DNA of 64,000 nt. Origin: Plasmodiophora brassicae (taxonomy: Eukaryota; Endomyxa; Phytomyxea; Plasmodiophorida; Plasmodiophoridae). The number at the start of each line of letters is the position of its first letter. Positions within the stretch are counted from its first letter, which is position 1. The position numbers and the translations under genes are program-made. Below, piece after piece: positions 1 through 64,000 of this stretch. The stretch is from assembly GCA_039704465.1 (NCBI GenBank), contig JASFAU010000018.1, forward strand, positions 719,139-783,138, written 5' to 3'. The notes beneath the pieces are model-generated. The model was not told where the DNA came from, made no database searches, and saw nothing but the letters and a program-made list of their open reading frames with translations.

Positions 1-556
1 GCTTGCATCGATCGAAAACGGCAAAGTGACGCGGCCTATGACGACGGTACCGCACCAGCGGGCTGCCAACGAGCTGGTGTACACCACTACTCGCGTGTGC
101 CGTGTCTGTTGTGAGCAGGTCGAGCAGACCATGTCGTGCTCAGAACTGGGCAGTTTCCCCAGTAGGTCCTTCACGGACACGGTCCTGGAGGGTGGGCCAA
201 ACATCGACATGTGGAAGGTCGGCACCGGCTGTGCGTGTTGTCGCTCGGTCCGCGACAAGCCGATGCACGACAGGCATTTGGAGACCATGACGTGATCGAA
301 ATGCACGAGGTGTTCTGTGATGGACGCCGGCCAGAACTTGATGAGGCCAGGATGCAGCTGGACATCCGGACAGTGGCGCATCCAAGGAGATCCCGACGAA
401 GGAGGATCCGCCGGCCGAGCCGGCAGAGAAGACCGACGCAGCCGCCCAGTCGGGCACTGACGACCTGTCCCTGATACCCTCATAGCTGCCCAGGTTTGTT
501 AACACGATACGTCGCGTTCCAACATGGCGACGACGTGCGAATAGGATAACTGTTCA
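1..556. other. No supportable gene
   Basis: Several overlapping open frames exist on both strands, but none shows a recognisable domain or a consistent splice pattern. The left edge may hold the end of a gene lying outside the window. Confidence 0.4.
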
Positions 557-2057
557 TCAAAGAGGCGGTTTGCATTTGGCGGGTCGCTTGATGGGTTCTA
601 TGGACATGGACCGCTCCATCAGGTCGGCGATGGACGTGGCCGAGGCGAGCCGGCGGCACCCGAGCGCGTACTGAACGTCGCGGTCCGGCTTGATCCAGTA
701 GTCATCCTGCTCGCAAACGCGTAACGCGTCCAGGGCCAGGCGGGCGATGTGCTGACCGACGATACAGCGCTTCACGACGTCCTGCCCGGAGACGAGCATG
801 TCCTCGTGGACGCGGATGTCCCGAACGACGCTGGCGATGCAGGGGATCCGAAATCGGGCCGGTTGCGCGTGCGCATACAGACGCCTGTACGTGCCAAACT
901 TGTCGTGGTCGGAGATCAGCTGCTGCAGCTGGACGAATTGTCGCCAGCGCCGACCGGGCAACGTCTCGAACAGCTCGCGACGAAGGCGCCGGAGCGGGTG
1001 CACCGTCAGCGCCGCCGCGATCTCGCACGCCGAATGGAAATTGCACCGACGCAGGCAGTGCATGGCGATGGCCACCCACTTCGACACCGCCCGGCGTCGT
1101 TGTCGTCGTGACCGGCGCAGGAGGATCTCGCTGGCGACCCAGATGACGATGCGGTCCGACATGCTGGCGAACGCTTGCAGGCGGCCGGGACCGATCAGGT
1201 CGCGAGGCGTGATCTCCGACAGCCTGGCGCGCATGTGCACACACATCTGGTCGGCGATGACGCCCGCCGGCAGCCGGTCGAACGCGTACCGCCTGGACAG
1301 GAACCGGCACGACGGCATCCACAGGAAGTTGGGCGAACCGACAGGTCGTTCGTCTGCGAAGAACGTGGTGGTCAGACGGCGAGGCGGCCGGCGCAGGCGT
1401 GCAATGCGGCGGCGCCCCTCCCCACATTTGTCCCTGATGACGAACATGTCCTCGGCGACCGCCAGGCAGGCTTGCGCCCTCACCTCCAGACCGGACAGGT
1501 CCACGGCGAGAAACCGTTCGAGCATGGACCAGGACGCGGGCGGATAATGCTGAAGGCACGTCGTCAGCTCCATCTCGTGGCCTGCGGCACGGTCCGAAAC
1601 AACCTGTCAAGATGGGGGCGTCCACCGAACGACGAGAGCGGGCCTACCAGTGAAGTCGCCGGCATAGCAGGCGGCCCACGTCTCAACGAATGACAGGATT
1701 TGCAGGTTGCGCGTGAGGAACAAATCGGCAAGCAGGTCGACGGGAGCGTCCAGCGAGCGCTGCAGTCCCATGAGATCCTCCCAGATGACGAGACGAAACC
1801 CGTCGCCCCCCCGGTACCTTGGACCGTTGTTCAGCGAGCAGCGCCGCCTTGAACAGGATGACCGGAGGGTGCTCCAGGAGGTCATCGAGCAGGACGCGCA
1901 GCAGGTCGCACGGGGCGACGACGTAGACGAACCAGTCGAGGAACACGCGCAGGTCGCGATGCGACCGGCCCAGGACGCCGGTCGCCTCCAGCAGGGCGCG
2001 CGCGCCCTCGACCCCCATGTCACGTCCACTCCCGCGTCCGCAATGCACGACGGCCAC
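557..2057 (-). CDS. Ras guanine-nucleotide exchange factor (RasGEF)
   Basis: Predicted activator of a Ras-family GTPase, exchanging GDP for GTP at membranes. Exons on the minus strand are 2057-1818, 1759-1648 and 1581-557, with introns of 58 bp (1760-1817) and 66 bp (1582-1647). Phases agree and give about 458 residues from the ATG at 2057. The first two exons end in a REM-like (RasGEF_N) helical segment closing with a W-x(4)-Y-x-DF pattern. The last exon carries a Cdc25-type catalytic domain: a KWVAIAMHCL helix, NFHSACEI, an RLRRELFETLP helix, and the terminal 'RIPCI' strand before the final helices. The protein may begin upstream, because the frame before 2057 was not resolved. No other signalling domain is visible. 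Domain identity is inferred from residue pattern; the Ras partner cannot be told. Confidence 0.75.
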
Positions 2058-2269
2058 CGCCCTTGGGAGGGGGCCCCGGGTCCGGCCCGCCCCAGTCGGC
2101 GCACCTCGGACTTGTCCGCAGGACCAGACGACTGATACAGTGATACCAGCGGGGACTCTTCGCGGGTGACCGGTCTTCCACGGCCTCTTTTACAGGCCGC
2201 GAATGCGGGTCGCCGACAGTACCGGATATCCTGAATACTGTAGTAGATGCGCAGCAGAGGGCTACGTGG

Positions 2270-4027
2270 CTATGGAGGCGCACCGAACTTCGCAGCTAGC
2301 CGTTCAGCAAGGTTCGCGAACTGCGCCGCATCGTCACGCACCCGAGCAGATTTATCGCCGAGCTCGTCGATGGCCTGACCACGTTGCTGCAGGGCGGCGA
2401 GCGCCTGCGACCCCGGCGTCGATCCATCCCCCATATCAACAGGCGGGACATCAGGTCCGGGATGGGCCTTTGTTTGAGGAGATGGTTCAGGGGATTCGAC
2501 AAGCTGCCCTGTTCCGGATGCGGGCGACGAACGCAGTTCATATGCGTTGGAGGCGACGACGGCCTCGACGGCACGATTAAAACAGGCATCGCAAACGCGG
2601 TGAGATTCACTGGAGCAGACAGCGCGCTTCAGGCTGCACGAGTCACAGACGAGCGCCCCGCACAGTCTGCAATGATGTTTGCGTCCGATGATTGGAAGAA
2701 AGTTGCTGCCACACAGCTCGCACGACGGACCTTCCCTGAAGTCAACCTTCGTCAGGTTGGAAACGGCGACATCACGTTTAAGCATCCATCGGGCAGCGGA
2801 CGTCGATGATAGGCGCCGAACGGCGCTGTCGACAAGCTGGTGCGTCGCGACTTGCCCAACAGCATTGACCAGATCCGGGCGAGCGCCATGAGCGACAAGG
2901 GCCATGGCGATCTGTTCCGACGTGCACAGATGAAGAGGAGTGTCGGCGCGATCATCCTTGGTCGGGGCGTTCGGATACGCGCCAGCGCGCAGCAGGTGGT
3001 TGACGATATTGACATGCACGCTTTTGGCCGCAGCGTCGTGCAATGCAGTCCGGCCAGAGCTTGAAAAGAATCGGACATCAGGAGAGGGCGATGCTGAGCA
3101 GATCGTTTCGATAACATCGGCGTTTCCGAGGTCGACCAAGCGATGCAATAGTGACGAACCATCGTCGAACTTGACATCGACAGAGAACCCATGGCGGACG
3201 AGCGCAGCGACGACGGCAGCAGGTCGGCCCTGCTGACAGGACGCAGCGGCCCATACAGGGGACGAATGGTCGGTCTGTTCAAATTCTCCAGGCAGAACAG
3301 CACCGGCCGCCAGCAAGTACTCGACCGTGTTCGCATGACCCAGGGAGCAGGATACATGCAGCGGCGTGCGCCCGTTGCCATCAGCGACAGCCGGGTCAGC
3401 ACCCGCATCGACCAGCATCTGGATCATGGGTTTGATGTCCTTCGCGCATGCTATATGCAGCGCGGTGCGTCCGTCTTCGTCCCTACGTACCATCACCAAA
3501 TGTCATCAGATTCGTGGAGCGCAGACGCCAACCATGGCAGCACGTACTGCCTATCGATGGAAAACGAAGGCGTCTCCTTCAACAGCCTGTTGAACTCCTC
3601 GGTGGCATTCAAGAAACATGCTGAGTGTAGCGTGCCCCGAAGGATCTGGCAGGTGAGTGAGGCCGAGCGTCGTAAACAAAACTGGCGTTCTGGGTTCCAT
3701 CCCCACCTCATGCCGATCTGCTGTCGGGACCGCGGTTCGAATTGCGCTGACGATAGCTGCGACCAGGCCGGCATGGTCGGTTGAATCCGCGCAGGACACC
3801 TGGATCGACGTCGACGCCGACGGCGAGACCGTCAGGTCCGCGCCCCGATCAACAACGAACGACCCGTCCGCCAGCGCCAGCGCCTCGCCATCGACCACGA
3901 CCTGATCGGCATCGACCCGGCACTGCACCGGGCGCCCATCGACCAGCACGCTGCACTCATACGGTACTACGCGAGCGCCGTCGCCGTCGACCATCTCCTC
4001 GGACAACCCGCCAGACGGCAGCCACAA
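2270..4027 (-). CDS. Ankyrin-repeat FYVE-finger protein with SNARE-like C-terminus
   Basis: Probable endosomal adaptor that binds phosphatidylinositol 3-phosphate. Exons are 4027-3707, 3645-3548 and 3482-2270; introns are 61 bp (3646-3706) and 65 bp (3483-3547); the coding sum of 1632 nt gives 543 residues. The N-terminal ~100 residues look like a PH-type beta-sandwich ending in an amphipathic helix. Next come ankyrin repeats, with 'GRTALHIAC', 'GRTPLHVSC' and 'GRTALHDAA' marking successive repeats. A FYVE zinc finger follows, with CELC, the basic RKHHCRLCG signature, CDSC and CDACF. The classical WxxD upstream of the first cysteine pair is not visible. The last ~35 residues form a helix starting RGQAIDEL that resembles an R-SNARE heptad core. 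Joining the second exon restores the ankyrin repeat exactly, which supports the splice model. The gene is divergent from HPPD across about 257 bp. Confidence 0.85.
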
Positions 4028-4284
4028 TCAAAATGACGCCCGTCACGAGGTCCGCTGCTCACCTCGGCATGACACGACGCGCCGTGACAGCCCCCCGTCG
4101 GAACGCGCGCCATGCAGTGGCACATCGCGTGATATTTTGGGCCAGGTCGGCGGCCCGTGCCGTGCAGTGGCTTCGTGATTCGTTTTGTGCTTTGGTTTTG
4201 GGACAGGTCGGACCGTCCCAGTCACGGACGGTGGGTCCGCGGGGCCATCCATCGCCCGGACGCGCCCAGTCGTGAACAAACGCG
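4028..4284. promoter_or_regulatory. Shared divergent promoter interval
   Basis: These 257 bp separate the start codons of the FYVE gene (minus) and HPPD (plus), so both promoters and 5' leaders must lie here. No specific motif can be named. Confidence 0.4.
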
Positions 4285-5498
<1,214 letters not shown>

Positions 5499-5580
5499 TC
5501 GCGCCCCACCCGCGACGTTTTAGAATGCATCAACACGTCGTGAACTGTGTCGACAATGTCGGTCCGCGTCGTGTAGTTTT

Positions 5581-6531
5581 CTAGCTGATCGTAGCAGCAG
5601 GCAAGGACGGCGACGTGCAACAGCCTTTGCCGATCACCTGAAGCGGCGCACCGGCGAACGTGGCAACGCGCTCGGCGTTGGTCTTGAACAGCGGGGCGCT
5701 CGTCTCCCACGCGTTGCCCTTCTTCTTCGGATTGACCTGCGCCGGCGGAGCAGGCGGCACGTTCGCGCCGGCGATGGTGACGATGTCGCCCGGCAGGGCG
5801 CCCTCGGGCGGGGAGATCAGCTCGACCACGGTCCTGTCCGCGTTGGACGCGCACATGACCATCCCGTTCGACATGATCCCACGCAGCTTGTTCGCTGGCG
5901 CACGAACGAACGATATTAGGCGAACGTGGCGTGGGACGACGAGAGCCGACGTCGCTTACGTTTCAGGTTGGCGAACACGACGCACAGCGAGTTGCGCAGG
6001 CGATCCTCGGTGATGAACTTGACGAGCCCGCTGACGATCTCTGGTCATCATTGCCCCGCAGTGAGGTAACCGGTACCAGACAGACACGCAATGCGGGGTT
6101 GTACCTCGGGGCGAAGGTTCGCCCAGGTCGATCTGCTCGACGTAGAGCGAGTCGGCATCGGGATGCTTGCGCACGTCAACGATCCGCCCGACGCGGAATT
6201 CCAGCTGTTCGAACTGGGCACGTTCGTCAGCGCTGACGGACGCGGCGGCTTCGCCCTGCGGTTCCGAGGCCGGTGCCTGGGAAGGAGCGGCGGGGCGCCT
6301 CGGTGCGGCGTGCACGCCGGTCCACGTGTACGACGTGTGGCCGTGCGGGATCTCGGGCGACCACGTGATATCACCCGGCGGCGTCAGTTTGTGGTCGAGC
6401 GCCCCGCCTGCGGTCGCTGCCGTTGCCTTCGTACAGGCGGGGGCGGCCCGGCCCGGCCCGACGTTGATGGCCTGGACACGGGCGATGACCCGGTTCAGCG
6501 CGTCCAGTGCAGCGGCGGACTTGATCGTCAT
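5581..6531 (-). CDS. AIMP1/EMAP-II/Arc1-like tRNA-binding protein
   Basis: Predicted tRNA-binding cofactor of aminoacyl-tRNA synthetases. Exons are 6531-6105, 6040-5960 and 5894-5581, with introns of 64 bp (6041-6104) and 65 bp (5895-5959); 822 nt give 273 residues. The N-terminal ~45 residues are helical and a linker rich in Ala and Pro follows. The C-terminal half is the OB-fold tRNA_bind domain: [20 protein letters not shown], then 'IVSGLVKFI', '[18 protein letters not shown]' and the closing EMAP-II-like strand set. An upstream in-frame ATG at 6654 would add a low-complexity Arg-rich leader, so the ATG at 6531 is preferred. No catalytic synthetase domain is attached, which argues for an Arc1p/AIMP1-type partner rather than a Tyr- or Met-tRNA synthetase C-terminus. 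Confidence 0.9.
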
Positions 6532-7206
6532 GGTAGTCGCGCGCTCTGACGCAGTCCGTGGCCTCGGCTGCGCTGATGGTTCGCGCGCGCGCGTTCCTCG
6601 AGCTTCCTCCCGCCCGAGCGCACCCGCCCGTCCTTCCGGGATCGTGATGACCACCTATCTCAGCGGCGGTGCCGATGCGAGTGTAGTGGTCGACACGTTC
6701 GGTCGTCTATCACGGCCTGTCCGCAACCTGGGGGTCTCCCGTGTCTGGTTCATCACACACACACATACACACAACCGTCTTGTGTCGGTGCGTTGTCTTA
6801 TCCGCGCGCGTCCCGGCTCCGGTGCATCTTGCCTTTTCCCGCCACCGCGTCTCCCAACGAATGTCGCGTCGACCGTCCCCCAAATATCCCCGCCTCGTCA
6901 GTCCAACTTTGGCGTGCCCTTTGGAGCACCCGGTTGGGCTTATCGACACGTCAGCGGATAGGATGGCATGCTTCCGCAGTCAACCGAGCAGGAGATAGTG
7001 TGCAGCGCGTCGCATGCGACGTAACGTTGGTGAGCGGGTTGCGCCTTGCTGCTGGCGAGGTCAGGGCAGTGCTTGGTGCTGGCCCCGCAGGACGACACGC
7101 GCGAGCGCCGCCCGAGCGTGCCGGATACGGATACTGTCGGGTTGATACATACGTATACATTTGTCTGGGGGCGATCGATTGAAGGGTACGCCTGGCACCT
7201 AGGACG
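6532..7206. other. Intergenic region, divergent
   Basis: Lies between the tRNA-binding protein (minus) and MNS1 (plus). It holds a short CA-rich run near 6750-6772 and no domain-bearing frame. Promoters of both neighbours must be here. Confidence 0.4.
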
Positions 7207-9023
7207 ATGGCGTCGCGAACGGCGCGTGGCTTCGACCTGCGCATGGCCGCCGAGCGGCGCGCCGAGGCCGAGATCTCCAAGCTCTCCGACACGTTGAAAG
7301 CGCATGCCAGCATCAAGGCCGAGGTCGGTCCAGCGTGCGCGTGCCGGCACTCGAATCGCTGAATGGCGACCGCGGCAGGTGGCCTCCGACCATCGCGTCG
7401 AGCAGATGCGCCGGGACAGGGAACGGCGCCTTCGGGAGGCGGAAGCGAAGCAGGGCGCCATTCTCGAACAGAAACTGCGGCAGGAGTACGAGGCGCGGAT
7501 CTTCGACAAGCAGCAGCAATGGTGTGCCTAGGGAACATTGCCGCGACGTAATCGACAGGGGTGGTCTCAGTGCGTTCTCCAGTCTGGTGGCCGAGCTTCA
7601 GCGCCGCAAGTCGGCGCAGGCCAGTGAGGACGCGCGGATCCGCCGCCTGTGCGACCAGAGCGAGGAGCTCCGCGCCCTGAAGGACAAGCTGGCAGCCGCC
7701 CAGATGAACAAGGAGCGGCACGCCCAGATGGAGGCCAACCTACGGATCAAACGCGAGAAGGTCGCCAAAGAGGTGAACGTCGCCGACCCGGTCGCTCCTG
7801 TGTATTGCTGACCGTCTGGTGCGGCTCAGGTCGAGCTCGAGGCGCGGCTCCTTCGGGAACGGGAGCAGGCCGAGAAATGGGAGAAGGAACGCGTCGAGGG
7901 CCGCCAGGTGAACCTCGGGAACCTGAAGGACGACCTGGACCGGCAGATCCAGGACCGACAACAGAAGAAGCTGGTCGCGTACGAGGAGTTCCTCCAGGAA
8001 AAGAAACAGGTCGACGAGATCGTCAGGCGCGTCCACGACCAGGAGCGACTGTCCGTAACCACGACGGCCGACATGCCGGAGAGCGGTGTTCTGACGACGC
8101 GTTTCGGTCTAGGCAAGAGGAAGAAAAGACCAAGAAGCGTGCCGAACTTCGCGAGATGCTCCACAAGTACGAGGTGGAGAGGCGCACGATGAAGATCAAG
8201 CTGAAGGAAAACGAAGCGGCCGAGATGCGCAAACTGGAGGAGTGGGCACGATCCCAGGAGCAGCGCCTGAGCGAGGTCGCCGCCAAGAAGGAGGAGCAGA
8301 AGGCGCGCGAGGCCGCCAAGTACAGGCGCGTGGCCGCCGACATGGACAACGCCCGCAAGGAGCAGGAGGAGACCGAACAGCTGCTCATCGAGCTCTTCAT
8401 CGAGGAGGCCGACCAGAAGATCCGCCAGGCCGCCGAGGATCGCGAGGCGCGACGGCTCGCCCTGCGCCGCGAGATGCAGGAGGCGCACCGCCAGCAACAG
8501 GTCCACACATTTCCGCGCCGTTTCCCGTTAACGTCGTTTTCGGCGCGGTTGTTCTTCTCGCTGCTGACGGCCCTGTTTCTTGCGCGAGCCCATTCGACGT
8601 GAACCTGACGTGTGCCTGCAGATTCTGATCGAGAGGAAGCGCTGCCAGGAGAAGGAGCAGGAGGAGGCGTTGCGCGCGCGTATGATGGCCAAGTTCGCCG
8701 AGGACAGCAGGGTCGAGCAGATGAACGCGGAGCGCGCGCGCCGGGCCAAGCTCGAGCACCGGCGCATGGTGCAGAAGGCGCTGGAGGAGCGACGCGCCAT
8801 GTTCGAGGCGGAGCGCGCCGAGGAGATCGCCGCCGCTCAGCGCCAGCGCGACGAGGAGGAGCAGCGCCTGCTCATTGTCGAGCGCGAACGCGAACGCATG
8901 CTCAAGGAATACGCCCGCAAGCTGCGCGAGTACCTGCCCCGCGGCGTCCTGCGCAACGAGCAGGACAGGCGCGTCGTGTTCGGCAGCGACACGCCCGAGC
9001 AGGGTGCCGCCGGCGCCGACTGA
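7207..9023 (+). CDS. MNS1: MNS1-like axonemal coiled-coil protein
   Basis: Predicted microtubule inner protein of the flagellar doublet. Exons are 7207-7323, 7379-7521, 7583-7772, 7830-8050, 8113-8500 and 8622-9023; the second intron's acceptor could instead be at 7570. The sum of 1461 nt gives 486 residues, against 495 for human MNS1. Almost the whole protein is a charged coiled coil rich in Arg, Glu and Lys. Landmarks shared with the trichohyalin/MNS1 family are ELRALKDKLAAAQMNKER, a MMAKFAEDSRVEQMNA block, and the C-terminal YLPRGVL motif. Five introns of 55-121 bp restore the coil each time. The gene implies a flagellated life stage. Confidence 0.88.
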
Positions 9024-9166
9024 CCCGGCCTCTTCGGCGCGGCTCTGCCCCACAATAAACATGCTGCGAGCAGGTACTCTGCTGCGGGCCTGCACCTGGG
9101 ATGCCCTCAGTCACGACCTGTTGCTGAGGACGCCCGGCATCCCAGCTCCGACTATACTGCCGTTAT

Positions 9167-11080
9167 TCATTCCAGTGTCGCCCGGACGGCGTCTAACCTC
9201 GGTGCCGCCCGTTCCGGTTCGTCAACGGCGTCGCCGTCGCTCAGACTGCTGCTGCTATCCGAGCTGAGCGTGCTGTTGAGCGCGTCCTTGGCGTTGTCGG
9301 TCGACCTGGATGCCAGCAGGGGCGGGCCGGCCTGCGCGGATTCGTACCGGCTGATGGTCTTGGCCGTCGGCGGGTCATCGTCGGCGTCGTCGTCGTCGTC
9401 GTCGTCGCTGGACAGCTCATCGGACGTGTTCGTCGCCACCGACTCCTGCTTGTGGAGCGACGACAGCGACCGCTCGTGTTGGGCGGCCGCCGGTCCCTGC
9501 CCCGCCTCCGATGGGCGCTGCGTCCTCGGGTTGACCACAGTGGCGACCTTCCTGGATGCCAGCGGGTCCGCCTTGGCGACGGGCCCGCCCGCTCTGAACG
9601 CGGCCAGCTCGGCCTGTGCCGTCTCCGCCTCCTTCCTCCAGTACTTGCAGCGCTCCTCGAGCTCGCGAACCTGATCGCGTAGGCTGTCCAGCTGCCTCGC
9701 GATGTGGGCGGGGACCGGCGGCGCGTCCGGCAGCGCCAGGGCGGCGACCGTGTCCGGCGGCGGCTTGGGCGACCGCGGCACGATCGTCATCCCCGACATG
9801 CTCCTGCTGACGTACTCCTGGGCGGGGGCAGGCGCCACCGACGCCGGCTTGCTCTGCTCGACGGCCGGGCGCCCTAGGGCGGCGATGCTGCCCCGGCCCG
9901 TCGTGAACAACGTCGAGATGAACGACGGGCGCGACTTGGCCGCCGGCACGTTCGCCACCGCCGCCGCCGAGTCGAACGTCGGCATCGCCGGGCGCACCTT
10001 GGTCGTCCCGCTGGCGCCCACCCGCAACGTGTCCATGACCCGGGTGCGCGTCCGACGCAGCGTGCCCTTGGCGTCGCCGCCGGTCGACGCCAGCAGCTGG
10101 TTCATGATGCGGGCCGACGACGTCGACTTGAGGCGCGTGATGTTCCCCAGGGATTCGTCGTCGTCGCCGGCCGACGCGCGCTCGTACGCGACGCCGTCGA
10201 ACACGTCGTCGTACTGGTTGACGAGGATCTCGAACAGCGGCTTCATGTCGAGGATGTCGCCGCGTTCGGCCCCGGACAGGCAGGGCGCGAAGCAGATGGC
10301 CAGCGACGCCGGCGACATCTTGGTCGTCGTCGTGTTCGCGCAGACGTCGCGCAGCAGGCCGAACAGGTCGTGGATGACGGCCCGGTTGTCGGTCGGCATG
10401 CTGGACAGGAGCGCCCGGACCTGGCCCGGCGCCGTCGCCTGCGTCATCGGCGTGACGGACGCGGCCGTGAACAGCGGCTCCGGCAGCGTCCAGAGCAGGC
10501 GCTTGATGGCGCCGGCCGTCGACTCGACGTCGCGGGCCTCGTCGGCCGTCACGACGTCCGGTCGGTTCAGGTACGCCGACCGGCAGATGGATTTGATGAG
10601 CGAGGCGCGCCCCGGGACCCGGAACAGGCCTTCCTGGTTGGCGCCGCCATTGTCGCGGCACAGGCGGACGAGTTGCAACAGGGCCCGGACGATGTGGGCC
10701 GGCATGCGCACCGGGGCGGACGGGTCCGCTCGCGACGTGTACGTTCGCAGGTTCAGGATCCAGGCGCGCGCTTCCTCGGGGTCGGGTGCCAGCAGCAGCA
10801 GCGACCGCGAGCCGAACAGCAGGACCAGGGTGCGCCGGCTGGCGTCATCGTCGGACAGGTAGGCGCCATGCAGTTCGGCCAGGTCGATGACGCCCTTCTC
10901 GGTCTCGTCGTCGGCCCGCTCGAAGTAGCGCAGGCGGGACCATTCGAGGCGGAAGTACCGTTTCTGGTAGTAGTTCAGCCCGAGCTTGTTGTTCGTCAAC
11001 TTCTCCAGCGCGCCCTCCATTCGACGTCGTGAGGCGGGCGCGCCCACCACCGCAACCCGATATGCCAGCAACCGGGGCAC
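9167..11080 (-). CDS. PH-RhoGAP protein
   Basis: Predicted GTPase-activating protein for Rho/Rac-type GTPases. It is a single open frame of 637 codons; the ATG at 11020, which begins MEGALEKL just before the PH domain, is the likelier start. The PH domain covers roughly residues 1-105, with YYQKRYFRLE and a closing ARAWILNLR helix. The RhoGAP domain covers about 110-280 and carries the arginine-finger motif EGLFRVPG, the KRLLWTLPEPL helix and the MSPASLAICFAPCL motif, so it should be active. The C-terminal ~300 residues are Ser/Pro/Ala-rich and include a short coiled coil near LRDQVRELEERC and a run of aspartates. Lack of introns is unusual here. MNS1 ends convergently 144 bp away. Confidence 0.92.
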   Translation of the reverse strand: MPRLLAYRVAVVGAPASRRRMEGALEKLTNNKLGLNYYQKRYFRLEWSRLRYFERADDETEKGVIDLAELHGAYLSDDDASRRTLVLLFGSRSLLLLAPDPEEARAWILNLRTYTSRADPSAPVRMPAHIVRALLQLVRLCRDNGGANQEGLFRVPGRASLIKSICRSAYLNRPDVVTADEARDVESTAGAIKRLLWTLPEPLFTAASVTPMTQATAPGQVRALLSSMPTDNRAVIHDLFGLLRDVCANTTTTKMSPASLAICFAPCLSGAERGDILDMKPLFEILVNQYDDVFDGVAYERASAGDDDESLGNITRLKSTSSARIMNQLLASTGGDAKGTLRRTRTRVMDTLRVGASGTTKVRPAMPTFDSAAAVANVPAAKSRPSFISTLFTTGRGSIAALGRPAVEQSKPASVAPAPAQEYVSRSMSGMTIVPRSPKPPPDTVAALALPDAPPVPAHIARQLDSLRDQVRELEERCKYWRKEAETAQAELAAFRAGGPVAKADPLASRKVATVVNPRTQRPSEAGQGPAAAQHERSLSSLHKQESVATNTSDELSSDDDDDDDADDDPPTAKTISRYESAQAGPPLLASRSTDNAKDALNSTLSSDSSSSLSDGDAVDEPERAAPRLDAVRATLE

Positions 11081-11765
11081 GCGCCTCCCACACCTGTCCA
11101 GAGGGAGATACCGTAGATGAATGTGTACCTAGGCAGATAGCATAGCACAAAGCCGCCTGCTGCGGAAGCAGGGTCCTGCCCCGGTGCCTCGATCGGGTGT
11201 CCCGCTTCCACCTCTAACGCCTATCCTGGCCCAGTCACAAGACATCTCCTGCCGGCACATCGTCTCAAACAGAACAAGGCTGCAGTACAAGCAGACCAGG
11301 TCGACGCGCGCGTACACCGACCCTGCAGGTCGTCCTGGCGTCAGTCGGTGCCGAACAGCAGCGGTCAGTACTGCAGTCGGTGCAGGGCGCGGCGCCCGTT
11401 GCCGATCGAGGGCACCGACAACGATATCCCCCTGCCGGAGTGTCGACCATGGAAACTAATACCAGACGAGCAACGCGCGCATGCAGGGCATCGCAGCACG
11501 CACGTCGTTAGGCATCTGGTCGCGCCAATTCCCAGCGAACCTCTCGCGTCCATCGCCGTCAATTATGTGCCTGCGTGTACACGCGGACCAGGGCGTAAAA
11601 CATAGATGCGCCGACTCGCTACGACGCAGCGTGAATCGAACTATCATTCCTTTCGACAAGAGCTCGCGACAACCGGGCGGACATCTACATCCTTATGCAC
11701 ATGATCACTCTCGGACACTCATGCTGGGCACGATTTATGAACTAGAGAGCTCAACAACGGTCATC

Positions 11766-12292
11766 TTACAGTAGCTGAGCGTATTCATCAGGCGTGTTGG
11801 TCTGCGTCCTGGCGAACCATTCTCGGCGAACGATCATAGACGCCTTGAAAACAATCAAGCACAGAATGACGGCAAGGATGATGCTAGAGACGACTTTCGA
11901 TGTTGTCTTGTCCAGCAAGCTGCGCGCATCAAGAACAATGAGGGTCATCACTGCCAGGGTCACCGCGCCGACCAACGAACAGCACTCCTCATCATCGACT
12001 GTCATTCCTGTTGGTATCGGACCATACGGAATGTTCGGACGTACGTGTTGGTAGCACGCGCGCCAGAACCTCATACGCGATGTCGGCAACACGTCTCGGC
12101 TCCCCCCGCCGCGACTCCATGTTGACCCAGACTGCAGTGCCAGTCACCCACGTCGTCACTGATGCAGAGAAACGTTGCGGGTAGCCTGGTCGACCAGTTT
12201 AGCTTGCTGTGCAGCAGGTAGAGTTGCCGATGGTTCTTCAGATCCATGCGGCTGACGTCGCCAACGGCGGCGTCAATATCGTTGTCCGCCAA
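11766..12292 (-). pseudogene. Fragment of an LRR/transmembrane gene
   Basis: The frame 12092-11766 encodes about 108 residues with two hydrophobic spans (LVGAVTLAVMTLIVL and VVSSIILAVILCLIVF). The frame upstream, near 12292-12180, has an LRR-like texture (DLKNHRQLYLL). Together they resemble the C-terminus of the lipase/LRR/TM gene at 34-38 kb, but no complete exon chain or start can be traced. I treat this as a remnant or an unresolved paralogue. The preceding 11081-11765 shows nothing coding. Confidence 0.3.
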
Positions 12293-12496
12293 ACCCTGTG
12301 GAATCGGGCCGGTTCAATGCTCGATTACGCGCCGGTGTACCGAGGCCCCAGCATTCGGTCGACCGCGTAGCGAACGCCGCGATTGCCGATACCGCCATGG
12401 TAGAACAGCAGCGTGCACCGGATCAGCAATCTCGGACGTTATAGACGATGGGACGTCCGCTGCAACAAACGGAACCGCCAGACGCTTCGGACGTGA

Positions 12497-12978
12497 ACTC
12501 GTCCCAGGTTCTGTCTTGTAGTACGGGCCGAACAGTCAACAATGTGAGTGCCGGGCCGATCGGAACGTCCGGTGCCTTTAGAGGTCGCAGAAACGTGATC
12601 AGCGGGTCCAACTCCAGCTTGTCGGGCGCCAGCGTCGACGCGATGTTGTGCATGTAGTGGGTCTTTCGCAGCCGGCATCTTCTGGTCGCCCCAACGTTGA
12701 AGCCAACCACGTTGCGTCATTGCCTATCCGCTGCAGAACGACCCGAAGAATTGACAGGCGAGCGGGTCGACGACGAGTCCGTTCGATGCCGGCTCTCGGA
12801 TACCGACCGCAAACCACCAGCTGCACAACCTCGCGTCGACGCTGGGCCCGCGCCCGACACGCTGGAGTTGGACCCGATGAGCACGTTTCTGCGACCTCTC
12901 CAGGCAGCGGACGTTCCGATCGACCCGGCACTCAGTTGACCGTCCGGCCCGTACTACAGGACATAACCTGGGACGCTC
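12497..12978. repeat. Diverged inverted duplication (~185-bp arms)
   Basis: The left arm 12497-12679 and the right arm 12785-12978 are imperfect reverse complements around a ~105-bp spacer. Pairing is clear at 12501-12510 against 12965-12974. Both arms encode versions of the same peptide: minus-strand left arm 'LELDPLITFLRPL', plus-strand right arm 'LELDPMSTFLRPL'. The right arm lacks 4 nt relative to the left and so shifts frame before TVRPVLQD. The encoded family was not recognised. Confidence 0.7.
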
Positions 12979-13316
12979 TGACTCCATTGCAGCAGCCAAG
13001 TTCGTTTGCAGATCATGTGTGAAGCGATCAGCAGGCTGCAAGCTGCCGATGCGATCACGAAGTGGAACGTGGCGAACGGCCTTTTCGTCGAGATGGGATA
13101 GGTTCGCGCTGATGCCAATGTCGCTGGAATTATCACCCGATGGGTCGGCACGCTGTACGTACACCGTCCATCATTGTCTTGTGCGGTCCCGGCCTAGGCC
13201 AGTATTTGTCATTGCAGAGCCGAACACGTAAACGCCGGCACGTTGACAAGTTTACCGATCGGGCCGACCCGCTGGATTTCTTCAAGAACCGGGTAGCCGG
13301 CGAGCGCGTCCTCATG

Positions 13317-13360
13317 GCGAACCTGGAGGTGCGACTGGGTGGGCGCACCTCCAGGTTCGC
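13317..13360. repeat. Perfect 17-bp hairpin
   Basis: The arms at 13317-13333 and 13344-13360 are exact reverse complements separated by 10 nt. The stem is GC-rich. No gene end is placed beside it, so its role is unknown. Confidence 0.8.
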
Positions 13361-13476
13361 GCACTTGAACGGGAAATACCGTCCGTCCGTCCACCGTGCT
13401 GCTGGGTCTCGGCAGCTCCGTGACGCGGCCTCGATTTCGCGTCGAACTTGGTTTCGCGTCAAACTTGGTTGCTAGC

Positions 13477-14362
13477 ATGGCATTGGCATGCAGCGTGTGC
13501 TCGGAAACGTTCCCTGAGAAGAAGAAGTTGACATGTCATATGAAGACGTCGCACAGCGACAGTCGTCCGCGACTTGCCATCAATGTCCCAGCATGCTCAA
13601 AGATATGGATAGCCTGCGCCGGCACCTTGACCGTGCTTATCGCGATTCACGAGACGGGAGTTCTGCTGCTTATGATCCCGCCCAAGCCAGTGAATTATCC
13701 AAAGCCCCTTTTGCGTGCCCATTCGGTGACGTTGACGGTATCTTCGAGTTTTCGCGACTGAAATATCACGTTGAAACTGTATGGCGACATTATTCGAGTG
13801 CCTACGTTGTATTGACAGTAATGTACTTCAGGTTCACCAGCATTGCCTGCCGCAGCAAGCCTTGCGATTCGACTCGTATGATTATGCCAAAAGTTGGATC
13901 GAGTCCTTATGGAAGACGAACAAGGCACGATTCATCCAGCTGAATGACCAGAGCTTCTGTACCGATGGTTCGTTCTCACAGACTTGGGTTTGCCGAAGGT
14001 CTGGAAGACATCCATACACAGAGCGGTCGTACGAATTTGGTGGCGATCATCTCGCCTCCCGCCCATACCAGAAGCCAACGTGCAAGCTGGAGTCGTCGTG
14101 TGCTTCCCATATTTTTCTGAAGAGTCTCCCAGATGGTTCCGTTGACGTCGTCTTTTATGACACTCATTCGGGGCATGATCCGCTTACCGAGAGTGTCGGC
14201 TTCATGAGGCTGCCCAAATCAATGATACTCAGTATTCAGGTACCATTGGAACAGGGTGTGCCGACCCCGACTTTTGTTGCCTCATGCAACGCGCTTCTAC
14301 GCGATCGCAACCGACGCGAAGACCTGCAACAGGTATTCGATGCCCCTTGTAAATGTGCATAG
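13477..14362 (+). pseudogene. C2H2 / FLYWCH-like transposase-related reading frame, frame-broken
   Basis: The frame from 13477 opens with a C2H2 finger (CSVC, then HMKTSH). A second zinc-like motif (CHQC) is in the next frame from about 13560, with no room for an intron between. A third piece, from about 13855 to 14362, has WVCRR, a spaced Cys (TCKLESSC) and a GHDPL pattern that resembles the WRKY/GCM1-type DNA-binding head of MULE transposases. A ~48-bp intron ending CCGCAG near 13855 could join pieces two and three. I read it as a decayed transposon-derived gene. A functional gene with one sequencing indel is the alternative. Confidence 0.4.
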
Positions 14363-14399
14363 TATCTGATGCGTGGTTTCCTCAGGCGCCTTCACGAGA

Positions 14400-14667
14400 T
14401 ATGTTCGTTACTCTTCAAGATGTTTACAACGTCAAAGCGAAGTTCGATTTCCTCGCCAATCTCGGGTAGCGAGAAGCAGTGCGCGTTGACATTCTGGTTC
14501 AGGAGCTTCGTAAGGAGCTTCACGATCCTGTACTTTTGTGGTCGTGAAGCTCCTTACGAAGCTCCTGAACAAGAATGTCAACGCGCACTGCTTCTCGCTG
14601 CCCGAGATTGGCGAGGAAATCGAACTTCGCCTTGACGTTGTAAACATCTTGAAGAGTAACGAACATA
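14400..14667. repeat. Near-perfect 126-bp palindrome
   Basis: The left arm 14400-14525 and right arm 14542-14667 are reverse complements with three mismatches across 126 positions and a 16-nt centre. Because of the symmetry, the same peptide frame reads on both strands. It lies 37 bp after the transposon-like frame. Confidence 0.92.
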
Positions 14668-16050
14668 AGCGCGATTTTCTTCAAGTAAGACACGGAGCAG
14701 ATTTCGTACATCGCTGCTTCGCTGTATCGCTCTTCATTGCTAGCTCTGTTTAGGTCTCTGCCGATAGGCCATGCAGAGTTTGGGAAATCTGCTCGTCATG
14801 CTCGCACTCTTGGTCTTGTACCTGCCCGTATTACTTGCGAGGCCACACATGTAAACGTGTTCTGCTTGGTATGGGTCGCGAACACGAATGCACACTCTTG
14901 TATTTGTCAATCTGACGTCGTAGTTGCGCACGTGCTTGGATTCTGGGATCCTACCTGTCTTCTAGGATAAGTGAATTCCACGCGTCCTGAAAATTCTTCT
15001 GCGGCGACGCCAGATCAGGTTAGCAAACTAAAGACGTTGTCGCCGTACTGTTTTATTCCTCATTGTTCATTGCATCGTTTGGCTCAAATATATTCAGATA
15101 CGTGTACTCCTTTTGTTGTCTCCCGAGAATCGATGTGATCGGGTAGGCAGTGTCCGTTTTCCAGGTGAATTGTACGTCTTAACCACTCTACAACAGCAAA
15201 TTCCATGGAGAACGGTTCAAACAAAGATCCCCGACACCCTGGATCGATGCCAAACGTCCCATTCACTGAGTTGCGGGGTTGGTCCTGGGTGTGTACATTT
15301 CCATTGGGTTTCTGTTAACACGTTGTGTTTTATCTGTAGGTGTTCCAAGGCCTGATCAGCCGCGTCGGCTGCACGACATGCTGTACGTCGATGGGCGTCT
15401 TCTATGCATTCCTGCATCACCCTATGGAACGGCCCAGGTACGCGGGCATCGGGTATTACCAGAACACGCCCGTTAGTGCGAGCACCTTGGTCAGCTCGAC
15501 CTGTGCGCGAGGTTCCCTTACTTGCGATACCGCCGTACACGCCAAGTCCTCGCTTGAGGAGGAGGGCGCTCTTGCATTGTAACATGCTCTTGGATCGTAA
15601 CAACTTTACACAAATTACCATTGACACTGTTCGCCCTCCAATGTCGCTTCGCTTTTCGATACGCCCGTTGGTGCAAGCGCCCCGGACAGTACGACGGTTG
15701 CTCGAAGTTCCCCCACTTGCTCTGCCCTCAAACGAATGGGCGATGCCGATGCGGTCAAGAAGTGTTGGGCAGGGTACGGCCATTGACCCCGATTGCGCCC
15801 CATGGGTTCCCTGTGGTGGCGTTGCTCTTTCAGAGCGGTCCTGCCAACGTAGCAGCCCCAAAGACAAACCAGCGCACACGTTGCACTGTCCCGAGCGAGT
15901 GACCGGATCGGCGGCCCGGGCAGCGTCTACCTAGAAGACCATGAGCATCGTTCGTGCGCTGCCGGTGACGGGGCCGGACGCCGTCGCCGAACGGCCCACG
16001 GCGTCGACGGTCGACTGATACAGTGGCCGCGCAGCCGGAGGGGGTCGCAA
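14668..16050. other. Unassigned region with a weak direct repeat
   Basis: No supportable gene. The segments near 15468 and 15662 share a diverged ~60-bp direct repeat, both containing 'GAGGTTCCC' or 'GAAGTTCCC'-like cores and both encoding a 'TPVxAS' peptide. Base composition is more AT-rich than in the flanks. It may be more mobile-element debris. Confidence 0.35.
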
Positions 16051-16786
16051 ATGGCGTTGGCGCAGGCGATACCGTGTGCACTCGACCGCGTCTGGGTAGC
16101 GGCCCGCCATGTCATGTCGATCGTCGTCCAGCTGTGGGCGTGCATCACGACCGGGGCGTACAGCGTGAAGTCGCTCTGGGCGGCCTGCAACGGCCTGGGC
16201 GCGCCAGGCCGCGCCACGTTCACCCACCTGGTCGCCTGGGTCTCGCCCTACTCCGGATCCGTCCGCCCCAGCGTATGACCCTGCTGTTCTGCGCCCTCGC
16301 CGACGTACCGCCCTGTTTGATATGTCTGGTCTCGTACGTACATAGGTTGACGTGATCGGATCCGGGTACGCGCAAGTCTCCCTGCCAGACCGCACGTCGA
16401 ACCGAAACCCGTTCAGGTACGACGCATGAGGCTGCCATAGCTATCGGTTGCACGTTCCGCCAGCTGACAGACGTCGACGCTGCATGCGCAGGTCGATCCA
16501 TGCGGTGGCCCTGATGAACGCGGCCGAGCTGGCATCCGGCCTGCTCGTCCTGCACGACCTACCCGACGGCCTACGCGCCATCATCGTCGACATGTCGGCC
16601 AAGTACGTCGCCAAGGCACGCGGCACGGTCGTGGCGGAGGCGCGCGCCGACACCACCCGCATCGCCGCTGGGACGCCGTTCCCGGTCGACGTCACCCTTC
16701 GCGACGGCAACGGCAACGTGGTGTCCACGGCCGTCATCACATGGATGGTGTCGTCGTCGGCGTCGGGCAAGGAGAAGCGGTGCTGA
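16051..16786 (+). CDS. DUF4442 hotdog-fold protein (thioesterase-like)
   Basis: Exons 16051-16272, 16346-16416 and 16492-16786, with introns of 73 and 75 bp; 588 nt give 195 residues. The fold matches the DUF4442/PaaI-like hotdog family: an N-terminal helical region, an 'APxF'-like segment (WVSPYSGS), then DRTSNRNPF, SIHAVALMNAAELASGL and a strand ending VAEARAD. The HAxAxxNxxE helix is the family signature. Acyl-CoA thioester hydrolysis is the family-level guess; the substrate is unknown. The gene is convergent with DUF924, 49 bp between stops. Confidence 0.82.
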
Positions 16787-16834
16787 TGACGACGATGATG
16801 ATGATGACCATGACTCTATGATGGTCGCCGTCTA

Positions 16835-17551
16835 TTACACTCTGGGATTGCCGCCGAAGAACTGTTCGCGGATCTCGTCGAGGTAGTCGCACTCCTCGAT
16901 GGTGGATTCGCGCCCGAGGACATCGTTCCGGTGCGGGTACCGCCCGAATCGCTCCAGGAGGCGCGTGTGCTCCTCGAGGAACTCAATGCAGCCGACGAGG
17001 TTGTCGATGATGAACGGGTAGCACTTCTCGTTGCGGGCCTGGTCGATGGCGCGCTCGTAGCCGTCGCGGGCGATGCGATGGTCGTCGATGTTCTCGCTGT
17101 GCACCAGCGGCAGCATCAGGAAGTTCTGCTCGATCGGGTGCAGTTGCGGCTGGTGGCCGACGTCGATGGCGTGCTTGGCGCGATCGATCACCAACGGGTC
17201 CAGCTCGAACGCCTTCGCTTTGCCTCTGTACATGCATTTGGCGACCTGGTTGCACAGGACGCAGAAGGCCAGCGACCCCTCCGCCTCGTCCTTCCAGATG
17301 TCGTCACGCAGCTCGCCGCGTTTCGCCTTCATCACCGTCGGCTCATGCTCGCGCCGCAGCGTGCTATCGAACTCGCGCTTCTGCTCCCTGTTCTTGCCGC
17401 GCTGGAACCACAGGCCCTGCGCCCGCTCCATCGAGGCCATGCTGAAGTTGAACCGGCGCACGTCGCCGAACCAGAAATCCATCAGCTCGCGGCGCACGCG
17501 CAGCGCCTTCTTGATTGACTTGGCGGTGACGACGACCGGCCAGGTACTCAT
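16835..17551 (-). CDS. DUF924 family protein
   Basis: Single-exon gene of 238 residues starting at the ATG at 17551; the open frame reaches 17785, but that leader is low complexity. It shows the DUF924 helical pattern: LMDFWFGD near the start, an EGSLAFCVLCNQVAKCMYRG block that corresponds to the bacterial LDQF(P)RNxYRG motif, and FLMLPLVHSENI matching the FLYLPxxHSE motif. DUF924 proteins form a TPR-like alpha solenoid of unknown function and are common in bacteria. Here the usual LDQ reads LCNQ. Confidence 0.85.
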   Translation of the reverse strand: MSTWPVVVTAKSIKKALRVRRELMDFWFGDVRRFNFSMASMERAQGLWFQRGKNREQKREFDSTLRREHEPTVMKAKRGELRDDIWKDEAEGSLAFCVLCNQVAKCMYRGKAKAFELDPLVIDRAKHAIDVGHQPQLHPIEQNFLMLPLVHSENIDDHRIARDGYERAIDQARNEKCYPFIIDNLVGCIEFLEEHTRLLERFGRYPHRNDVLGRESTIEECDYLDEIREQFFGGNPRV

Positions 17552-17849
17552 CCTGCCGCCTGTACGTCGTTTTCGCAGGCCGGATCCCCCACACAGGTGG
17601 GCGCGTCGCGAGTGGCGCACCCCGCGCAATCCGCGATCGCGCCTGCAGCTCCCACTGTCGCTTGGTACATACCGACGCGCAGTTGGCATTGCAGTTGCAG
17701 TGACAAGTTGCCCCCGCGGCACCCGCACGCTTTGTCGCGCATGTCTGCTTTGTGCATCGGGCCGCCCAGTTTGCTGCTGAAACATGCGGCGGATGGTTTC
17801 GCAGACGCAACGTATTCATCGCGAGCGCCCCTGTGCTAATGCGTCACCG

Positions 17850-18950
17850 ACGTCATGAGTTCGGCACAGCCCGATCGTGGGTCTAATACTGAATTACGAT
17901 CACCACTCCCGCTGAACTCCTTCTCGGACTGGTACTGATCGGGCGTTGGCAATGAGCCGTCATATCGTATACGTAGGACATCGGTTTCTTCGCGGATCGT
18001 TGTCGGGTACAGCGTCCTTGCAAGCCGAAGGTTTCGGTGGATGATGGGGTCGCCGGCGTAATGGTTAAACTTTGCGTCGCTTGCATGACGTACTGGAGAA
18101 AGTCTGCAGGGGTTTGACGACACGCTGTTTTCGCTCGCCTGCCCTTTGAGCAGGTCGGACGTTCGTTGTCTTCCAAGAGTGTGGTCACCGCCAGCCGACT
18201 CTACTGGATCAGACCGCTGTCGCTCCCTGAGACCCGCCACATTCGGGACCGTCCCACCGCCTCGTCTAGCGTGGACGCCGAGCACTCGGCCGCGCCCGGT
18301 AATAAGTCGTCACCGCCGTCGTCCTGATCCGAGTCTGATTCCACGAGCGCTGGATCCATTCGGGTTCCCCGGGGTGGTGTCGATACTCGACGCGGTTCCA
18401 CGCGTCCACGTTCGCCATCGACGCGCCCGGATTTATCTCATGGCCTAGTTTCGACATAGCTGCGCATCATCTTGTTCCTCGCGCAGGAATTCCAACGGGC
18501 GATGGTCCGTTTCGATTATGAAGTGCGCGCCTTCTTCTGCACGAGCCATGCGTCGGGCTGGATCCACTCGCCATGAGCCCATGACCCAGGTCCGTGACCT
18601 CGCGCTGTACCAGGTACGTCTTCTTGGAGTTTATCGTCAGTCCGTATTCAGGCAAGCGGTCTCCCAATCGGATGATGCGATCGAAGTGCTGGTCAACCGT
18701 TGCCGAGAATGCCAAGACATACATACCAAGCAATCCGCGAATGAAAGCCCAGCGAGCACTTTCGTCCGGTGTTTGTTTGACATTGCGTGAGCACGGCCCC
18801 AAGAAGACGTACCTGTTGCGCCCGACGCACGGCTCGTGCAGGCGGTGACGGAGTTCCCGGAAACACGGCAATAATTCACGGACGACTCGGCGGTCGACTC
18901 TTTCGGTTCTGGACCCGCTCAAGACGCCCGACACAAAAGAATTGAACACC
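17850..18950 (-). mobile_element. Decayed Ty3/gypsy-type retroelement fragment
   Basis: On the minus strand, 18900-18590 carries reverse-transcriptase palm and thumb remnants: DQHFDRIIRLGDRL, then LTINSKKTYLV and LGHGL, as in the gypsy 'K..FxxxxVxFLGH' region. A frame at 18540-18465 reads IIETDHRPLEFL, the RNase H 'TDHKPL' motif. A further shift gives NVDAWNRVEY, matching the 'N..ADxLSR' end of the RNase H/connection region. Order and strand are right for pol, but the frame changes twice and no LTRs were found. It is dead. Confidence 0.65.
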
Positions 18951-19335
18951 TGGGTCGTCCGTGAACACGGTGTCTAAAGCGACATCGGTGTTGCGCGCAG
19001 GTGCAGCGTCGACGTCATGGCGGACGCTCCCTGCAGGGTCGACGACGTCGCATTCGGGTGCCTGCACCTGGCAAGACGAACGCCATGCGCCGCGACACCT
19101 GATGCTCCGAGAGGCGCAATCCCTATCCGCGTCGGCCGGCACCACCACCACCACTACAATCCGCGGGGCAACGACGGATCGCGATTAATTGGCACCGATT
19201 AATCCATCGATGGGGGGCGGTGTGTAATCTGTCCACGCGCGCCGCTGTTCGTCCAGGGGCGGCGCGGTCACGCGGGGTTCGCCAATCTAAATCTGTCGCC
19301 CACCAGCCAGCCAGCCGGGGCACGACGACCGCGTC

Positions 19336-22231
19336 GTGCATGGTCGGCCGACGACGACGCTAAGTAGTAGTATGACGATTAGTAGTACGCCGACGACGAC
19401 GACGACGGCGAAAGGCGACGACGACGACATGGGCCACGTTCTGCGCTACCTGGACTCGCGGCGGCGTCGAACGACGTCGGCGGCGCCATCGCCGGCGTCG
19501 TCCGTCGACTCGGGCGCGTCGGCGACGACGGCGACGAGTACGGCGACCGTGGCGGTGCGCGGGCGCGCCGGTCAGCAGAAGACGGCGGCGGACGACCTGG
19601 CGGCGCACCGCGCCCTGCTGATCGAGTGCGGCGCCGCCTGCGCGCTGTCGTACATGGCGGGGCGGCGCCTGGCGCAGCTGGACCCGGACGAGATGTGCGC
19701 CGGCCTGCGTCGCCCGGTGCGCGTCCTGCGCGCCCTGCGCAGCGCCGGCAGCGCCCACGCCCTCGTCCTGCAGTCGGGCGCCGACGACCTGTGCGTCGCG
19801 TTCCGCGGCGCCCGCCACGCCCCGGACGACCTACGCCTGTACCGGCCGGGCGACGCCGCCCGCTTCTACGAGGCGTTCCCGGCGGCGCACCCGGCCCGCG
19901 TCTACGCCGGCGCCCTGGACTGCTTCCGGAGCATCTACGCGCAGGTCGACCAGGTCGTCGTCGAGTGGCTGGCCGCGCACGCCGACGCCCACGTCCGCCT
20001 GACCGGGCACGGCAGCGGCGCCCTGCTCGCCATCCTGCAGGGCTGCGTCCTGCAGCGGCGCCTGGCCCTGGGCGACCGCCTCTCCGTCGTCACGTTCGGC
20101 GCGCCGCGCGTCGGCAACGCCGCGTTCCAGGCGCGGTACCGGGCGCTCGTGCCCCGCACCTACCGCGTCCTGTACGGGTACGACCCCGTCTGCTTCGTCA
20201 ACGTCGGCGAGTGGAAGCACGTCGGCCGCGTGTTCCACCTGCGCAAGAACGGGCGCGTCTACGACGCCACGTTCGCCCGGTTCGACCACCGCCTGGCGAA
20301 CATGGACGACCACGACATGGGCGCCCTGCTGGCGCGCCTGCGCAAGTGCCGCGCCACCGCCCTGTACGCCGGCCGGCATCGACGCGCCCGACGCTCCCGC
20401 TCGTCGTCCCGCTCGTCGTCGTCCTCCTCGTCGGGCGATCCGGCGCCGTCGCCGCACGTCGCTGACCCGATCGCCCGCGACCGCCTGCTGACGATCGCCC
20501 AGGTCGTGTCGCTGCCCATGTCGTCGCCATCGGCGACGTCGGCGTCCATCTCGATGGCGTTGCGCGCCACGGACGGCCTCGGGGCGCGCGCCGTCCTCGT
20601 CGAGCACGACCCGCGCTGGACGGCGTTCGCGGTCGACCGCCACGCGACGCTCGTCGTCGCCCTGCACAGCGCGGACGATAACGACGACGACGCTGCCGTC
20701 GACTGGCTCGACGGCAGCGTCCGCGTGCACGCCGGGTACCTGCGCGACCTGCTGGACCGCGTCCAGGGCGGCGCCGACCGCATGCTGACCGACTGGACGC
20801 GGCACCACCGCCCCGGCGACGTCGTCGTGGCCGGCCACGGCGTCGACGGCGCCGTCGCCGCCCTCCTCGCCCTGCACTGGCAGGCGCGGTTCGCCCTGGG
20901 CGACGCCCTGTCCCTGGTGACGTTCGGCGCCGAGCCGGTCGTCGCCCGCGGGCACGCGTTCGCCTGGCGCGCCCGGCACCTGCTCCGGAACGCGTACCGG
21001 GTGGTGAACGCGCGCGACCCGATCATCCTGAGCGATGGCGGGCGCGCGCCGTTCCGCCCCGTTGGCGACGTCGTCCACCTGCGCGCCGACCACCGGGTCG
21101 CGTACGACCACGTCGCCGACGACGTCCTGGCGGCCAGCATGCGCCCGAGCGACCACGAGATGCACCGGTACGTGGCGGCCTGCCGCGTCTGGACCGGGGC
21201 GTTCGTGCAGCGGGCGGCGGCGGCGATGGCGGCGACGAGGGCGTCGTCGTCGTCGCCGATGCGGCGCGTGCGCGTGCCGACGAGGTCGGATCCGGGGCCG
21301 GCGCCGCTGTTCTGCGACCCGCCCGACCGCGACCTGCTGCTGGACCTGTGCCATTTCGCGAGCCTGGCGTACCGGTCGCGGGCGCAGCTGCTGGGCCTGC
21401 GCGCCTGGCCGACCGGGCGCCCGTGCACGGTCCGGTTCGTCGAGTTCCTCGAGAGCAGCAAGGACTCGCAGGCGGCGCTGTTCGCCTACGGCAACGACCT
21501 GGTCGTGTCGTTCCGCGGGTCCATGTCCGAGCAGGACTTCAAGCAGGACCTGTCGTTCAAGCCGACGGCGTTCGAGGAGGTGTTCGACGTCGGCGACGGC
21601 GCCCGCGTCCACGGCGGCTTCATGATGCAGTGGCGGTCGATCCGGGCCCAGCTCGACCTGCACGTCGGCGCCTGGCTGCGCCGGGACGGCGACGCCCGCG
21701 GCCAGCTGTTCCTCACCGGGCACAGCCTGGGCGGCGCCCTGGCCGTCATCACCGCCCTGTACCTCGAGGCGCGGTTCGCGCTCGGCACGCGCCTGCTCTG
21801 CGCCACCTTCGGGGCGCCCCGCGTCGTACGTCGTGTTCGTTGCCGCCGCCCGTAAACCCCCGGCGCTTAGACGTCGTGTGTGTGTGCAGGGCAACACGTG
21901 GTTCAAGGTCGCGTTCCGCAGCATGGTGGCCAACTGCTACCGCGTCGTGAACAACGCCGACATGGTGACGGCGCAGGTCGGCGGGTACGCCCTGCGCCAC
22001 GTCGGCGCCGTCCTGCACTTCCGCAACGACGGGTACGCGTACGATTCGTTCTGGCAGCGCCGGGGCGTGAACTACTCGCTCACCGACCACATGCTGGACA
22101 ACTACAAAGCCAAGCTGGCCGCCTGGGACGACGGCGAGCTGTTCCCCGGCGAGTACCGACGGGGGAGCCCGTCGGCGCGACGCCTCCTCCCGTCGCTGAC
22201 GCCGACCTGGTTGTTCTCTTGCGCACGATGA
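19336..22231 (+). CDS. Triple class-3 lipase-domain protein (one intact, two degenerate domains)
   Basis: Exons 19336-21825 and 21890-22231 (64-bp intron) give 943 residues; the ATG at 19372 is an alternative start. After a low-complexity Thr/Asp leader there are three Lipase_3 (PF01764-type) alpha/beta-hydrolase domains at roughly 90-340, 400-610 and 660-930. Domain 1 has GHGSG where the GxSxG nucleophile elbow should be. Domain 2 has GHGVDG. Domain 3 has a normal GHSLGG, with Asp in NNADMVT and His in LTDHMLDNY. 'FGAPRVGNAAF' in domain 1 and 'FGAPRV' in domain 3 are the usual post-nucleophile strand. No clear signal peptide. Only domain 3 should hydrolyse acylglycerols; the others may be structural or lipid-binding. 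Confidence 0.88.
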
Positions 22232-22519
22232 TGACCAGCGGCGGTATACGGATGCATCGGACAGTAAACCTATATTGTATAGTAGTAGTATCGGCGACCG
22301 TGCTCGGAACGTTATCGTCACCATCGTCAGAAGGTCCAGCAGGCGCGTGACGGCACCGTGAGTCCACCCTGGCCTGTTTGGCGACGAGCGTGAGTCAACT
22401 GATATCTGGGGCACAGACACCCAATCTCGGGGGCGCTGACAGAGAGGGTCACAGAGAGCATTCACCTAGCGTTAAGCTCCCGCGAACAGCACATCGATTC
22501 CATCGCCGCAGGCCCCGTT

Positions 22520-22615
22520 ATGCGTCTCCTCCTGCTGGTCTTCGTCGTCCTGGCGCTGCTCCTGGCGCCGCAGGCTGACGCCAAGCGTCGCAAGCATCGC
22601 AAGCACATTGCATAA
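22520..22615 (+). CDS. Tiny secreted Lys/Arg/His-rich peptide
   Basis: A 31-codon frame with a strong signal peptide: MRLL, then an unbroken Leu/Val/Phe core, a small-residue region ending ADA, and a basic tail of about ten residues (KRRKHRKHIA). Cleavage after ADA would release a short cationic peptide. It sits between the lipase gene and the 3' end of the SNF2-like gene. No family can be named. It could also be the last exon of a longer gene, since the frame is open upstream. Confidence 0.45.
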   Translation: MRLLLLVFVVLALLLAPQADAKRRKHRKHIA

Positions 22616-22734
22616 AACGACATTGCCATGGTCGTATATAGATTATGCTGAAGACATGAGGCACCGGTGGGACGCGGTAGGTACATGCGGGGGGGAGACG
22701 CAGGACAGGGTGGAGCGAGAGCGCGCGCGTCGCC

Positions 22735-25700
22735 TCAGAACGGGGTGCTGCGAGCCTCCTGGCTCTGCAGCAACGTCGACACGTGGTCGATCTTCTGCGC
22801 CTCGGTCAGCTCGGTGTGCTGCAGGATCTCGTAGATCCTCGGCTTCAGCGCCGGATTCCTCTCGATCAGCGACCTATATCGGCAACACGGGCCCGTCATC
22901 AGTCACAATCGTCGTTGCCCCCGGGTCAACGTCCCCGTCACTGACTTGAGCAGGTGCGTGTTGGCCGCCGACGGTGCCGACGCGCTTGCACTGCTGGCGA
23001 CGACCGCGTTCCCGTCATCGGCCGCCTCCATGACGGTCGACGCTTCCACGGCCATCGTGGGCGTCGTCGACGGCGGCACGACGTTGCTCGCGACGATGCC
23101 CATGGTGGCGTTCCGGGACGCGGGCGCCGCGTTCCCTGCTCGACCTGCCGGGCTGTTCGCCAGGTGCCTGGGCGCAGGCCCGACCGTTGCCGCCGCCGCC
23201 GCCTGCTGCTGGTGCTGCTGCATCTGCAGGTCCGACATCTTCTGGGTCGTCCGGTCCCGCAGGTGGCGAAGCTCGACGATCTGCCTGGGCGACAGCGTCT
23301 GCCCGATCGACTGCGGCGGGATCAGCAGGCGCTTGTGGCCGGCGGCCAGGGCGGCGCCGTGCGACGGGTGCGCTCGAACCAGGGAATCCTGCACACACAC
23401 ACGCAGGCGCGCGCGTGTCACCTACCCAGCACGGTGACGAGGCGGCGCGCGTCAGCACCCACCTTGAAGGCGTCGGCCGCCACAGGGACGACGCACGCGC
23501 GCAGACCGCGCTTGCACTGGGCGTTGTGCTGTGCGACGCATCGCGACGCGTGCGCCAGGACGTCGTAGGCGCGCTCGGCGTGCGCACGATGCCGCACCTG
23601 GCAGCGATGACGGAGCCAGTCGAGCGCCGCCCGATGGTTCGTCGTCAGGTCGCCGCCGGGCACGGGCGGCACCGGCGTCCTCGACTCGGCGGCGATGCGC
23701 TCCCAGGCCGCGCCCACCGCGTCCTTCCCCTTGCGGATCAGCGACATGTACCGCTCGCCACACTGCTTGGCGGTGCGCAGGCGCCCCCGAACAATCAGGT
23801 CCGACTCTGCGGCGAACGTTCGTCAGCGCGAACACCAACCGGACCCGACGACGTGCGGGCCGCGCGTACCGAGGAAGTTGGCCACGATGACGAAGTTGGC
23901 GCCAAAGAACGTGACGGCGCAGGAGATCAGCGCGTCCTACGCGGGGCGCGGTTAGGCACACACACACACACAGAGCAACAGGACACCGCCGAGCCAGACC
24001 TCGTCGTCGGTCCAGGGCGGCGGATGCTGCATCGGCACGCGACGCAGCTCGACCGGGGCAACGGGGGCGGCGCCCAGGTCGACCTCGACGACCATGGCGT
24101 GGTCGGCCTCGGCCGCCCGGGGCCGCTTCGCCGGTTCCCGTTCGTCGTCGTCGATGCCGGACGCGTCCTCCGGCTCGACCTTGCGCTTGTAGCCGGCGAT
24201 CCGGCTGACCGGGATGCGGATGCGGGTGGCGATGGACCCGTCCGTGTTGATCGTCTGCGACAGGCGCACGCGGCGCTTCGTCCTGCGATGGCGCCGGCGC
24301 TTGGCGGCCGGCGACAGGTACATACGGGCAATGGCGTCGGGCGTGGCGAACAACCCGTGCGACGTCGTCGCCGGATCGTCGTCCGCGTCCGTCGGCGGCA
24401 GCGGCTCGCCACCCTCGAACACGAGCCTGTACTTGTGGGCAAACAGGCGCACGACGTCGTCGCCGGCGCAGACATAGTAGAGAAGGGGCCTATACGTCCC
24501 GGCAAACAGACGGCCCTGCAGCGGACGACGTTGAAACGGCGGTCGGGCGAACCAGCGTGTGTGTGCCATACCGTTGCAGCGACGACGCCAGGCGGAACGC
24601 TGTCGAACTTGCGACCAGGTTTCTGGGCAGCGCAGTCGGTCAGGACGACGACCGTGCCCGACGGGAACGATTTAGGCGGCGGGTGCGCGCCCGACGGCAG
24701 ATGGTCGAATCGGTCCTGGCGCCCGACGGCCCCGGCGCCAGGCAGGCTGACGAGGTCGACGGGCGTCAATTCCGACGGGGTCGTTGATGAACCCAGCGCC
24801 CACTGCTCGACAGGGCGGAGACGGGCCAGTAGCCGGGGGATGCTCGCGCTGGGCGCAGACGGGGACAGCATGCGGGCGCGCCGCTCGAGCGCAACGAGCA
24901 GCACGTGCTTGGCGTGCAGGTCGACGGCAAGTTCGGCCCTGCCCAGGAGCACCTGCCGGTCGTCGAACGACAGCCTGGCCCACGTTCCGCTGGGACAGGC
25001 ACCGTCGAGCAGAGCGGCGGGGCCCACCGTGCTCGCCGATTCGTGCAGCAGGCGCTGATCGATCGTGTTCGGGCAGACGATCCGATACACGACGACCGGC
25101 CTTCGCAAGCTCAACCGCATGACCTGGGCCTTCACCTGTGGGCACCGGAGGAATCAGACAAGGGTCACACGGGCATCTGGGACGACGAACAACAGCAACC
25201 GCACCATGCTGTCGATAACGGCGTCCCAGTCCGTCTCGAGTATGACGACGACGTCGACCGGCGACAGGTCGAGATCGGACAGATCGGAGCGCGTCGAGGC
25301 GATGCAGACGGTACCGGGCGAGAACACATCGAGTGATCGGGCGTGGCGTTGGCGGCGTTGCCGCAGGAGAAGCTGGGCTGCGTCGCACATCGCACGTGTC
25401 TGCGCCAGAACGACGATGGACCTGCCATGATGTTCGTCGAGCAGCTGCGACAGAGCCAGAAGTTTGCCACTGGACAGGGCGACCTTGGCATTCGGCCATG
25501 GGCCCGTGCGTCGAAACATCATGCACCGCCAGACGTCGGATGGGATATCAGGACAGGCGTCGGAGCACGGGGCATGATCGCCACCGGGCGACAGAACACG
25601 TTCAGTGTAAACGAGGAACGGTCGTGGATCAACGGGATCCACAGCACACGCCGCGTTGCCTTTGTGAACCAGGTCGAACACGATGCCGGGTATCACAACC

Positions 25701-27710
25701 GATGCCGGGAGTGAACGAACCAGCCGAAATGAGACGACGCGGTCAGAGGGGGACGCCGCCCTGTTGGCGCTGTCAGCAACGAAGGCGCATCGAACGGAGG
25801 CACGCTTACATGGCTTGCTCGAGTGGCGACGATTTGGAGACCAGTTTTCTGCTCGAAACGGCCTTCAGATCGCAGCCAGGTCCCCTCGATTCAGACAGCC
25901 TTTCCAGAGCGGCCGCCGCTGACACCAACGACGGCGACAGGTGCGACAGCGGATCATAGCAGGCCAGGGCAGATGTCAAGCGTCGTGGCAAACGTCGGCG
26001 AATATCAAACCATAGAGGCGTGCGGGGCGCCCGTCGTTCATCCGGTTGCGTCAGGGAACAGGCCGCCCGCATCTCCAGGATACATCGCAGGCGTTGCAGG
26101 TCGGTCATCGACGACGATATCGAGGTCATGCCGACGGCGTCGTACTTCAACGCCTGTTGGCGTGTCATCGAGCATTCCACATCGTGCAGAGCGATCGGGC
26201 GTCGGATGCCATCCGCCGACCGAGACAGCGTGAAGTGTCGGACGACGTCAACGCGGTCGAACCCCTCAACGTGGAACGGGTCCGACAGGGTGCCTTGCGC
26301 GACGAACATCAACTGGGAGACGTCCCCAGTGAACGGTGCGATAAGAACTCGTCGCCGCGCGGGAATCCGCAGCAGAGGCGCCAGGCTTGGATGGGCGAAC
26401 TCGATCCGGTCCCCGTCGCCGTCGTACACGACCGTGTCGAACTGGTACGGGCTACCGCTGGCCTTTAACGCGTCGCTGTAGGCCAGCACCTGGACGGAGA
26501 CGACCACGTCCGGCTCCAGGCGGGTCTGTACCTCGGACACCCACCGGGGCACCGTCCGCGACGGCACCACAATCAGCGTGGTCGACCCCGTCTTGAAGAT
26601 GTGTGCAAGGAATGCCAGCACGGTCACACGCTTGCCAAGACCTGAACCGGACGAGGAGGGGTCAGCATCATCCGGCACACAGCAGGAGGTACGGCGGGCG
26701 CAGACCAGATTGATCGGCGAGGATGCAGTCGAGGTTGCGATCGCGCATCGTCGACAGCCAGGCAACGCCCTCGAGCTGGTGGTCCGCTAGGTTCGTCGAG
26801 GAAAGCAGATCGCGAGGCGGGTGCACATCCAGCGTCTGCGAGTCGCGCGCCAGGGCGACCAGACGGGAGAACCGGGCGATATCCGTCGCGCCATCCATCG
26901 GGAAACGAACCTTGTCCGCGTTGACGTCCAGCGACGACGGCTCGGGGATGCCCTGGTCAGCGACCTCCAGGTCACCGTGCAGGTCCCGACCAACGAGCAA
27001 GTCAAAGTCGGGGGTGGACGCCGCTCGGAACCGGTCGATTCGGGCGATGGCCCCCCAGAACTTCCGGACGGCGTCAGAGGCGCGCGCCGCCAGCCGCCGC
27101 GTACGAAGCACGAGCGACTGCGCTGCCAACGCCTGCCTGGACGACCGCTTCATCATGGTCCACTCGAGCTAGCACGCCGAGCGTCAGACGCAACGCCCAG
27201 CGGAACGCGTTGGCAATGCACACCAACCTGTTGGGCAGTAGCACGGCAGGCCGCGCGTCTCCACTGCTCTTCCCGCCGGAAGTCATTCGCCATCCAGCGC
27301 ACCTCGTCGAGCAGGGCATCCCACTGCGTCCGGCACCGTTCGGGCTCGGCGACTTTCGGGACCAGCGACCCCGCCGACCGCTGGAACTCGGCCAGGCGCG
27401 CCTGGAGCGCATCGCGCCGCTTGATCAGCTCGTCGAGGTCGTCGACGCCGCGCCTCTGCATGACCTGCGCCCGATGCAGGCCGGAGTAGTACACGAGTTC
27501 GGGCTTGGCTTTGGCTTGCGGCGGCCCAGACGACGCCGGCGCCGCCTTTGCGTCGTTCGCGGCCGGCGGTGCGGCAGGTGCGGGCGCCGGCGCCGGTACC
27601 GCAACCGTCGGTGTTGCAGACGCCGGCCTATCAATCTGGACACCGGGCACCAGCTCGGCGACCGATTGCAATTCTTGCAGGAGGAGACCGCGCCTGAAAC
27701 GCCGCACCAT
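22735..27710 (-). CDS. HSA / degenerate SNF2 ATPase / SANT protein (EP400-Eaf1-like)
   Basis: Predicted chromatin-complex scaffold. Minus-strand exons are 27710-27228, 27168-26706, 26641-25810, 25760-25205, 25135-24572, 24515-24000, 23936-23870, 23806-23463, 23388-22931 and 22873-22735. All phases agree, and the total is about 1,475 residues. Order: HSA helix (WDALLDEVRWMANDF), SNF2_N beginning DHQLEGVAWL, helicase C (GKLLALSQLLDE; VVVYRIVCPNTIDQRLL), a basic nuclear linker, SANT (PPPWTDDEDALI; TAKQCGERY), HPSH, and a Gln/Ala-rich tail. ATPase motifs are degraded: ADQSGLGKRV replaces ADEMGLGKT, DGDG replaces DE[GA]H, APFTGD replaces TGTP, and the HRIGQ motif is lost. Start is uncertain: the ATG at 27710 is in frame, but another N-terminal exon near 27780-27950 (MDPAAARRPP) may belong. 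Confidence 0.85.
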
Positions 27711-28545
27711 CAGACCGGACAGGTGCACAGACAGGACTACGAAATGGTATATGTTCCGGTACGTGCCTGGTGCGTAGCTTCGCCAGGGCGTTGCGGAGCT
27801 GGGCGGCGATGGCGATGCGATTGGCGCGGTCGCCGCCGCCGGCCAGGTCGATGCCGGCGAGGCGGGCGGCCGAGTAGTCCGGCGGGCGTCGCGCCGCCGC
27901 CGGGTCCATCGGGCCGGGCGATGATGCCGGCGCCGGCATCGTCGTCACGGCCAATTCCGATGCGTCACACGGGGCGGAGGCCGCGCCCACCGGTCGCTCC
28001 TGTCGAATCCGCTGCCGGGCGGCACAGGCGAGCGCGCGCGCCCCCCTTCCCCGCCGGACCCGGTCGATGCGCGCGCGCGCCTGATAAGGAACGGGTCGGG
28101 AGCGTCGCCGCCCCTCGATTGACGCCGCCCCGCCCGTCCACACACGGATGACGACGACGACGACACGACACGACCACGCGGAACTGCGATCGATGTCCGC
28201 CGTCCACGGGCTCCGTGACCGTCGGCACCCGCCAGTCGGGCCGCGTTTTCTGCCGAAAATCTCGCACGACTTTTCGTCGCCGCACGACTCCCGCAACAGG
28301 GGCGGCCGTTACTATACCTACCTGTAACCGACCTGCCGGCGTTGGTGAACGTCCCGTAATGGAACGACCTGGAATGGTGTCAACGAAGAGATAGGGTCGG
28401 TGGCGACGTCCCCGGCGATTCGCAGCGGTATTGAGGTCGGTCTGGCGGTGTGTGGCCGCCAGCAGGTAGGTAATTCATCCAGGAATACCTATAGTGCGCG
28501 GGTCCGAGTGTGACTGGCGGTGCGGGGCTGCAGACAACGCACGCC

Positions 28546-29475
28546 ATGACGGGCAGCCAGGAGGAACTCATCGAGCACCTGCGCCAGTCGCGGCAACTGC
28601 CGTCCGATGCCGTCGCCGCGTACATGGCGCGCGTCGATCGCGCCCATTTCGCTCCGCGGGACTGCCCCGCGCCCTACGAGGACCACCCGGTCTGCATCGG
28701 TACGTGGCGCCCCGGCCCGGCCCACACGTCAGGCATAACACATGATCAGGACATGGAGCGACAATGTCGGCGCCAAGTGTCCATGCCGTCAGCCTAGGAC
28801 TGCTCGAGCAGCATTTGAAGCCGGTCTGTCTGCCAACATCGCAACGGATCCTGCCTGGCGTTATGATGACGGGGGCAATCGTTGCAGGGCAGTACCGTGC
28901 TGGACATCGGATCCGGCAGCGGGTACCTGTGCGCCGTCATGGGCCTGATGGTTGGCGACAAGGGCGGCCACGTGTACGGCGTCGACCATATTCCAGGTAG
29001 GTGCCGGCGCCCGTTCCCTCGTGTGCATCTGGCCTTGTCCAGTGACCGCATGGAGCGGCCGTGCAGAGCTGGTGGAAACGTCCATCTCCTCGATTAGCGA
29101 GCATTTCCCGGATCTGATTCGCGGCGAGACCGTCCAGATCATGGTTGGGGACGGGCACAAAGGGCTGCCGCAGCACGCTCCTTACGACTGGTACTGGCCC
29201 GCGTTCAGATTCTCTACAGTCCCGACTGAGTTCGACGTGCGCGCGCGTCTAGTATTCACCTGGGCGCAGCAGTCGAGGACGTTCCCGAGGACATACTGGG
29301 TCAGCTGAAGCCTGGTGGCCGCCTGGTCGGGGCGATCGGTGCCGGGCCGCAGCAGTCCCTGGTGACCGTCGACAAGAACCAAGATGGGTCCGTCAACATG
29401 GCCGTCATCGACGGCGTGCAATTCGTCCCGATGACCAGCGTCGAGGCGCAACTCGAGACCACCATGTGCGACTAA
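28546..29475 (+). CDS. PCMT1: Protein-L-isoaspartate O-methyltransferase
   Basis: Repairs damaged proteins by methylating L-isoaspartyl residues with S-adenosylmethionine (EC 2.1.1.77). Exons are 28546-28699, 28750-28823, 28888-28996, 29067-29190 and 29253-29475, with introns of 50-70 bp; 684 nt give 227 residues, the normal family size. Splicing restores IGHGATMSAPSVHA (family: IGYGATISAPHMHA), the SAM-binding VLDIGSGSGYL, a PYDCIHLGAAVEDVP segment and LKPGGRLV. The C-terminus ends within the usual Rossmann fold and carries no ER-retention signal. Confidence 0.97.
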
Positions 29476-29644
29476 TGTATCGGCATGCCGCGCGTGCATC
29501 TCGAATCGACCATACAATCAGTTGCCACTCATGGACGACAATTTACGAAGGGTGTATATTCCTGCAGTGGCAGTGGCAGCGGTCACATTGGCATCATTGT
29601 GGAGACGCTTACGCAATGGAAGTCGGTACGTCTCAGGGCGCCGG

Positions 29645-30867
29645 TCAGTGCATGGACGGGGACGACGGCAACGTCATGGCCTTGGTATTGCCTTTCGCGT
29701 CGAGGTCCGCGTGGCTCTCGTTGTCGTCGTCGTAGAATTCGTAGATTGTCCCATACCGCCCGCGGAACGATTTGAAATCGACGTTGAGCTCGCGCAGCAG
29801 CCCGTGCTTCAGGTCGTAGACCAACCCATGAATACGAGGGAAGCCGGTCGCGCGAAGGCTTCGCTGAATAACGGCCATCTTGAAACTGGCGGCATAGGCG
29901 ATTACTTCGGGATTCAGAGTTTGCGATGGCGCGCGATAACCAACAGGTTGATACACTGCTCTTGGACGTTCAGTTCCACGAGGCGTCGGTAGCGCGCTTC
30001 TGCACCACGGTGGAGCGATTCAGCATTCGGCGGGGTAAGTCGCCACAGATACTAAATACCCATGTTGTCGATGGCACTGAGTTCGTCCAAGTGCAGGCGA
30101 TGGACGTCGCGAATGTGCCCCAGCCAGCTGGACAGGGCGCCCTTGTCGAGTCTGTTCATGGCTGCTCGAACGCCACCGCATTCGGAATGGCCACAAACTA
30201 CATGCGTTCGGGGCAGTAAGGCATCGCTACTGGAACTCGTTCAGACGCCCACCAATGATGTGCCGGACGTGCAGGTGCTCGACAGCGAACTCCACGACGG
30301 ACAGCAGACTGCCACGCCAACGCATCAGCACGAACACACGGCCAGGGCCAAGCACGCCGTCTCGCCGTACTTGACGTCGCTCTGGATCACCGTGTTCGCA
30401 ATGTTACGATGCACGAACAGCTCGCCCGTCTGGCAGTTGCAACCCGTCACAATCGAGAAGAACGCCCCCATCGCGGCTTACTGGTTACCTTGAGGCCAGT
30501 GATATCTTGTGCCGGGACTAGAAGCGCGGTGGTCAGAGCGGTCGGCGACGACGACATCGACGGTTACCTCGACTGTCCGAGCATCCAATGAACAGGTACC
30601 GGGGCTGCTGCGTCCTCGACTACGCCAAGGATTACGGCCCGTCAGGCCCAACTCATGTCCCACGATCAACGCGATCAATCGCACCGTTCGCTCGAAGAAA
30701 TCCGATTGGCGGCTCTCAACCCACCGGCGATTGCCCTCGAACACCTCCTGGAATCGTTCGATCTCGTCGAGCACCTGCCCCCGTACGAATTCAGCGTGCG
30801 CGATAGGCAGACGATGGCCAATGCCGACCCGCACCTCTTCCGTCATCGACATGATGCTGCCGCTCAC
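29645..30867 (-). CDS. Beta-class carbonic anhydrase
   Basis: Zinc enzyme interconverting CO2 and bicarbonate (EC 4.2.1.1). Eight minus-strand exons: 30867-30685, 30619-30568, 30517-30489, 30429-30371, 30308-30253, 30197-30060, 29999-29945 and 29885-29645; 813 nt give 270 residues. The third exon is only 29 nt and supplies VPAQDITGLK, directly after IGCSDSR. Zinc ligands are present: Cys in CSDSR, with its paired Asp/Arg dyad, then His and Cys in GHSECGG. Other family landmarks are GELFVHRNIAN, LLSVVEFAVEHL and IHGLVYDLKHG. All introns are 50-67 bp. The start at 30867 is the first clear ATG. No signal peptide is visible. Confidence 0.96.
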
Positions 30868-31429
30868 CGACCGAGGCCAACAACTCCCGGGTGGTCCCTC
30901 GCCAAAACGACGAATGGGCGGACCAGCCGGCCGACCGCTGTACGTACAGTATGTAGGTAGGCAGACCGACCGGTACGGGTGTCCATCCTTCCCTCAGCAA
31001 GCTCGGACGGCAGTCACACATTCGCACACACAGACATACAGACACGCGCGCACGCACATGACAGACATATATCCTTCCGCAGCAAGATCTGAGACTGTCG
31101 TCACATGGAGACACGCAGGCGCTCCGTCTGATGCAACGGCCCGCGCTACATTCCGTAGACATAGGTACTCTATGCGGTTCAAGAGTCGGTCGGAGCGACA
31201 ATGGCTTTGCAGTGAGGCGGTCCCGACGGAGAACTCAAAATTGCTCACGGCCGCGGCTGCGACCACTAAACGGTCACATCGCAGTCATACGCAAGGCAAA
31301 GCCAAGTCAAATCGCTAGTAACTATGTATGTAGGTACGTACAGGTACTACTGTACGCATTTCTGATATTTACTAAATGCGATCTCGCACGACCGTCCGCC
31401 CAAATTGTTAAGCGCTTGCCTTCGACGAC

Positions 31430-32935
31430 ATGGCAGACGTGATTCTTGGCGAAGAGACCGGAACGTCGCCGCAGCGGCCGCGTACAATCTTACAGCATGC
31501 TATTGAGGTGATCAGCATGATTGTCGTGTTTGTCGTAGTTACAGTCGCTGCTCCTGCTGCCATTGCGCTCGTCTTTATCCTTCTACCAATCGCGCCGGCC
31601 AGCCCCTCTTTCGATACGTCTCAGATCCCTTGGATCATCTTGTACGCGCTCTTGATGACCATCATCTTCGTCGTCTACCCCGGGAGTGCCCAGGACCTGT
31701 TCTTCAGGGAACCCGGACGATCCAAATATAACCCGGTCCCTGGCATAGCTGCAGTCATCCTCCATCTGATCTTCACAGCGTTCATCCCATGGGCAGCTGG
31801 TAAGTACCCCATATTCTTCCTGGCGTACCCGATTGCCATCGTCGTCCAGACTGTCAGCACCCGAGTAACGCTGAAGAAGGCATTCGGTTTTGAGTCGACG
31901 CCAATTGAGACATCGACCTGGCCGAATCCCAAGCATACCATCCTGACCGAGAAGCAGCTGACCAAGCTTCGGGCCGCCCTGCAAGGGTCGCGGACGCTGT
32001 TTCTAATGATCGTTACCATCTGCTTGGTGATATTCACACAAATTCCGGAGGACAACCCCCTGTTGCAATCGGTTGGTGGCCTTGCGCTGGGCAGCATCGG
32101 CCTATGCGTTCGGTTCGCCATACCGTGGCTCTTTTTCGACAAGATGGACCTGGGACGGCACCCGCAGCTTCACCTGGATCGCAACATGCGCGAGTATTCG
32201 TCGTTCTACCTCGAAATGGCGTCCGATGTCTACTTCCAGCTTGCGCTGCCGAAGGTTGAGAGCGCCGTCGTCTTCGCGTTGATGCTGTCTTTGAACGTCG
32301 TATCCTTCGTGGTCGGATCGTTGTGGCTGTTCCCGCAGTTCGCCTCGTGGATGCAATCGCAACCGTACGTACAGGTTCCGTCGTCCCAGCTCGGCCTCGT
32401 TCGCAAGATCGGCAACCTCGGCATTCGTCGCCTGTCCGCAGCAGCATCCCTGTCGACCCGCGTCGAGCCGGCGGCGCACAGCGACATTGCTGTCGAGGGC
32501 GAGCGAACCGCAGCCATGGGAGAGTGGCACAAGGAGGCTCGCATCAGTCTATTCATGCGATGGTTCGCGCAGGTGAACGCCACGGCCGCGTTCCTGACCA
32601 TGTTGTCATTAGCGCAGTTCTCCTATAACGGGCGATACCTGGCATTCCGCCCTGTCGACGATGACACGTATTGGCATTCCGTTAAGCTGGCCTGCATCAC
32701 GTGTGCTTGCGAGAGTGGCGCCCTGATCGTCATGTCCATTGCGAGCGCGTTCTCGTTCGACAGATTCGATTCCGACGACAACGTCAGCTTCTTCTACATC
32801 GGGTATGAGCTGCTGAAGACGGACAGGAAAGCGTGGTACTTCACCATGATGACGTCCGCGCTGGTCGTTAGCATTTCCCTCCTCATGTTCATCCAGCAAC
32901 TCAACTGGATGTATGCTTTGTACGCTTCGCACTGA
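31430..32935 (+). CDS. Polytopic membrane protein, family not recognised
   Basis: One intronless frame of 501 residues starting MADVILGEE. About eight to ten hydrophobic spans are visible, beginning around residues 25-55, then near 65-82, 105-145, 190-235, 275-300, 380-400, 420-450 and 470-495. A soluble, charged loop (roughly 330-365) sits before the last group. Hydrophilic stretches include NPKHTILTEKQLTK and DRFDSDDN. No transporter or receptor signature was recognised. The open frame stops cleanly with an AATAAA-like signal (GAAATAAAC) about 30 bp downstream. Confidence 0.85.
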   Translation: MADVILGEETGTSPQRPRTILQHAIEVISMIVVFVVVTVAAPAAIALVFILLPIAPASPSFDTSQIPWIILYALLMTIIFVVYPGSAQDLFFREPGRSKYNPVPGIAAVILHLIFTAFIPWAAGKYPIFFLAYPIAIVVQTVSTRVTLKKAFGFESTPIETSTWPNPKHTILTEKQLTKLRAALQGSRTLFLMIVTICLVIFTQIPEDNPLLQSVGGLALGSIGLCVRFAIPWLFFDKMDLGRHPQLHLDRNMREYSSFYLEMASDVYFQLALPKVESAVVFALMLSLNVVSFVVGSLWLFPQFASWMQSQPYVQVPSSQLGLVRKIGNLGIRRLSAAASLSTRVEPAAHSDIAVEGERTAAMGEWHKEARISLFMRWFAQVNATAAFLTMLSLAQFSYNGRYLAFRPVDDDTYWHSVKLACITCACESGALIVMSIASAFSFDRFDSDDNVSFFYIGYELLKTDRKAWYFTMMTSALVVSISLLMFIQQLNWMYALYASH

Positions 32936-32965
32936 CCTGGTCGATCGATGCAGCGCTTACAACTG

Positions 32966-34319
32966 AAATAAACACGAGAGCGTCGTCATCTCTCGCGTCG
33001 ATGGCCCCGGTCGCGACGTGACACGACACGAATCGAGACTGGCTGCGTTGCACAGCACATGGCGAGCTCTGCCTGACCAATCCACTGCCGCCCGTGCCGT
33101 GGGTGGGGATTGGCGAGCAGTCGCTGTCGCGGGCACTGTGGGACCACCCTGGTGCGGCGGGTAGAAGGCGCCATCCACCGGCTGCTGGAGCAGGGTACCT
33201 TGGCCAGCATCCCTGCCCGCAATCTGCAGAAACGTGCGCCCTCTCTCCATGGGGCGTGCCTGTGAAACGTACGCGCAGGACATTGCCGAATCCAAGCAGA
33301 ATACGATCCGCAGGCTCCTGGAACCATCATCTTACGGGCTATCGACGTTGGCGATCGATGAAGGCGTCCGATAACCGTCGTTATCTCGCATTGTGGGCTC
33401 CTGCGTCTGCCCGTGCATAGCGCCTGGGCGGGTTGCCACCCTCTGGCGAAGCCACGTTGCCGGTACTGGTGCTTTAATTTGCCAGTGGAAATTTGATGTT
33501 GCTCCCGGAGGAGCCCGCAACGCAGAGCAGGAAAGAGATGGTCTCGGTCTCCCAATGTCAGCCTGCCTGTGCGCAGGCCACATCGAACGAGGCTCCCGGC
33601 TGACACATGACTGCCAGTGACGACTTGCATCGGCTGGCAAATCTCGTTAGCCGTGAATCACCGTCGAACGTGGGCTTCGACCCCAGTCGGCTCCGCGCAG
33701 GCGAGGGCAAATGTCCTGGGAGGATCAGGTCCACGTTAATTAGTTTTCTCAGACCCGTCAACATGACGCATGGGCACACACCCGGGGCGATCCGAACCAC
33801 CGGCTCCAACCCCAGTGGACCTGGACACCTGGTGCGCCAGGGTTAGCATACTCGCCAGTCATGCCGCGTGCTTGCACTGGGATTGTGCGGCGCGACTCGA
33901 TCTGGTCGCCAGGCAGATCACGCCGACCTGAATACAATATTGCTTCGCCAATAGAGGCCGATTAGCCTCGCTGACGATCGATAACGCGCCGCAAACCTTG
34001 CCCTTAACTGCATATCTCGGCCTATTTATGACGCCCGACGACTTGCCGATGCTAAATTGGGTGTCCTGGATGCAGCCACCAATGTAGTACAGTGGCACGG
34101 TCCAATTACGGCCTGAGCCACACGTGCCATACGGATCACCTGCGCCTCGCGCACCTGTCCACACGTCGAAACTGAACCAGCGTCAACGACCGAACCGAGC
34201 GGGAGCGAACCGGTCAGCAGCTGGCCGTCCCAGTGCAGGTCCAGCCTGACTGACATCAGAACGTTTCACAGGCGAAGTCTTTTGCGGAGAAGGCGCGCCG
34301 GTCTGCAGAGACCTTGCCG
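32966..34319. other. Gene-poor interval
   Basis: No confident gene. A plus-strand stretch near 33150-33260 reads like one ankyrin-type helix pair (EGAIHRLLEQG), bounded by possible splice sites, but no partner exons were found. The rest holds only short frames. Confidence 0.35.
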
Positions 34320-37300
34320 ATGATGCTTCGCGTGACAGCAATTGCCTTCTTGATACGGGCGATACCGTTATGCTGTTGGAGTGCACCAATTACCGGCCAC
34401 CCGTACTCCCACGAGTTCGGCAAGGTCGCGTTCAAGTATGCATATGGGGCGCACTCCAAGCACGTCGACTGCATCAAGTCGTGGAGCAGTTTCTTTGCCC
34501 AGTCGATGCCGTTCGAACAGTCATTGACGGACGTGCAAGTGCTGACAGCCGGCGGTCACCAAGCGTTTATCGGCGTGACGAGAGGCGAGGTTCAGCTCAG
34601 CGCCGCGGCTTCGACACCGCAGCTCGGTAATGCTGCCCTGATGCGCGACATGCATGCCTGCCCTAATGTTTCCTGTTTGCCGCAGTCGTGGTTTCGTTCA
34701 GTGGCGATGGCCCGGCTGGCGACGTTCTCTTCGACCACCAATCGGTGCCGTTCAAAACAGCGGATCCCCACTGGACCAACACCCACAAGGGTATGACCGT
34801 TCACAAGGGGTTCCTGAAGCTGTACGAGCTGTTTGCGCGCCGCACCCGACTGAACTCGCTGTTGGCGGAACGTATGCGGACGCGCTCCGACTGCACCATC
34901 CTTTTCACTGGCCACGGTCTGGGCGGTGCATTAGCGACATTGTCCGCCGCCACGTTCAAGGCCATCAAAGAGCACCGTCAGTACGACACGATGGTGTACA
35001 CGTTTGGTGCTCCCAAGTAACACGGTCCCACCATGCGTATTTGCACAGCAGCGTGCTAAGCGGCGTTGCATTAGGGTGGGCAACTCGATATTCGCGCGGT
35101 TCTACGGCGAACTTGTTACGACTTCCTGGCGGGTTACCCGCAGCCATGGCCTGGTACCATTACTGCCACCGTGCCAGGCCAGTCGGGTCGCCAGGGAAAT
35201 CCCCCACGCGGCAGGTGGCCTGAGGACGGTCCTCGCCGTGGTGCTGAACGGCAAAGACGGTCAATTCGCAAGCGCCTTCCGGAGCGCGTTCGACCTATGG
35301 GATCAGGTGAACAGGAAAGACGACGGTGGTGACGATGGCTACTGCGAATTCGAACACACTGCCGGGGTGGTACATTATGGTCACGACCAACGAATACGCG
35401 CCAGGACCGCCGTGCATGGCTTTGTCCCGTACGTCCTGTGCCCGGAACAGGACGACTTTGAAGAGTGGGTTGCGGACGACGCTGATGGAAACGGATTGCT
35501 GTCTACGGCAACCAGTGTATTCGGGAAAGTGCTGTCGTTTGCCACCGGGAGGCCTGAAGAGGAACTGGGAAGGAGTACGGCGTATCGTCTGGACATTGTG
35601 GCCGATAAGGTCAAGAGCGCCGTCCTCAGGTCTGGCAAAGGGTCTGCTCCGACTACGATCGATGCTACAGGGACTTGTGCACGCGCGGGTTTATGCACCG
35701 ACCTCAAGCGATTGTCGGCTGAGCAACGACGCGCGCTGGTGGATATCGCTGCACGAGTTTCGCTGACGTCACTGGCCGACCTCGCGTCGTACACCGAGCT
35801 TGTGTCGGGTGGCGACGGATACTATCCCACCGAGGTACATCTGCAAGATGGCTGCCTGGTCAGCTATGCCATGATCCAAGACCTGAACGCCCGATCCGAC
35901 AAATCGATGTGTGTGCGGCGCGCCCTGGTCCCATTGCAACGATGCCCTATGCTAACATTGCCAACAGGACCATTACGAGCGATGTCATCGAAAGGGCCGG
36001 CCGGAAGGACCTCGCCAACATATACTGGGTCGCCTTGTCTGATTTCTACGGTGCCGAAGAGCTGACTAGCCTGTTCGTCGCTCTCCCGATTCTGGATATT
36101 GAGTGGCGGCCGTGGTACTAACTACGACTGCAGGACGATCGAGGTTCCTGAGGACGCGCGCCTGGTTGTACCTCGAAGCGCTATCGCTCGTCTGCCCAAG
36201 TTACGGACGCTGTATGGGTTGCTGTTCAGACCGTACGCCAGACCCGCTCTGACTCGTTTATGCAACAAAGGGACATCGGCGGTATGGTCGATTGGGTCGG
36301 ACTGGTCGGCGACGGCATGATCGGGGCAAACAAGCTGATTCTTCGAAGGGCCGATTGCTCTACAGATGTGATCAACAGGCATTTCTCTGGCCTCGCGACT
36401 CTGTACGTCAGCATTGACCTCCTTGTTGGACCACGGCGCGTATCTCGCCTAACTGGGTGATATCAGTGAACTGGTCGACCTGCAGGCGGACTCGATTGAC
36501 ATTTCGTCCATGCCCGCCCTACAGCATTTGTAAGTTCGGGCGTGCCCCGCATCGATTCGTGGCCACGGAATCAGAACGACCCTCCTATAGGACAATCAGG
36601 AACTGCCCCCAAGTTGTTTACTACAGAACGAAGGCTGTGCACGGAGGCGCCGTCACATCTTTGTACGTGAGCCTTGTCTGACGCACAGATCTGCCGCGCA
36701 AGCATGACGTTTCTGCCCTATAGGTCAATCTCCTCGTCCTCATCATTTCGATTGGCCCCGATCGGCAACAACCGGAAGTTGCTGCCGTTCCCGAATCTCG
36801 CATCTCTGTAACGTTGCCTTGAAGCACTTCGAGCGTGCCGACCGCACTGACTTGGTATTGCGTGTAGGACGTTGGACGGCATAAGTCGAATTGACTTTGA
36901 TCAGTTTTCGACGTTAACGCGCCTGCAAAGTTTGGTACGTTACTGACCTAGGTGTCTCCCTTGATAAACGCTGGCCATTGACGATCATTTGAAGACGGTG
37001 GCCAATGTCAAACAGCCGTTCAACATTGCCGAAAAGACTTTCCAGAGCTTGGGGGATCTCAAATCCCTGGACATGCACGGCTCGTCGCTGACGACGATCC
37101 ACGAGAATGCGTTCACCGAGTGCAAACAGCTGCACATCGTGTAGGTCCTGGGGATTCGTGATCCACCGTTTCAGTTGAAGGGCTGATACGTGATGATACA
37201 GAGATTTCTCCAAGTGCAAGCAGCTGGAGGCGATCCCGGCGGGCGTGTTTCGAAACACGGACCCGAAGATGGGCACGTTCGTCTACACCGATGACCGCAA

Positions 37301-37784
37301 GACGAGCTTGAAACACCTGGGCGTCACCTGGGCGAAGCCCAAAGGGGACGCCCTGCCTACTCTGGCCAAGGTCGTCGTTGGCGGTCTACTTGTGGCTGGC
37401 GGCGTCTATCAGTACGCGCGCCATCGTGATGACGCATCCCGCCCGCACAAGGTTCCCGCCAATGGCGGCGCCCCGAAAGCCATCAAGAAGTCGTGGGCTT
37501 TGAGGGGCGTTGCTCTGGGAGCGGTTGTGGCAGCCTTGAAGACAACCGACTTCCTCAAGACATTCAAGGCGAAATGGGCAGTCGCCCACATGGAAACGGC
37601 TGGAGCAACGGCGGGCGTCGACGGCGGCAGCATTGGGGCCGGTGGGATCGCAGGCCTAACCATTGGCATCATCGCTGGTGCTGCTCTACTCGCGTTCGCT
37701 TCTGTCAAGCTGTTCATCTGGCACCGCTACCGCTCCTCGGACACCCTGCTGACGACGTCCCGTGGGACCGGCATCTGCTTCTGA
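34320..37784 (+). CDS. Secreted lipase-like / leucine-rich-repeat / transmembrane protein
   Basis: Multi-exon gene. Traced exons include 34320-34626, 34686-35016, 35075-35908, 35968-36072 and 36134 onward, then a series of short LRR exons to the final exon ending 37784. The N-terminus is a signal peptide (MMLRVTAIAFLIRAIPLCC). A Lipase_3-type domain follows: VVVSFSGDG, then FTGHGLGGALA, YTFGAPKVGNSIF and LVPLLPP. The nucleophile Ser of GHSLG is Gly, and the Asp expected before VP is missing, so it is a pseudolipase. About seven or eight leucine-rich repeats follow, roughly one per exon (for example FSGLATLELVDL; SLGDLKSLDM). The C-terminus has two hydrophobic spans (VVVGGLLVAGGVY; AGLTIGIIAGAALLAFASV). 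A surface receptor or adhesion role is inferred. Middle exon edges are approximate. Confidence 0.7.
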
Positions 37785-38310
37785 CTCGTCGTCAAACATG
37801 AATGAAAGTGCCCGGCGTTAGGGCGACTTGCGACGGATCCGGCCGACGCGTAATGTGCGAATTGAGCGTCGCATCGTGTACGTTTTCCTTCATCAAGACG
37901 GGCATCCGGTTCTGGCAGTTCCTGAGCGAGGAATCTGTTCGACGTTGTTGCTTGGATGACTCGACAAGAGCCTCCTGCTGACTGCGTCCACACATCGGTA
38001 TCCGCTGCTTCACAGACATTTGCGTCAACGTATCGCGCCCGGCAAGATCACCACGACGTAGAGCTAGCAGGAGAACACCATGAGGAAGACGAACGGCCTC
38101 CTACCCCTCGATGTCACATTATGGTCGGTGAAATCGCCTCACTGGACCGCGGCCAGGCCCGTCCAGGACATCATCGTCTAGTAGGTACGCCCCCTGTGAC
38201 GAATCACCAAATGGGATTACCGACGCGTGGGACGTTCGCAACGAGTTTGATCGCAGATGTATGATGTACTTCTCGACCATGGTAGGTACGACGATCTGGA
38301 CCATGCATGA
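37785..38310. other. Short convergent interval
   Basis: Lies between the stops of the lipase-like/LRR gene (plus) and the helicase (minus). No coding signal was seen. Confidence 0.4.
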
Positions 38311-41300
38311 TTAGATCCGGCAGCGCTCGCGCAGGCCATCGACGACCAGGGTCGCGCTCATCCAGTCAGACGGGTCCGGGTCGAACGACTCCTCGCAGAC
38401 CTGCACAAGGGACGATCGGGTATGAACAACAATGGGTTGCCGGCGAATCGCACAGGACACGCCTACGTTTCGGCACGACGGGTCGTACTCGATATGGTCC
38501 TGCAGGTCATCCCAGGGCATCAGTTTCGCACATCCAGGGCACTGGAACGCGGACGGGTCCCGGCTGGATCGCAGGCACTCCTGGCCGATCCGCGCTGCCA
38601 ACGGCACCGTCCACTCGTCCTGCTCCTGGAATTGCAGTTGGACGATCGCCTGGAAACAGGCCGCCGAACCGCGAATGTGCTCCAGGCACGTGTCCCAGGA
38701 TGGCGCCTGGCGGCCGCAGGCCAGGCACTGGTACACCTCGGTGGCCGACGACACGTCAGGAGCCGGGGCGGGTGCGTTCGCATCCGCCAGCTCCTTCTCG
38801 ATGTCCTGGATGACCGCCGCGATGAACGCCTTGCACGACGACTTTGTGGACATGTGGATCTGGCAATGCGGGCGGTTAGACCGGGCGGGTACACAGTACA
38901 GGGGCGCCGTCCAGCTCACCAGGCATTTCTTCCATGTCGACCGGGCGCCACATCGCAGGCAAGCGTACTTGAGCTTGTTCCCGCCGTCCTTGTGGGATTT
39001 GTGACCACACCCCTTGCCCTTGGCCATGTCGCGCAGCCGGGTCAGGACGGACACGTCCGTGATGTCGAGGTCGTTCGTGTCCTCCGGGCCGCGCTGGTCG
39101 CCCATGAACTCGGTCGGGACGTGAACGACGGGTCTGGTCGGTTGAGGGATCGGTTCGGCGGGATTATCAGTGACCGCGTCCCGAGCCATGGGATCGGTGC
39201 TGTCGTTGAAGAACGAGAAGATGTCGTAAGGCAGGTCGGCGTCGGTCGTGTCCAGGCCTCGCATCGCGGGCGCTAGGCGGTCATGCAAGCGCATGGCCGC
39301 TTGTCGTGCCGGCTGCTGCACGCGTGCGCCCAGCCAGGACTTCGTATCAATGCCAATCAGCAGCAGCGCCAGGTGCAACCAGGTCTCGCCCTGCACACCA
39401 TATTGGAGTCGGGACGCAACGATTCAATCGACGGCTGCAGTGATCACCTGAGGCAGGACGGTGACGCCCTCGACGCGGATCGACTTCTGGTTGCTCCCGA
39501 AGAACATGACGCCGCTCGCGACGGCAAAGACAGGGTGCCGTTTCAGGTTCAGGATGCCGAGCCCTTCCAGAAGCGAATGACGCGGGACGTTGGCGCTGGC
39601 GCTGGACCCGGACTCGGACAGGTCCGAGCAGAGCTCCCACGACGTTCGACAGACAGTGGCGCGAGCTTCGATGACCCGATTCGGGTCGTCCACAGACGTG
39701 ATCTTCAATGCGGGCTCACCCCGGTACCCGTGCATAATCGAGGTCAGGATCTTTGGCCCCAGGCCAGTGCAATCCTGGGCAACGGCAAACGTCAGACGTT
39801 TCGCGGGCCTGACGGAATCGATTACGTGCTACCTGGACGACAGGGACGCCTTGGGTTGGGACATCGTTGAACGTGATGCGTTCGACGTGAGTCGACTGCG
39901 ACCTGTGCCATTTCGATTTCGCCCCGAAGATGTGCGCCGACATCGTTTCGGTGGGGCAGCACCGCGTGCAGACGACATGGGCGGCCTGCGACTTTTGCAA
40001 CGTGATGATCATGGACGGCTGGGTGACCGCGCTCTTCAGGTGCTTGCGGAACTCCTTGTGCTGTACGCAATCCAGTAAGAGCGAACCAGGAGGCGAAGAA
40101 CAGACGTGCGCCTCACCTGGCGGACGGTCGGGATGGTCAGTTCGGCAGTGATGTGCTGGGCGGTTAGATGCGACGACGGCAGTTGTTTCAAGTTGCCCGC
40201 CCCAGACAGCTCCTTCGCAATCGACTAGGAGACGCGGTTACACGGCTGCTCATAGGCCGAATGGCACATGGATCCCGACCGCATTGAACGCCGGCCAGAG
40301 CTCCTTGCAGCAGATCACCCAGAACGTGCGGTCCGATTCCGTACCCAAGACGATAACCTACAAGACAGCAACTGGTTAGATCACCACACCCGCTTCGAGG
40401 TGCGGAACGGCAGCCTGGACTAACGAATTGGATTTTCAGATCGGCCATACACTTGTCGGTGAACGCCGGTCGACACCGGCTAACGTCGCAGTGCGACACG
40501 GTGAACGTGGCCGATTCGATGCGCTCTAGGTCAGCGTTGAGGATCGTGTTCACAGAGCGGAAGGCACGACGAACATCGGCGGGAGCCAACGCGTCCCTGT
40601 CGACCATAACGGAATTCGGCGTCGTCAGTGGCCCTTTTGTGCGTTTCGCTCTGATGGCCTGCGCGACAACTTGGCACATTCGCAGAGAGAGTATCGCGGA
40701 TGCAAGCCCTACCTGATCGTGAAACGTCCAAGTCAACAGCAGACGGATGAAGAGAAGGACGCCGGGCTGGAGCGGCTCGTTTGGATCCAGCTGGATCGCG
40801 TCAACCGGTATGGCCAGCGACTACAATAGGAGGCGAGAATTACAACACACGCTACGATGAACAATTGCTCCAAGGCGTCGAACCTTAGAGACGCGCTCAG
40901 TCAAGTGTCTGACGATGGTATCAAGCTGTCGCATGCGAGTGGATGCGACACAGTTCGTTCGGGCCCACTGGTCCCGGCTGTGAGACCCCAGCCACGATTT
41001 GTACAGTTGCATCAGGGCACACGGCTCCGAGAACATGCCCTGGTCGTGATGATGGGCACTTAGCATCGTGCTGCAGACGATGTCGTTGTACTCCTCGGGC
41101 GTCTGCAGCAGCGGGATCGCCATTCGGTACGGGTTATGCGCCAACTGAAACGTGGCAACCACAACGATCGCTTCCGCCATGACTACAGGCAAGCGAACGC
41201 CCATACTCAGTAGGGTTGAACGACGCTGAAGAAGCGCGCATACCTCCCAGGACAAACGAGTCGGCCAGGAGTCGTCCGCAGCGGATATCGACACCGAGAC

Positions 41301-43054
41301 GGGACACGAACCGGCCGCTGACCGTGAGGTTGCCGTCATCGGATGCGGCCTGGATCATCCCCATGCGGTGCAACGACGCGAACGCAGCATCGATGGCGGC
41401 ACAGGACGGAGGCTCGATCAAGTCGTTCAGCAACGGCAGAACGGGTTGGTCCAGCATCGAGCGCAGGCGTAGAATGAGCTTATCTAGCGGCTCCCTTCGT
41501 ACCTCTGGAACCTGCAAGCACACTGTTACTGATCGAGCGGATTACTGGAGCAGACAATGGCAACCTCGTAGTCTGGGAGGCTTTCGAACAGGTCGGACGA
41601 GTAGAGACGGAAACAGCGTCCAGGACGAACACGCCCCGTTCTTCCCGCACGCTGTCGTACAGGAATAGTCAGGACAAACACGGCAGTGCTGCCGTCCCTG
41701 TACCTGAATGGCGCCTGACTTGGGCACCCACGTATTTACAAGTTGCGTCTGGTCGGACCCGCCGATGCGCTCGACCTGCTTGTGCGTCCCGAGACAGATC
41801 ACTGACCACGCACCGTGTTACCCAACTTGGGAGCAAGCACCGGCACGGAACACGGTACCAGTATCAACATCGGGCAACGTCAACGACGATTCCGCAGCAT
41901 TCGTCGCAATGACGACTTTGAATTCCCCCTGCCTACAGTTGGCATCAGCAAGGGCGCAGCAGGCAACGACAACGCGTGACGGACCCGCACGACTCGAAGA
42001 CGCGGAACTGTGTCTCAATGGGGAGCTCCGAGTGGATCGGAAGCACCTTGTACGTCAGCGCCACTGTCGACATGCGTTCGATCGATTCGGACAGCTCGAG
42101 GATGTCGCTCATGCCGCTGACGAAGATGAGGACGGCGGAATCCGGGCGTCGATCCGGGGCCGCCGCCAGTCGCTCCAGGATCCACAACGCGATCTCGTAC
42201 TGGATCTTGGCGGTCGAAGCGGGCACCGCCAGTCGCATCTGGGTCACGCTCCTCGTGCAGGCGTCCTCCAGCTGCGACAGCTTGTACTGGATGCCCTTGG
42301 GCGGCTTCATGCGCCGGATGTCGCCGGTATGACAGATCTCCACTGGGAACCGCCGCGCCCCGACGAACAGCGTCTGATCCTGCGCGCCGCAAATGGCCAA
42401 AGTTCAGACACGTCCGTGGGTGCACGACCAAGGCGAGACACGTACATCGGGGACGCGGAAGTACGCGCAGTACAGTTTCGACTGGATTGTGGCGCTCATG
42501 ACGATGAGGCGCAGGTGCTCGTGCTGCGTCAACAGGCGCCGTGCCAGCATGCAGAGCAGGTCGCTGCGTCAAGACATAAACGCGCGGTCGGCCGGTGGGG
42601 GGAGTCGTCAGGCGTACCTGTCGACGGATCGCTCATGGACCTCATCGATGATGAGGTGCGTGTGCTGGGCGAACGCGTCCGGGTGATGCGACATGTACTG
42701 GACCAGGTAGCCGGACGTGACGAACCAGATGCGGGTTTGTGGCGTTTCGGAGCGCTCGCCGTGCCCCATTCGCAGGCCGTACACGGGGCCGTGCCGCGAC
42801 GTGCGCAGGCGTTCGGTGAGGGCGCGCGCCGCGATACGCCGCGGCTGGGAGACCATCATGCGCGGCAGGCGGCCCCGACGGACCTCGGCGTCCAGGATCA
42901 TCGACGGGATGCGACTGCTCTTGCCGCACCCGGTCTCGCCCTGGATCACGGTGACCCGATGCCGGTCGATGTGGTCGATGATGCGATCGCGGTGCGCATC
43001 GATCGGTAGGACGTCGTCGTGGCCGTGCGAGGGCGTGGCGCTGGGGTCGGCCAT
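38311..43054 (-). CDS. DEAH-box RNA helicase with zinc-motif C-terminal tail
   Basis: Predicted ATP-dependent RNA helicase. Fifteen minus-strand exons: 43054-42618, 42563-42446, 42379-41985, 41932-41859, 41801-41704, 41651-41565, 41511-41258, 41205-40884, 40820-40713, 40658-40425, 40357-40280, 40224-40117, 40060-39833, 39774-39448 and 39390-38311. All phases agree; 3948 nt give 1315 residues. Core motifs are intact: GETGCGKSS, DEVH, SAT, TNAAESSLT and QRAGRTGR. HA2 and OB-fold-like regions follow, ending LLTWTFHDQ. The remaining ~600 residues hold a CTRC-containing motif and, near the end, three similar C-x2-C units (YACLRCG, YQCLACG, FQCPGCA), each followed by Trp and then Cys or His. An ATG at 43177 is an alternative start. 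The exact DHX subfamily is uncertain. Confidence 0.88.
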
Positions 43055-44035
43055 CCCGTGTCCTCGGGCGACGGACTGTCGGAACGCCGTAGGGTCCTCC
43101 AGGTCGCGACGGGTTGTTACCGTGGTCGGCGGACCAGTCACCGTCACCACGCGGTCGCGGCCAACCGCTCGGCCCATGACGCATTCGATAGCAGCGCAGC
43201 ACGATGCGTCGCAGATGATGCCACCGTACTACCATATTGGGTAACGGTCGCGCGTACCTCAGTAGTACCTGGCGAACCCCGTTGTGGCCGGGCGACGACC
43301 ACCGACCTCAATTGCAGACGTTGGAAGACTATCTGCGTGCGGTTATAACAATGAATCAGATTTATCCGGTCGTGATCGGATCGTGTTCCATTTCGGCGAC
43401 ATGTTATATATTGGCTACGGTCGATGGGAGGCATTGCTTGATGTGTTGTCTACGAAAGCCGTACGTGGTCACCAGTACTGACGTGTGATTCCCCAGTTTG
43501 ACGCTAGGGCCCCAAGAGAGATGCAATCTCGTGCAGCGGTAGGGAGTGGATGGGCAAGACGACATTTGCCACAGACGACCATCAAACATGTTTCAGTTGT
43601 GACAGATCTACATAGATGCAAACGGTAGACGTGACCATCCGTATCAGGGACGAGCGCTGACTCTGACGTCCAACAGGTTGACGCACCAGTAGCCCAAGCG
43701 GTCACAGAAAGGACGACTCGAGTGTTCGTGCTCGACCATGGCACTGGCCGAGCTAGAACTGGCCGAGCTAGAGCCACTATACCCGCGACAAGGAATAAAT
43801 CCAATAAGACGCAGCAAGGCCGTGCCGCTTTCCACGTCCTGCCAGGCGGACCTGCTGTGGTGTTGGCCATGCGCCTCGGAATCGGTACGGTGCCTCTCAG
43901 CAGGTGCAGAGATGCCCGCCGAACTATCGCGGTGGCACATCCGATGCTAATCCTGGTGTGGATCCGTCCGCTCGTGTGAACCACGGTACCCCCGATGACG
44001 TACTCGTCGTAAGGTGCAGACTACGTTTCGACTAC
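43055..44035. other. Intergenic region with a 15-bp tandem repeat
   Basis: No confident gene. The unit CTGGCCGAGCTAGAA is repeated twice at 43744-43773, with one difference at the last base. Short minus-strand frames here have no recognisable domain. Confidence 0.4.
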
Positions 44036-45987
44036 CTACGTACCTGCATCGAGGCACGTCCACAAATAGCCAGAACGCTGTGGTACAGATACAAGCAGAA
44101 ACGCCAGGTAGATGGCGATCAGCGCGCAACCGTACCGAGGCGGCGGTTCGAAGTCGTACATCGGGAAGGCAACCATATTGACCAGCAGGACGCCCAGCAG
44201 GAACGCCCATCCGATCGTAACGTGGTGGTCGACCTTGAAGGTGACGTCGGCCGGGTAGGCGGTCGCACAGGCGGTAGTCAGCGATATCCCTAGGCCAAGA
44301 AGATCACTCATGATCGGCGCACCGAAGCAGGCCGAAATGGCGGAAGCTGGGCCATTTGCAGTATGCGTCGCAATCGTGACATTTGTGACAATGTCGCCAG
44401 CGGAATTCGCAATGGCCAGTACAGTCAGACCGAGCGTCGACGTCGACAGGTTGGCGATGATGCCCATGGCTTGAACGACACCGACCAGTTCGGCAGCCAG
44501 CAGGGACAGCCATGCGATGGAGGAGACAAACCCGAAGGAGGCGACCAATGCTTTGGGCCGATACGTCAACCTGGACAGGGCTGCTGAGCCGAACACTGCA
44601 ACAGCAAGCGCCCAAGGCGACATGCCCAAGACGGACGTGTTCGCGAACGCGAGCGTCGACAGAACAACGATAACGACGGGCGACGCGCATATCTGGATAC
44701 GATCGTGGAACGTCCACCCACCATCCGGATCAGGAATTGTAGCTGACCTTAATACGGTGAACGGGTGCTCGACAGCCCGGCGTGCACGTTTCAGGAACGT
44801 CGCTGACGATAGCATATCCGGCTCACTGGTTCGTGGTCTGGAACGTTGCTCGTCACCGGGTGGACCGAAATCGTACAACGGCAGTGCGTCAGGGCCATGG
44901 GCAGTCTGCGCTTGCAATTCGACACGAGCCTGCACCATCGGTTGATTGCCCTCGTTCGAGTAACACGATACGAAGTGGAACCTGCTGGCCTTGGTCTTCT
45001 CGCTCGTCGTCAAGCAGGGCGTAGTTCATGTCGCCTGCGGATCCAGCCAGGGTCACCTTCTGCACACAATGCACTCATCCAGGTGGCCGTCAACAAGGCG
45101 ATCTTCAGTGGCAATTCGTACAGTGACAGCGGAAGGAGCTGGTGCCATGAAGGAGGCCGCGATGACGGACGCGGCGTACAGCGTGTACAGAACGAGGAAC
45201 GACAGTGCCAGCCACATTGGGACACGATGGCCGACGCTAATCGTGATGATGAAGCCAGTGATGACAATGTAGGCGGCGACGTCGCGATAGAACAGGGTGC
45301 TGTGCTCCACTCTTGCTGGGGCGGCGATGATTACACACCCTACCGACGGAGCATGAATGCCGGCAACGATGGTCGACAAGTGGCGAACAGGGTACCGAGG
45401 CAGAACGAAACGACGCACAGGCCGGCACCGACAGCACTGGATAGGACCAGCGGGACATTGTCCGATCGAACACCGGCAAGCCCTGTGAAGATCTGCGACG
45501 CCACCATTAGAAACGCCATCGCCGATGACGTGCCGGCGGGGGGTTTACATCGGGGGCGGCGTTGCCGAACGCCAGCAGCGTCACGCCCGCAACGTTAGGC
45601 GATAGGCGCAGTGACCGCGATAGCTGGTGCAGACATGGGGCCTAAGCCTGATGGTGAACACGACGAACGATGCGTCGCAAACGCGGGGGGTACGAAATAG
45701 GTCGACGCTGTACTGGACAGCAGCGACAGCAGAACAGCGAAAGCGAGCACGAGCGCAGGCCAGATGATAAGCGGCCCCACCCAAGACGTGCAGTACCGGA
45801 ACCGGGGCCAGTCGATGAAGCCGGCAGCGGCGTCCGCACAGTACGCGCGCGCGTACGCGCATTGCGACAGGCCATGCGCTCTGGCCGACTCGGCAACATG
45901 CTGGCACTCAGCGCCCGCCGCCGCCTGCCCAGCGCACGCCACCACCAGGGCCACCGCACCCACCCAAACGGGAACGCTGGACGCCAT
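44036..45987 (-). CDS. NCLX/CCX-type cation-calcium exchanger
   Basis: Predicted membrane antiporter of the CaCA superfamily. The first exon encodes a signal peptide (MASSVPVWVGAVALVVACAG) and a Cys-containing luminal loop (CAYARAYCAD; GFIDWPRFRYC), as in NCLX. The alpha-1 repeat is LSPNVAGVTLLAFGNAAPD, interrupted by an intron right after the Asp and continuing IFTGLAG. The alpha-2 repeat is LTVLAIANSAGDIV followed by GLGISL. Traced exons near the 3' end are 45122 upward, 45059-44982 and 44929-44036, joined by introns of 52-62 bp; exons further upstream were followed only by motif. About ten hydrophobic spans are visible. The conserved Asp residues of both repeats are kept. Ion preference and compartment cannot be told. 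Confidence 0.88.
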
Positions 45988-46241
45988 TTCGACTACCTAC
46001 CTGTACCTACCGGGACGTCGGTGCCGCACCTCCCCGTTTTGCCGGGTGCGAACAGCGCCGCCCGCCCCCGTCCGCGCGCCCAGACTGCATTGTATCGATC
46101 GCACAGCTTCGTACATGTCCCTGAAGCAACCCAATGCGCTTCACGGCGCAGCAGAAACCCCCCGAACTCCTCCAGAGTACACGTAAACGCAAGGCACCTG
46201 AACCATCGACGACGTTGCGAGTGGTCGGTACTACTAGGTGG

Positions 46242-47843
46242 ATGATTACGCATAAGGCTCGTTGCGGTCGCGTCGATCTGCAACGGACGGGGAGGAGCGT
46301 TGCCGCAGCGTTTTGCCGTGCGCCTGCGCTGGTGGGTGCTGCACGGCTGCAGCGCGCGCTCGACCGCGGGACTCTGTTTCGGGCGCCAGCCGCCCCTCCC
46401 GTGCCTGCTGCAGGCATGACGATGCGGGTCAGATGGGTGGGCATGGCCAGAGCGTTCAGTGGCAAGCCGTCCGTGCTGGAACAGATCGGGTTGGGGCATC
46501 TGCTGACCAAGGAGAAACCGAAACCGGCGCGGGAGCACAAGAAGAAGCGGGCGCAGAACGAGGCGGGCCATGGCGAGGCGCAGGACGTTGCGAAGGGGGC
46601 GGGCATGGAAACATTGAGGGGTATGATGATGCAGCATTGCCAGGACGTGTCACCGGGCGTGTCGCGGGCGGCGAACTCGGGGCCCACCGTGCTGGGAGGC
46701 CTGGGTCTCGGCCACCTACTGCAGCGGCCAGCCACAAAGGTCGCTGTCAAACCGTCGTCGGACGAGCCGTTACCAAAGTTCCAGCCCGGTAGCGTACAGC
46801 GACCGGAATTCCAGGTCGCCGAGTACAGGTTGCCGGCGACGCTGCCGCTGCGCAAGGGGTACCTCGGCGACCTGGCCAAGTTCCTGGCCGGGCATGGCCT
46901 CCACGACTGCACTGTCGACGTCGTCGCCCAGGCCCTGATCCATCCGTCGTTCGTCGATGTCGACTGGATCAAGGACGCGACGTTGCCTCTCAAGCTGCAC
47001 ACGCTGGCGTTCGTCGGCGACGCTCTCCTGGATTTCCTCATGTGAGCCGCATCCCATCCACTGCCGCGCCGTTGACACTGATCATCTGCCGCAGCGCGTC
47101 GTTCTCGGTGCAGACCCTGCAGAATGTCTCCGAAGGTCGGTGTCACGTCCGTCGTGACGCGATAGTATCCCATGCGTGCTGACGCGCTCGTTCGGCAGCG
47201 AGCCTGCACAAGAACCAGTTCTCGATGACGAACAACAGCGTCCTGTCGAGGGCCGCCATTGCGACGCAGATCGGCCTGAAGCCGTTCCTGGTCGTCAGCA
47301 GCCGCAAGCCGCTGATCGATGAGGCCATGCAGCGGTTTCAGGCGGACGCCCTGGAGGCGTTCCTCGGCGCCATCTACCTGGATCAGGGTACGCTCTGCGC
47401 CTGTCGATGCGCGTGTGACACTCATGCCCTGGCGGGGTCGCAGGGCTCGATGCCGTCTCCCGATTCTTCCACCAACGTCTGCTGCCCGCTCTCTGGGACA
47501 ACCGCGAGGACTCGTACTACGTCGACCCGATCAGCTGGGTGCAGACCGTCTGTCAACGGAAACACCAATGTCAGGACGTTGTCGTTTGTCACCCGCCTTG
47601 TCGCACGCTGCTGATGACGTGATCGCAGGCTTGCCAGCGTACCGCGTCCTGGACGAATGCGCCGACGAACGGGACCGGTTGAATCGGTTCCGGGTCGGCC
47701 TGTTCATCCGCGACGACCTGGTCGCCGAGGCCACCGCCGGGTCCATCGCCGAGGCCCGCCGCCTGGCCGCCCTGCTCACCATGAAACGTGTCGGCGAGCG
47801 CCCCGACACGCTCCTCCTGCCCGACCAGATCCGGTCCGATTGA
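46242..47843 (+). CDS. RNase III-fold / dsRBD protein (possibly mitochondrial, MRPL44-like)
   Basis: Exons 46242-47041, 47095-47135, 47199-47387, 47444-47569 and 47629-47843; 1371 nt give 456 residues. ATGs at 46134 and 46416 are alternatives. The Arg/Ala-rich, acid-poor N-terminus looks like a mitochondrial presequence. The RNase III domain spans roughly residues 210-390: LHTLAFVGDALLDFL replaces NERLEFLGDSVL, so both glutamates of that motif are lost, while the second acidic motif ADALEAFLGAIYLD is intact. A dsRNA-binding fold (PAYRVLDE; GLFIRDDLVAEA; EARRLAALL) ends the protein. Loss of catalytic acids plus a presequence suggests a ribosomal MRPL44/mL44-type role, but this is inference. 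Confidence 0.78.
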
Positions 47844-47964
47844 CGCCCGTCCACCTGCGAATACAGATCGGCTCGCGGTAGCGTTTGGTACGCGGGCGTA
47901 CGTACAGCGCTAGCGGTTCAAGTCAGCGACTCCCGCCCGGGGTCCCTATTCATAGCGAGCGGAG

Positions 47965-48564
47965 ATGGCGTCGATCGCCGCCGATGTCGTCGCGGACGAC
48001 CGCCCGGACCCGTCCCGAACCTACCAGGTCACCGTCGGCGACCTGTCTTGCCCGTCGATCTACGCGTTGCGATGTATGGAGGGAGCACGCACGCGCGCGC
48101 GCTCTTCTCTGCGTTGGGGCAAGGCCTGATGCTCGTCGTGTGCTGCGTGTGTAGATGATTTCCGGCCGCAGTCGGCGGATGTCGACCGCGTCGGGTGCCT
48201 GACCGTGTCCGCGTCGGACAAGGCCGTCTGCGATTTGCACAATCAGTCGGCGACGGGCGCGCCCATCTCGTTCCAGGGCAAGGCCGAGCCCGGCAAGGCC
48301 GTCGACTGCATGCTCGTGTTCGACCCGGACGACAACGGCGGGTCGTTCCGCCTCGAGGGCGTCGCCGTCACCGTCAAGAACCTGACGCACGACCGGCGCG
48401 GTGGCGAGATGGCCGCACACCGGCTCGCCAGCATCGACACCGCCAGCAGCACGGCGAACCAGGCGCCCGCCCCTCTGCAGCCCGACCTCGACAGCATCAT
48501 CGACGACACCGACGACAACGACGACGACGAACTCGAAGGGTCCGAGGATTCATTTTCCGAATAA
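47965..48564 (+). CDS. EAF-family transcription elongation factor
   Basis: Predicted ELL-associated factor that supports RNA polymerase II elongation. Exons 47965-48073 and 48155-48564 (81-bp intron); 519 nt give 172 residues. Splicing creates the diagnostic RYDFRPQS. It is followed by GAPISFQGKAEP, DCMLVFDPDDNG and FRLEGVAVTVKNL, matching the EAF N-terminal fold ('dCvLIFDpxtgxfxLEr'). The C-terminal third is Asp/Glu/Ser-rich, as in the EAF transactivation tail. No ELL partner is seen in this window. Confidence 0.8.
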
Positions 48565-48974
48565 ACGATAGACTATCTGTACATAAATGTATAACCGCTC
48601 CGTTTCGTGGGAAGGGTCCGATCGTCAAACGTGGTCGTTTACGAGACGCTGCCTATCGCCAGGTCAACCACTCTTACTGGTACGGTGCCCCTCAAGCTGC
48701 AATGCCGCGCGACCAGATTCGTTTGAGCGACACGGAGTGGGATGGACAGAACGCTGACGAAAAACGTCTGCGCCACGTCAGTTGGGCATCCAACAACAAC
48801 AAAAAAAAACGATGCACGCCATGGCAAATGATTCGCCACGGTGTCGGTGCCACGTCATCGCTGGCCGCCATCGGGTGGGTCGACATTGCGCAGTCCGCGA
48901 CGGTCCCGGGCCGTCGTCTCTCGTTCGTCTGTCAGTGACAACGCGCGAGCTGGTCAGTGTGATCCGGGCAAACA

Positions 48975-51900
48975 ATGTCGTCGGCGGCGGCGCCACGATG
49001 GGCGCTGGTCGCCGTGCTGCTGGTCGGCGTACTGCTCGGCGGTGCCGGGCATGCGGCCGTGCTGGGTATCGATCTGGGGACGCTGTTTATCAAGACGTCG
49101 GCGGTGGCGCCCGGCTTCGCATTCACCATCGTCCTGGATGAAGCGTCGAAGCGGGCCATGCCCGCCATTGTCGCGTTCGGCGGTGAACAACGGCTGTATG
49201 GGACGAACGCCAAGGAGCGCCTGGCAAAGTCACCGGATGCCGCGTTCGCGTGGACCCGGCGCCTGCTGGGCAAGCCGTTCGGCTGCCCACAGCAGCAACA
49301 GTTGATCGATGCAGGTACAGGAACGAGTCGGCCAGGGTGGGAAGCAGTCTCCTCATTTGTCGCTGAGCAGGGTTTCCGTATGTGTTCAAACCGACCGAAC
49401 GCGGGACGATCGCCATGGAATACAAAGGCGAGGCGTATACGGTGGAGGAGCTGACCGCCATGCTGCTACGCGTTGTCCAGCGTAACGCGAAGAAGGAGAC
49501 GGGCATCAGCATCGACGACGTCGTCATCACGGTTCCGGTCTATTTCAGCCAGGCCGAGCGACAGGCCGTCCTGGATGCCGCCAAGATCGCCGGCCTCAAC
49601 GTCATCTCGCTGATCAACGAGAACACGGCGGCCGCCGTCCAGTACAGCATCGACCGACAGTACAACGTGTCCGAGACGCACACGGCGTGCTTCTTCAACA
49701 TGGGCGCGACGGACACTTCCGTCACCGTCGTCAAGTACTCGGCCTACAACGTCAAGAGCGGTACTTGCTGCCTGCCGGTCGTGCGTTTCGAATCTGCAAC
49801 CTGACCTGCCTCCCGGATCGCAGGGTTGTCCAACCAGACCATTGGCCAGTTCGAGGTCCTCGGGTCAGCGTGGGACGAATCGCTGGGCGGGCAGGCGTTC
49901 GACCTGCGTCTGACGGACATGCTGGCGGCCAGGGTCCAGGAACAGGCCAAGAAGGCAGGTTACGATGACGATATTCGGTCGTCATTACGAACGATGGCGA
50001 AGCTGCGCGACACGTCGACGAAGACGAAGGAGATCCTATCGGCCAACAAGGTCAGTGCCGAACGAATGATCGGTCCCGGGAATATGTCGCTGAGTGTTGC
50101 TGTGCAGGAAATCGTTGTCCAGGTCGAGAGCGTATTCAAGGACCTCGACTTCAAGACGCACGTCCTGCGGTCCGATCTGTACGATGCGTCCGCCGACCTG
50201 TTCGAACGCGTCGCCCCTGTTGTGGAGTCCGCCCTGTCTGCAGCGGGCGTCACCAAGGACCAGGTCGACGCGTTCGTCCTGATCGGGGGCAGCAGTCGTA
50301 TCCCGCGGGTGCACGAAATCCTCAAGGAAGCGCTCCAGCGGAGCGACCTGGAGCAGAACCTGAACGCCGACGAAGCCATGGCGCAGGGTGCCGCGTTCCA
50401 CGCTGCCAACAAGAGTGCCTCGTTCCGCGTGCGCAAGATTGGTATGATCGACAAACTTCAGTTCCCGGTCGGCATCCGTCTCGCCGATGCTGAACCAGGT
50501 ACGCGTAACGAACGTGTCGTTAGTTTTGGATTCGCTGTTGACCCCTGTTCTGCACAGCATCGGATGGGGCCGACCCGTGGACGAAGCGCGCGTCGCTGTT
50601 TAGCCGAGGAGCTCGCGTCAATGCGAAACGTCACGTGACGGTGCCTCGTAGCGGGGATGTTACGGTCGAGCTGTTCCACGATGAAGCCGGGCGCCTGCCG
50701 GTCGGAGCCGACCCGCGCATCGCCAAGTACACGGTCACCGGTATCAAGGACGCCGTTGCGAAGTACAGCGAGCACGGCGAACCCAAGGTGCAGTTGTCGT
50801 TCGAGCTGACATCCGATGGCGTCGTTAGCCTGGTGTCCGGCGAGGTCACCGTCCAGCAAACGACCATGGAGCCTGCGCCGAAAAAGGCGTCACCCAAGGC
50901 GAAGGTGTCGACCAAAGATGACAAGAAGGCGGAGTCAGAGGATGGTGGCGATAAACAGGACGACGTGTCGTCTGACGACAAGGCACCCGACGAGAAATCG
51001 GAGACGGTGGAGATGCGACCCGTTACCAAGACGCACCGCACATCGTTGACGATCTCGGTGGCGTCGCTCGGCCCGATTGGCCTGATGGATGAGTCGGCTC
51101 TGCAAGCGTCTCGTGACACACTGGAGCGGCTGGACAAGGCCGATCAATGGACGGCTGATATTGCCGAGGCACGCAACAGACTCGAGGCGCACATCTACGA
51201 GACCAGGCCCCGCATGTCTGATTCGGACGTCGAGGAGGTGTCGCGCGAGGCCGAACGAGAAGCGGTCGTGAAGGCATTGACCGAGGCCGAAGACTGGATC
51301 TACGATGACCATCCCGAGGAGGAGTCCCCGTCACTGTACAACAACAAGCTGGCGTCGTTGAAGGAACTGTCCGACAACATATTCGTTCGCGTTCGGGAAG
51401 CCAGGGCTCGACCTGAGGCGGTCCGTCTCGCCCAAGATACGATCGAAAGTAAGACGGACTGTTCGCATAAGCCTCTACGACCATTCTGAGACCTTCCCTT
51501 GTCCACAGAGACGCGTTCGTCTATCGAGAGAATGCGCAAGTCCATGGAATGGATTCCGTCCTCGTCCGTTGATGCCTTGGAAGGAGCCCTGAACTCGACC
51601 GCGGCGTACCTCGCTGAGCGGCTCGAATGGCAGGCGCAGAAGGTCCGCGTGACCGCCTTGTCTCCGTTTCGTGTTCGTCGAAGTGTGACCTAACGTTTGC
51701 GTGCATGCAGTCGGCATACGACAATCCAGCGTTCATGGCTGCCGATCTTGTCAAAGAGGCGAAACAGCTCAAACTGAGCGCGGACCGTCTGCTTCGCATT
51801 CCGAAACCACCGCCCAAGCCCAAGGCAAAGACCAACAATACCAAGGCAGCGAAATCCGGCAAGGCGGAGACCAGCAAGGACACCGAAGAACCGGCGCAAC

Positions 51901-51977
51901 CGCGACAGGCAGACTCGGAAACCGTGCCTGATGACGACAGCGCGGCATCCGCCGAGTCCGACAAAGGTGAGCTCTGA
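48975..51977 (+). CDS. HYOU1: GRP170/HYOU1-type ER Hsp70
   Basis: Large ER-lumen chaperone and nucleotide-exchange partner of BiP. Exons 48975-49314, 49371-49760, 49824-50498, 50558-51448, 51509-51642 and 51711-51977; 2697 nt give 898 residues. A signal peptide (ALVAVLLVGVLLGGAGHA) is followed at once by the Hsp70 ATPase phosphate-1 motif VLGIDLGT. Other ATPase landmarks are VITVPVYFSQAERQ, LINENTAAAVQY and LIGGSSRIP. The extended acidic and Lys-rich linker in the beta domain and the long C-terminal helical region are typical of GRP170 rather than BiP. The protein ends DKGEL, a KDEL-like retrieval signal. All introns are 56-68 bp. Confidence 0.94.
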
Positions 51978-53260
51978 TACCGGAATACCCACCCATAGGC
52001 AATCAGTACAATTCAGTGCGAATTATGTCGCTTGGTGCCCCGGTCTGTGCATACCTATTCGATCCCGTCTCGACAGGCCGTGCTCTGTTGTTCTAACTGC
52101 GGTCGTTCTCGTGAAGGCACCCACGTCGCTGCGACGACTTGCATTAGCTTAGGGTAAGGTCACTGGGTCAGGAAGTGCTCCTGACGTCACGAGCCATCGG
52201 CCAACTCCCGCCGACGATTGCCTGTGCGTCCTGGCTTGGGACCAGGTCCAGGAGCCCGCACAGAATTCAGGTTTGCTTTGGACGGCCTGCTGTCCAGTTC
52301 TGTCACCAAGAACACCGTTGGTCATGCTGTTCGCCGCCCTGTCCTCCGATGCCCATGAGGTATGGCGCCGCTTGCTGCTGCTCCTTCCACTCCTCGTTGG
52401 TCTACTGCCATCGTCGACGTCATCAGCACCTAATTCGTCTGTCGCCGGTCGTTACCCCTTGATCCATGTATTGACCTGCACGTACGGTGCAGCCTGATGG
52501 CACCACGTTGTTGGCTCCCTAACTAAGCAGTCGCTATCCATAGACGTGACGTATCGAATATTATCTGCGTTCCATCTTGCGCCTTTGTCGACGGGGCCAA
52601 GAATATGCAGACGTCGGTCTGCATTTCCCCTTTGTCTTTGTCAACCGAGCACGTACGTACGCTGGAAGGCAATCTCATCGAGGCGATTACCGGACCGATG
52701 AGGCCTTCCGCTGGCCTGGAATCGCTGGGTGCACGTCATTGAATGCGAGTGTGGTATTTGCCTGCCGAAATAAACGCTAGCTTCGTGTTCTTCTGTCAAG
52801 AGCGCCATTCGGTATTCCTCTACTTTGACAAGGAGAGAGGAATGGACGGCACACATACAAAAGCATCCCGGCCGGGCAACGGGGGAGCCCACTGATCTCG
52901 TTCGCGCTCTACATTGGTGGGGAAAGCATGCTGAGAGAGCGCAGCTGTTTCCTCAAACAGCGCCGGGAGGTGTGTGCCACGTGGACGGGCTGTTGTGGAG
53001 CGTGGTTAACCACATTGCTGGCAGTCGGTCGCTGATCAGCAATAGTGTTGACACAGGTGAAGTGGCTCCATCAAAGGGAGCATTGTCGATGCGTTCCTCA
53101 ATCTCGAGTACAGCCGACGTCAATGGCCGCAGGGAGCCAGGCCCGGACCTCTCACCACAGCGACGCGCGCAAAGCAAGGGGCGACATGAGACCAAATTAA
53201 AACGTGCACGACTAACGATATGCCTGGCGGGCATCTGATTCGGTAGATCAGATCACGTCC
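51978..53260. other. No supportable gene
   Basis: Only short frames without domain or splice support. The 5' region of the next gene probably lies at the right end. Confidence 0.4.
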
Positions 53261-53566
53261 TTGCGAAGGACAGTGTCGTGGTATTCCAGTCACGTTTCAT
53301 CCCATCGATCGCCAATTATTAGTACGCTTCCTGTTAAGATCAGGTCGTCTGATTGCCAAAGATGGCATTGTAATCGGAGAATGGCGGCTGTGGATGCATC
53401 CCGAATCGGGATCCACGGCGCCCGGCACCGTCGACGCGTCCGTCGCCGCCACCCGAGGCAGTTCTGGTTCGAACCGCCGTTGTTGCATGGGGACGGCGCC
53501 ACGGAAGGTCGTGCAGTAACCGCACCAGTGGACGTGCATACGATTCGCGCGCAAGGCGACTTGTCC

Positions 53567-54607
53567 ATGTACTCGTCGGCAGCGTTACGTCAGCGCGAGG
53601 CCCTGCGCAAGCACCCGGCCGTCGTACAGCGTCTGGAACGTTTCTGGCATGCGTTCGGCGCTCGCGACGTGCTCCATCGCGACCAGTTCGTCCAGGTCTA
53701 CAAGCTAATCTGTACAGCCCTGGGCGTTGGGCACGGGGGGCGCGTCCAGGCGAGGCGCGAATGGCAACGTGACCTGCCACCCGGTCGGGCGTCCAAACAC
53801 GGCATGACCAAAGACGCGTTCCTGTCTTCGCTGTTCGAGGTCGTCGACCTGTGGACCGCGTCGCTCCAACCTGGGCATTACGCGGCTTTCCTTGATGTCC
53901 TCTTCGAGCGGATTACTGATCCCCAGGGTGGCGCCGCCGCTCGCGTATACAAAGACCTCGCTCGCGACGACGTCGGCACCGCTGCACCAGAGTACCCACG
54001 TCGTCGGCAGCGTTCTGCGACGTCACCGCCACCGTCTTCAGTTGCAACTGTGCAGCCTGGCCAGCGCCAGATGCGTCGATGGGCATCGGCGGGGTCGCTG
54101 AGGACTGCTGAGTCCTCTAATCGGGAGCGTGTCCCGCAGCATGGAGGTCATGCGAGGTCCGCATCGATGGACGGCAATGCCATGATGGCGGCGATGAACG
54201 AAGCAGCACCTACTGTGATGCGGGCGGTGCAGGTACAACAGTTCCAGATGCCTATCGATATGTATGGCGACAGCCCGGCCAGCATCGCTCGAAGGTGGCC
54301 TGGATGGACCACATGCAAGGCCGCGCCTAGCTTGCCATCGACGGCGTCGACCGTACCGGCCCGCCCACGTTTGAGGTCATCATCCGCCGGGAACGGCAAC
54401 GTGACGATCGGCGCCCCGCTGGACCTGATCGGATGGAAGAACGACTGGTGCACGAAGGCACAGGCTCGACAGTCCTCAACGATACGACTGCATCAGCGAA
54501 GGCCAACAACCGGTGTTCACAGACGTCACTCGTCGCCCATGCCCGACCAGGTGACCATCAAGGACAGCATCGCCCTGTGCGCCATCAGAGCCAACCTCGA
54601 ACGATAA
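53567..54607 (+). CDS. Helical protein of unknown function with disordered tail
   Basis: The frame is open from 53261, but the preferred start is the ATG at 53567 (MYSSAALRQRE), giving 346 residues; residues before it are Arg-rich and low in hydrophobic patterning. Residues ~1-130 form a compact helical, EF-hand-like module: ALRKHPAVVQRLERFWHAF, FVQVYKLICTAL, then TKDAFLSSLFEVVDLWTASL and YAAFLDVLFERI. The spacing and the 'SLFExxDxWT' motif recall a module found in flagellate and alga proteins, but I cannot name it. The rest is Ser/Arg/Pro-rich and probably disordered. Confidence 0.6.
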   Translation: MYSSAALRQREALRKHPAVVQRLERFWHAFGARDVLHRDQFVQVYKLICTALGVGHGGRVQARREWQRDLPPGRASKHGMTKDAFLSSLFEVVDLWTASLQPGHYAAFLDVLFERITDPQGGAAARVYKDLARDDVGTAAPEYPRRRQRSATSPPPSSVATVQPGQRQMRRWASAGSLRTAESSNRERVPQHGGHARSASMDGNAMMAAMNEAAPTVMRAVQVQQFQMPIDMYGDSPASIARRWPGWTTCKAAPSLPSTASTVPARPRLRSSSAGNGNVTIGAPLDLIGWKNDWCTKAQARQSSTIRLHQRRPTTGVHRRHSSPMPDQVTIKDSIALCAIRANLER

Positions 54608-55028
54608 AAACGAAATCAGTCTAGGTAGATTGTTCCAGGTCTTCGGATGTCAAACAGCCTGCCGGATGGACTATTAGCCGCATTCGGCAGTTCACTTATC
54701 GGTGCTGACGATCATACGCTACAGGCACACACCGGCAGTGATCCCGACCCGCTGACGTCGCTTTCGACGTCGGGCACACGTTCTTCAGCGTCGACGCACC
54801 CACCCATCCATGCACACAGCAGGAGGTCGCGTTGTCATCCGACCGGTATCGTCCCTCGGGAGCAAGCCGATCCTTTCTGGTCGTCACGTATGAAGGTGCC
54901 GCTGAACGTGTTGCCACCCGCGCCTGCTGCTGACGTGCAGCCGCGCCTATCGATCAAGGTGCCAAGGGTCCCTACGTGCGCTCTTGAACACACGCGCTCA
55001 TGCAGGCCCATCAGCGCTGCAGCGTTTG

Positions 55029-55782
55029 TTAGGCGATGGGCGCCGGAGGTACATATGTCGACTCGTCGGCCCTGGATGACTTGTCACCGAGGGCGTCCTG
55101 TTGGTCGGTCAGCGACGTGATCTTTGACAGGGCCGCGATGGTGACCACGACGCTCCCGGTCAGCAGGGCCAGCAGCAGCACGACGACGGCGTCGTGCGCG
55201 TGCTGAACCTGAACACCGTCCGCATCCTGGCCCTGGGCACCCGCGAGCACAGGGTCGCTGTCGAACTCGACGACACCGGGGGCGTCTCCCAGCACATGGT
55301 CGGCCAGGTAGGCCCGGCAACCCGCGCTGACGACGTCCTTGTACTTGGCAAGTTCACGAAGGGACAGCACCCTGAACGAATGTGTCAGGCACCCACTTGC
55401 CGTCACCCACTGGATTGCGAGGTGGGCCCCGAACGTACCCGACGACCTGGGCGTCATCGGCGCAGGCGATCTCGCCGTGCAGGAGCAGGTCGTCGCGGCA
55501 CTGGTCGTCGACAACGTGCACGTTGTGGGCCAGGCAGAACACGATGGGCAGGTGCGCGTTGGGCACGTTGCCGCACAGCACGTCGATGTAGGGTTGACAT
55601 GGCGATGTTCCGGAGCGGAGGTCGCCACGAGCAGGCGGCGCTGCTGGCCCCTTCATCCACGACGACGTCCAGGTCTGGAACAGGGCGCGCAGGGCGGCGG
55701 TACGGCCGCCACCCACCTCCTCGTGCGGACAGGCAGCCGCAGCGGCCGCCACGATCGCTGCCGCCACCACGAGCGCACGCAT
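55029..55782 (-). CDS. Type I membrane protein with GLG1-like Cys-rich repeat
   Basis: Exons 55782-55439 and 55371-55029 (67-bp intron); 687 nt give 228 residues. A signal peptide (MRALVVAAAIVAAAAAA) starts the protein. The luminal part has the spaced-cysteine pattern of the Golgi protein GLG1 (cation-independent CFR/ESL-1) repeats: YIDVLCGN, IVFCLAHN, DDQCRDDLL, IACADDAQ. After the intron, AGCRAYLADHVL adds a Cys. One transmembrane span (VVVLLLALLTGSVVVTIAAL) precedes a short cytosolic tail. It is much shorter than animal GLG1, with one or two repeats. Family placement is by cysteine spacing only. Confidence 0.6.
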
Positions 55783-55973
55783 TGCCAGGCACAGGCGGCA
55801 GGGACTGGACAGCTGGCGCCTGGTGCGTTGAGCGAGCGGCCAGCGCGCCCCGGCGGCAACACACAAGTCTGGGACAGCATGCGGATCAGAAGGACGGTGC
55901 GACCCCGCGCCTGACGACGATCCCCCTGGACCCAGGACGTGCAGCAGCGACAGGCCACGACGACCATCACTCC

Positions 55974-55978
<5 letters not shown>

Positions 55979-56010
<32 letters not shown>
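55979..56010. repeat. (CA)16 microsatellite
   Basis: An uninterrupted run of 16 CA dinucleotides, immediately preceded by a broken CA tract. Confidence 0.97.
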
Positions 56011-56011
<1 letters not shown>

Positions 56012-56091
56012 GCAACAGTGGCCACCAAACGAAAGCCAGACCGTGGCACTCAGGACGAACGACTATATAATGTGTACCATAGCGAATCATG

Positions 56092-57687
56092 CTATGCGGC
56101 ACTGGCGCCCACTTCAGGGACTGCCTCGGGATCGCTCATGATGAGCGGGTCACACTCCAGGACGTCGGTGTCGGAAAAGGAGTCCTCCTGTGCGACGTCG
56201 GTCAGCGGTTCGTGCGCCGGCCTGGCGTCCGACGACGTCGACGACGGGCCCATACCGAAGACGATGCCCATGAAGGGGACGCATAGGGCGCTGGCGTAGA
56301 CGGCCCAGCAGCACATCAGGGTCAGCGGGAACGTCATGGCCAGGGCCGGTACCAGCGAGATCCCGTACGGGCGGACCACGTGCGCCTGGATGATCTCGAT
56401 GAACAGCCAGTGGACCATGTAGACGACGATGGTCGATTTCGTGCCGTGCCGGAACAGGAACTCGTTGAGAGTGCCGTCGTAGAAGGTCTGCCCCCAGCGG
56501 ACGATCAGCATGAGCATGTTCCAGCTGCCCACCACGTAGAGCATACAGTTCATGGCGTCCCTGTAGATCGGGAACGACTAACCACGCACCGATTAGCCCA
56601 TGGGGGTGACGACACAGCAGCAACGTCGGGCGACGTACGTAAAGGTACCCGATGTTGTGGTCGGAGGACGGCGAGCACAGGCACAGCAGGAGGACCATGA
56701 CGAGCAGATGAACGGGCATGAACGCCTTGTACACGCGCGTCTGCCTGTACGCCAGGTATTCCTCGTCAAAGATCTGGTTCAGGGCGCCCTCGACATAGAA
56801 CAGGTTGTAGAACGTGAACGCCATCACCTGATGGTGCAACGCGATGCCACTGGTCTTCGTGTACGCCATCAGCAGCATCGGAAGAAACGTGCACGACACG
56901 AAGACGACGGGCAGGCAATGCCAGCGGCGGATCGCGTCCAGGAAGGACACCACGAGGACAATGACGACGTACGGGATGACGATCAGCACGGTCCACTCGT
57001 GCGGGACATGACACAGCGTCGATACGGCGACCAACGCCGCCAACGTGCAGCCGACGGTGACCAGTGGGACGATGTCGTCTCCGTTCCAGCCGCTCCGGGT
57101 GGGGGTACGCGCGTACCGCCCGCTGACGAAGCCGACGATCGGGTGGTTGACGACGGCCAGGGCGAACAGGACGGCTAGGAACCATAACCACTCCAGGCCG
57201 CCGCAGGCGATCTGATTCGTGAAGAAATCCAGGGCGTACGCGAAGAAGCCGTCGATGGATCGAGCCGCACACGGTCGGTACGCCCGGCCGATGTAACTGG
57301 TCGGCAGGACAAGGAACACCATGCCGAGCAGAAGCGGCACGATCAACCGCATGAACTTTGAACCTGCATGGCACACACCACGATCAGCCCAGTTGGACGT
57401 ATAGGTGCGGGGCGGGCACCGGGCTGACTTGCGAAATGCAGGAACCCTCGTTGGGCGGTGACGGTGGCCGCCCGCCCACTGAAGTAGAAGAAGAGCGGCA
57501 TGCCGAACTGGAGCAGGCCACGTATGGTGGCGTTGATCTTCTCGCGCAGGTCGTCGGTCTCAGGACCGGTGACCCGTCGCAGGCTGACGACTGTATGGAC
57601 GAGGACGACCAGGTAGATGGCGATCGTCCGCATCCAGTCAATGAAGACGACGCGCCGGCCACGCACGCCGATTGACGTCGCCTTCAT
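56092..57687 (-). CDS. Acyltransferase-3 family membrane protein
   Basis: Predicted integral membrane O-acyltransferase. Exons 57687-57429, 57363-56649 and 56560-56092, with introns of 65 and 88 bp; 1443 nt give 480 residues. The N-terminal VFIDWMRTIAIYLVVLVHTV contains the family's R and H active-site pair (DWxRxxAxxxVVxxH). GMPLFFYFSGRA and FMRLIVPLLLG match the next conserved blocks. About ten hydrophobic spans follow, including the HWLFIEIIQ region near the C-terminus. The last ~45 residues are acidic and cytosolic. An ATG at 57789 is an alternative start. Substrate unknown; relatives acylate polysaccharides, lipids or drugs. Confidence 0.88.
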
Positions 57688-59800
57688 CGGCGTACGGCCT
57701 CGACAGACGATTTTAAACTGGCCCTCGTCGCTAGGTAGCCGCGTGCCGGGTCCGGAAGCAGCGTCAACGTGTCCAGCGCGTGACGTCATCGACCGACCCG
57801 CCGTCAGAACGTGCAGGTGGAGTTCATCTCAGGTCCAGCTATTTTTAGATTGGGCAGTACAGTGGGCGGCTGCTGCCGTCCCTGGCGCTTACACACACGC
57901 GCGAAAATCGGTCAGCACTTCTGTACCGAACTAACGTGGCCCTGCAGGGCGCGGACCCATTCCATTCCTGAACGCCGCAGGCAACGGTCGGTACAGATCT
58001 GATGGAGACTTTCGTGCGTGTGTAAGCCAGGGGGACCGCAGCCGCCCAGTACCGCTCCGCCACAACGCTGCCTGGCGCATGGCGTCCTGCGGAAGCGGTG
58101 CGGTGGGCAGAACCTGCTGCGCGTCTAAGCCGTGATGCTGTTCAGCGACGTGCTGCTGTACGGCGTGTCATACGCGTGCGGGATCGTGGGCGCAGGGTAT
58201 CCGGTACTTTACTTCTGTGTGGTCTATCATCTTCGTACAGTGTAAAATGGGTCACGGCGAGTCGGCGGTCTAGTACGTCCGCACACACGTGTCTTGGGAA
58301 TAGACCATGCGGCGATAGTCTAGCATTACTCCGAGTCGTTCGAGAGAGATATGTCACCGTTCTCGACGTCGTCAGCAGCAACTGGGCGCTCCTTCGAGAA
58401 GACATAGCCAAACAACAACCTTAATGATGCGGCGAAAGATGGATGCCAGCCTCCGAACTGTTGGCCGCAACGATGGCGTTCGCCGCGCCCGTCGCTTGCT
58501 GCTTGAAACGAAGATGTCAGCAAGCAGGGCAAGCACATTGTCGTTGACCCGATTCAGAATGTGGGTAGACGGAAGCCCGGCTCGCGACCCGCCTGCTGCG
58601 GCAAGCATATAGCGTCGACGAGCATTGGACAGTCGCCGAATACAGCGACACTTGCTTCACAGGACACTGTTGCACGTTGTCCCGCGTAATCGCTTGCCCG
58701 GATACCTGCAAGAAGCACCCGTTGTCGAGCGCTTCGAACACACTGCAACGCGACAGCAGCTGGCGCACGGCATCGTTACCGATTCGCGACAGAAGTCGAT
58801 TAGGAACGGTTCTGAAGATGCGTTCGTATCGTGTTACACTGTCATAGGAGACAGGTCAGACCAAAATTGCCAGCGAAAACGGAGACCAACCGTGAAGACG
58901 TTCCCGCGACCGTTCGTCGAGCGCTTTGCGATCAGCACATGAGACGGCTTGTTGGATACCATCTGTCCACCACGTGAGCGTAAAGCTGAGTGGCATATAA
59001 CGGGTACGGGACCTGGACAACTTGATCCAGGATCTGCCGCTGGCTGCAACAGCGGAAGACGTTTCGGCTCATGCGGGGGCTGCCCAGCACCAACACATCG
59101 AACGACTTGCCTCGCGTGTAGGAACTGAATGTACCTGCGGGCCGAGCATGTCAGCAGCGACACGGCGGACGATACGGCATGCGGTCGTTACGGTAGTCGG
59201 GCTGGACGCCGGGATCGATCAGCGCCGGCGCGTCATCCGGCCGGATACGGTTCAGGTACGCGACCAAGCTGGTAATGAGCGACGGGTCGACAGCGCCCCC
59301 AGAACATCCATCGAAGCATGCGGGCGGTCCGCCGATCACAAATGACGCGGCGCGACGGGCGCGGATCCGGCCACGAAACATAGGCCCGCCAATCTGCCTG
59401 CAGCGAGCAGTTCGACATTGTAATGGTACCGAGCAATGTGAAGTTAGGAACGTGTCCCAGTTGTCATCGGTGCAATGGCCCACCGAACGTCAGTGCCGTC
59501 ATTAACGCCATCATCTGCGAAGCCGTTGGCCACAACCGACAGCTGGTATTGTCATGCTAAACCTTGCCGCTTGTCACACTACCGAAAAACAGTCGTTCTC
59601 GTCGATGTCGTCTTCGTCACGCGCGCGAACGGCGCCAGATGTGCCACGGGTCGAGTCATCAGCCACAGCTCTCATTGCGCCTGAAATTAGTAAGTGTGAT
59701 GGGTTATACGCAAGTGCCCGTTTAAGGTCGTCCGATGGCAGCCCGACGACCACGCTGAGGTGCTTGAGTTCCCTATCGCTCGATCCCTCTTTTCTACGCT
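57688..59800. other. Unresolved region
   Basis: Several minus-strand frames between about 58370 and 59480 look partly protein-like (for example NRVNDNVLALLADIF near 58550 and GNVFTVGLRFRW near 58890), with GT-AG pairs that could join them. I could not build a consistent chain or recognise a family. Repeat-rich or non-coding DNA is also possible. Confidence 0.3.
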
Positions 59801-59941
59801 AGTCAGAGTCGTTCACCTAGACGACGTTATCCTGCACCCAGTGGGATACATCATCTTCCAGTTTAGGGGAAACCTCAGCGCAGACACCAATGCCTACATC
59901 GACCTGGACACATCCATCAACGAAGGAGGGGCACGTCTGTT

Positions 59942-60776
59942 TTGAGCGGTAAAACGACAACTTCATATGAGTACTGTATATCAATCGGAGATACACACAC
60001 GTGCCATCCAGTACGCCTCTTCTTGCCTGCGCGCGGTGCCGCATTATCGTCCGATGCGGTACGGCTGGCTTTCTTGGAGGGGTTCCTCTGCGTTGATGTA
60101 GGGCGGGATCCAGCGACAGAGGATGCAGTCGGAGCCCGAGGCTGACGCGCTGCAGAGGACTGGCTGCTAGACGAACGACATCCTGTATAAGAGAATCCGT
60201 GAATCGCATTCGTAAGCAAGGTCAGTGCCCATCGAACGTACGGGACGCTTCTTTCTCTGGACGGCTCTGTTCGGCCCTGCGACCTCGAATGGGTTGAACG
60301 CCAGGACGAGAACTTGGCCAGGACGCAAGGGGCCTCCGACTGACCGCACCACGCTTTTCTCGTGGGGCACATCTTTATCGGAGAGGCACGCACCGCTGCA
60401 CGGTCTCGAGTACTGCTCGACTTGTGGTCGCAAAAGCACATCGTTAAGATGAGGAACGGCCCCAGCACCGGACCAGGACCCGGTGACAATAAAGACCTTG
60501 TGATTGTCAACGCCAGTCGGGGACGCAGGCGACCAGGCGGACGGAGATGGCTTTGTCGCGCAGCTCGGCGAGCACCTCGAGGACCGCTGCTGACAGGAAC
60601 GACGGCCGCGTGACGAACGGAGACAGGACGAGAACCGTGCCGAGATCCAGGGTACGGATCAGGCTGTGGCGCAACTGAACGACCTCACGAAAGATGGCCA
60701 CGTCTATGAGTAGGACAATCGAATGATTGGAGCATCGGATAATGTGGACGGGCGCGTTAATTACTGGACTTCTCAA
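59942..60776 (-). CDS. Possible PCIF1-like methyltransferase C-terminus
   Basis: The frame 60776-60507 contains LDLGTVLVLSPFVTRPSFL and, later, VRLVACVPDW. This is the spacing of the catalytic region in the PCIF1/WW-type N6-adenine methyltransferase family (GxFxxNPPFxxx ... PLSFxxxxPxW), but the NPPF motif would read LSPF. After a likely short intron, FIVTGSW begins the next block. The open frame at 60510-59917 ends in a basic Ser/Lys/Arg-rich tail. Exon edges are uncertain, and an upstream exon near 61060-60770 (LFRAFVDNARVALDEAL) may belong. I am not sure of the family. Confidence 0.35.
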
Positions 60777-61788
60777 GCGACGCGTTCTTCTTGGAGGAGT
60801 CGCTGACGGATGCGGATATCGATTCGAGGACCTCGCGCGCCAGTTGCAGCGTGTACGGCGGCGACAGCGCCGTCCGGGACGGTCCGTCGAACCGGCAGGT
60901 CAGCAGGCTGAGCGACGGCCCGATCGGCGCAGCGGCGGCGCCGTCGCCCCAGGTGCGCGCCAGGCAATCGGCCTGCAGCGCCTCGTCGAGCGCGACGCGC
61001 GCATTGTCGACGAACGCCCGGAAAAGGCGGCGCCGCCGGAGCGCCCCCGTACGTCAAGGACGACGGCGGCCGCCGGGCGCAACGCCATCGATCCGCACCA
61101 CCGCTGGCGCCCGGGACACGATCACAATAATGAATGCGATGGAGGCAGCGGGCCGGCCGACAGCGCGTGCCTGCGTGCAGCTGCCACTGGGCGGGACGGG
61201 CATGCGCCAGTCGCAGCTGCATGTCGGCGCCGTCACGCGATTCGGCGCAGCGCACACACACCCAGCTTGGGGCAGATGTGCTGTGGGATGCCTCTTCAGC
61301 GTCGCCGTCATGGTCAGCTGCATGCGGACGGGTCCTGAGCGTCGTCGGCCTGCGAAGGTCGGCAGGTACAGGGGACGGGACGCGGTGGCCCTCGCGCTCG
61401 CAGGCGCCCTCAGTCAGCTGTGACCGTGCGCGAGTATAAGCGGGGCGCGCGTCGAACTGTTCCAGCTGGAGGTGTACCGATTCGAGCGCGCAACGCCTGC
61501 CTAGCCGGGGCGCTGGCTCGGACCCGGGGGTTGCTGAGTGGTTGACCACCCATAAACCCGTCATTGGAGAATACATTGGAGGGGGCCAACAGTGTATGTG
61601 TGAAAGAAGTCCCTCACGTACACACCCCAGTGTACACGTTAGTGTATCTATAGGGCGCACTCGGATTGGCCGGCCAGCGGGGACCGTTGGCGACCGTACC
61701 TCCTATAACCTGTGATCAGCCTCGTTGTACCACGTTGAGACCCGACGACCCAAGTGGGCTAACTGTCACCAGATACAACCAGGCGACA

Positions 61789-64000
61789 ATGGCGTCCACG
61801 GTTGGCGCCGGCAGCGTCGGCAATGCCTTGAGCGAATTGAATGCAGGAGCGACCGCGGGTGACGCGGCATCAGGCGCGGGGACACTCACGGCTCTGTCGT
61901 ATGACGACGACCGTGGCGGCGTTGTCGGCCGCGTCGTCCGGACCGTGGATGCGTTCAAATCGGGGCTGGTCGGCGTGCTCTACATCATGGCACACCGATC
62001 GGTCGTTTCCAACACGGCGGATGCCATTTACGTGTCCATCGGTTGCATACAGCTCGTCAGTACTTCCCGTTTGCGGTTGTCGTCGTCGCTGGCCTCAGAC
62101 CGTACTGTAACAGATCGCCGTTGTCTTGCCTCATTCCAGCAAATGGGACTTCCACTTGGAGGCCAGCGTCAACACGTGGAGCTACATCGCCTCCTTGAGC
62201 AAAGTCGACATGGCGCTGATCTACTGGCTGGGCTGGATACCCATCTACGTGTCGGTGGGCGTCGTCGCTGCGTCACTGCTTAACGGCCTGTACGTCGGCT
62301 ACTCTTGGCGAAAGAAGAACTTCCACCATTTCTGGACCATTCGCCTGCTTCGCAAGACTGCGCATCTCCTCGTCACCATCCTCTACGGTACCATCCATCA
62401 TAGTCCAACATTGCAGCGGCCTTATCTGACGCAATTATGAATCCCATAGTCCCCATTCTTGGTCTGTTCACGACCGAGATCAGCATGTGCCAGGCGAGCG
62501 GCATGTTACCCGATTGGCGCTGCTCGATCGTGACGCCTATCATGGTGGTTCTGGGCGTGGTGTTCGCCGGCATGTCGCTCATGGTCGCTGCCACCTTTTT
62601 CGAACCGGATCCCACGGCGGCGACTTTCACGTCCCGCTCCCATTCTCGCATCGACGTCCTGCACAACCTGTTCGAGACGGTGCTTGTCTGCCTGTCGGCA
62701 ATGCTGGAAAAGACGTCAACTGGAGCGGCGCCGATGGCTTTCGCCCTAATCTCACTCGCCTGCACGGGAACGGTGGCCTTCCTATACACCTGGTACCAAC
62801 CATACTACAGAACGGTGGCCAACGAGCGACGGGCGGTTGCCTCCTGGCTTGCGACGTGGACAGTGCTTGCTGGGACGTTCGCGCGCCAAGTCCTCCAACC
62901 GACCGCCAGTATCGCTCCGCTCTTCTTCGGCGGGTACGTCTTCATAGTCCCGCTGGCCATACTCTGCACACGCTCTCGCCGAGCCCTTCTCAGCACTATG
63001 TCGATCTCCGACTGCCGCAACGAGTTCGAAGTGGAGCTTTGCTGTCGTATCGCGAACGTCGATGTCGCACACAAGACAGAGATTGCGACAGAGGACATCG
63101 ATAGGTCAAGCGCGAAGTTCGTCCAGGGGTTTGACCGTTTCCCATCGTCCATCTTCCTGTCCGTACCCCGCCTGCATCAGCTGACCGTGCAAACTTGGCT
63201 GAACGCGTATTCCCCAGGTGCATATTCTACTCCATGTTCTTACAGTACATCAAGAAATCACCGCTCATCGCAAGACGGTACATCCTTCGTGCTGTTCAGA
63301 TGAGTCCCACACTGGACCAGAGCTTCTTCCTTTACCAGCAGAAACGCGCCCTCGAGGACGGCGTCGACTGCAACTCTGGTGTCCTGTCATTCGTTCAGCG
63401 AGAAAAGTACATACGCGAAGCCAAGATGCTCGACCAGAAGTGCTGCCGGGCGCTCCTTCAGTTCTGGGGCGAGCTGCTATCGCCGAAGCCCGACATGCTG
63501 ATGGTCGTGGCGAACTCCAATTCGGTGTCGTTGCTGACAAAGAAGGCCGGCGAGGCGTACGCTAACCTGCTCCGGATGGGGAGCAACTCACCAGCAACGC
63601 TTTACATGTACGCCGGATTCCTCGAGACGATCGTCAACAGCCCGGACGATCGCGCGCTGTGTACATCAAGGCGGAACAACAGGAACGAAGGCAACAGGGG
63701 CAGCGAGAGGACCGAAAGAAGGCACTGGGGCGTCGGTTGGGCGCCGAAGCCCACTTGGACGAGTTCACAGCTGCGGTGGCTGTGTCGGCATCGGAACGCC
63801 AAACGCATCCGGTCGGCACGATTGTCAGCTGCAACGTCATGGCGACCATTCTGCTCGGCGAGGACGTCACGTCGCGTTGGCTTGGGCACTTCCTGCTCCC
63901 GCCCTGGAACCACGCTATCCCGATCATCGCGACGGAGTACCTCGAGCACGGCGTCGATAGGTACTTTGGCGGAGCGCCGCATCTGGCTTACTGCCGGTCT
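61789..64000 (+). CDS. TmcB-family polytopic protein, partial at window end
   Basis: Similar to 'tiny macrocysts' proteins, large multi-pass membrane proteins with a PAS-like soluble region. Exons 61789-62055, 62114-62387, 62450-63158 and 63218 to the window edge, with introns of 58, 62 and 59 bp. The N-terminal part has the family pattern: LVGVLYIMAHRS, then DAIYVSIGCIQL, and a series of hydrophobic spans. After 63218 the soluble region begins YSMFLQYIKKSP and contains TLYMYAGFLETIVNSP. Near 63660 the expected ALYIKAEQQE can be read only after a two-base shift (GTGT instead of GT). The downstream frame then shows a PAS-like region (GTIVSCNVMATILLGED). The gene continues past 64000. Confidence 0.85.

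Follow-up and report, generated by a model that had tools for sequence, protein, structure and literature searches.

The closest described systems are built around EP400/p400 and Domino-A, in which a pre-HSA/HSA region, SNF2 lobes with an insertion and a SANT domain follow one another in this order, and which scaffold a NuA4-type complex in the known cases. According to PMC9643008, with the modules described in PMC11995519, the HSA and SANT ends of EP400 are assigned to the NuA4 part and the motor to the SWR1 part. PMC7239659 reports that H4K12 acetylation by the Drosophila DOM-A complex does not depend on the ATPase activity of DOM-A, and, citing Auger 2008, that yeast Eaf1 can accommodate the Domino ATPase between its HSA and SANT domains. 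Eaf1/Vid21 of yeast and EAF1A/B of plants are NuA4 platforms with HSA and SANT and no working ATPase between them; Eaf1 is described as having no SNF2 domain in PMC7239659 and PMC7047200. PIE1, SWR1 and SRCAP, in turn, deposit H2A.Z.

The gene described here lies in a window of 64,000 nucleotides of Plasmodiophora brassicae DNA, the whole stretch that was analyzed, and encodes an HSA domain, a degenerate SNF2 region and a SANT domain. In the spliced gene model, 10 exons and nine introns of 40-74 nt (9/9 GT-AG, with consistent phases) give 1471 codons without an internal stop (Table 1), so that the ten phase-consistent exons proposed in an earlier note on this DNA are borne out. Read in the five alternative frames, the spliced sequence has 29, 21, 10, 15 and 21 stops. 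The choice of start codon is tentative: manual inspection shows that an ATG farther upstream, at 27939, is also in frame when joined through a donor at 27740 and an acceptor at 27674, and the codon score of this alternative first exon (0.14) is lower than those of all ten exons of the main model.

Table 1. Positions of the gene, its exons and its motor motifs in the window.
Feature	Position	Strand	Content
Whole gene	22735..27710	-	10 exons, 9 introns, 1471-aa protein; single stop at 22735-22737
Exon 1	27228..27710	-	N-terminus, pre-HSA, first part of HSA (27398-27228)
Exon 2	26706..27168	-	Rest of HSA (27168-27034), linker, motif Q (26790-26755), Walker A start (ADQS and first base of G)
Exon 3	25810..26641	-	Rest of lobe 1, with Walker A GLGKR (26641-26628), DGDG and IAPFTGD; VCITSY stretch absent
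Exon 4	25205..25769	-	Inter-lobe insertion, first part of lobe 2, motif V; YLRLDGST stretch absent
Exon 5	24572..25135	-	Motif VI remnant, end of lobe 2, post-motor region
Exon 6	24000..24515	-	Basic linker, SANT start
Exon 7	23870..23936	-	Middle of SANT
Exon 8	23463..23806	-	SANT end (whole SANT 24023-23724, exons 6-8) and following region
Exon 9	22946..23388	-	C-terminal region; stretch 23373-23239 by eye like the EP400 hydrophobic domain, chance-level score
Exon 10	22735..22873	-	C-terminus and stop codon
Walker A (motif I)	26718-26706 and 26641-26625	-	ADQSGLGKRV; Thr replaced by Arg
Motif II	26423-26412	-	DGDG instead of DEAH; Glu gone
Motif III	26342-26322	-	IAPFTGD instead of TGTP
Motif V	25297-25265	-	STRSDLSDLDL; GGLGINL gone, STR kept
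Motif VI	25132-25100	-	KAQVMRLSLRR; first Arg gone, one Arg kept

Pfam recognizes the HSA domain (33.2 bits, cut-off 23), SNF2-rel_dom at 50 bits over profile positions 1-83 of 290 only, and Myb/SANT at 22.6 bits, just below its cut-off of 24.4; Helicase_C has no Pfam match in the 1471-aa protein. Lobe 2 was recovered by phmmer against PDB chains, and profile comparison aligned residues 285-815 to SNF2 from motif Q to the end of lobe 2 (probability 99.7, E 2.6e-25), with homology on both sides of an insertion that, by eye, places ∼170 residues between the lobes. The best PDB match in phmmer is EP400 (E 3.3e-17), via HSA and lobe 1 and with a weaker lobe 2 stretch; taken alone, lobe 2 scores better with lymphoid-specific helicase (1.8e-7) and INO80 than with EP400 (0.037). 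The pre-HSA/HSA region matches SRCAP (3.8e-10), EP400 (9.6e-10 to 9.5e-9) and, weakly, EAF1 (0.0048), and it scores above shuffles with five of six family proteins, the exception being P0043, the one fungal SWR1 tried; used alone, the HSA stretch found no homologue among 5487 candidates at E <= 0.01. For SANT, the best matches are plant PIE1 (P0036; score 79 versus a maximum of 44 in 60 shuffles) and P0001 (EukProt Nk52_evm121s226), the only two of six proteins with which it exceeds shuffles; animal EP400 and the Domino-type proteins tried do not. In a tree of 34 sequences, SRCAP not among them and no Eaf1 being placeable, the protein falls in one group with EP400, Domino, PIE1 and SWR1, and a split with 97% ultrafast bootstrap separates this group from the remaining SNF2 families in the tree. 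Its own branch measures 2.7 substitutions per site and pairs with P0001, a degenerate EP400-like protein (92%), both branches being very long, which fits lineage-specific decay or long-branch attraction. Descent from the SWR1/EP400/Domino/PIE1 family is supported by these comparisons, and the EP400/Domino-type domain order and kinship read earlier from the letters are found again by Pfam, phmmer, profile comparison and the tree.

Beyond SANT the picture is poorer. A PDB search with the C-terminal stretch brings up neither EP400 nor Eaf1 chains, comparisons of the post-motor region and of the EP400 hydrophobic (TRRAP-binding) domain score at chance level, and the candidate for this domain in exon 9 was dropped for the same scores. 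Exons 3 and 4, each folded alone, gave models with mean pLDDT of 51.1 and 50.9; in the former, only residues 11-100 reach 66-86 per block. The exon 3 model finds SNF2 chains by Foldseek (TM about 0.3), a weak support because the model was given the family alignment, which biases the fold.

The motor is where the protein departs from its relatives. Walker A GKT, DEAH/DEGH, TGTP, GGLGINL and RxHRIGQ are all without an intact copy, and only 15/36 of the family-invariant motif residues are kept, versus 26-32/36 in nine paralogs from the same genome. Two deletions add to this, neither of them mentioned in the earlier note: lobe 2 lacks YLRLDGST, and the VCITSY segment that precedes motif II in the family is missing as well. 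The letters given in the earlier note (ADQSGLGKRV, DGDG, APFTGD, SDLSDLDL and the loss of the first arginine and Gly-Gln of HRIGQ) are right; its statement that every catalytic motif is lost goes too far, in that each motif is altered but motif Q, the Walker A GLGK, the motif V STR and one motif VI Arg remain. Could another splicing restore the motifs? The altered letters lie within contiguous exons or at an alignment-supported junction, so that no restoring splicing is seen and this option was rejected from the sequence. We infer that the SNF2 motor is a pseudo-ATPase, which would neither hydrolyze ATP nor move DNA. Part of the same changes occur in frog EP400 (P0042) and in human EP400, the latter reading IDSP, a non-canonical form, at motif III, with motifs V and VI changed as well. 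Human EP400 is nevertheless part of a complex reported to exchange H2A.Z in PMC11995519, and motif changes alone are therefore no proof of lost activity.

What does the rest of the genome offer to such a protein? The assembly searched comprises 25 million bases in 21 contigs, and the absences given here come from six-frame searches blind to introns, with controls that include no eukaryote. The search for a separate, catalytically intact SWR1, proposed as a check in the earlier note, was run and found no intact SWR1/SRCAP: 33/33 matches of the SWR1 query fall in SNF2 loci already collected (28/53 candidates scored). The best Domino match among these loci, L025 (448 bits), was rejected as SWR1 and is INO80; for comparison, PDB chains of yeast SWR1 and of INO80 score 754-755 and 467-487 bits, respectively, against the complete Domino sequence. 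The gene is the only one of SWR1/EP400/Domino type found in this genome, and no second locus able to take over its role was found in it. BRG1 proteins carry HSA, and the HSA search found none in the BRG1-like locus of this genome, so it misses some. As for the exchange reaction, a search with human H2A.Z hits just two H2A genes, each of them canonical, while YL1 and Swc5/BCNT have no match in the six frames of the genome; the single YL1_C match above cut-off reads as IES6 and was rejected as YL1. The genome does contain INO80 and a gene resembling IES6. Among parasitic protists, some reportedly lack H2A.Z; among the matches listed from the open-licence PMC literature, no title concerns a eukaryote without it.

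The NuA4 side is better furnished. Genes for DMAP1/Swc4 (SANT domain, 62.5 bits in the genome search), a MYST acetyltransferase and Tra1 are all present, the latter two at two loci each. EPL1, which connects the acetyltransferase to Eaf1, has no match in the six-frame search of the genome, which may overlook a gene split by introns, so that the genes found cover NuA4 only in part.

The best explanation, and in our judgment a probable one, is that a Domino-type protein no longer exchanges H2A.Z and has persisted as a NuA4-type scaffold that works without ATP. We infer its membership of NuA4 and each of the contacts that follow. The pre-HSA/HSA region would carry the module of actin/Arp4 and DMAP1 (Swc4), the SANT end would tether Tra1/TRRAP, and the dead lobes in the middle would serve as a spacer or a docking block, perhaps still holding nucleotide through the kept Walker A lysine. 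As a result, the MYST acetyltransferase would be held in a NuA4-type complex. Loss of the SWR1 reaction, the exchange of H2A for H2A.Z, in this lineage may, we propose, be what made the motor dispensable. The NuA4/SWR1-type scaffold with a pseudoenzyme ATPase suggested in the earlier note thus stands as the likeliest role, with a degenerate motor in an intact gene, but is tempered by the EPL1 search, which gave no match.

Other explanations have to be weighed. That the whole picture is an artefact of gene model or assembly is highly improbable: the model was built from sequence alone, with an uncertain start and some weak-looking donors (GTCTGC, GTCTGG), but the window contains no N, the altered letters do not depend on doubtful junctions, and the alignments run gap-free across those in motif I, before motif VI and in SANT. 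A pseudogene, or a decaying gene in which the ATPase was the first to go, would agree with the long branch and with third-position GC, which drops to 0.75 and 0.70 in exons 3 and 4, against 0.80-0.95 in the remaining exons, and which could also mean relaxed constraint on the motor. Against decay, the 1471 codons and nine splice sites are intact, and the 540 codons of the ATPase part contain no stop, versus 16, 11, 7, 8 and 7 in the five other frames and an average of 13.9 in shuffles. By codon score the reading frame, picked partly for being open, is the best in 10/10 exons, and the exons score 0.20-0.56, against 0.22-0.33 for four frames of the genome's own paralogs, scored on their own table; since these statistics resemble those of intact remodelers, a neutral pseudogene is unlikely. 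With SNF2 homology still present from motif Q through lobe 2, and no replacement locus found in the genome, we regard decay as distinctly unlikely.

Might the protein instead be a divergent but active remodeler, as human EP400 is found in an active complex despite IDSP in place of TGTP (PMC11995519)? The remnants of motifs Q, I, V and VI would allow it; yet motif II retains its Asp-Glu in the human, frog and Nk52 proteins where it reads DGDG here, the core bears two deletions, and neither the substrate H2A.Z nor the chaperone YL1 was found in the genome, so that we consider activity very unlikely. A pseudo-ATPase scaffold outside NuA4, whose lobes and insertion hold the RUVBL ring or a nucleosome in an INO80-side or wholly new complex, is unlikely as well, although it would account for the profile homology flanking the insertion, the EPL1 search without a match, the chance-level scores for a TRRAP-binding domain beyond SANT, and the presence of INO80 with an IES6-like gene. 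It is opposed by the recognizable HSA and SANT, the very ends that serve NuA4 in EP400 and Eaf1, and by the presence of DMAP1, MYST and the two Tra1 loci.

Read as a NuA4-type scaffold, the protein differs from each described system. The best sequence matches to EP400/p400 and Domino-A extend over HSA and lobe 1, but the members compared keep the Asp-Glu of motif II, whereas the motor here looks dead by its letters; human TIP60 is reported to exchange H2A.Z, whereas H2A.Z and YL1 were not found in this genome. With Eaf1 it would share the platform role, proposed here, but both lobes are still recognizable. PIE1, SWR1 and SRCAP are alike in tree group (SRCAP aside), in the best HSA match (SRCAP) and in the nearest SANT (plant PIE1), while here the catalytic motifs are degenerate and neither H2A.Z nor YL1 was found in the genome. 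The proposal of an evolutionary intermediate from EP400 to Eaf1 finds no support, as the tree pairs the protein with P0001 on very long branches and places no Eaf1. The earlier remark that no such case had been described holds among the matches listed from the open-licence PMC literature, no title of which deals with a natural pseudo-ATPase of SWR1/EP400 type; it does not hold for public sequence data, in which P0001 is a second degenerate HSA-SNF2-SANT protein and frog and human EP400 share part of the changes.

P0001 and the partly eroded vertebrate EP400s suggest that the EP400-type motor may decay repeatedly. More tentatively, this could be a lineage without the H2A.Z/SWR1 system, whose sole SWR1-family remodeler acts as an ATP-independent acetyltransferase scaffold with a purely structural motor, such motors decaying once the scaffold role dominates; if so, other lineages would still be on a route that the Eaf1 of fungi and plants has already completed. 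P0001, from Nk52, which we take to be Chromosphaera perkinsii, is the best match in the homology search and shares the HSA-SNF2-SANT order and degenerate motifs I, III, V and VI; it differs in that motif II still reads DEGH and SNF2-rel_dom matches over its full length (174.8 bits versus 50 here), and the two proteins are 26% identical in pairwise alignment.

Judged from its sequence, the 1471-residue protein belongs by descent to the SWR1/EP400 family, as the earlier note had proposed from the EP400/Domino order of its domains. Pfam recognizes an HSA domain (33.2 bits), the beginning of an SNF2 domain (50 bits, profile positions 1-83 out of 290) and a SANT/Myb domain slightly below the cut-off (22.6 against 24.4), and finds no Helicase_C. 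Among PDB chains the top match is EP400 (E 3.3e-17), which aligns over the HSA (2e-10), lobe 1 (6.9e-6) and a weak stretch of lobe 2 (0.037); taken alone, lobe 2 gives better matches to INO80 and to lymphoid-specific helicase (1.8e-7) than to EP400. When the pre-HSA/HSA stretch is searched by itself, it matches SRCAP (3.8e-10) and EP400, with yeast EAF1 as a weak match (0.0048); the pairwise scores of this stretch are far above 60 shuffles for 5/6 family proteins, and not above them for a fungal SWR1 (P0043). A family profile of 14 SWR1/EP400/PIE1-type proteins covers residues 285-815 (probability 99.7, E 2.6e-25, 504 columns). The SANT region exceeds its shuffles with plant PIE1 (79, shuffle maximum 44) and with P0001, an HSA-SNF2-SANT protein of EukProt Nk52 (56, maximum 43), and does not with the animal EP400, Domino-type and fungal SWR1 proteins (four of the six tried). 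In an SNF2 tree of 34 sequences and 484 columns, a 97% split places the protein with EP400, Domino, PIE1 and SWR1; inside that group it pairs with P0001 at 92%, a pairing that may be attraction, given how long the two branches are (2.7 and 1.4).

As for the motor, eight Domino, PIE1 and SWR1 proteins share 36 invariant motif columns, and the studied protein keeps 15 of these. Nine of the 21 other SNF2 loci of the genome (INO80, two ISWI, BRG1, three CHD, MOT1 and CSB, labels that, except INO80, were assigned here from sequence and tree) keep 26-32 of these columns; for another 14 proteins, from the database, the range is 24-32. For 21 of the 23 comparison proteins, conservation is higher in the motifs than across the remaining 197 invariant core columns; p is below 0.05 in 19 of the 23. 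In the studied protein the motif figure (42%) is still nominally higher than that of the core (55/197, 28%; p 0.11), so that some motif residues may be held. Gone are the Walker A Thr (replaced by Arg), the motif II Glu (DGDG), TGTP, GGLGINL and the first motif VI Arg, together with whole stretches, VCITSY ahead of motif II and YLRLDGST of lobe 2. The Walker A Gly-Leu-Gly-Lys, the STR of motif V and one motif VI Arg are retained; the statement that every catalytic motif had been lost was thus too strong, and the protein may still bind nucleotide. Given the state of these motifs, it is not classed here as an ATP-dependent remodeler. Separate models of exons 3 and 4 show, at moderate confidence, a core of alternating helices and strands, and not much more.

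Is this a decaying gene? The spliced frame holds no internal stop, against 29, 21, 10, 15 and 21 in the remaining five frames; within the 540 codons of the ATPase part the count is 0, compared with 16, 11, 7, 8 and 7, and shuffles of its composition have a mean of 13.9. The reading frame also has the best codon score in all ten exons (0.20-0.56), on a table built from four long frames of the genome's own SNF2 genes, which themselves score 0.22-0.33 on it. These figures are support and not proof, because the frame was selected partly for its openness. Third-position GC is 0.75 in exon 3 and 0.70 in exon 4, against 0.80-0.95 in the other eight, which may reflect looser constraint on the motor. 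The start codon is not certain: a different splice from an upstream ATG at 27939, traced by hand, also keeps the frame. The window is the terminal part of its contig, C18 (bases 719139-783138 out of 783138; genome 25.3 Mb, 21 contigs), and the putative methyltransferase gene listed below may share a promoter region with the studied gene.

Coordinates of the features discussed (window positions unless a contig is named; G000, the same genome assembly; C4, C12 and C18, its contigs)
Feature	Position	Strand	Remarks
Studied gene	27710 to 22735	minus	10 exons, 9 GT-AG introns of 40 to 74 nt, 1471 codons; phases agree at all junctions (rebuilt from sequence)
Divergent gene resembling protein-L-isoaspartate methyltransferase by eye	28546-29000	+	start ~840 bases from the studied gene's start codon
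Candidate tandem class 3 lipase gene (by eye)	19291-22231	+	long open frame beyond the 3' end of the studied gene; three lipase-like GHxxxGA stretches
Divergent two-exon H3, perhaps a centromeric variant	G000:C4:1368782-1369160		adjoining matches L038 and L043; ~2.4 kb from SNF2 match L020
Tra1/TRRAP locus	G000:C18:170654-175597
Tra1/TRRAP locus	G000:C12:38670-44494

Another question concerns what surrounds such a protein in the genome. Absences are provisional here; the searches disregard introns, their controls include no eukaryote, and those for YL1 and BCNT carried a warning that nothing rang. The HSA search returned the studied locus only (both candidates scored); BRG1 is expected to carry an HSA, and the lack of a match in the BRG1-like locus implies that this search misses some. 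SNF2 gave 49 exon-level matches, in 22 loci by our count, the studied one included. The earlier note had raised the prospect of a separate, intact SWR1, and none emerged from a whole-genome query (28/53 candidates scored), whose 33 matches all fall in already known SNF2 loci; the best Domino match among these, L025 (448 bits), is INO80 (4e-61, against 1.9e-44 for SRCAP). The histone fold gave 13 matches (16/16 candidates scored). One of the five top-scoring loci was read and is H3, the remaining four scoring nearly equal; L039 is H2B, L040 looks H2B-like, L044 looks NF-YC-like and L045 is weak. Both H2A genes, L041 and L042, are canonical (132/138 aligned columns identical), and a human H2A.Z query on the genome finds just these two. 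L041 ends in SQEF, which we take to be an H2A.X-type tail, and L042 lacks this end. YL1 and Swc5/BCNT had no matches in the genome; of the YL1_C matches, the only one above cut-off resembles IES6, a subunit of INO80, and a second is weak (E 0.37).

On the NuA4 side, DMAP1 (SANT domain 62.5 bits), two MYST loci and two Tra1/TRRAP loci are present; fission yeast also has two Tra1, divided between SAGA and NuA4. EPL1 gave no match in this intron-blind search and the TRRAP-binding domain was undetected, which weakens a scaffold reading.

We nevertheless favour, as more probable than not, a Domino-type protein of an H2A.Z-less lineage that survives as a scaffold without a motor. Once H2A.Z was lost, such a protein would have kept its scaffold use, presumably within NuA4, and ATP hydrolysis would have been given up. 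Gene structure, kinship, loss of motifs, coding-like statistics and the lists of genes found and missed are observations, whereas loss of hydrolysis, assembly into NuA4 and the cause are inferred from them. The passages available from the cited work lend themselves to this view: in yeast NuA4 the HSA helix of Eaf1 is the binding site for Arp4/actin with Swc4, and the SANT end that for Tra1; both ends of EP400 are assigned to the NuA4 part, its middle to the SWR1 part (PMC9643008, PMC11995519); Drosophila DOM-A supports H4K12 acetylation without need for its ATPase activity (PMC7239659); and Eaf1 tolerates insertion of the Domino ATPase (PMC7239659, citing Auger 2008). If so, the function would be like that of Eaf1, although Eaf1 has no SNF2 lobes and the studied protein does. 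The family is known, and we rate the protein as a variant within the SWR1/EP400 kind, with no comparable case among the matches listed in the open PMC literature.

Related motors are also eroded. P0001, the best of 33 matches (E 2.1e-13; query residues 70-1250, 7991 candidates scored), has SDESGMGKD, ADFV replacing TGTP, no motifs V and VI, and an intact DEGH. A frog EP400 with an EP400_N domain (P0042, Discoglossus pictus) has GLGKN, that is, Asn for the Walker A Thr, as well as RDTP, eroded motifs V and VI, and DEVH kept. In both, motifs are less kept than core (12/36 against 102/197, p 0.047, and 17/36 against 136/197, p 0.014, neither corrected for the number of proteins). SNF2 domain scores descend from sponge Domino (296) through frog EP400 (222) and the Nk52 protein (175) to the studied protein (50). 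We read these three proteins as suggesting that the EP400-type motor tends to erode in several lineages, the studied protein being the extreme among those compared; three is a small number for such a trend. With the frog case in mind, erosion of EP400 motors in vertebrates merits a separate survey; the human motifs read GLGKT, DEMQ, IDSP, STHSRTTGINL and EWCDRIGRC.
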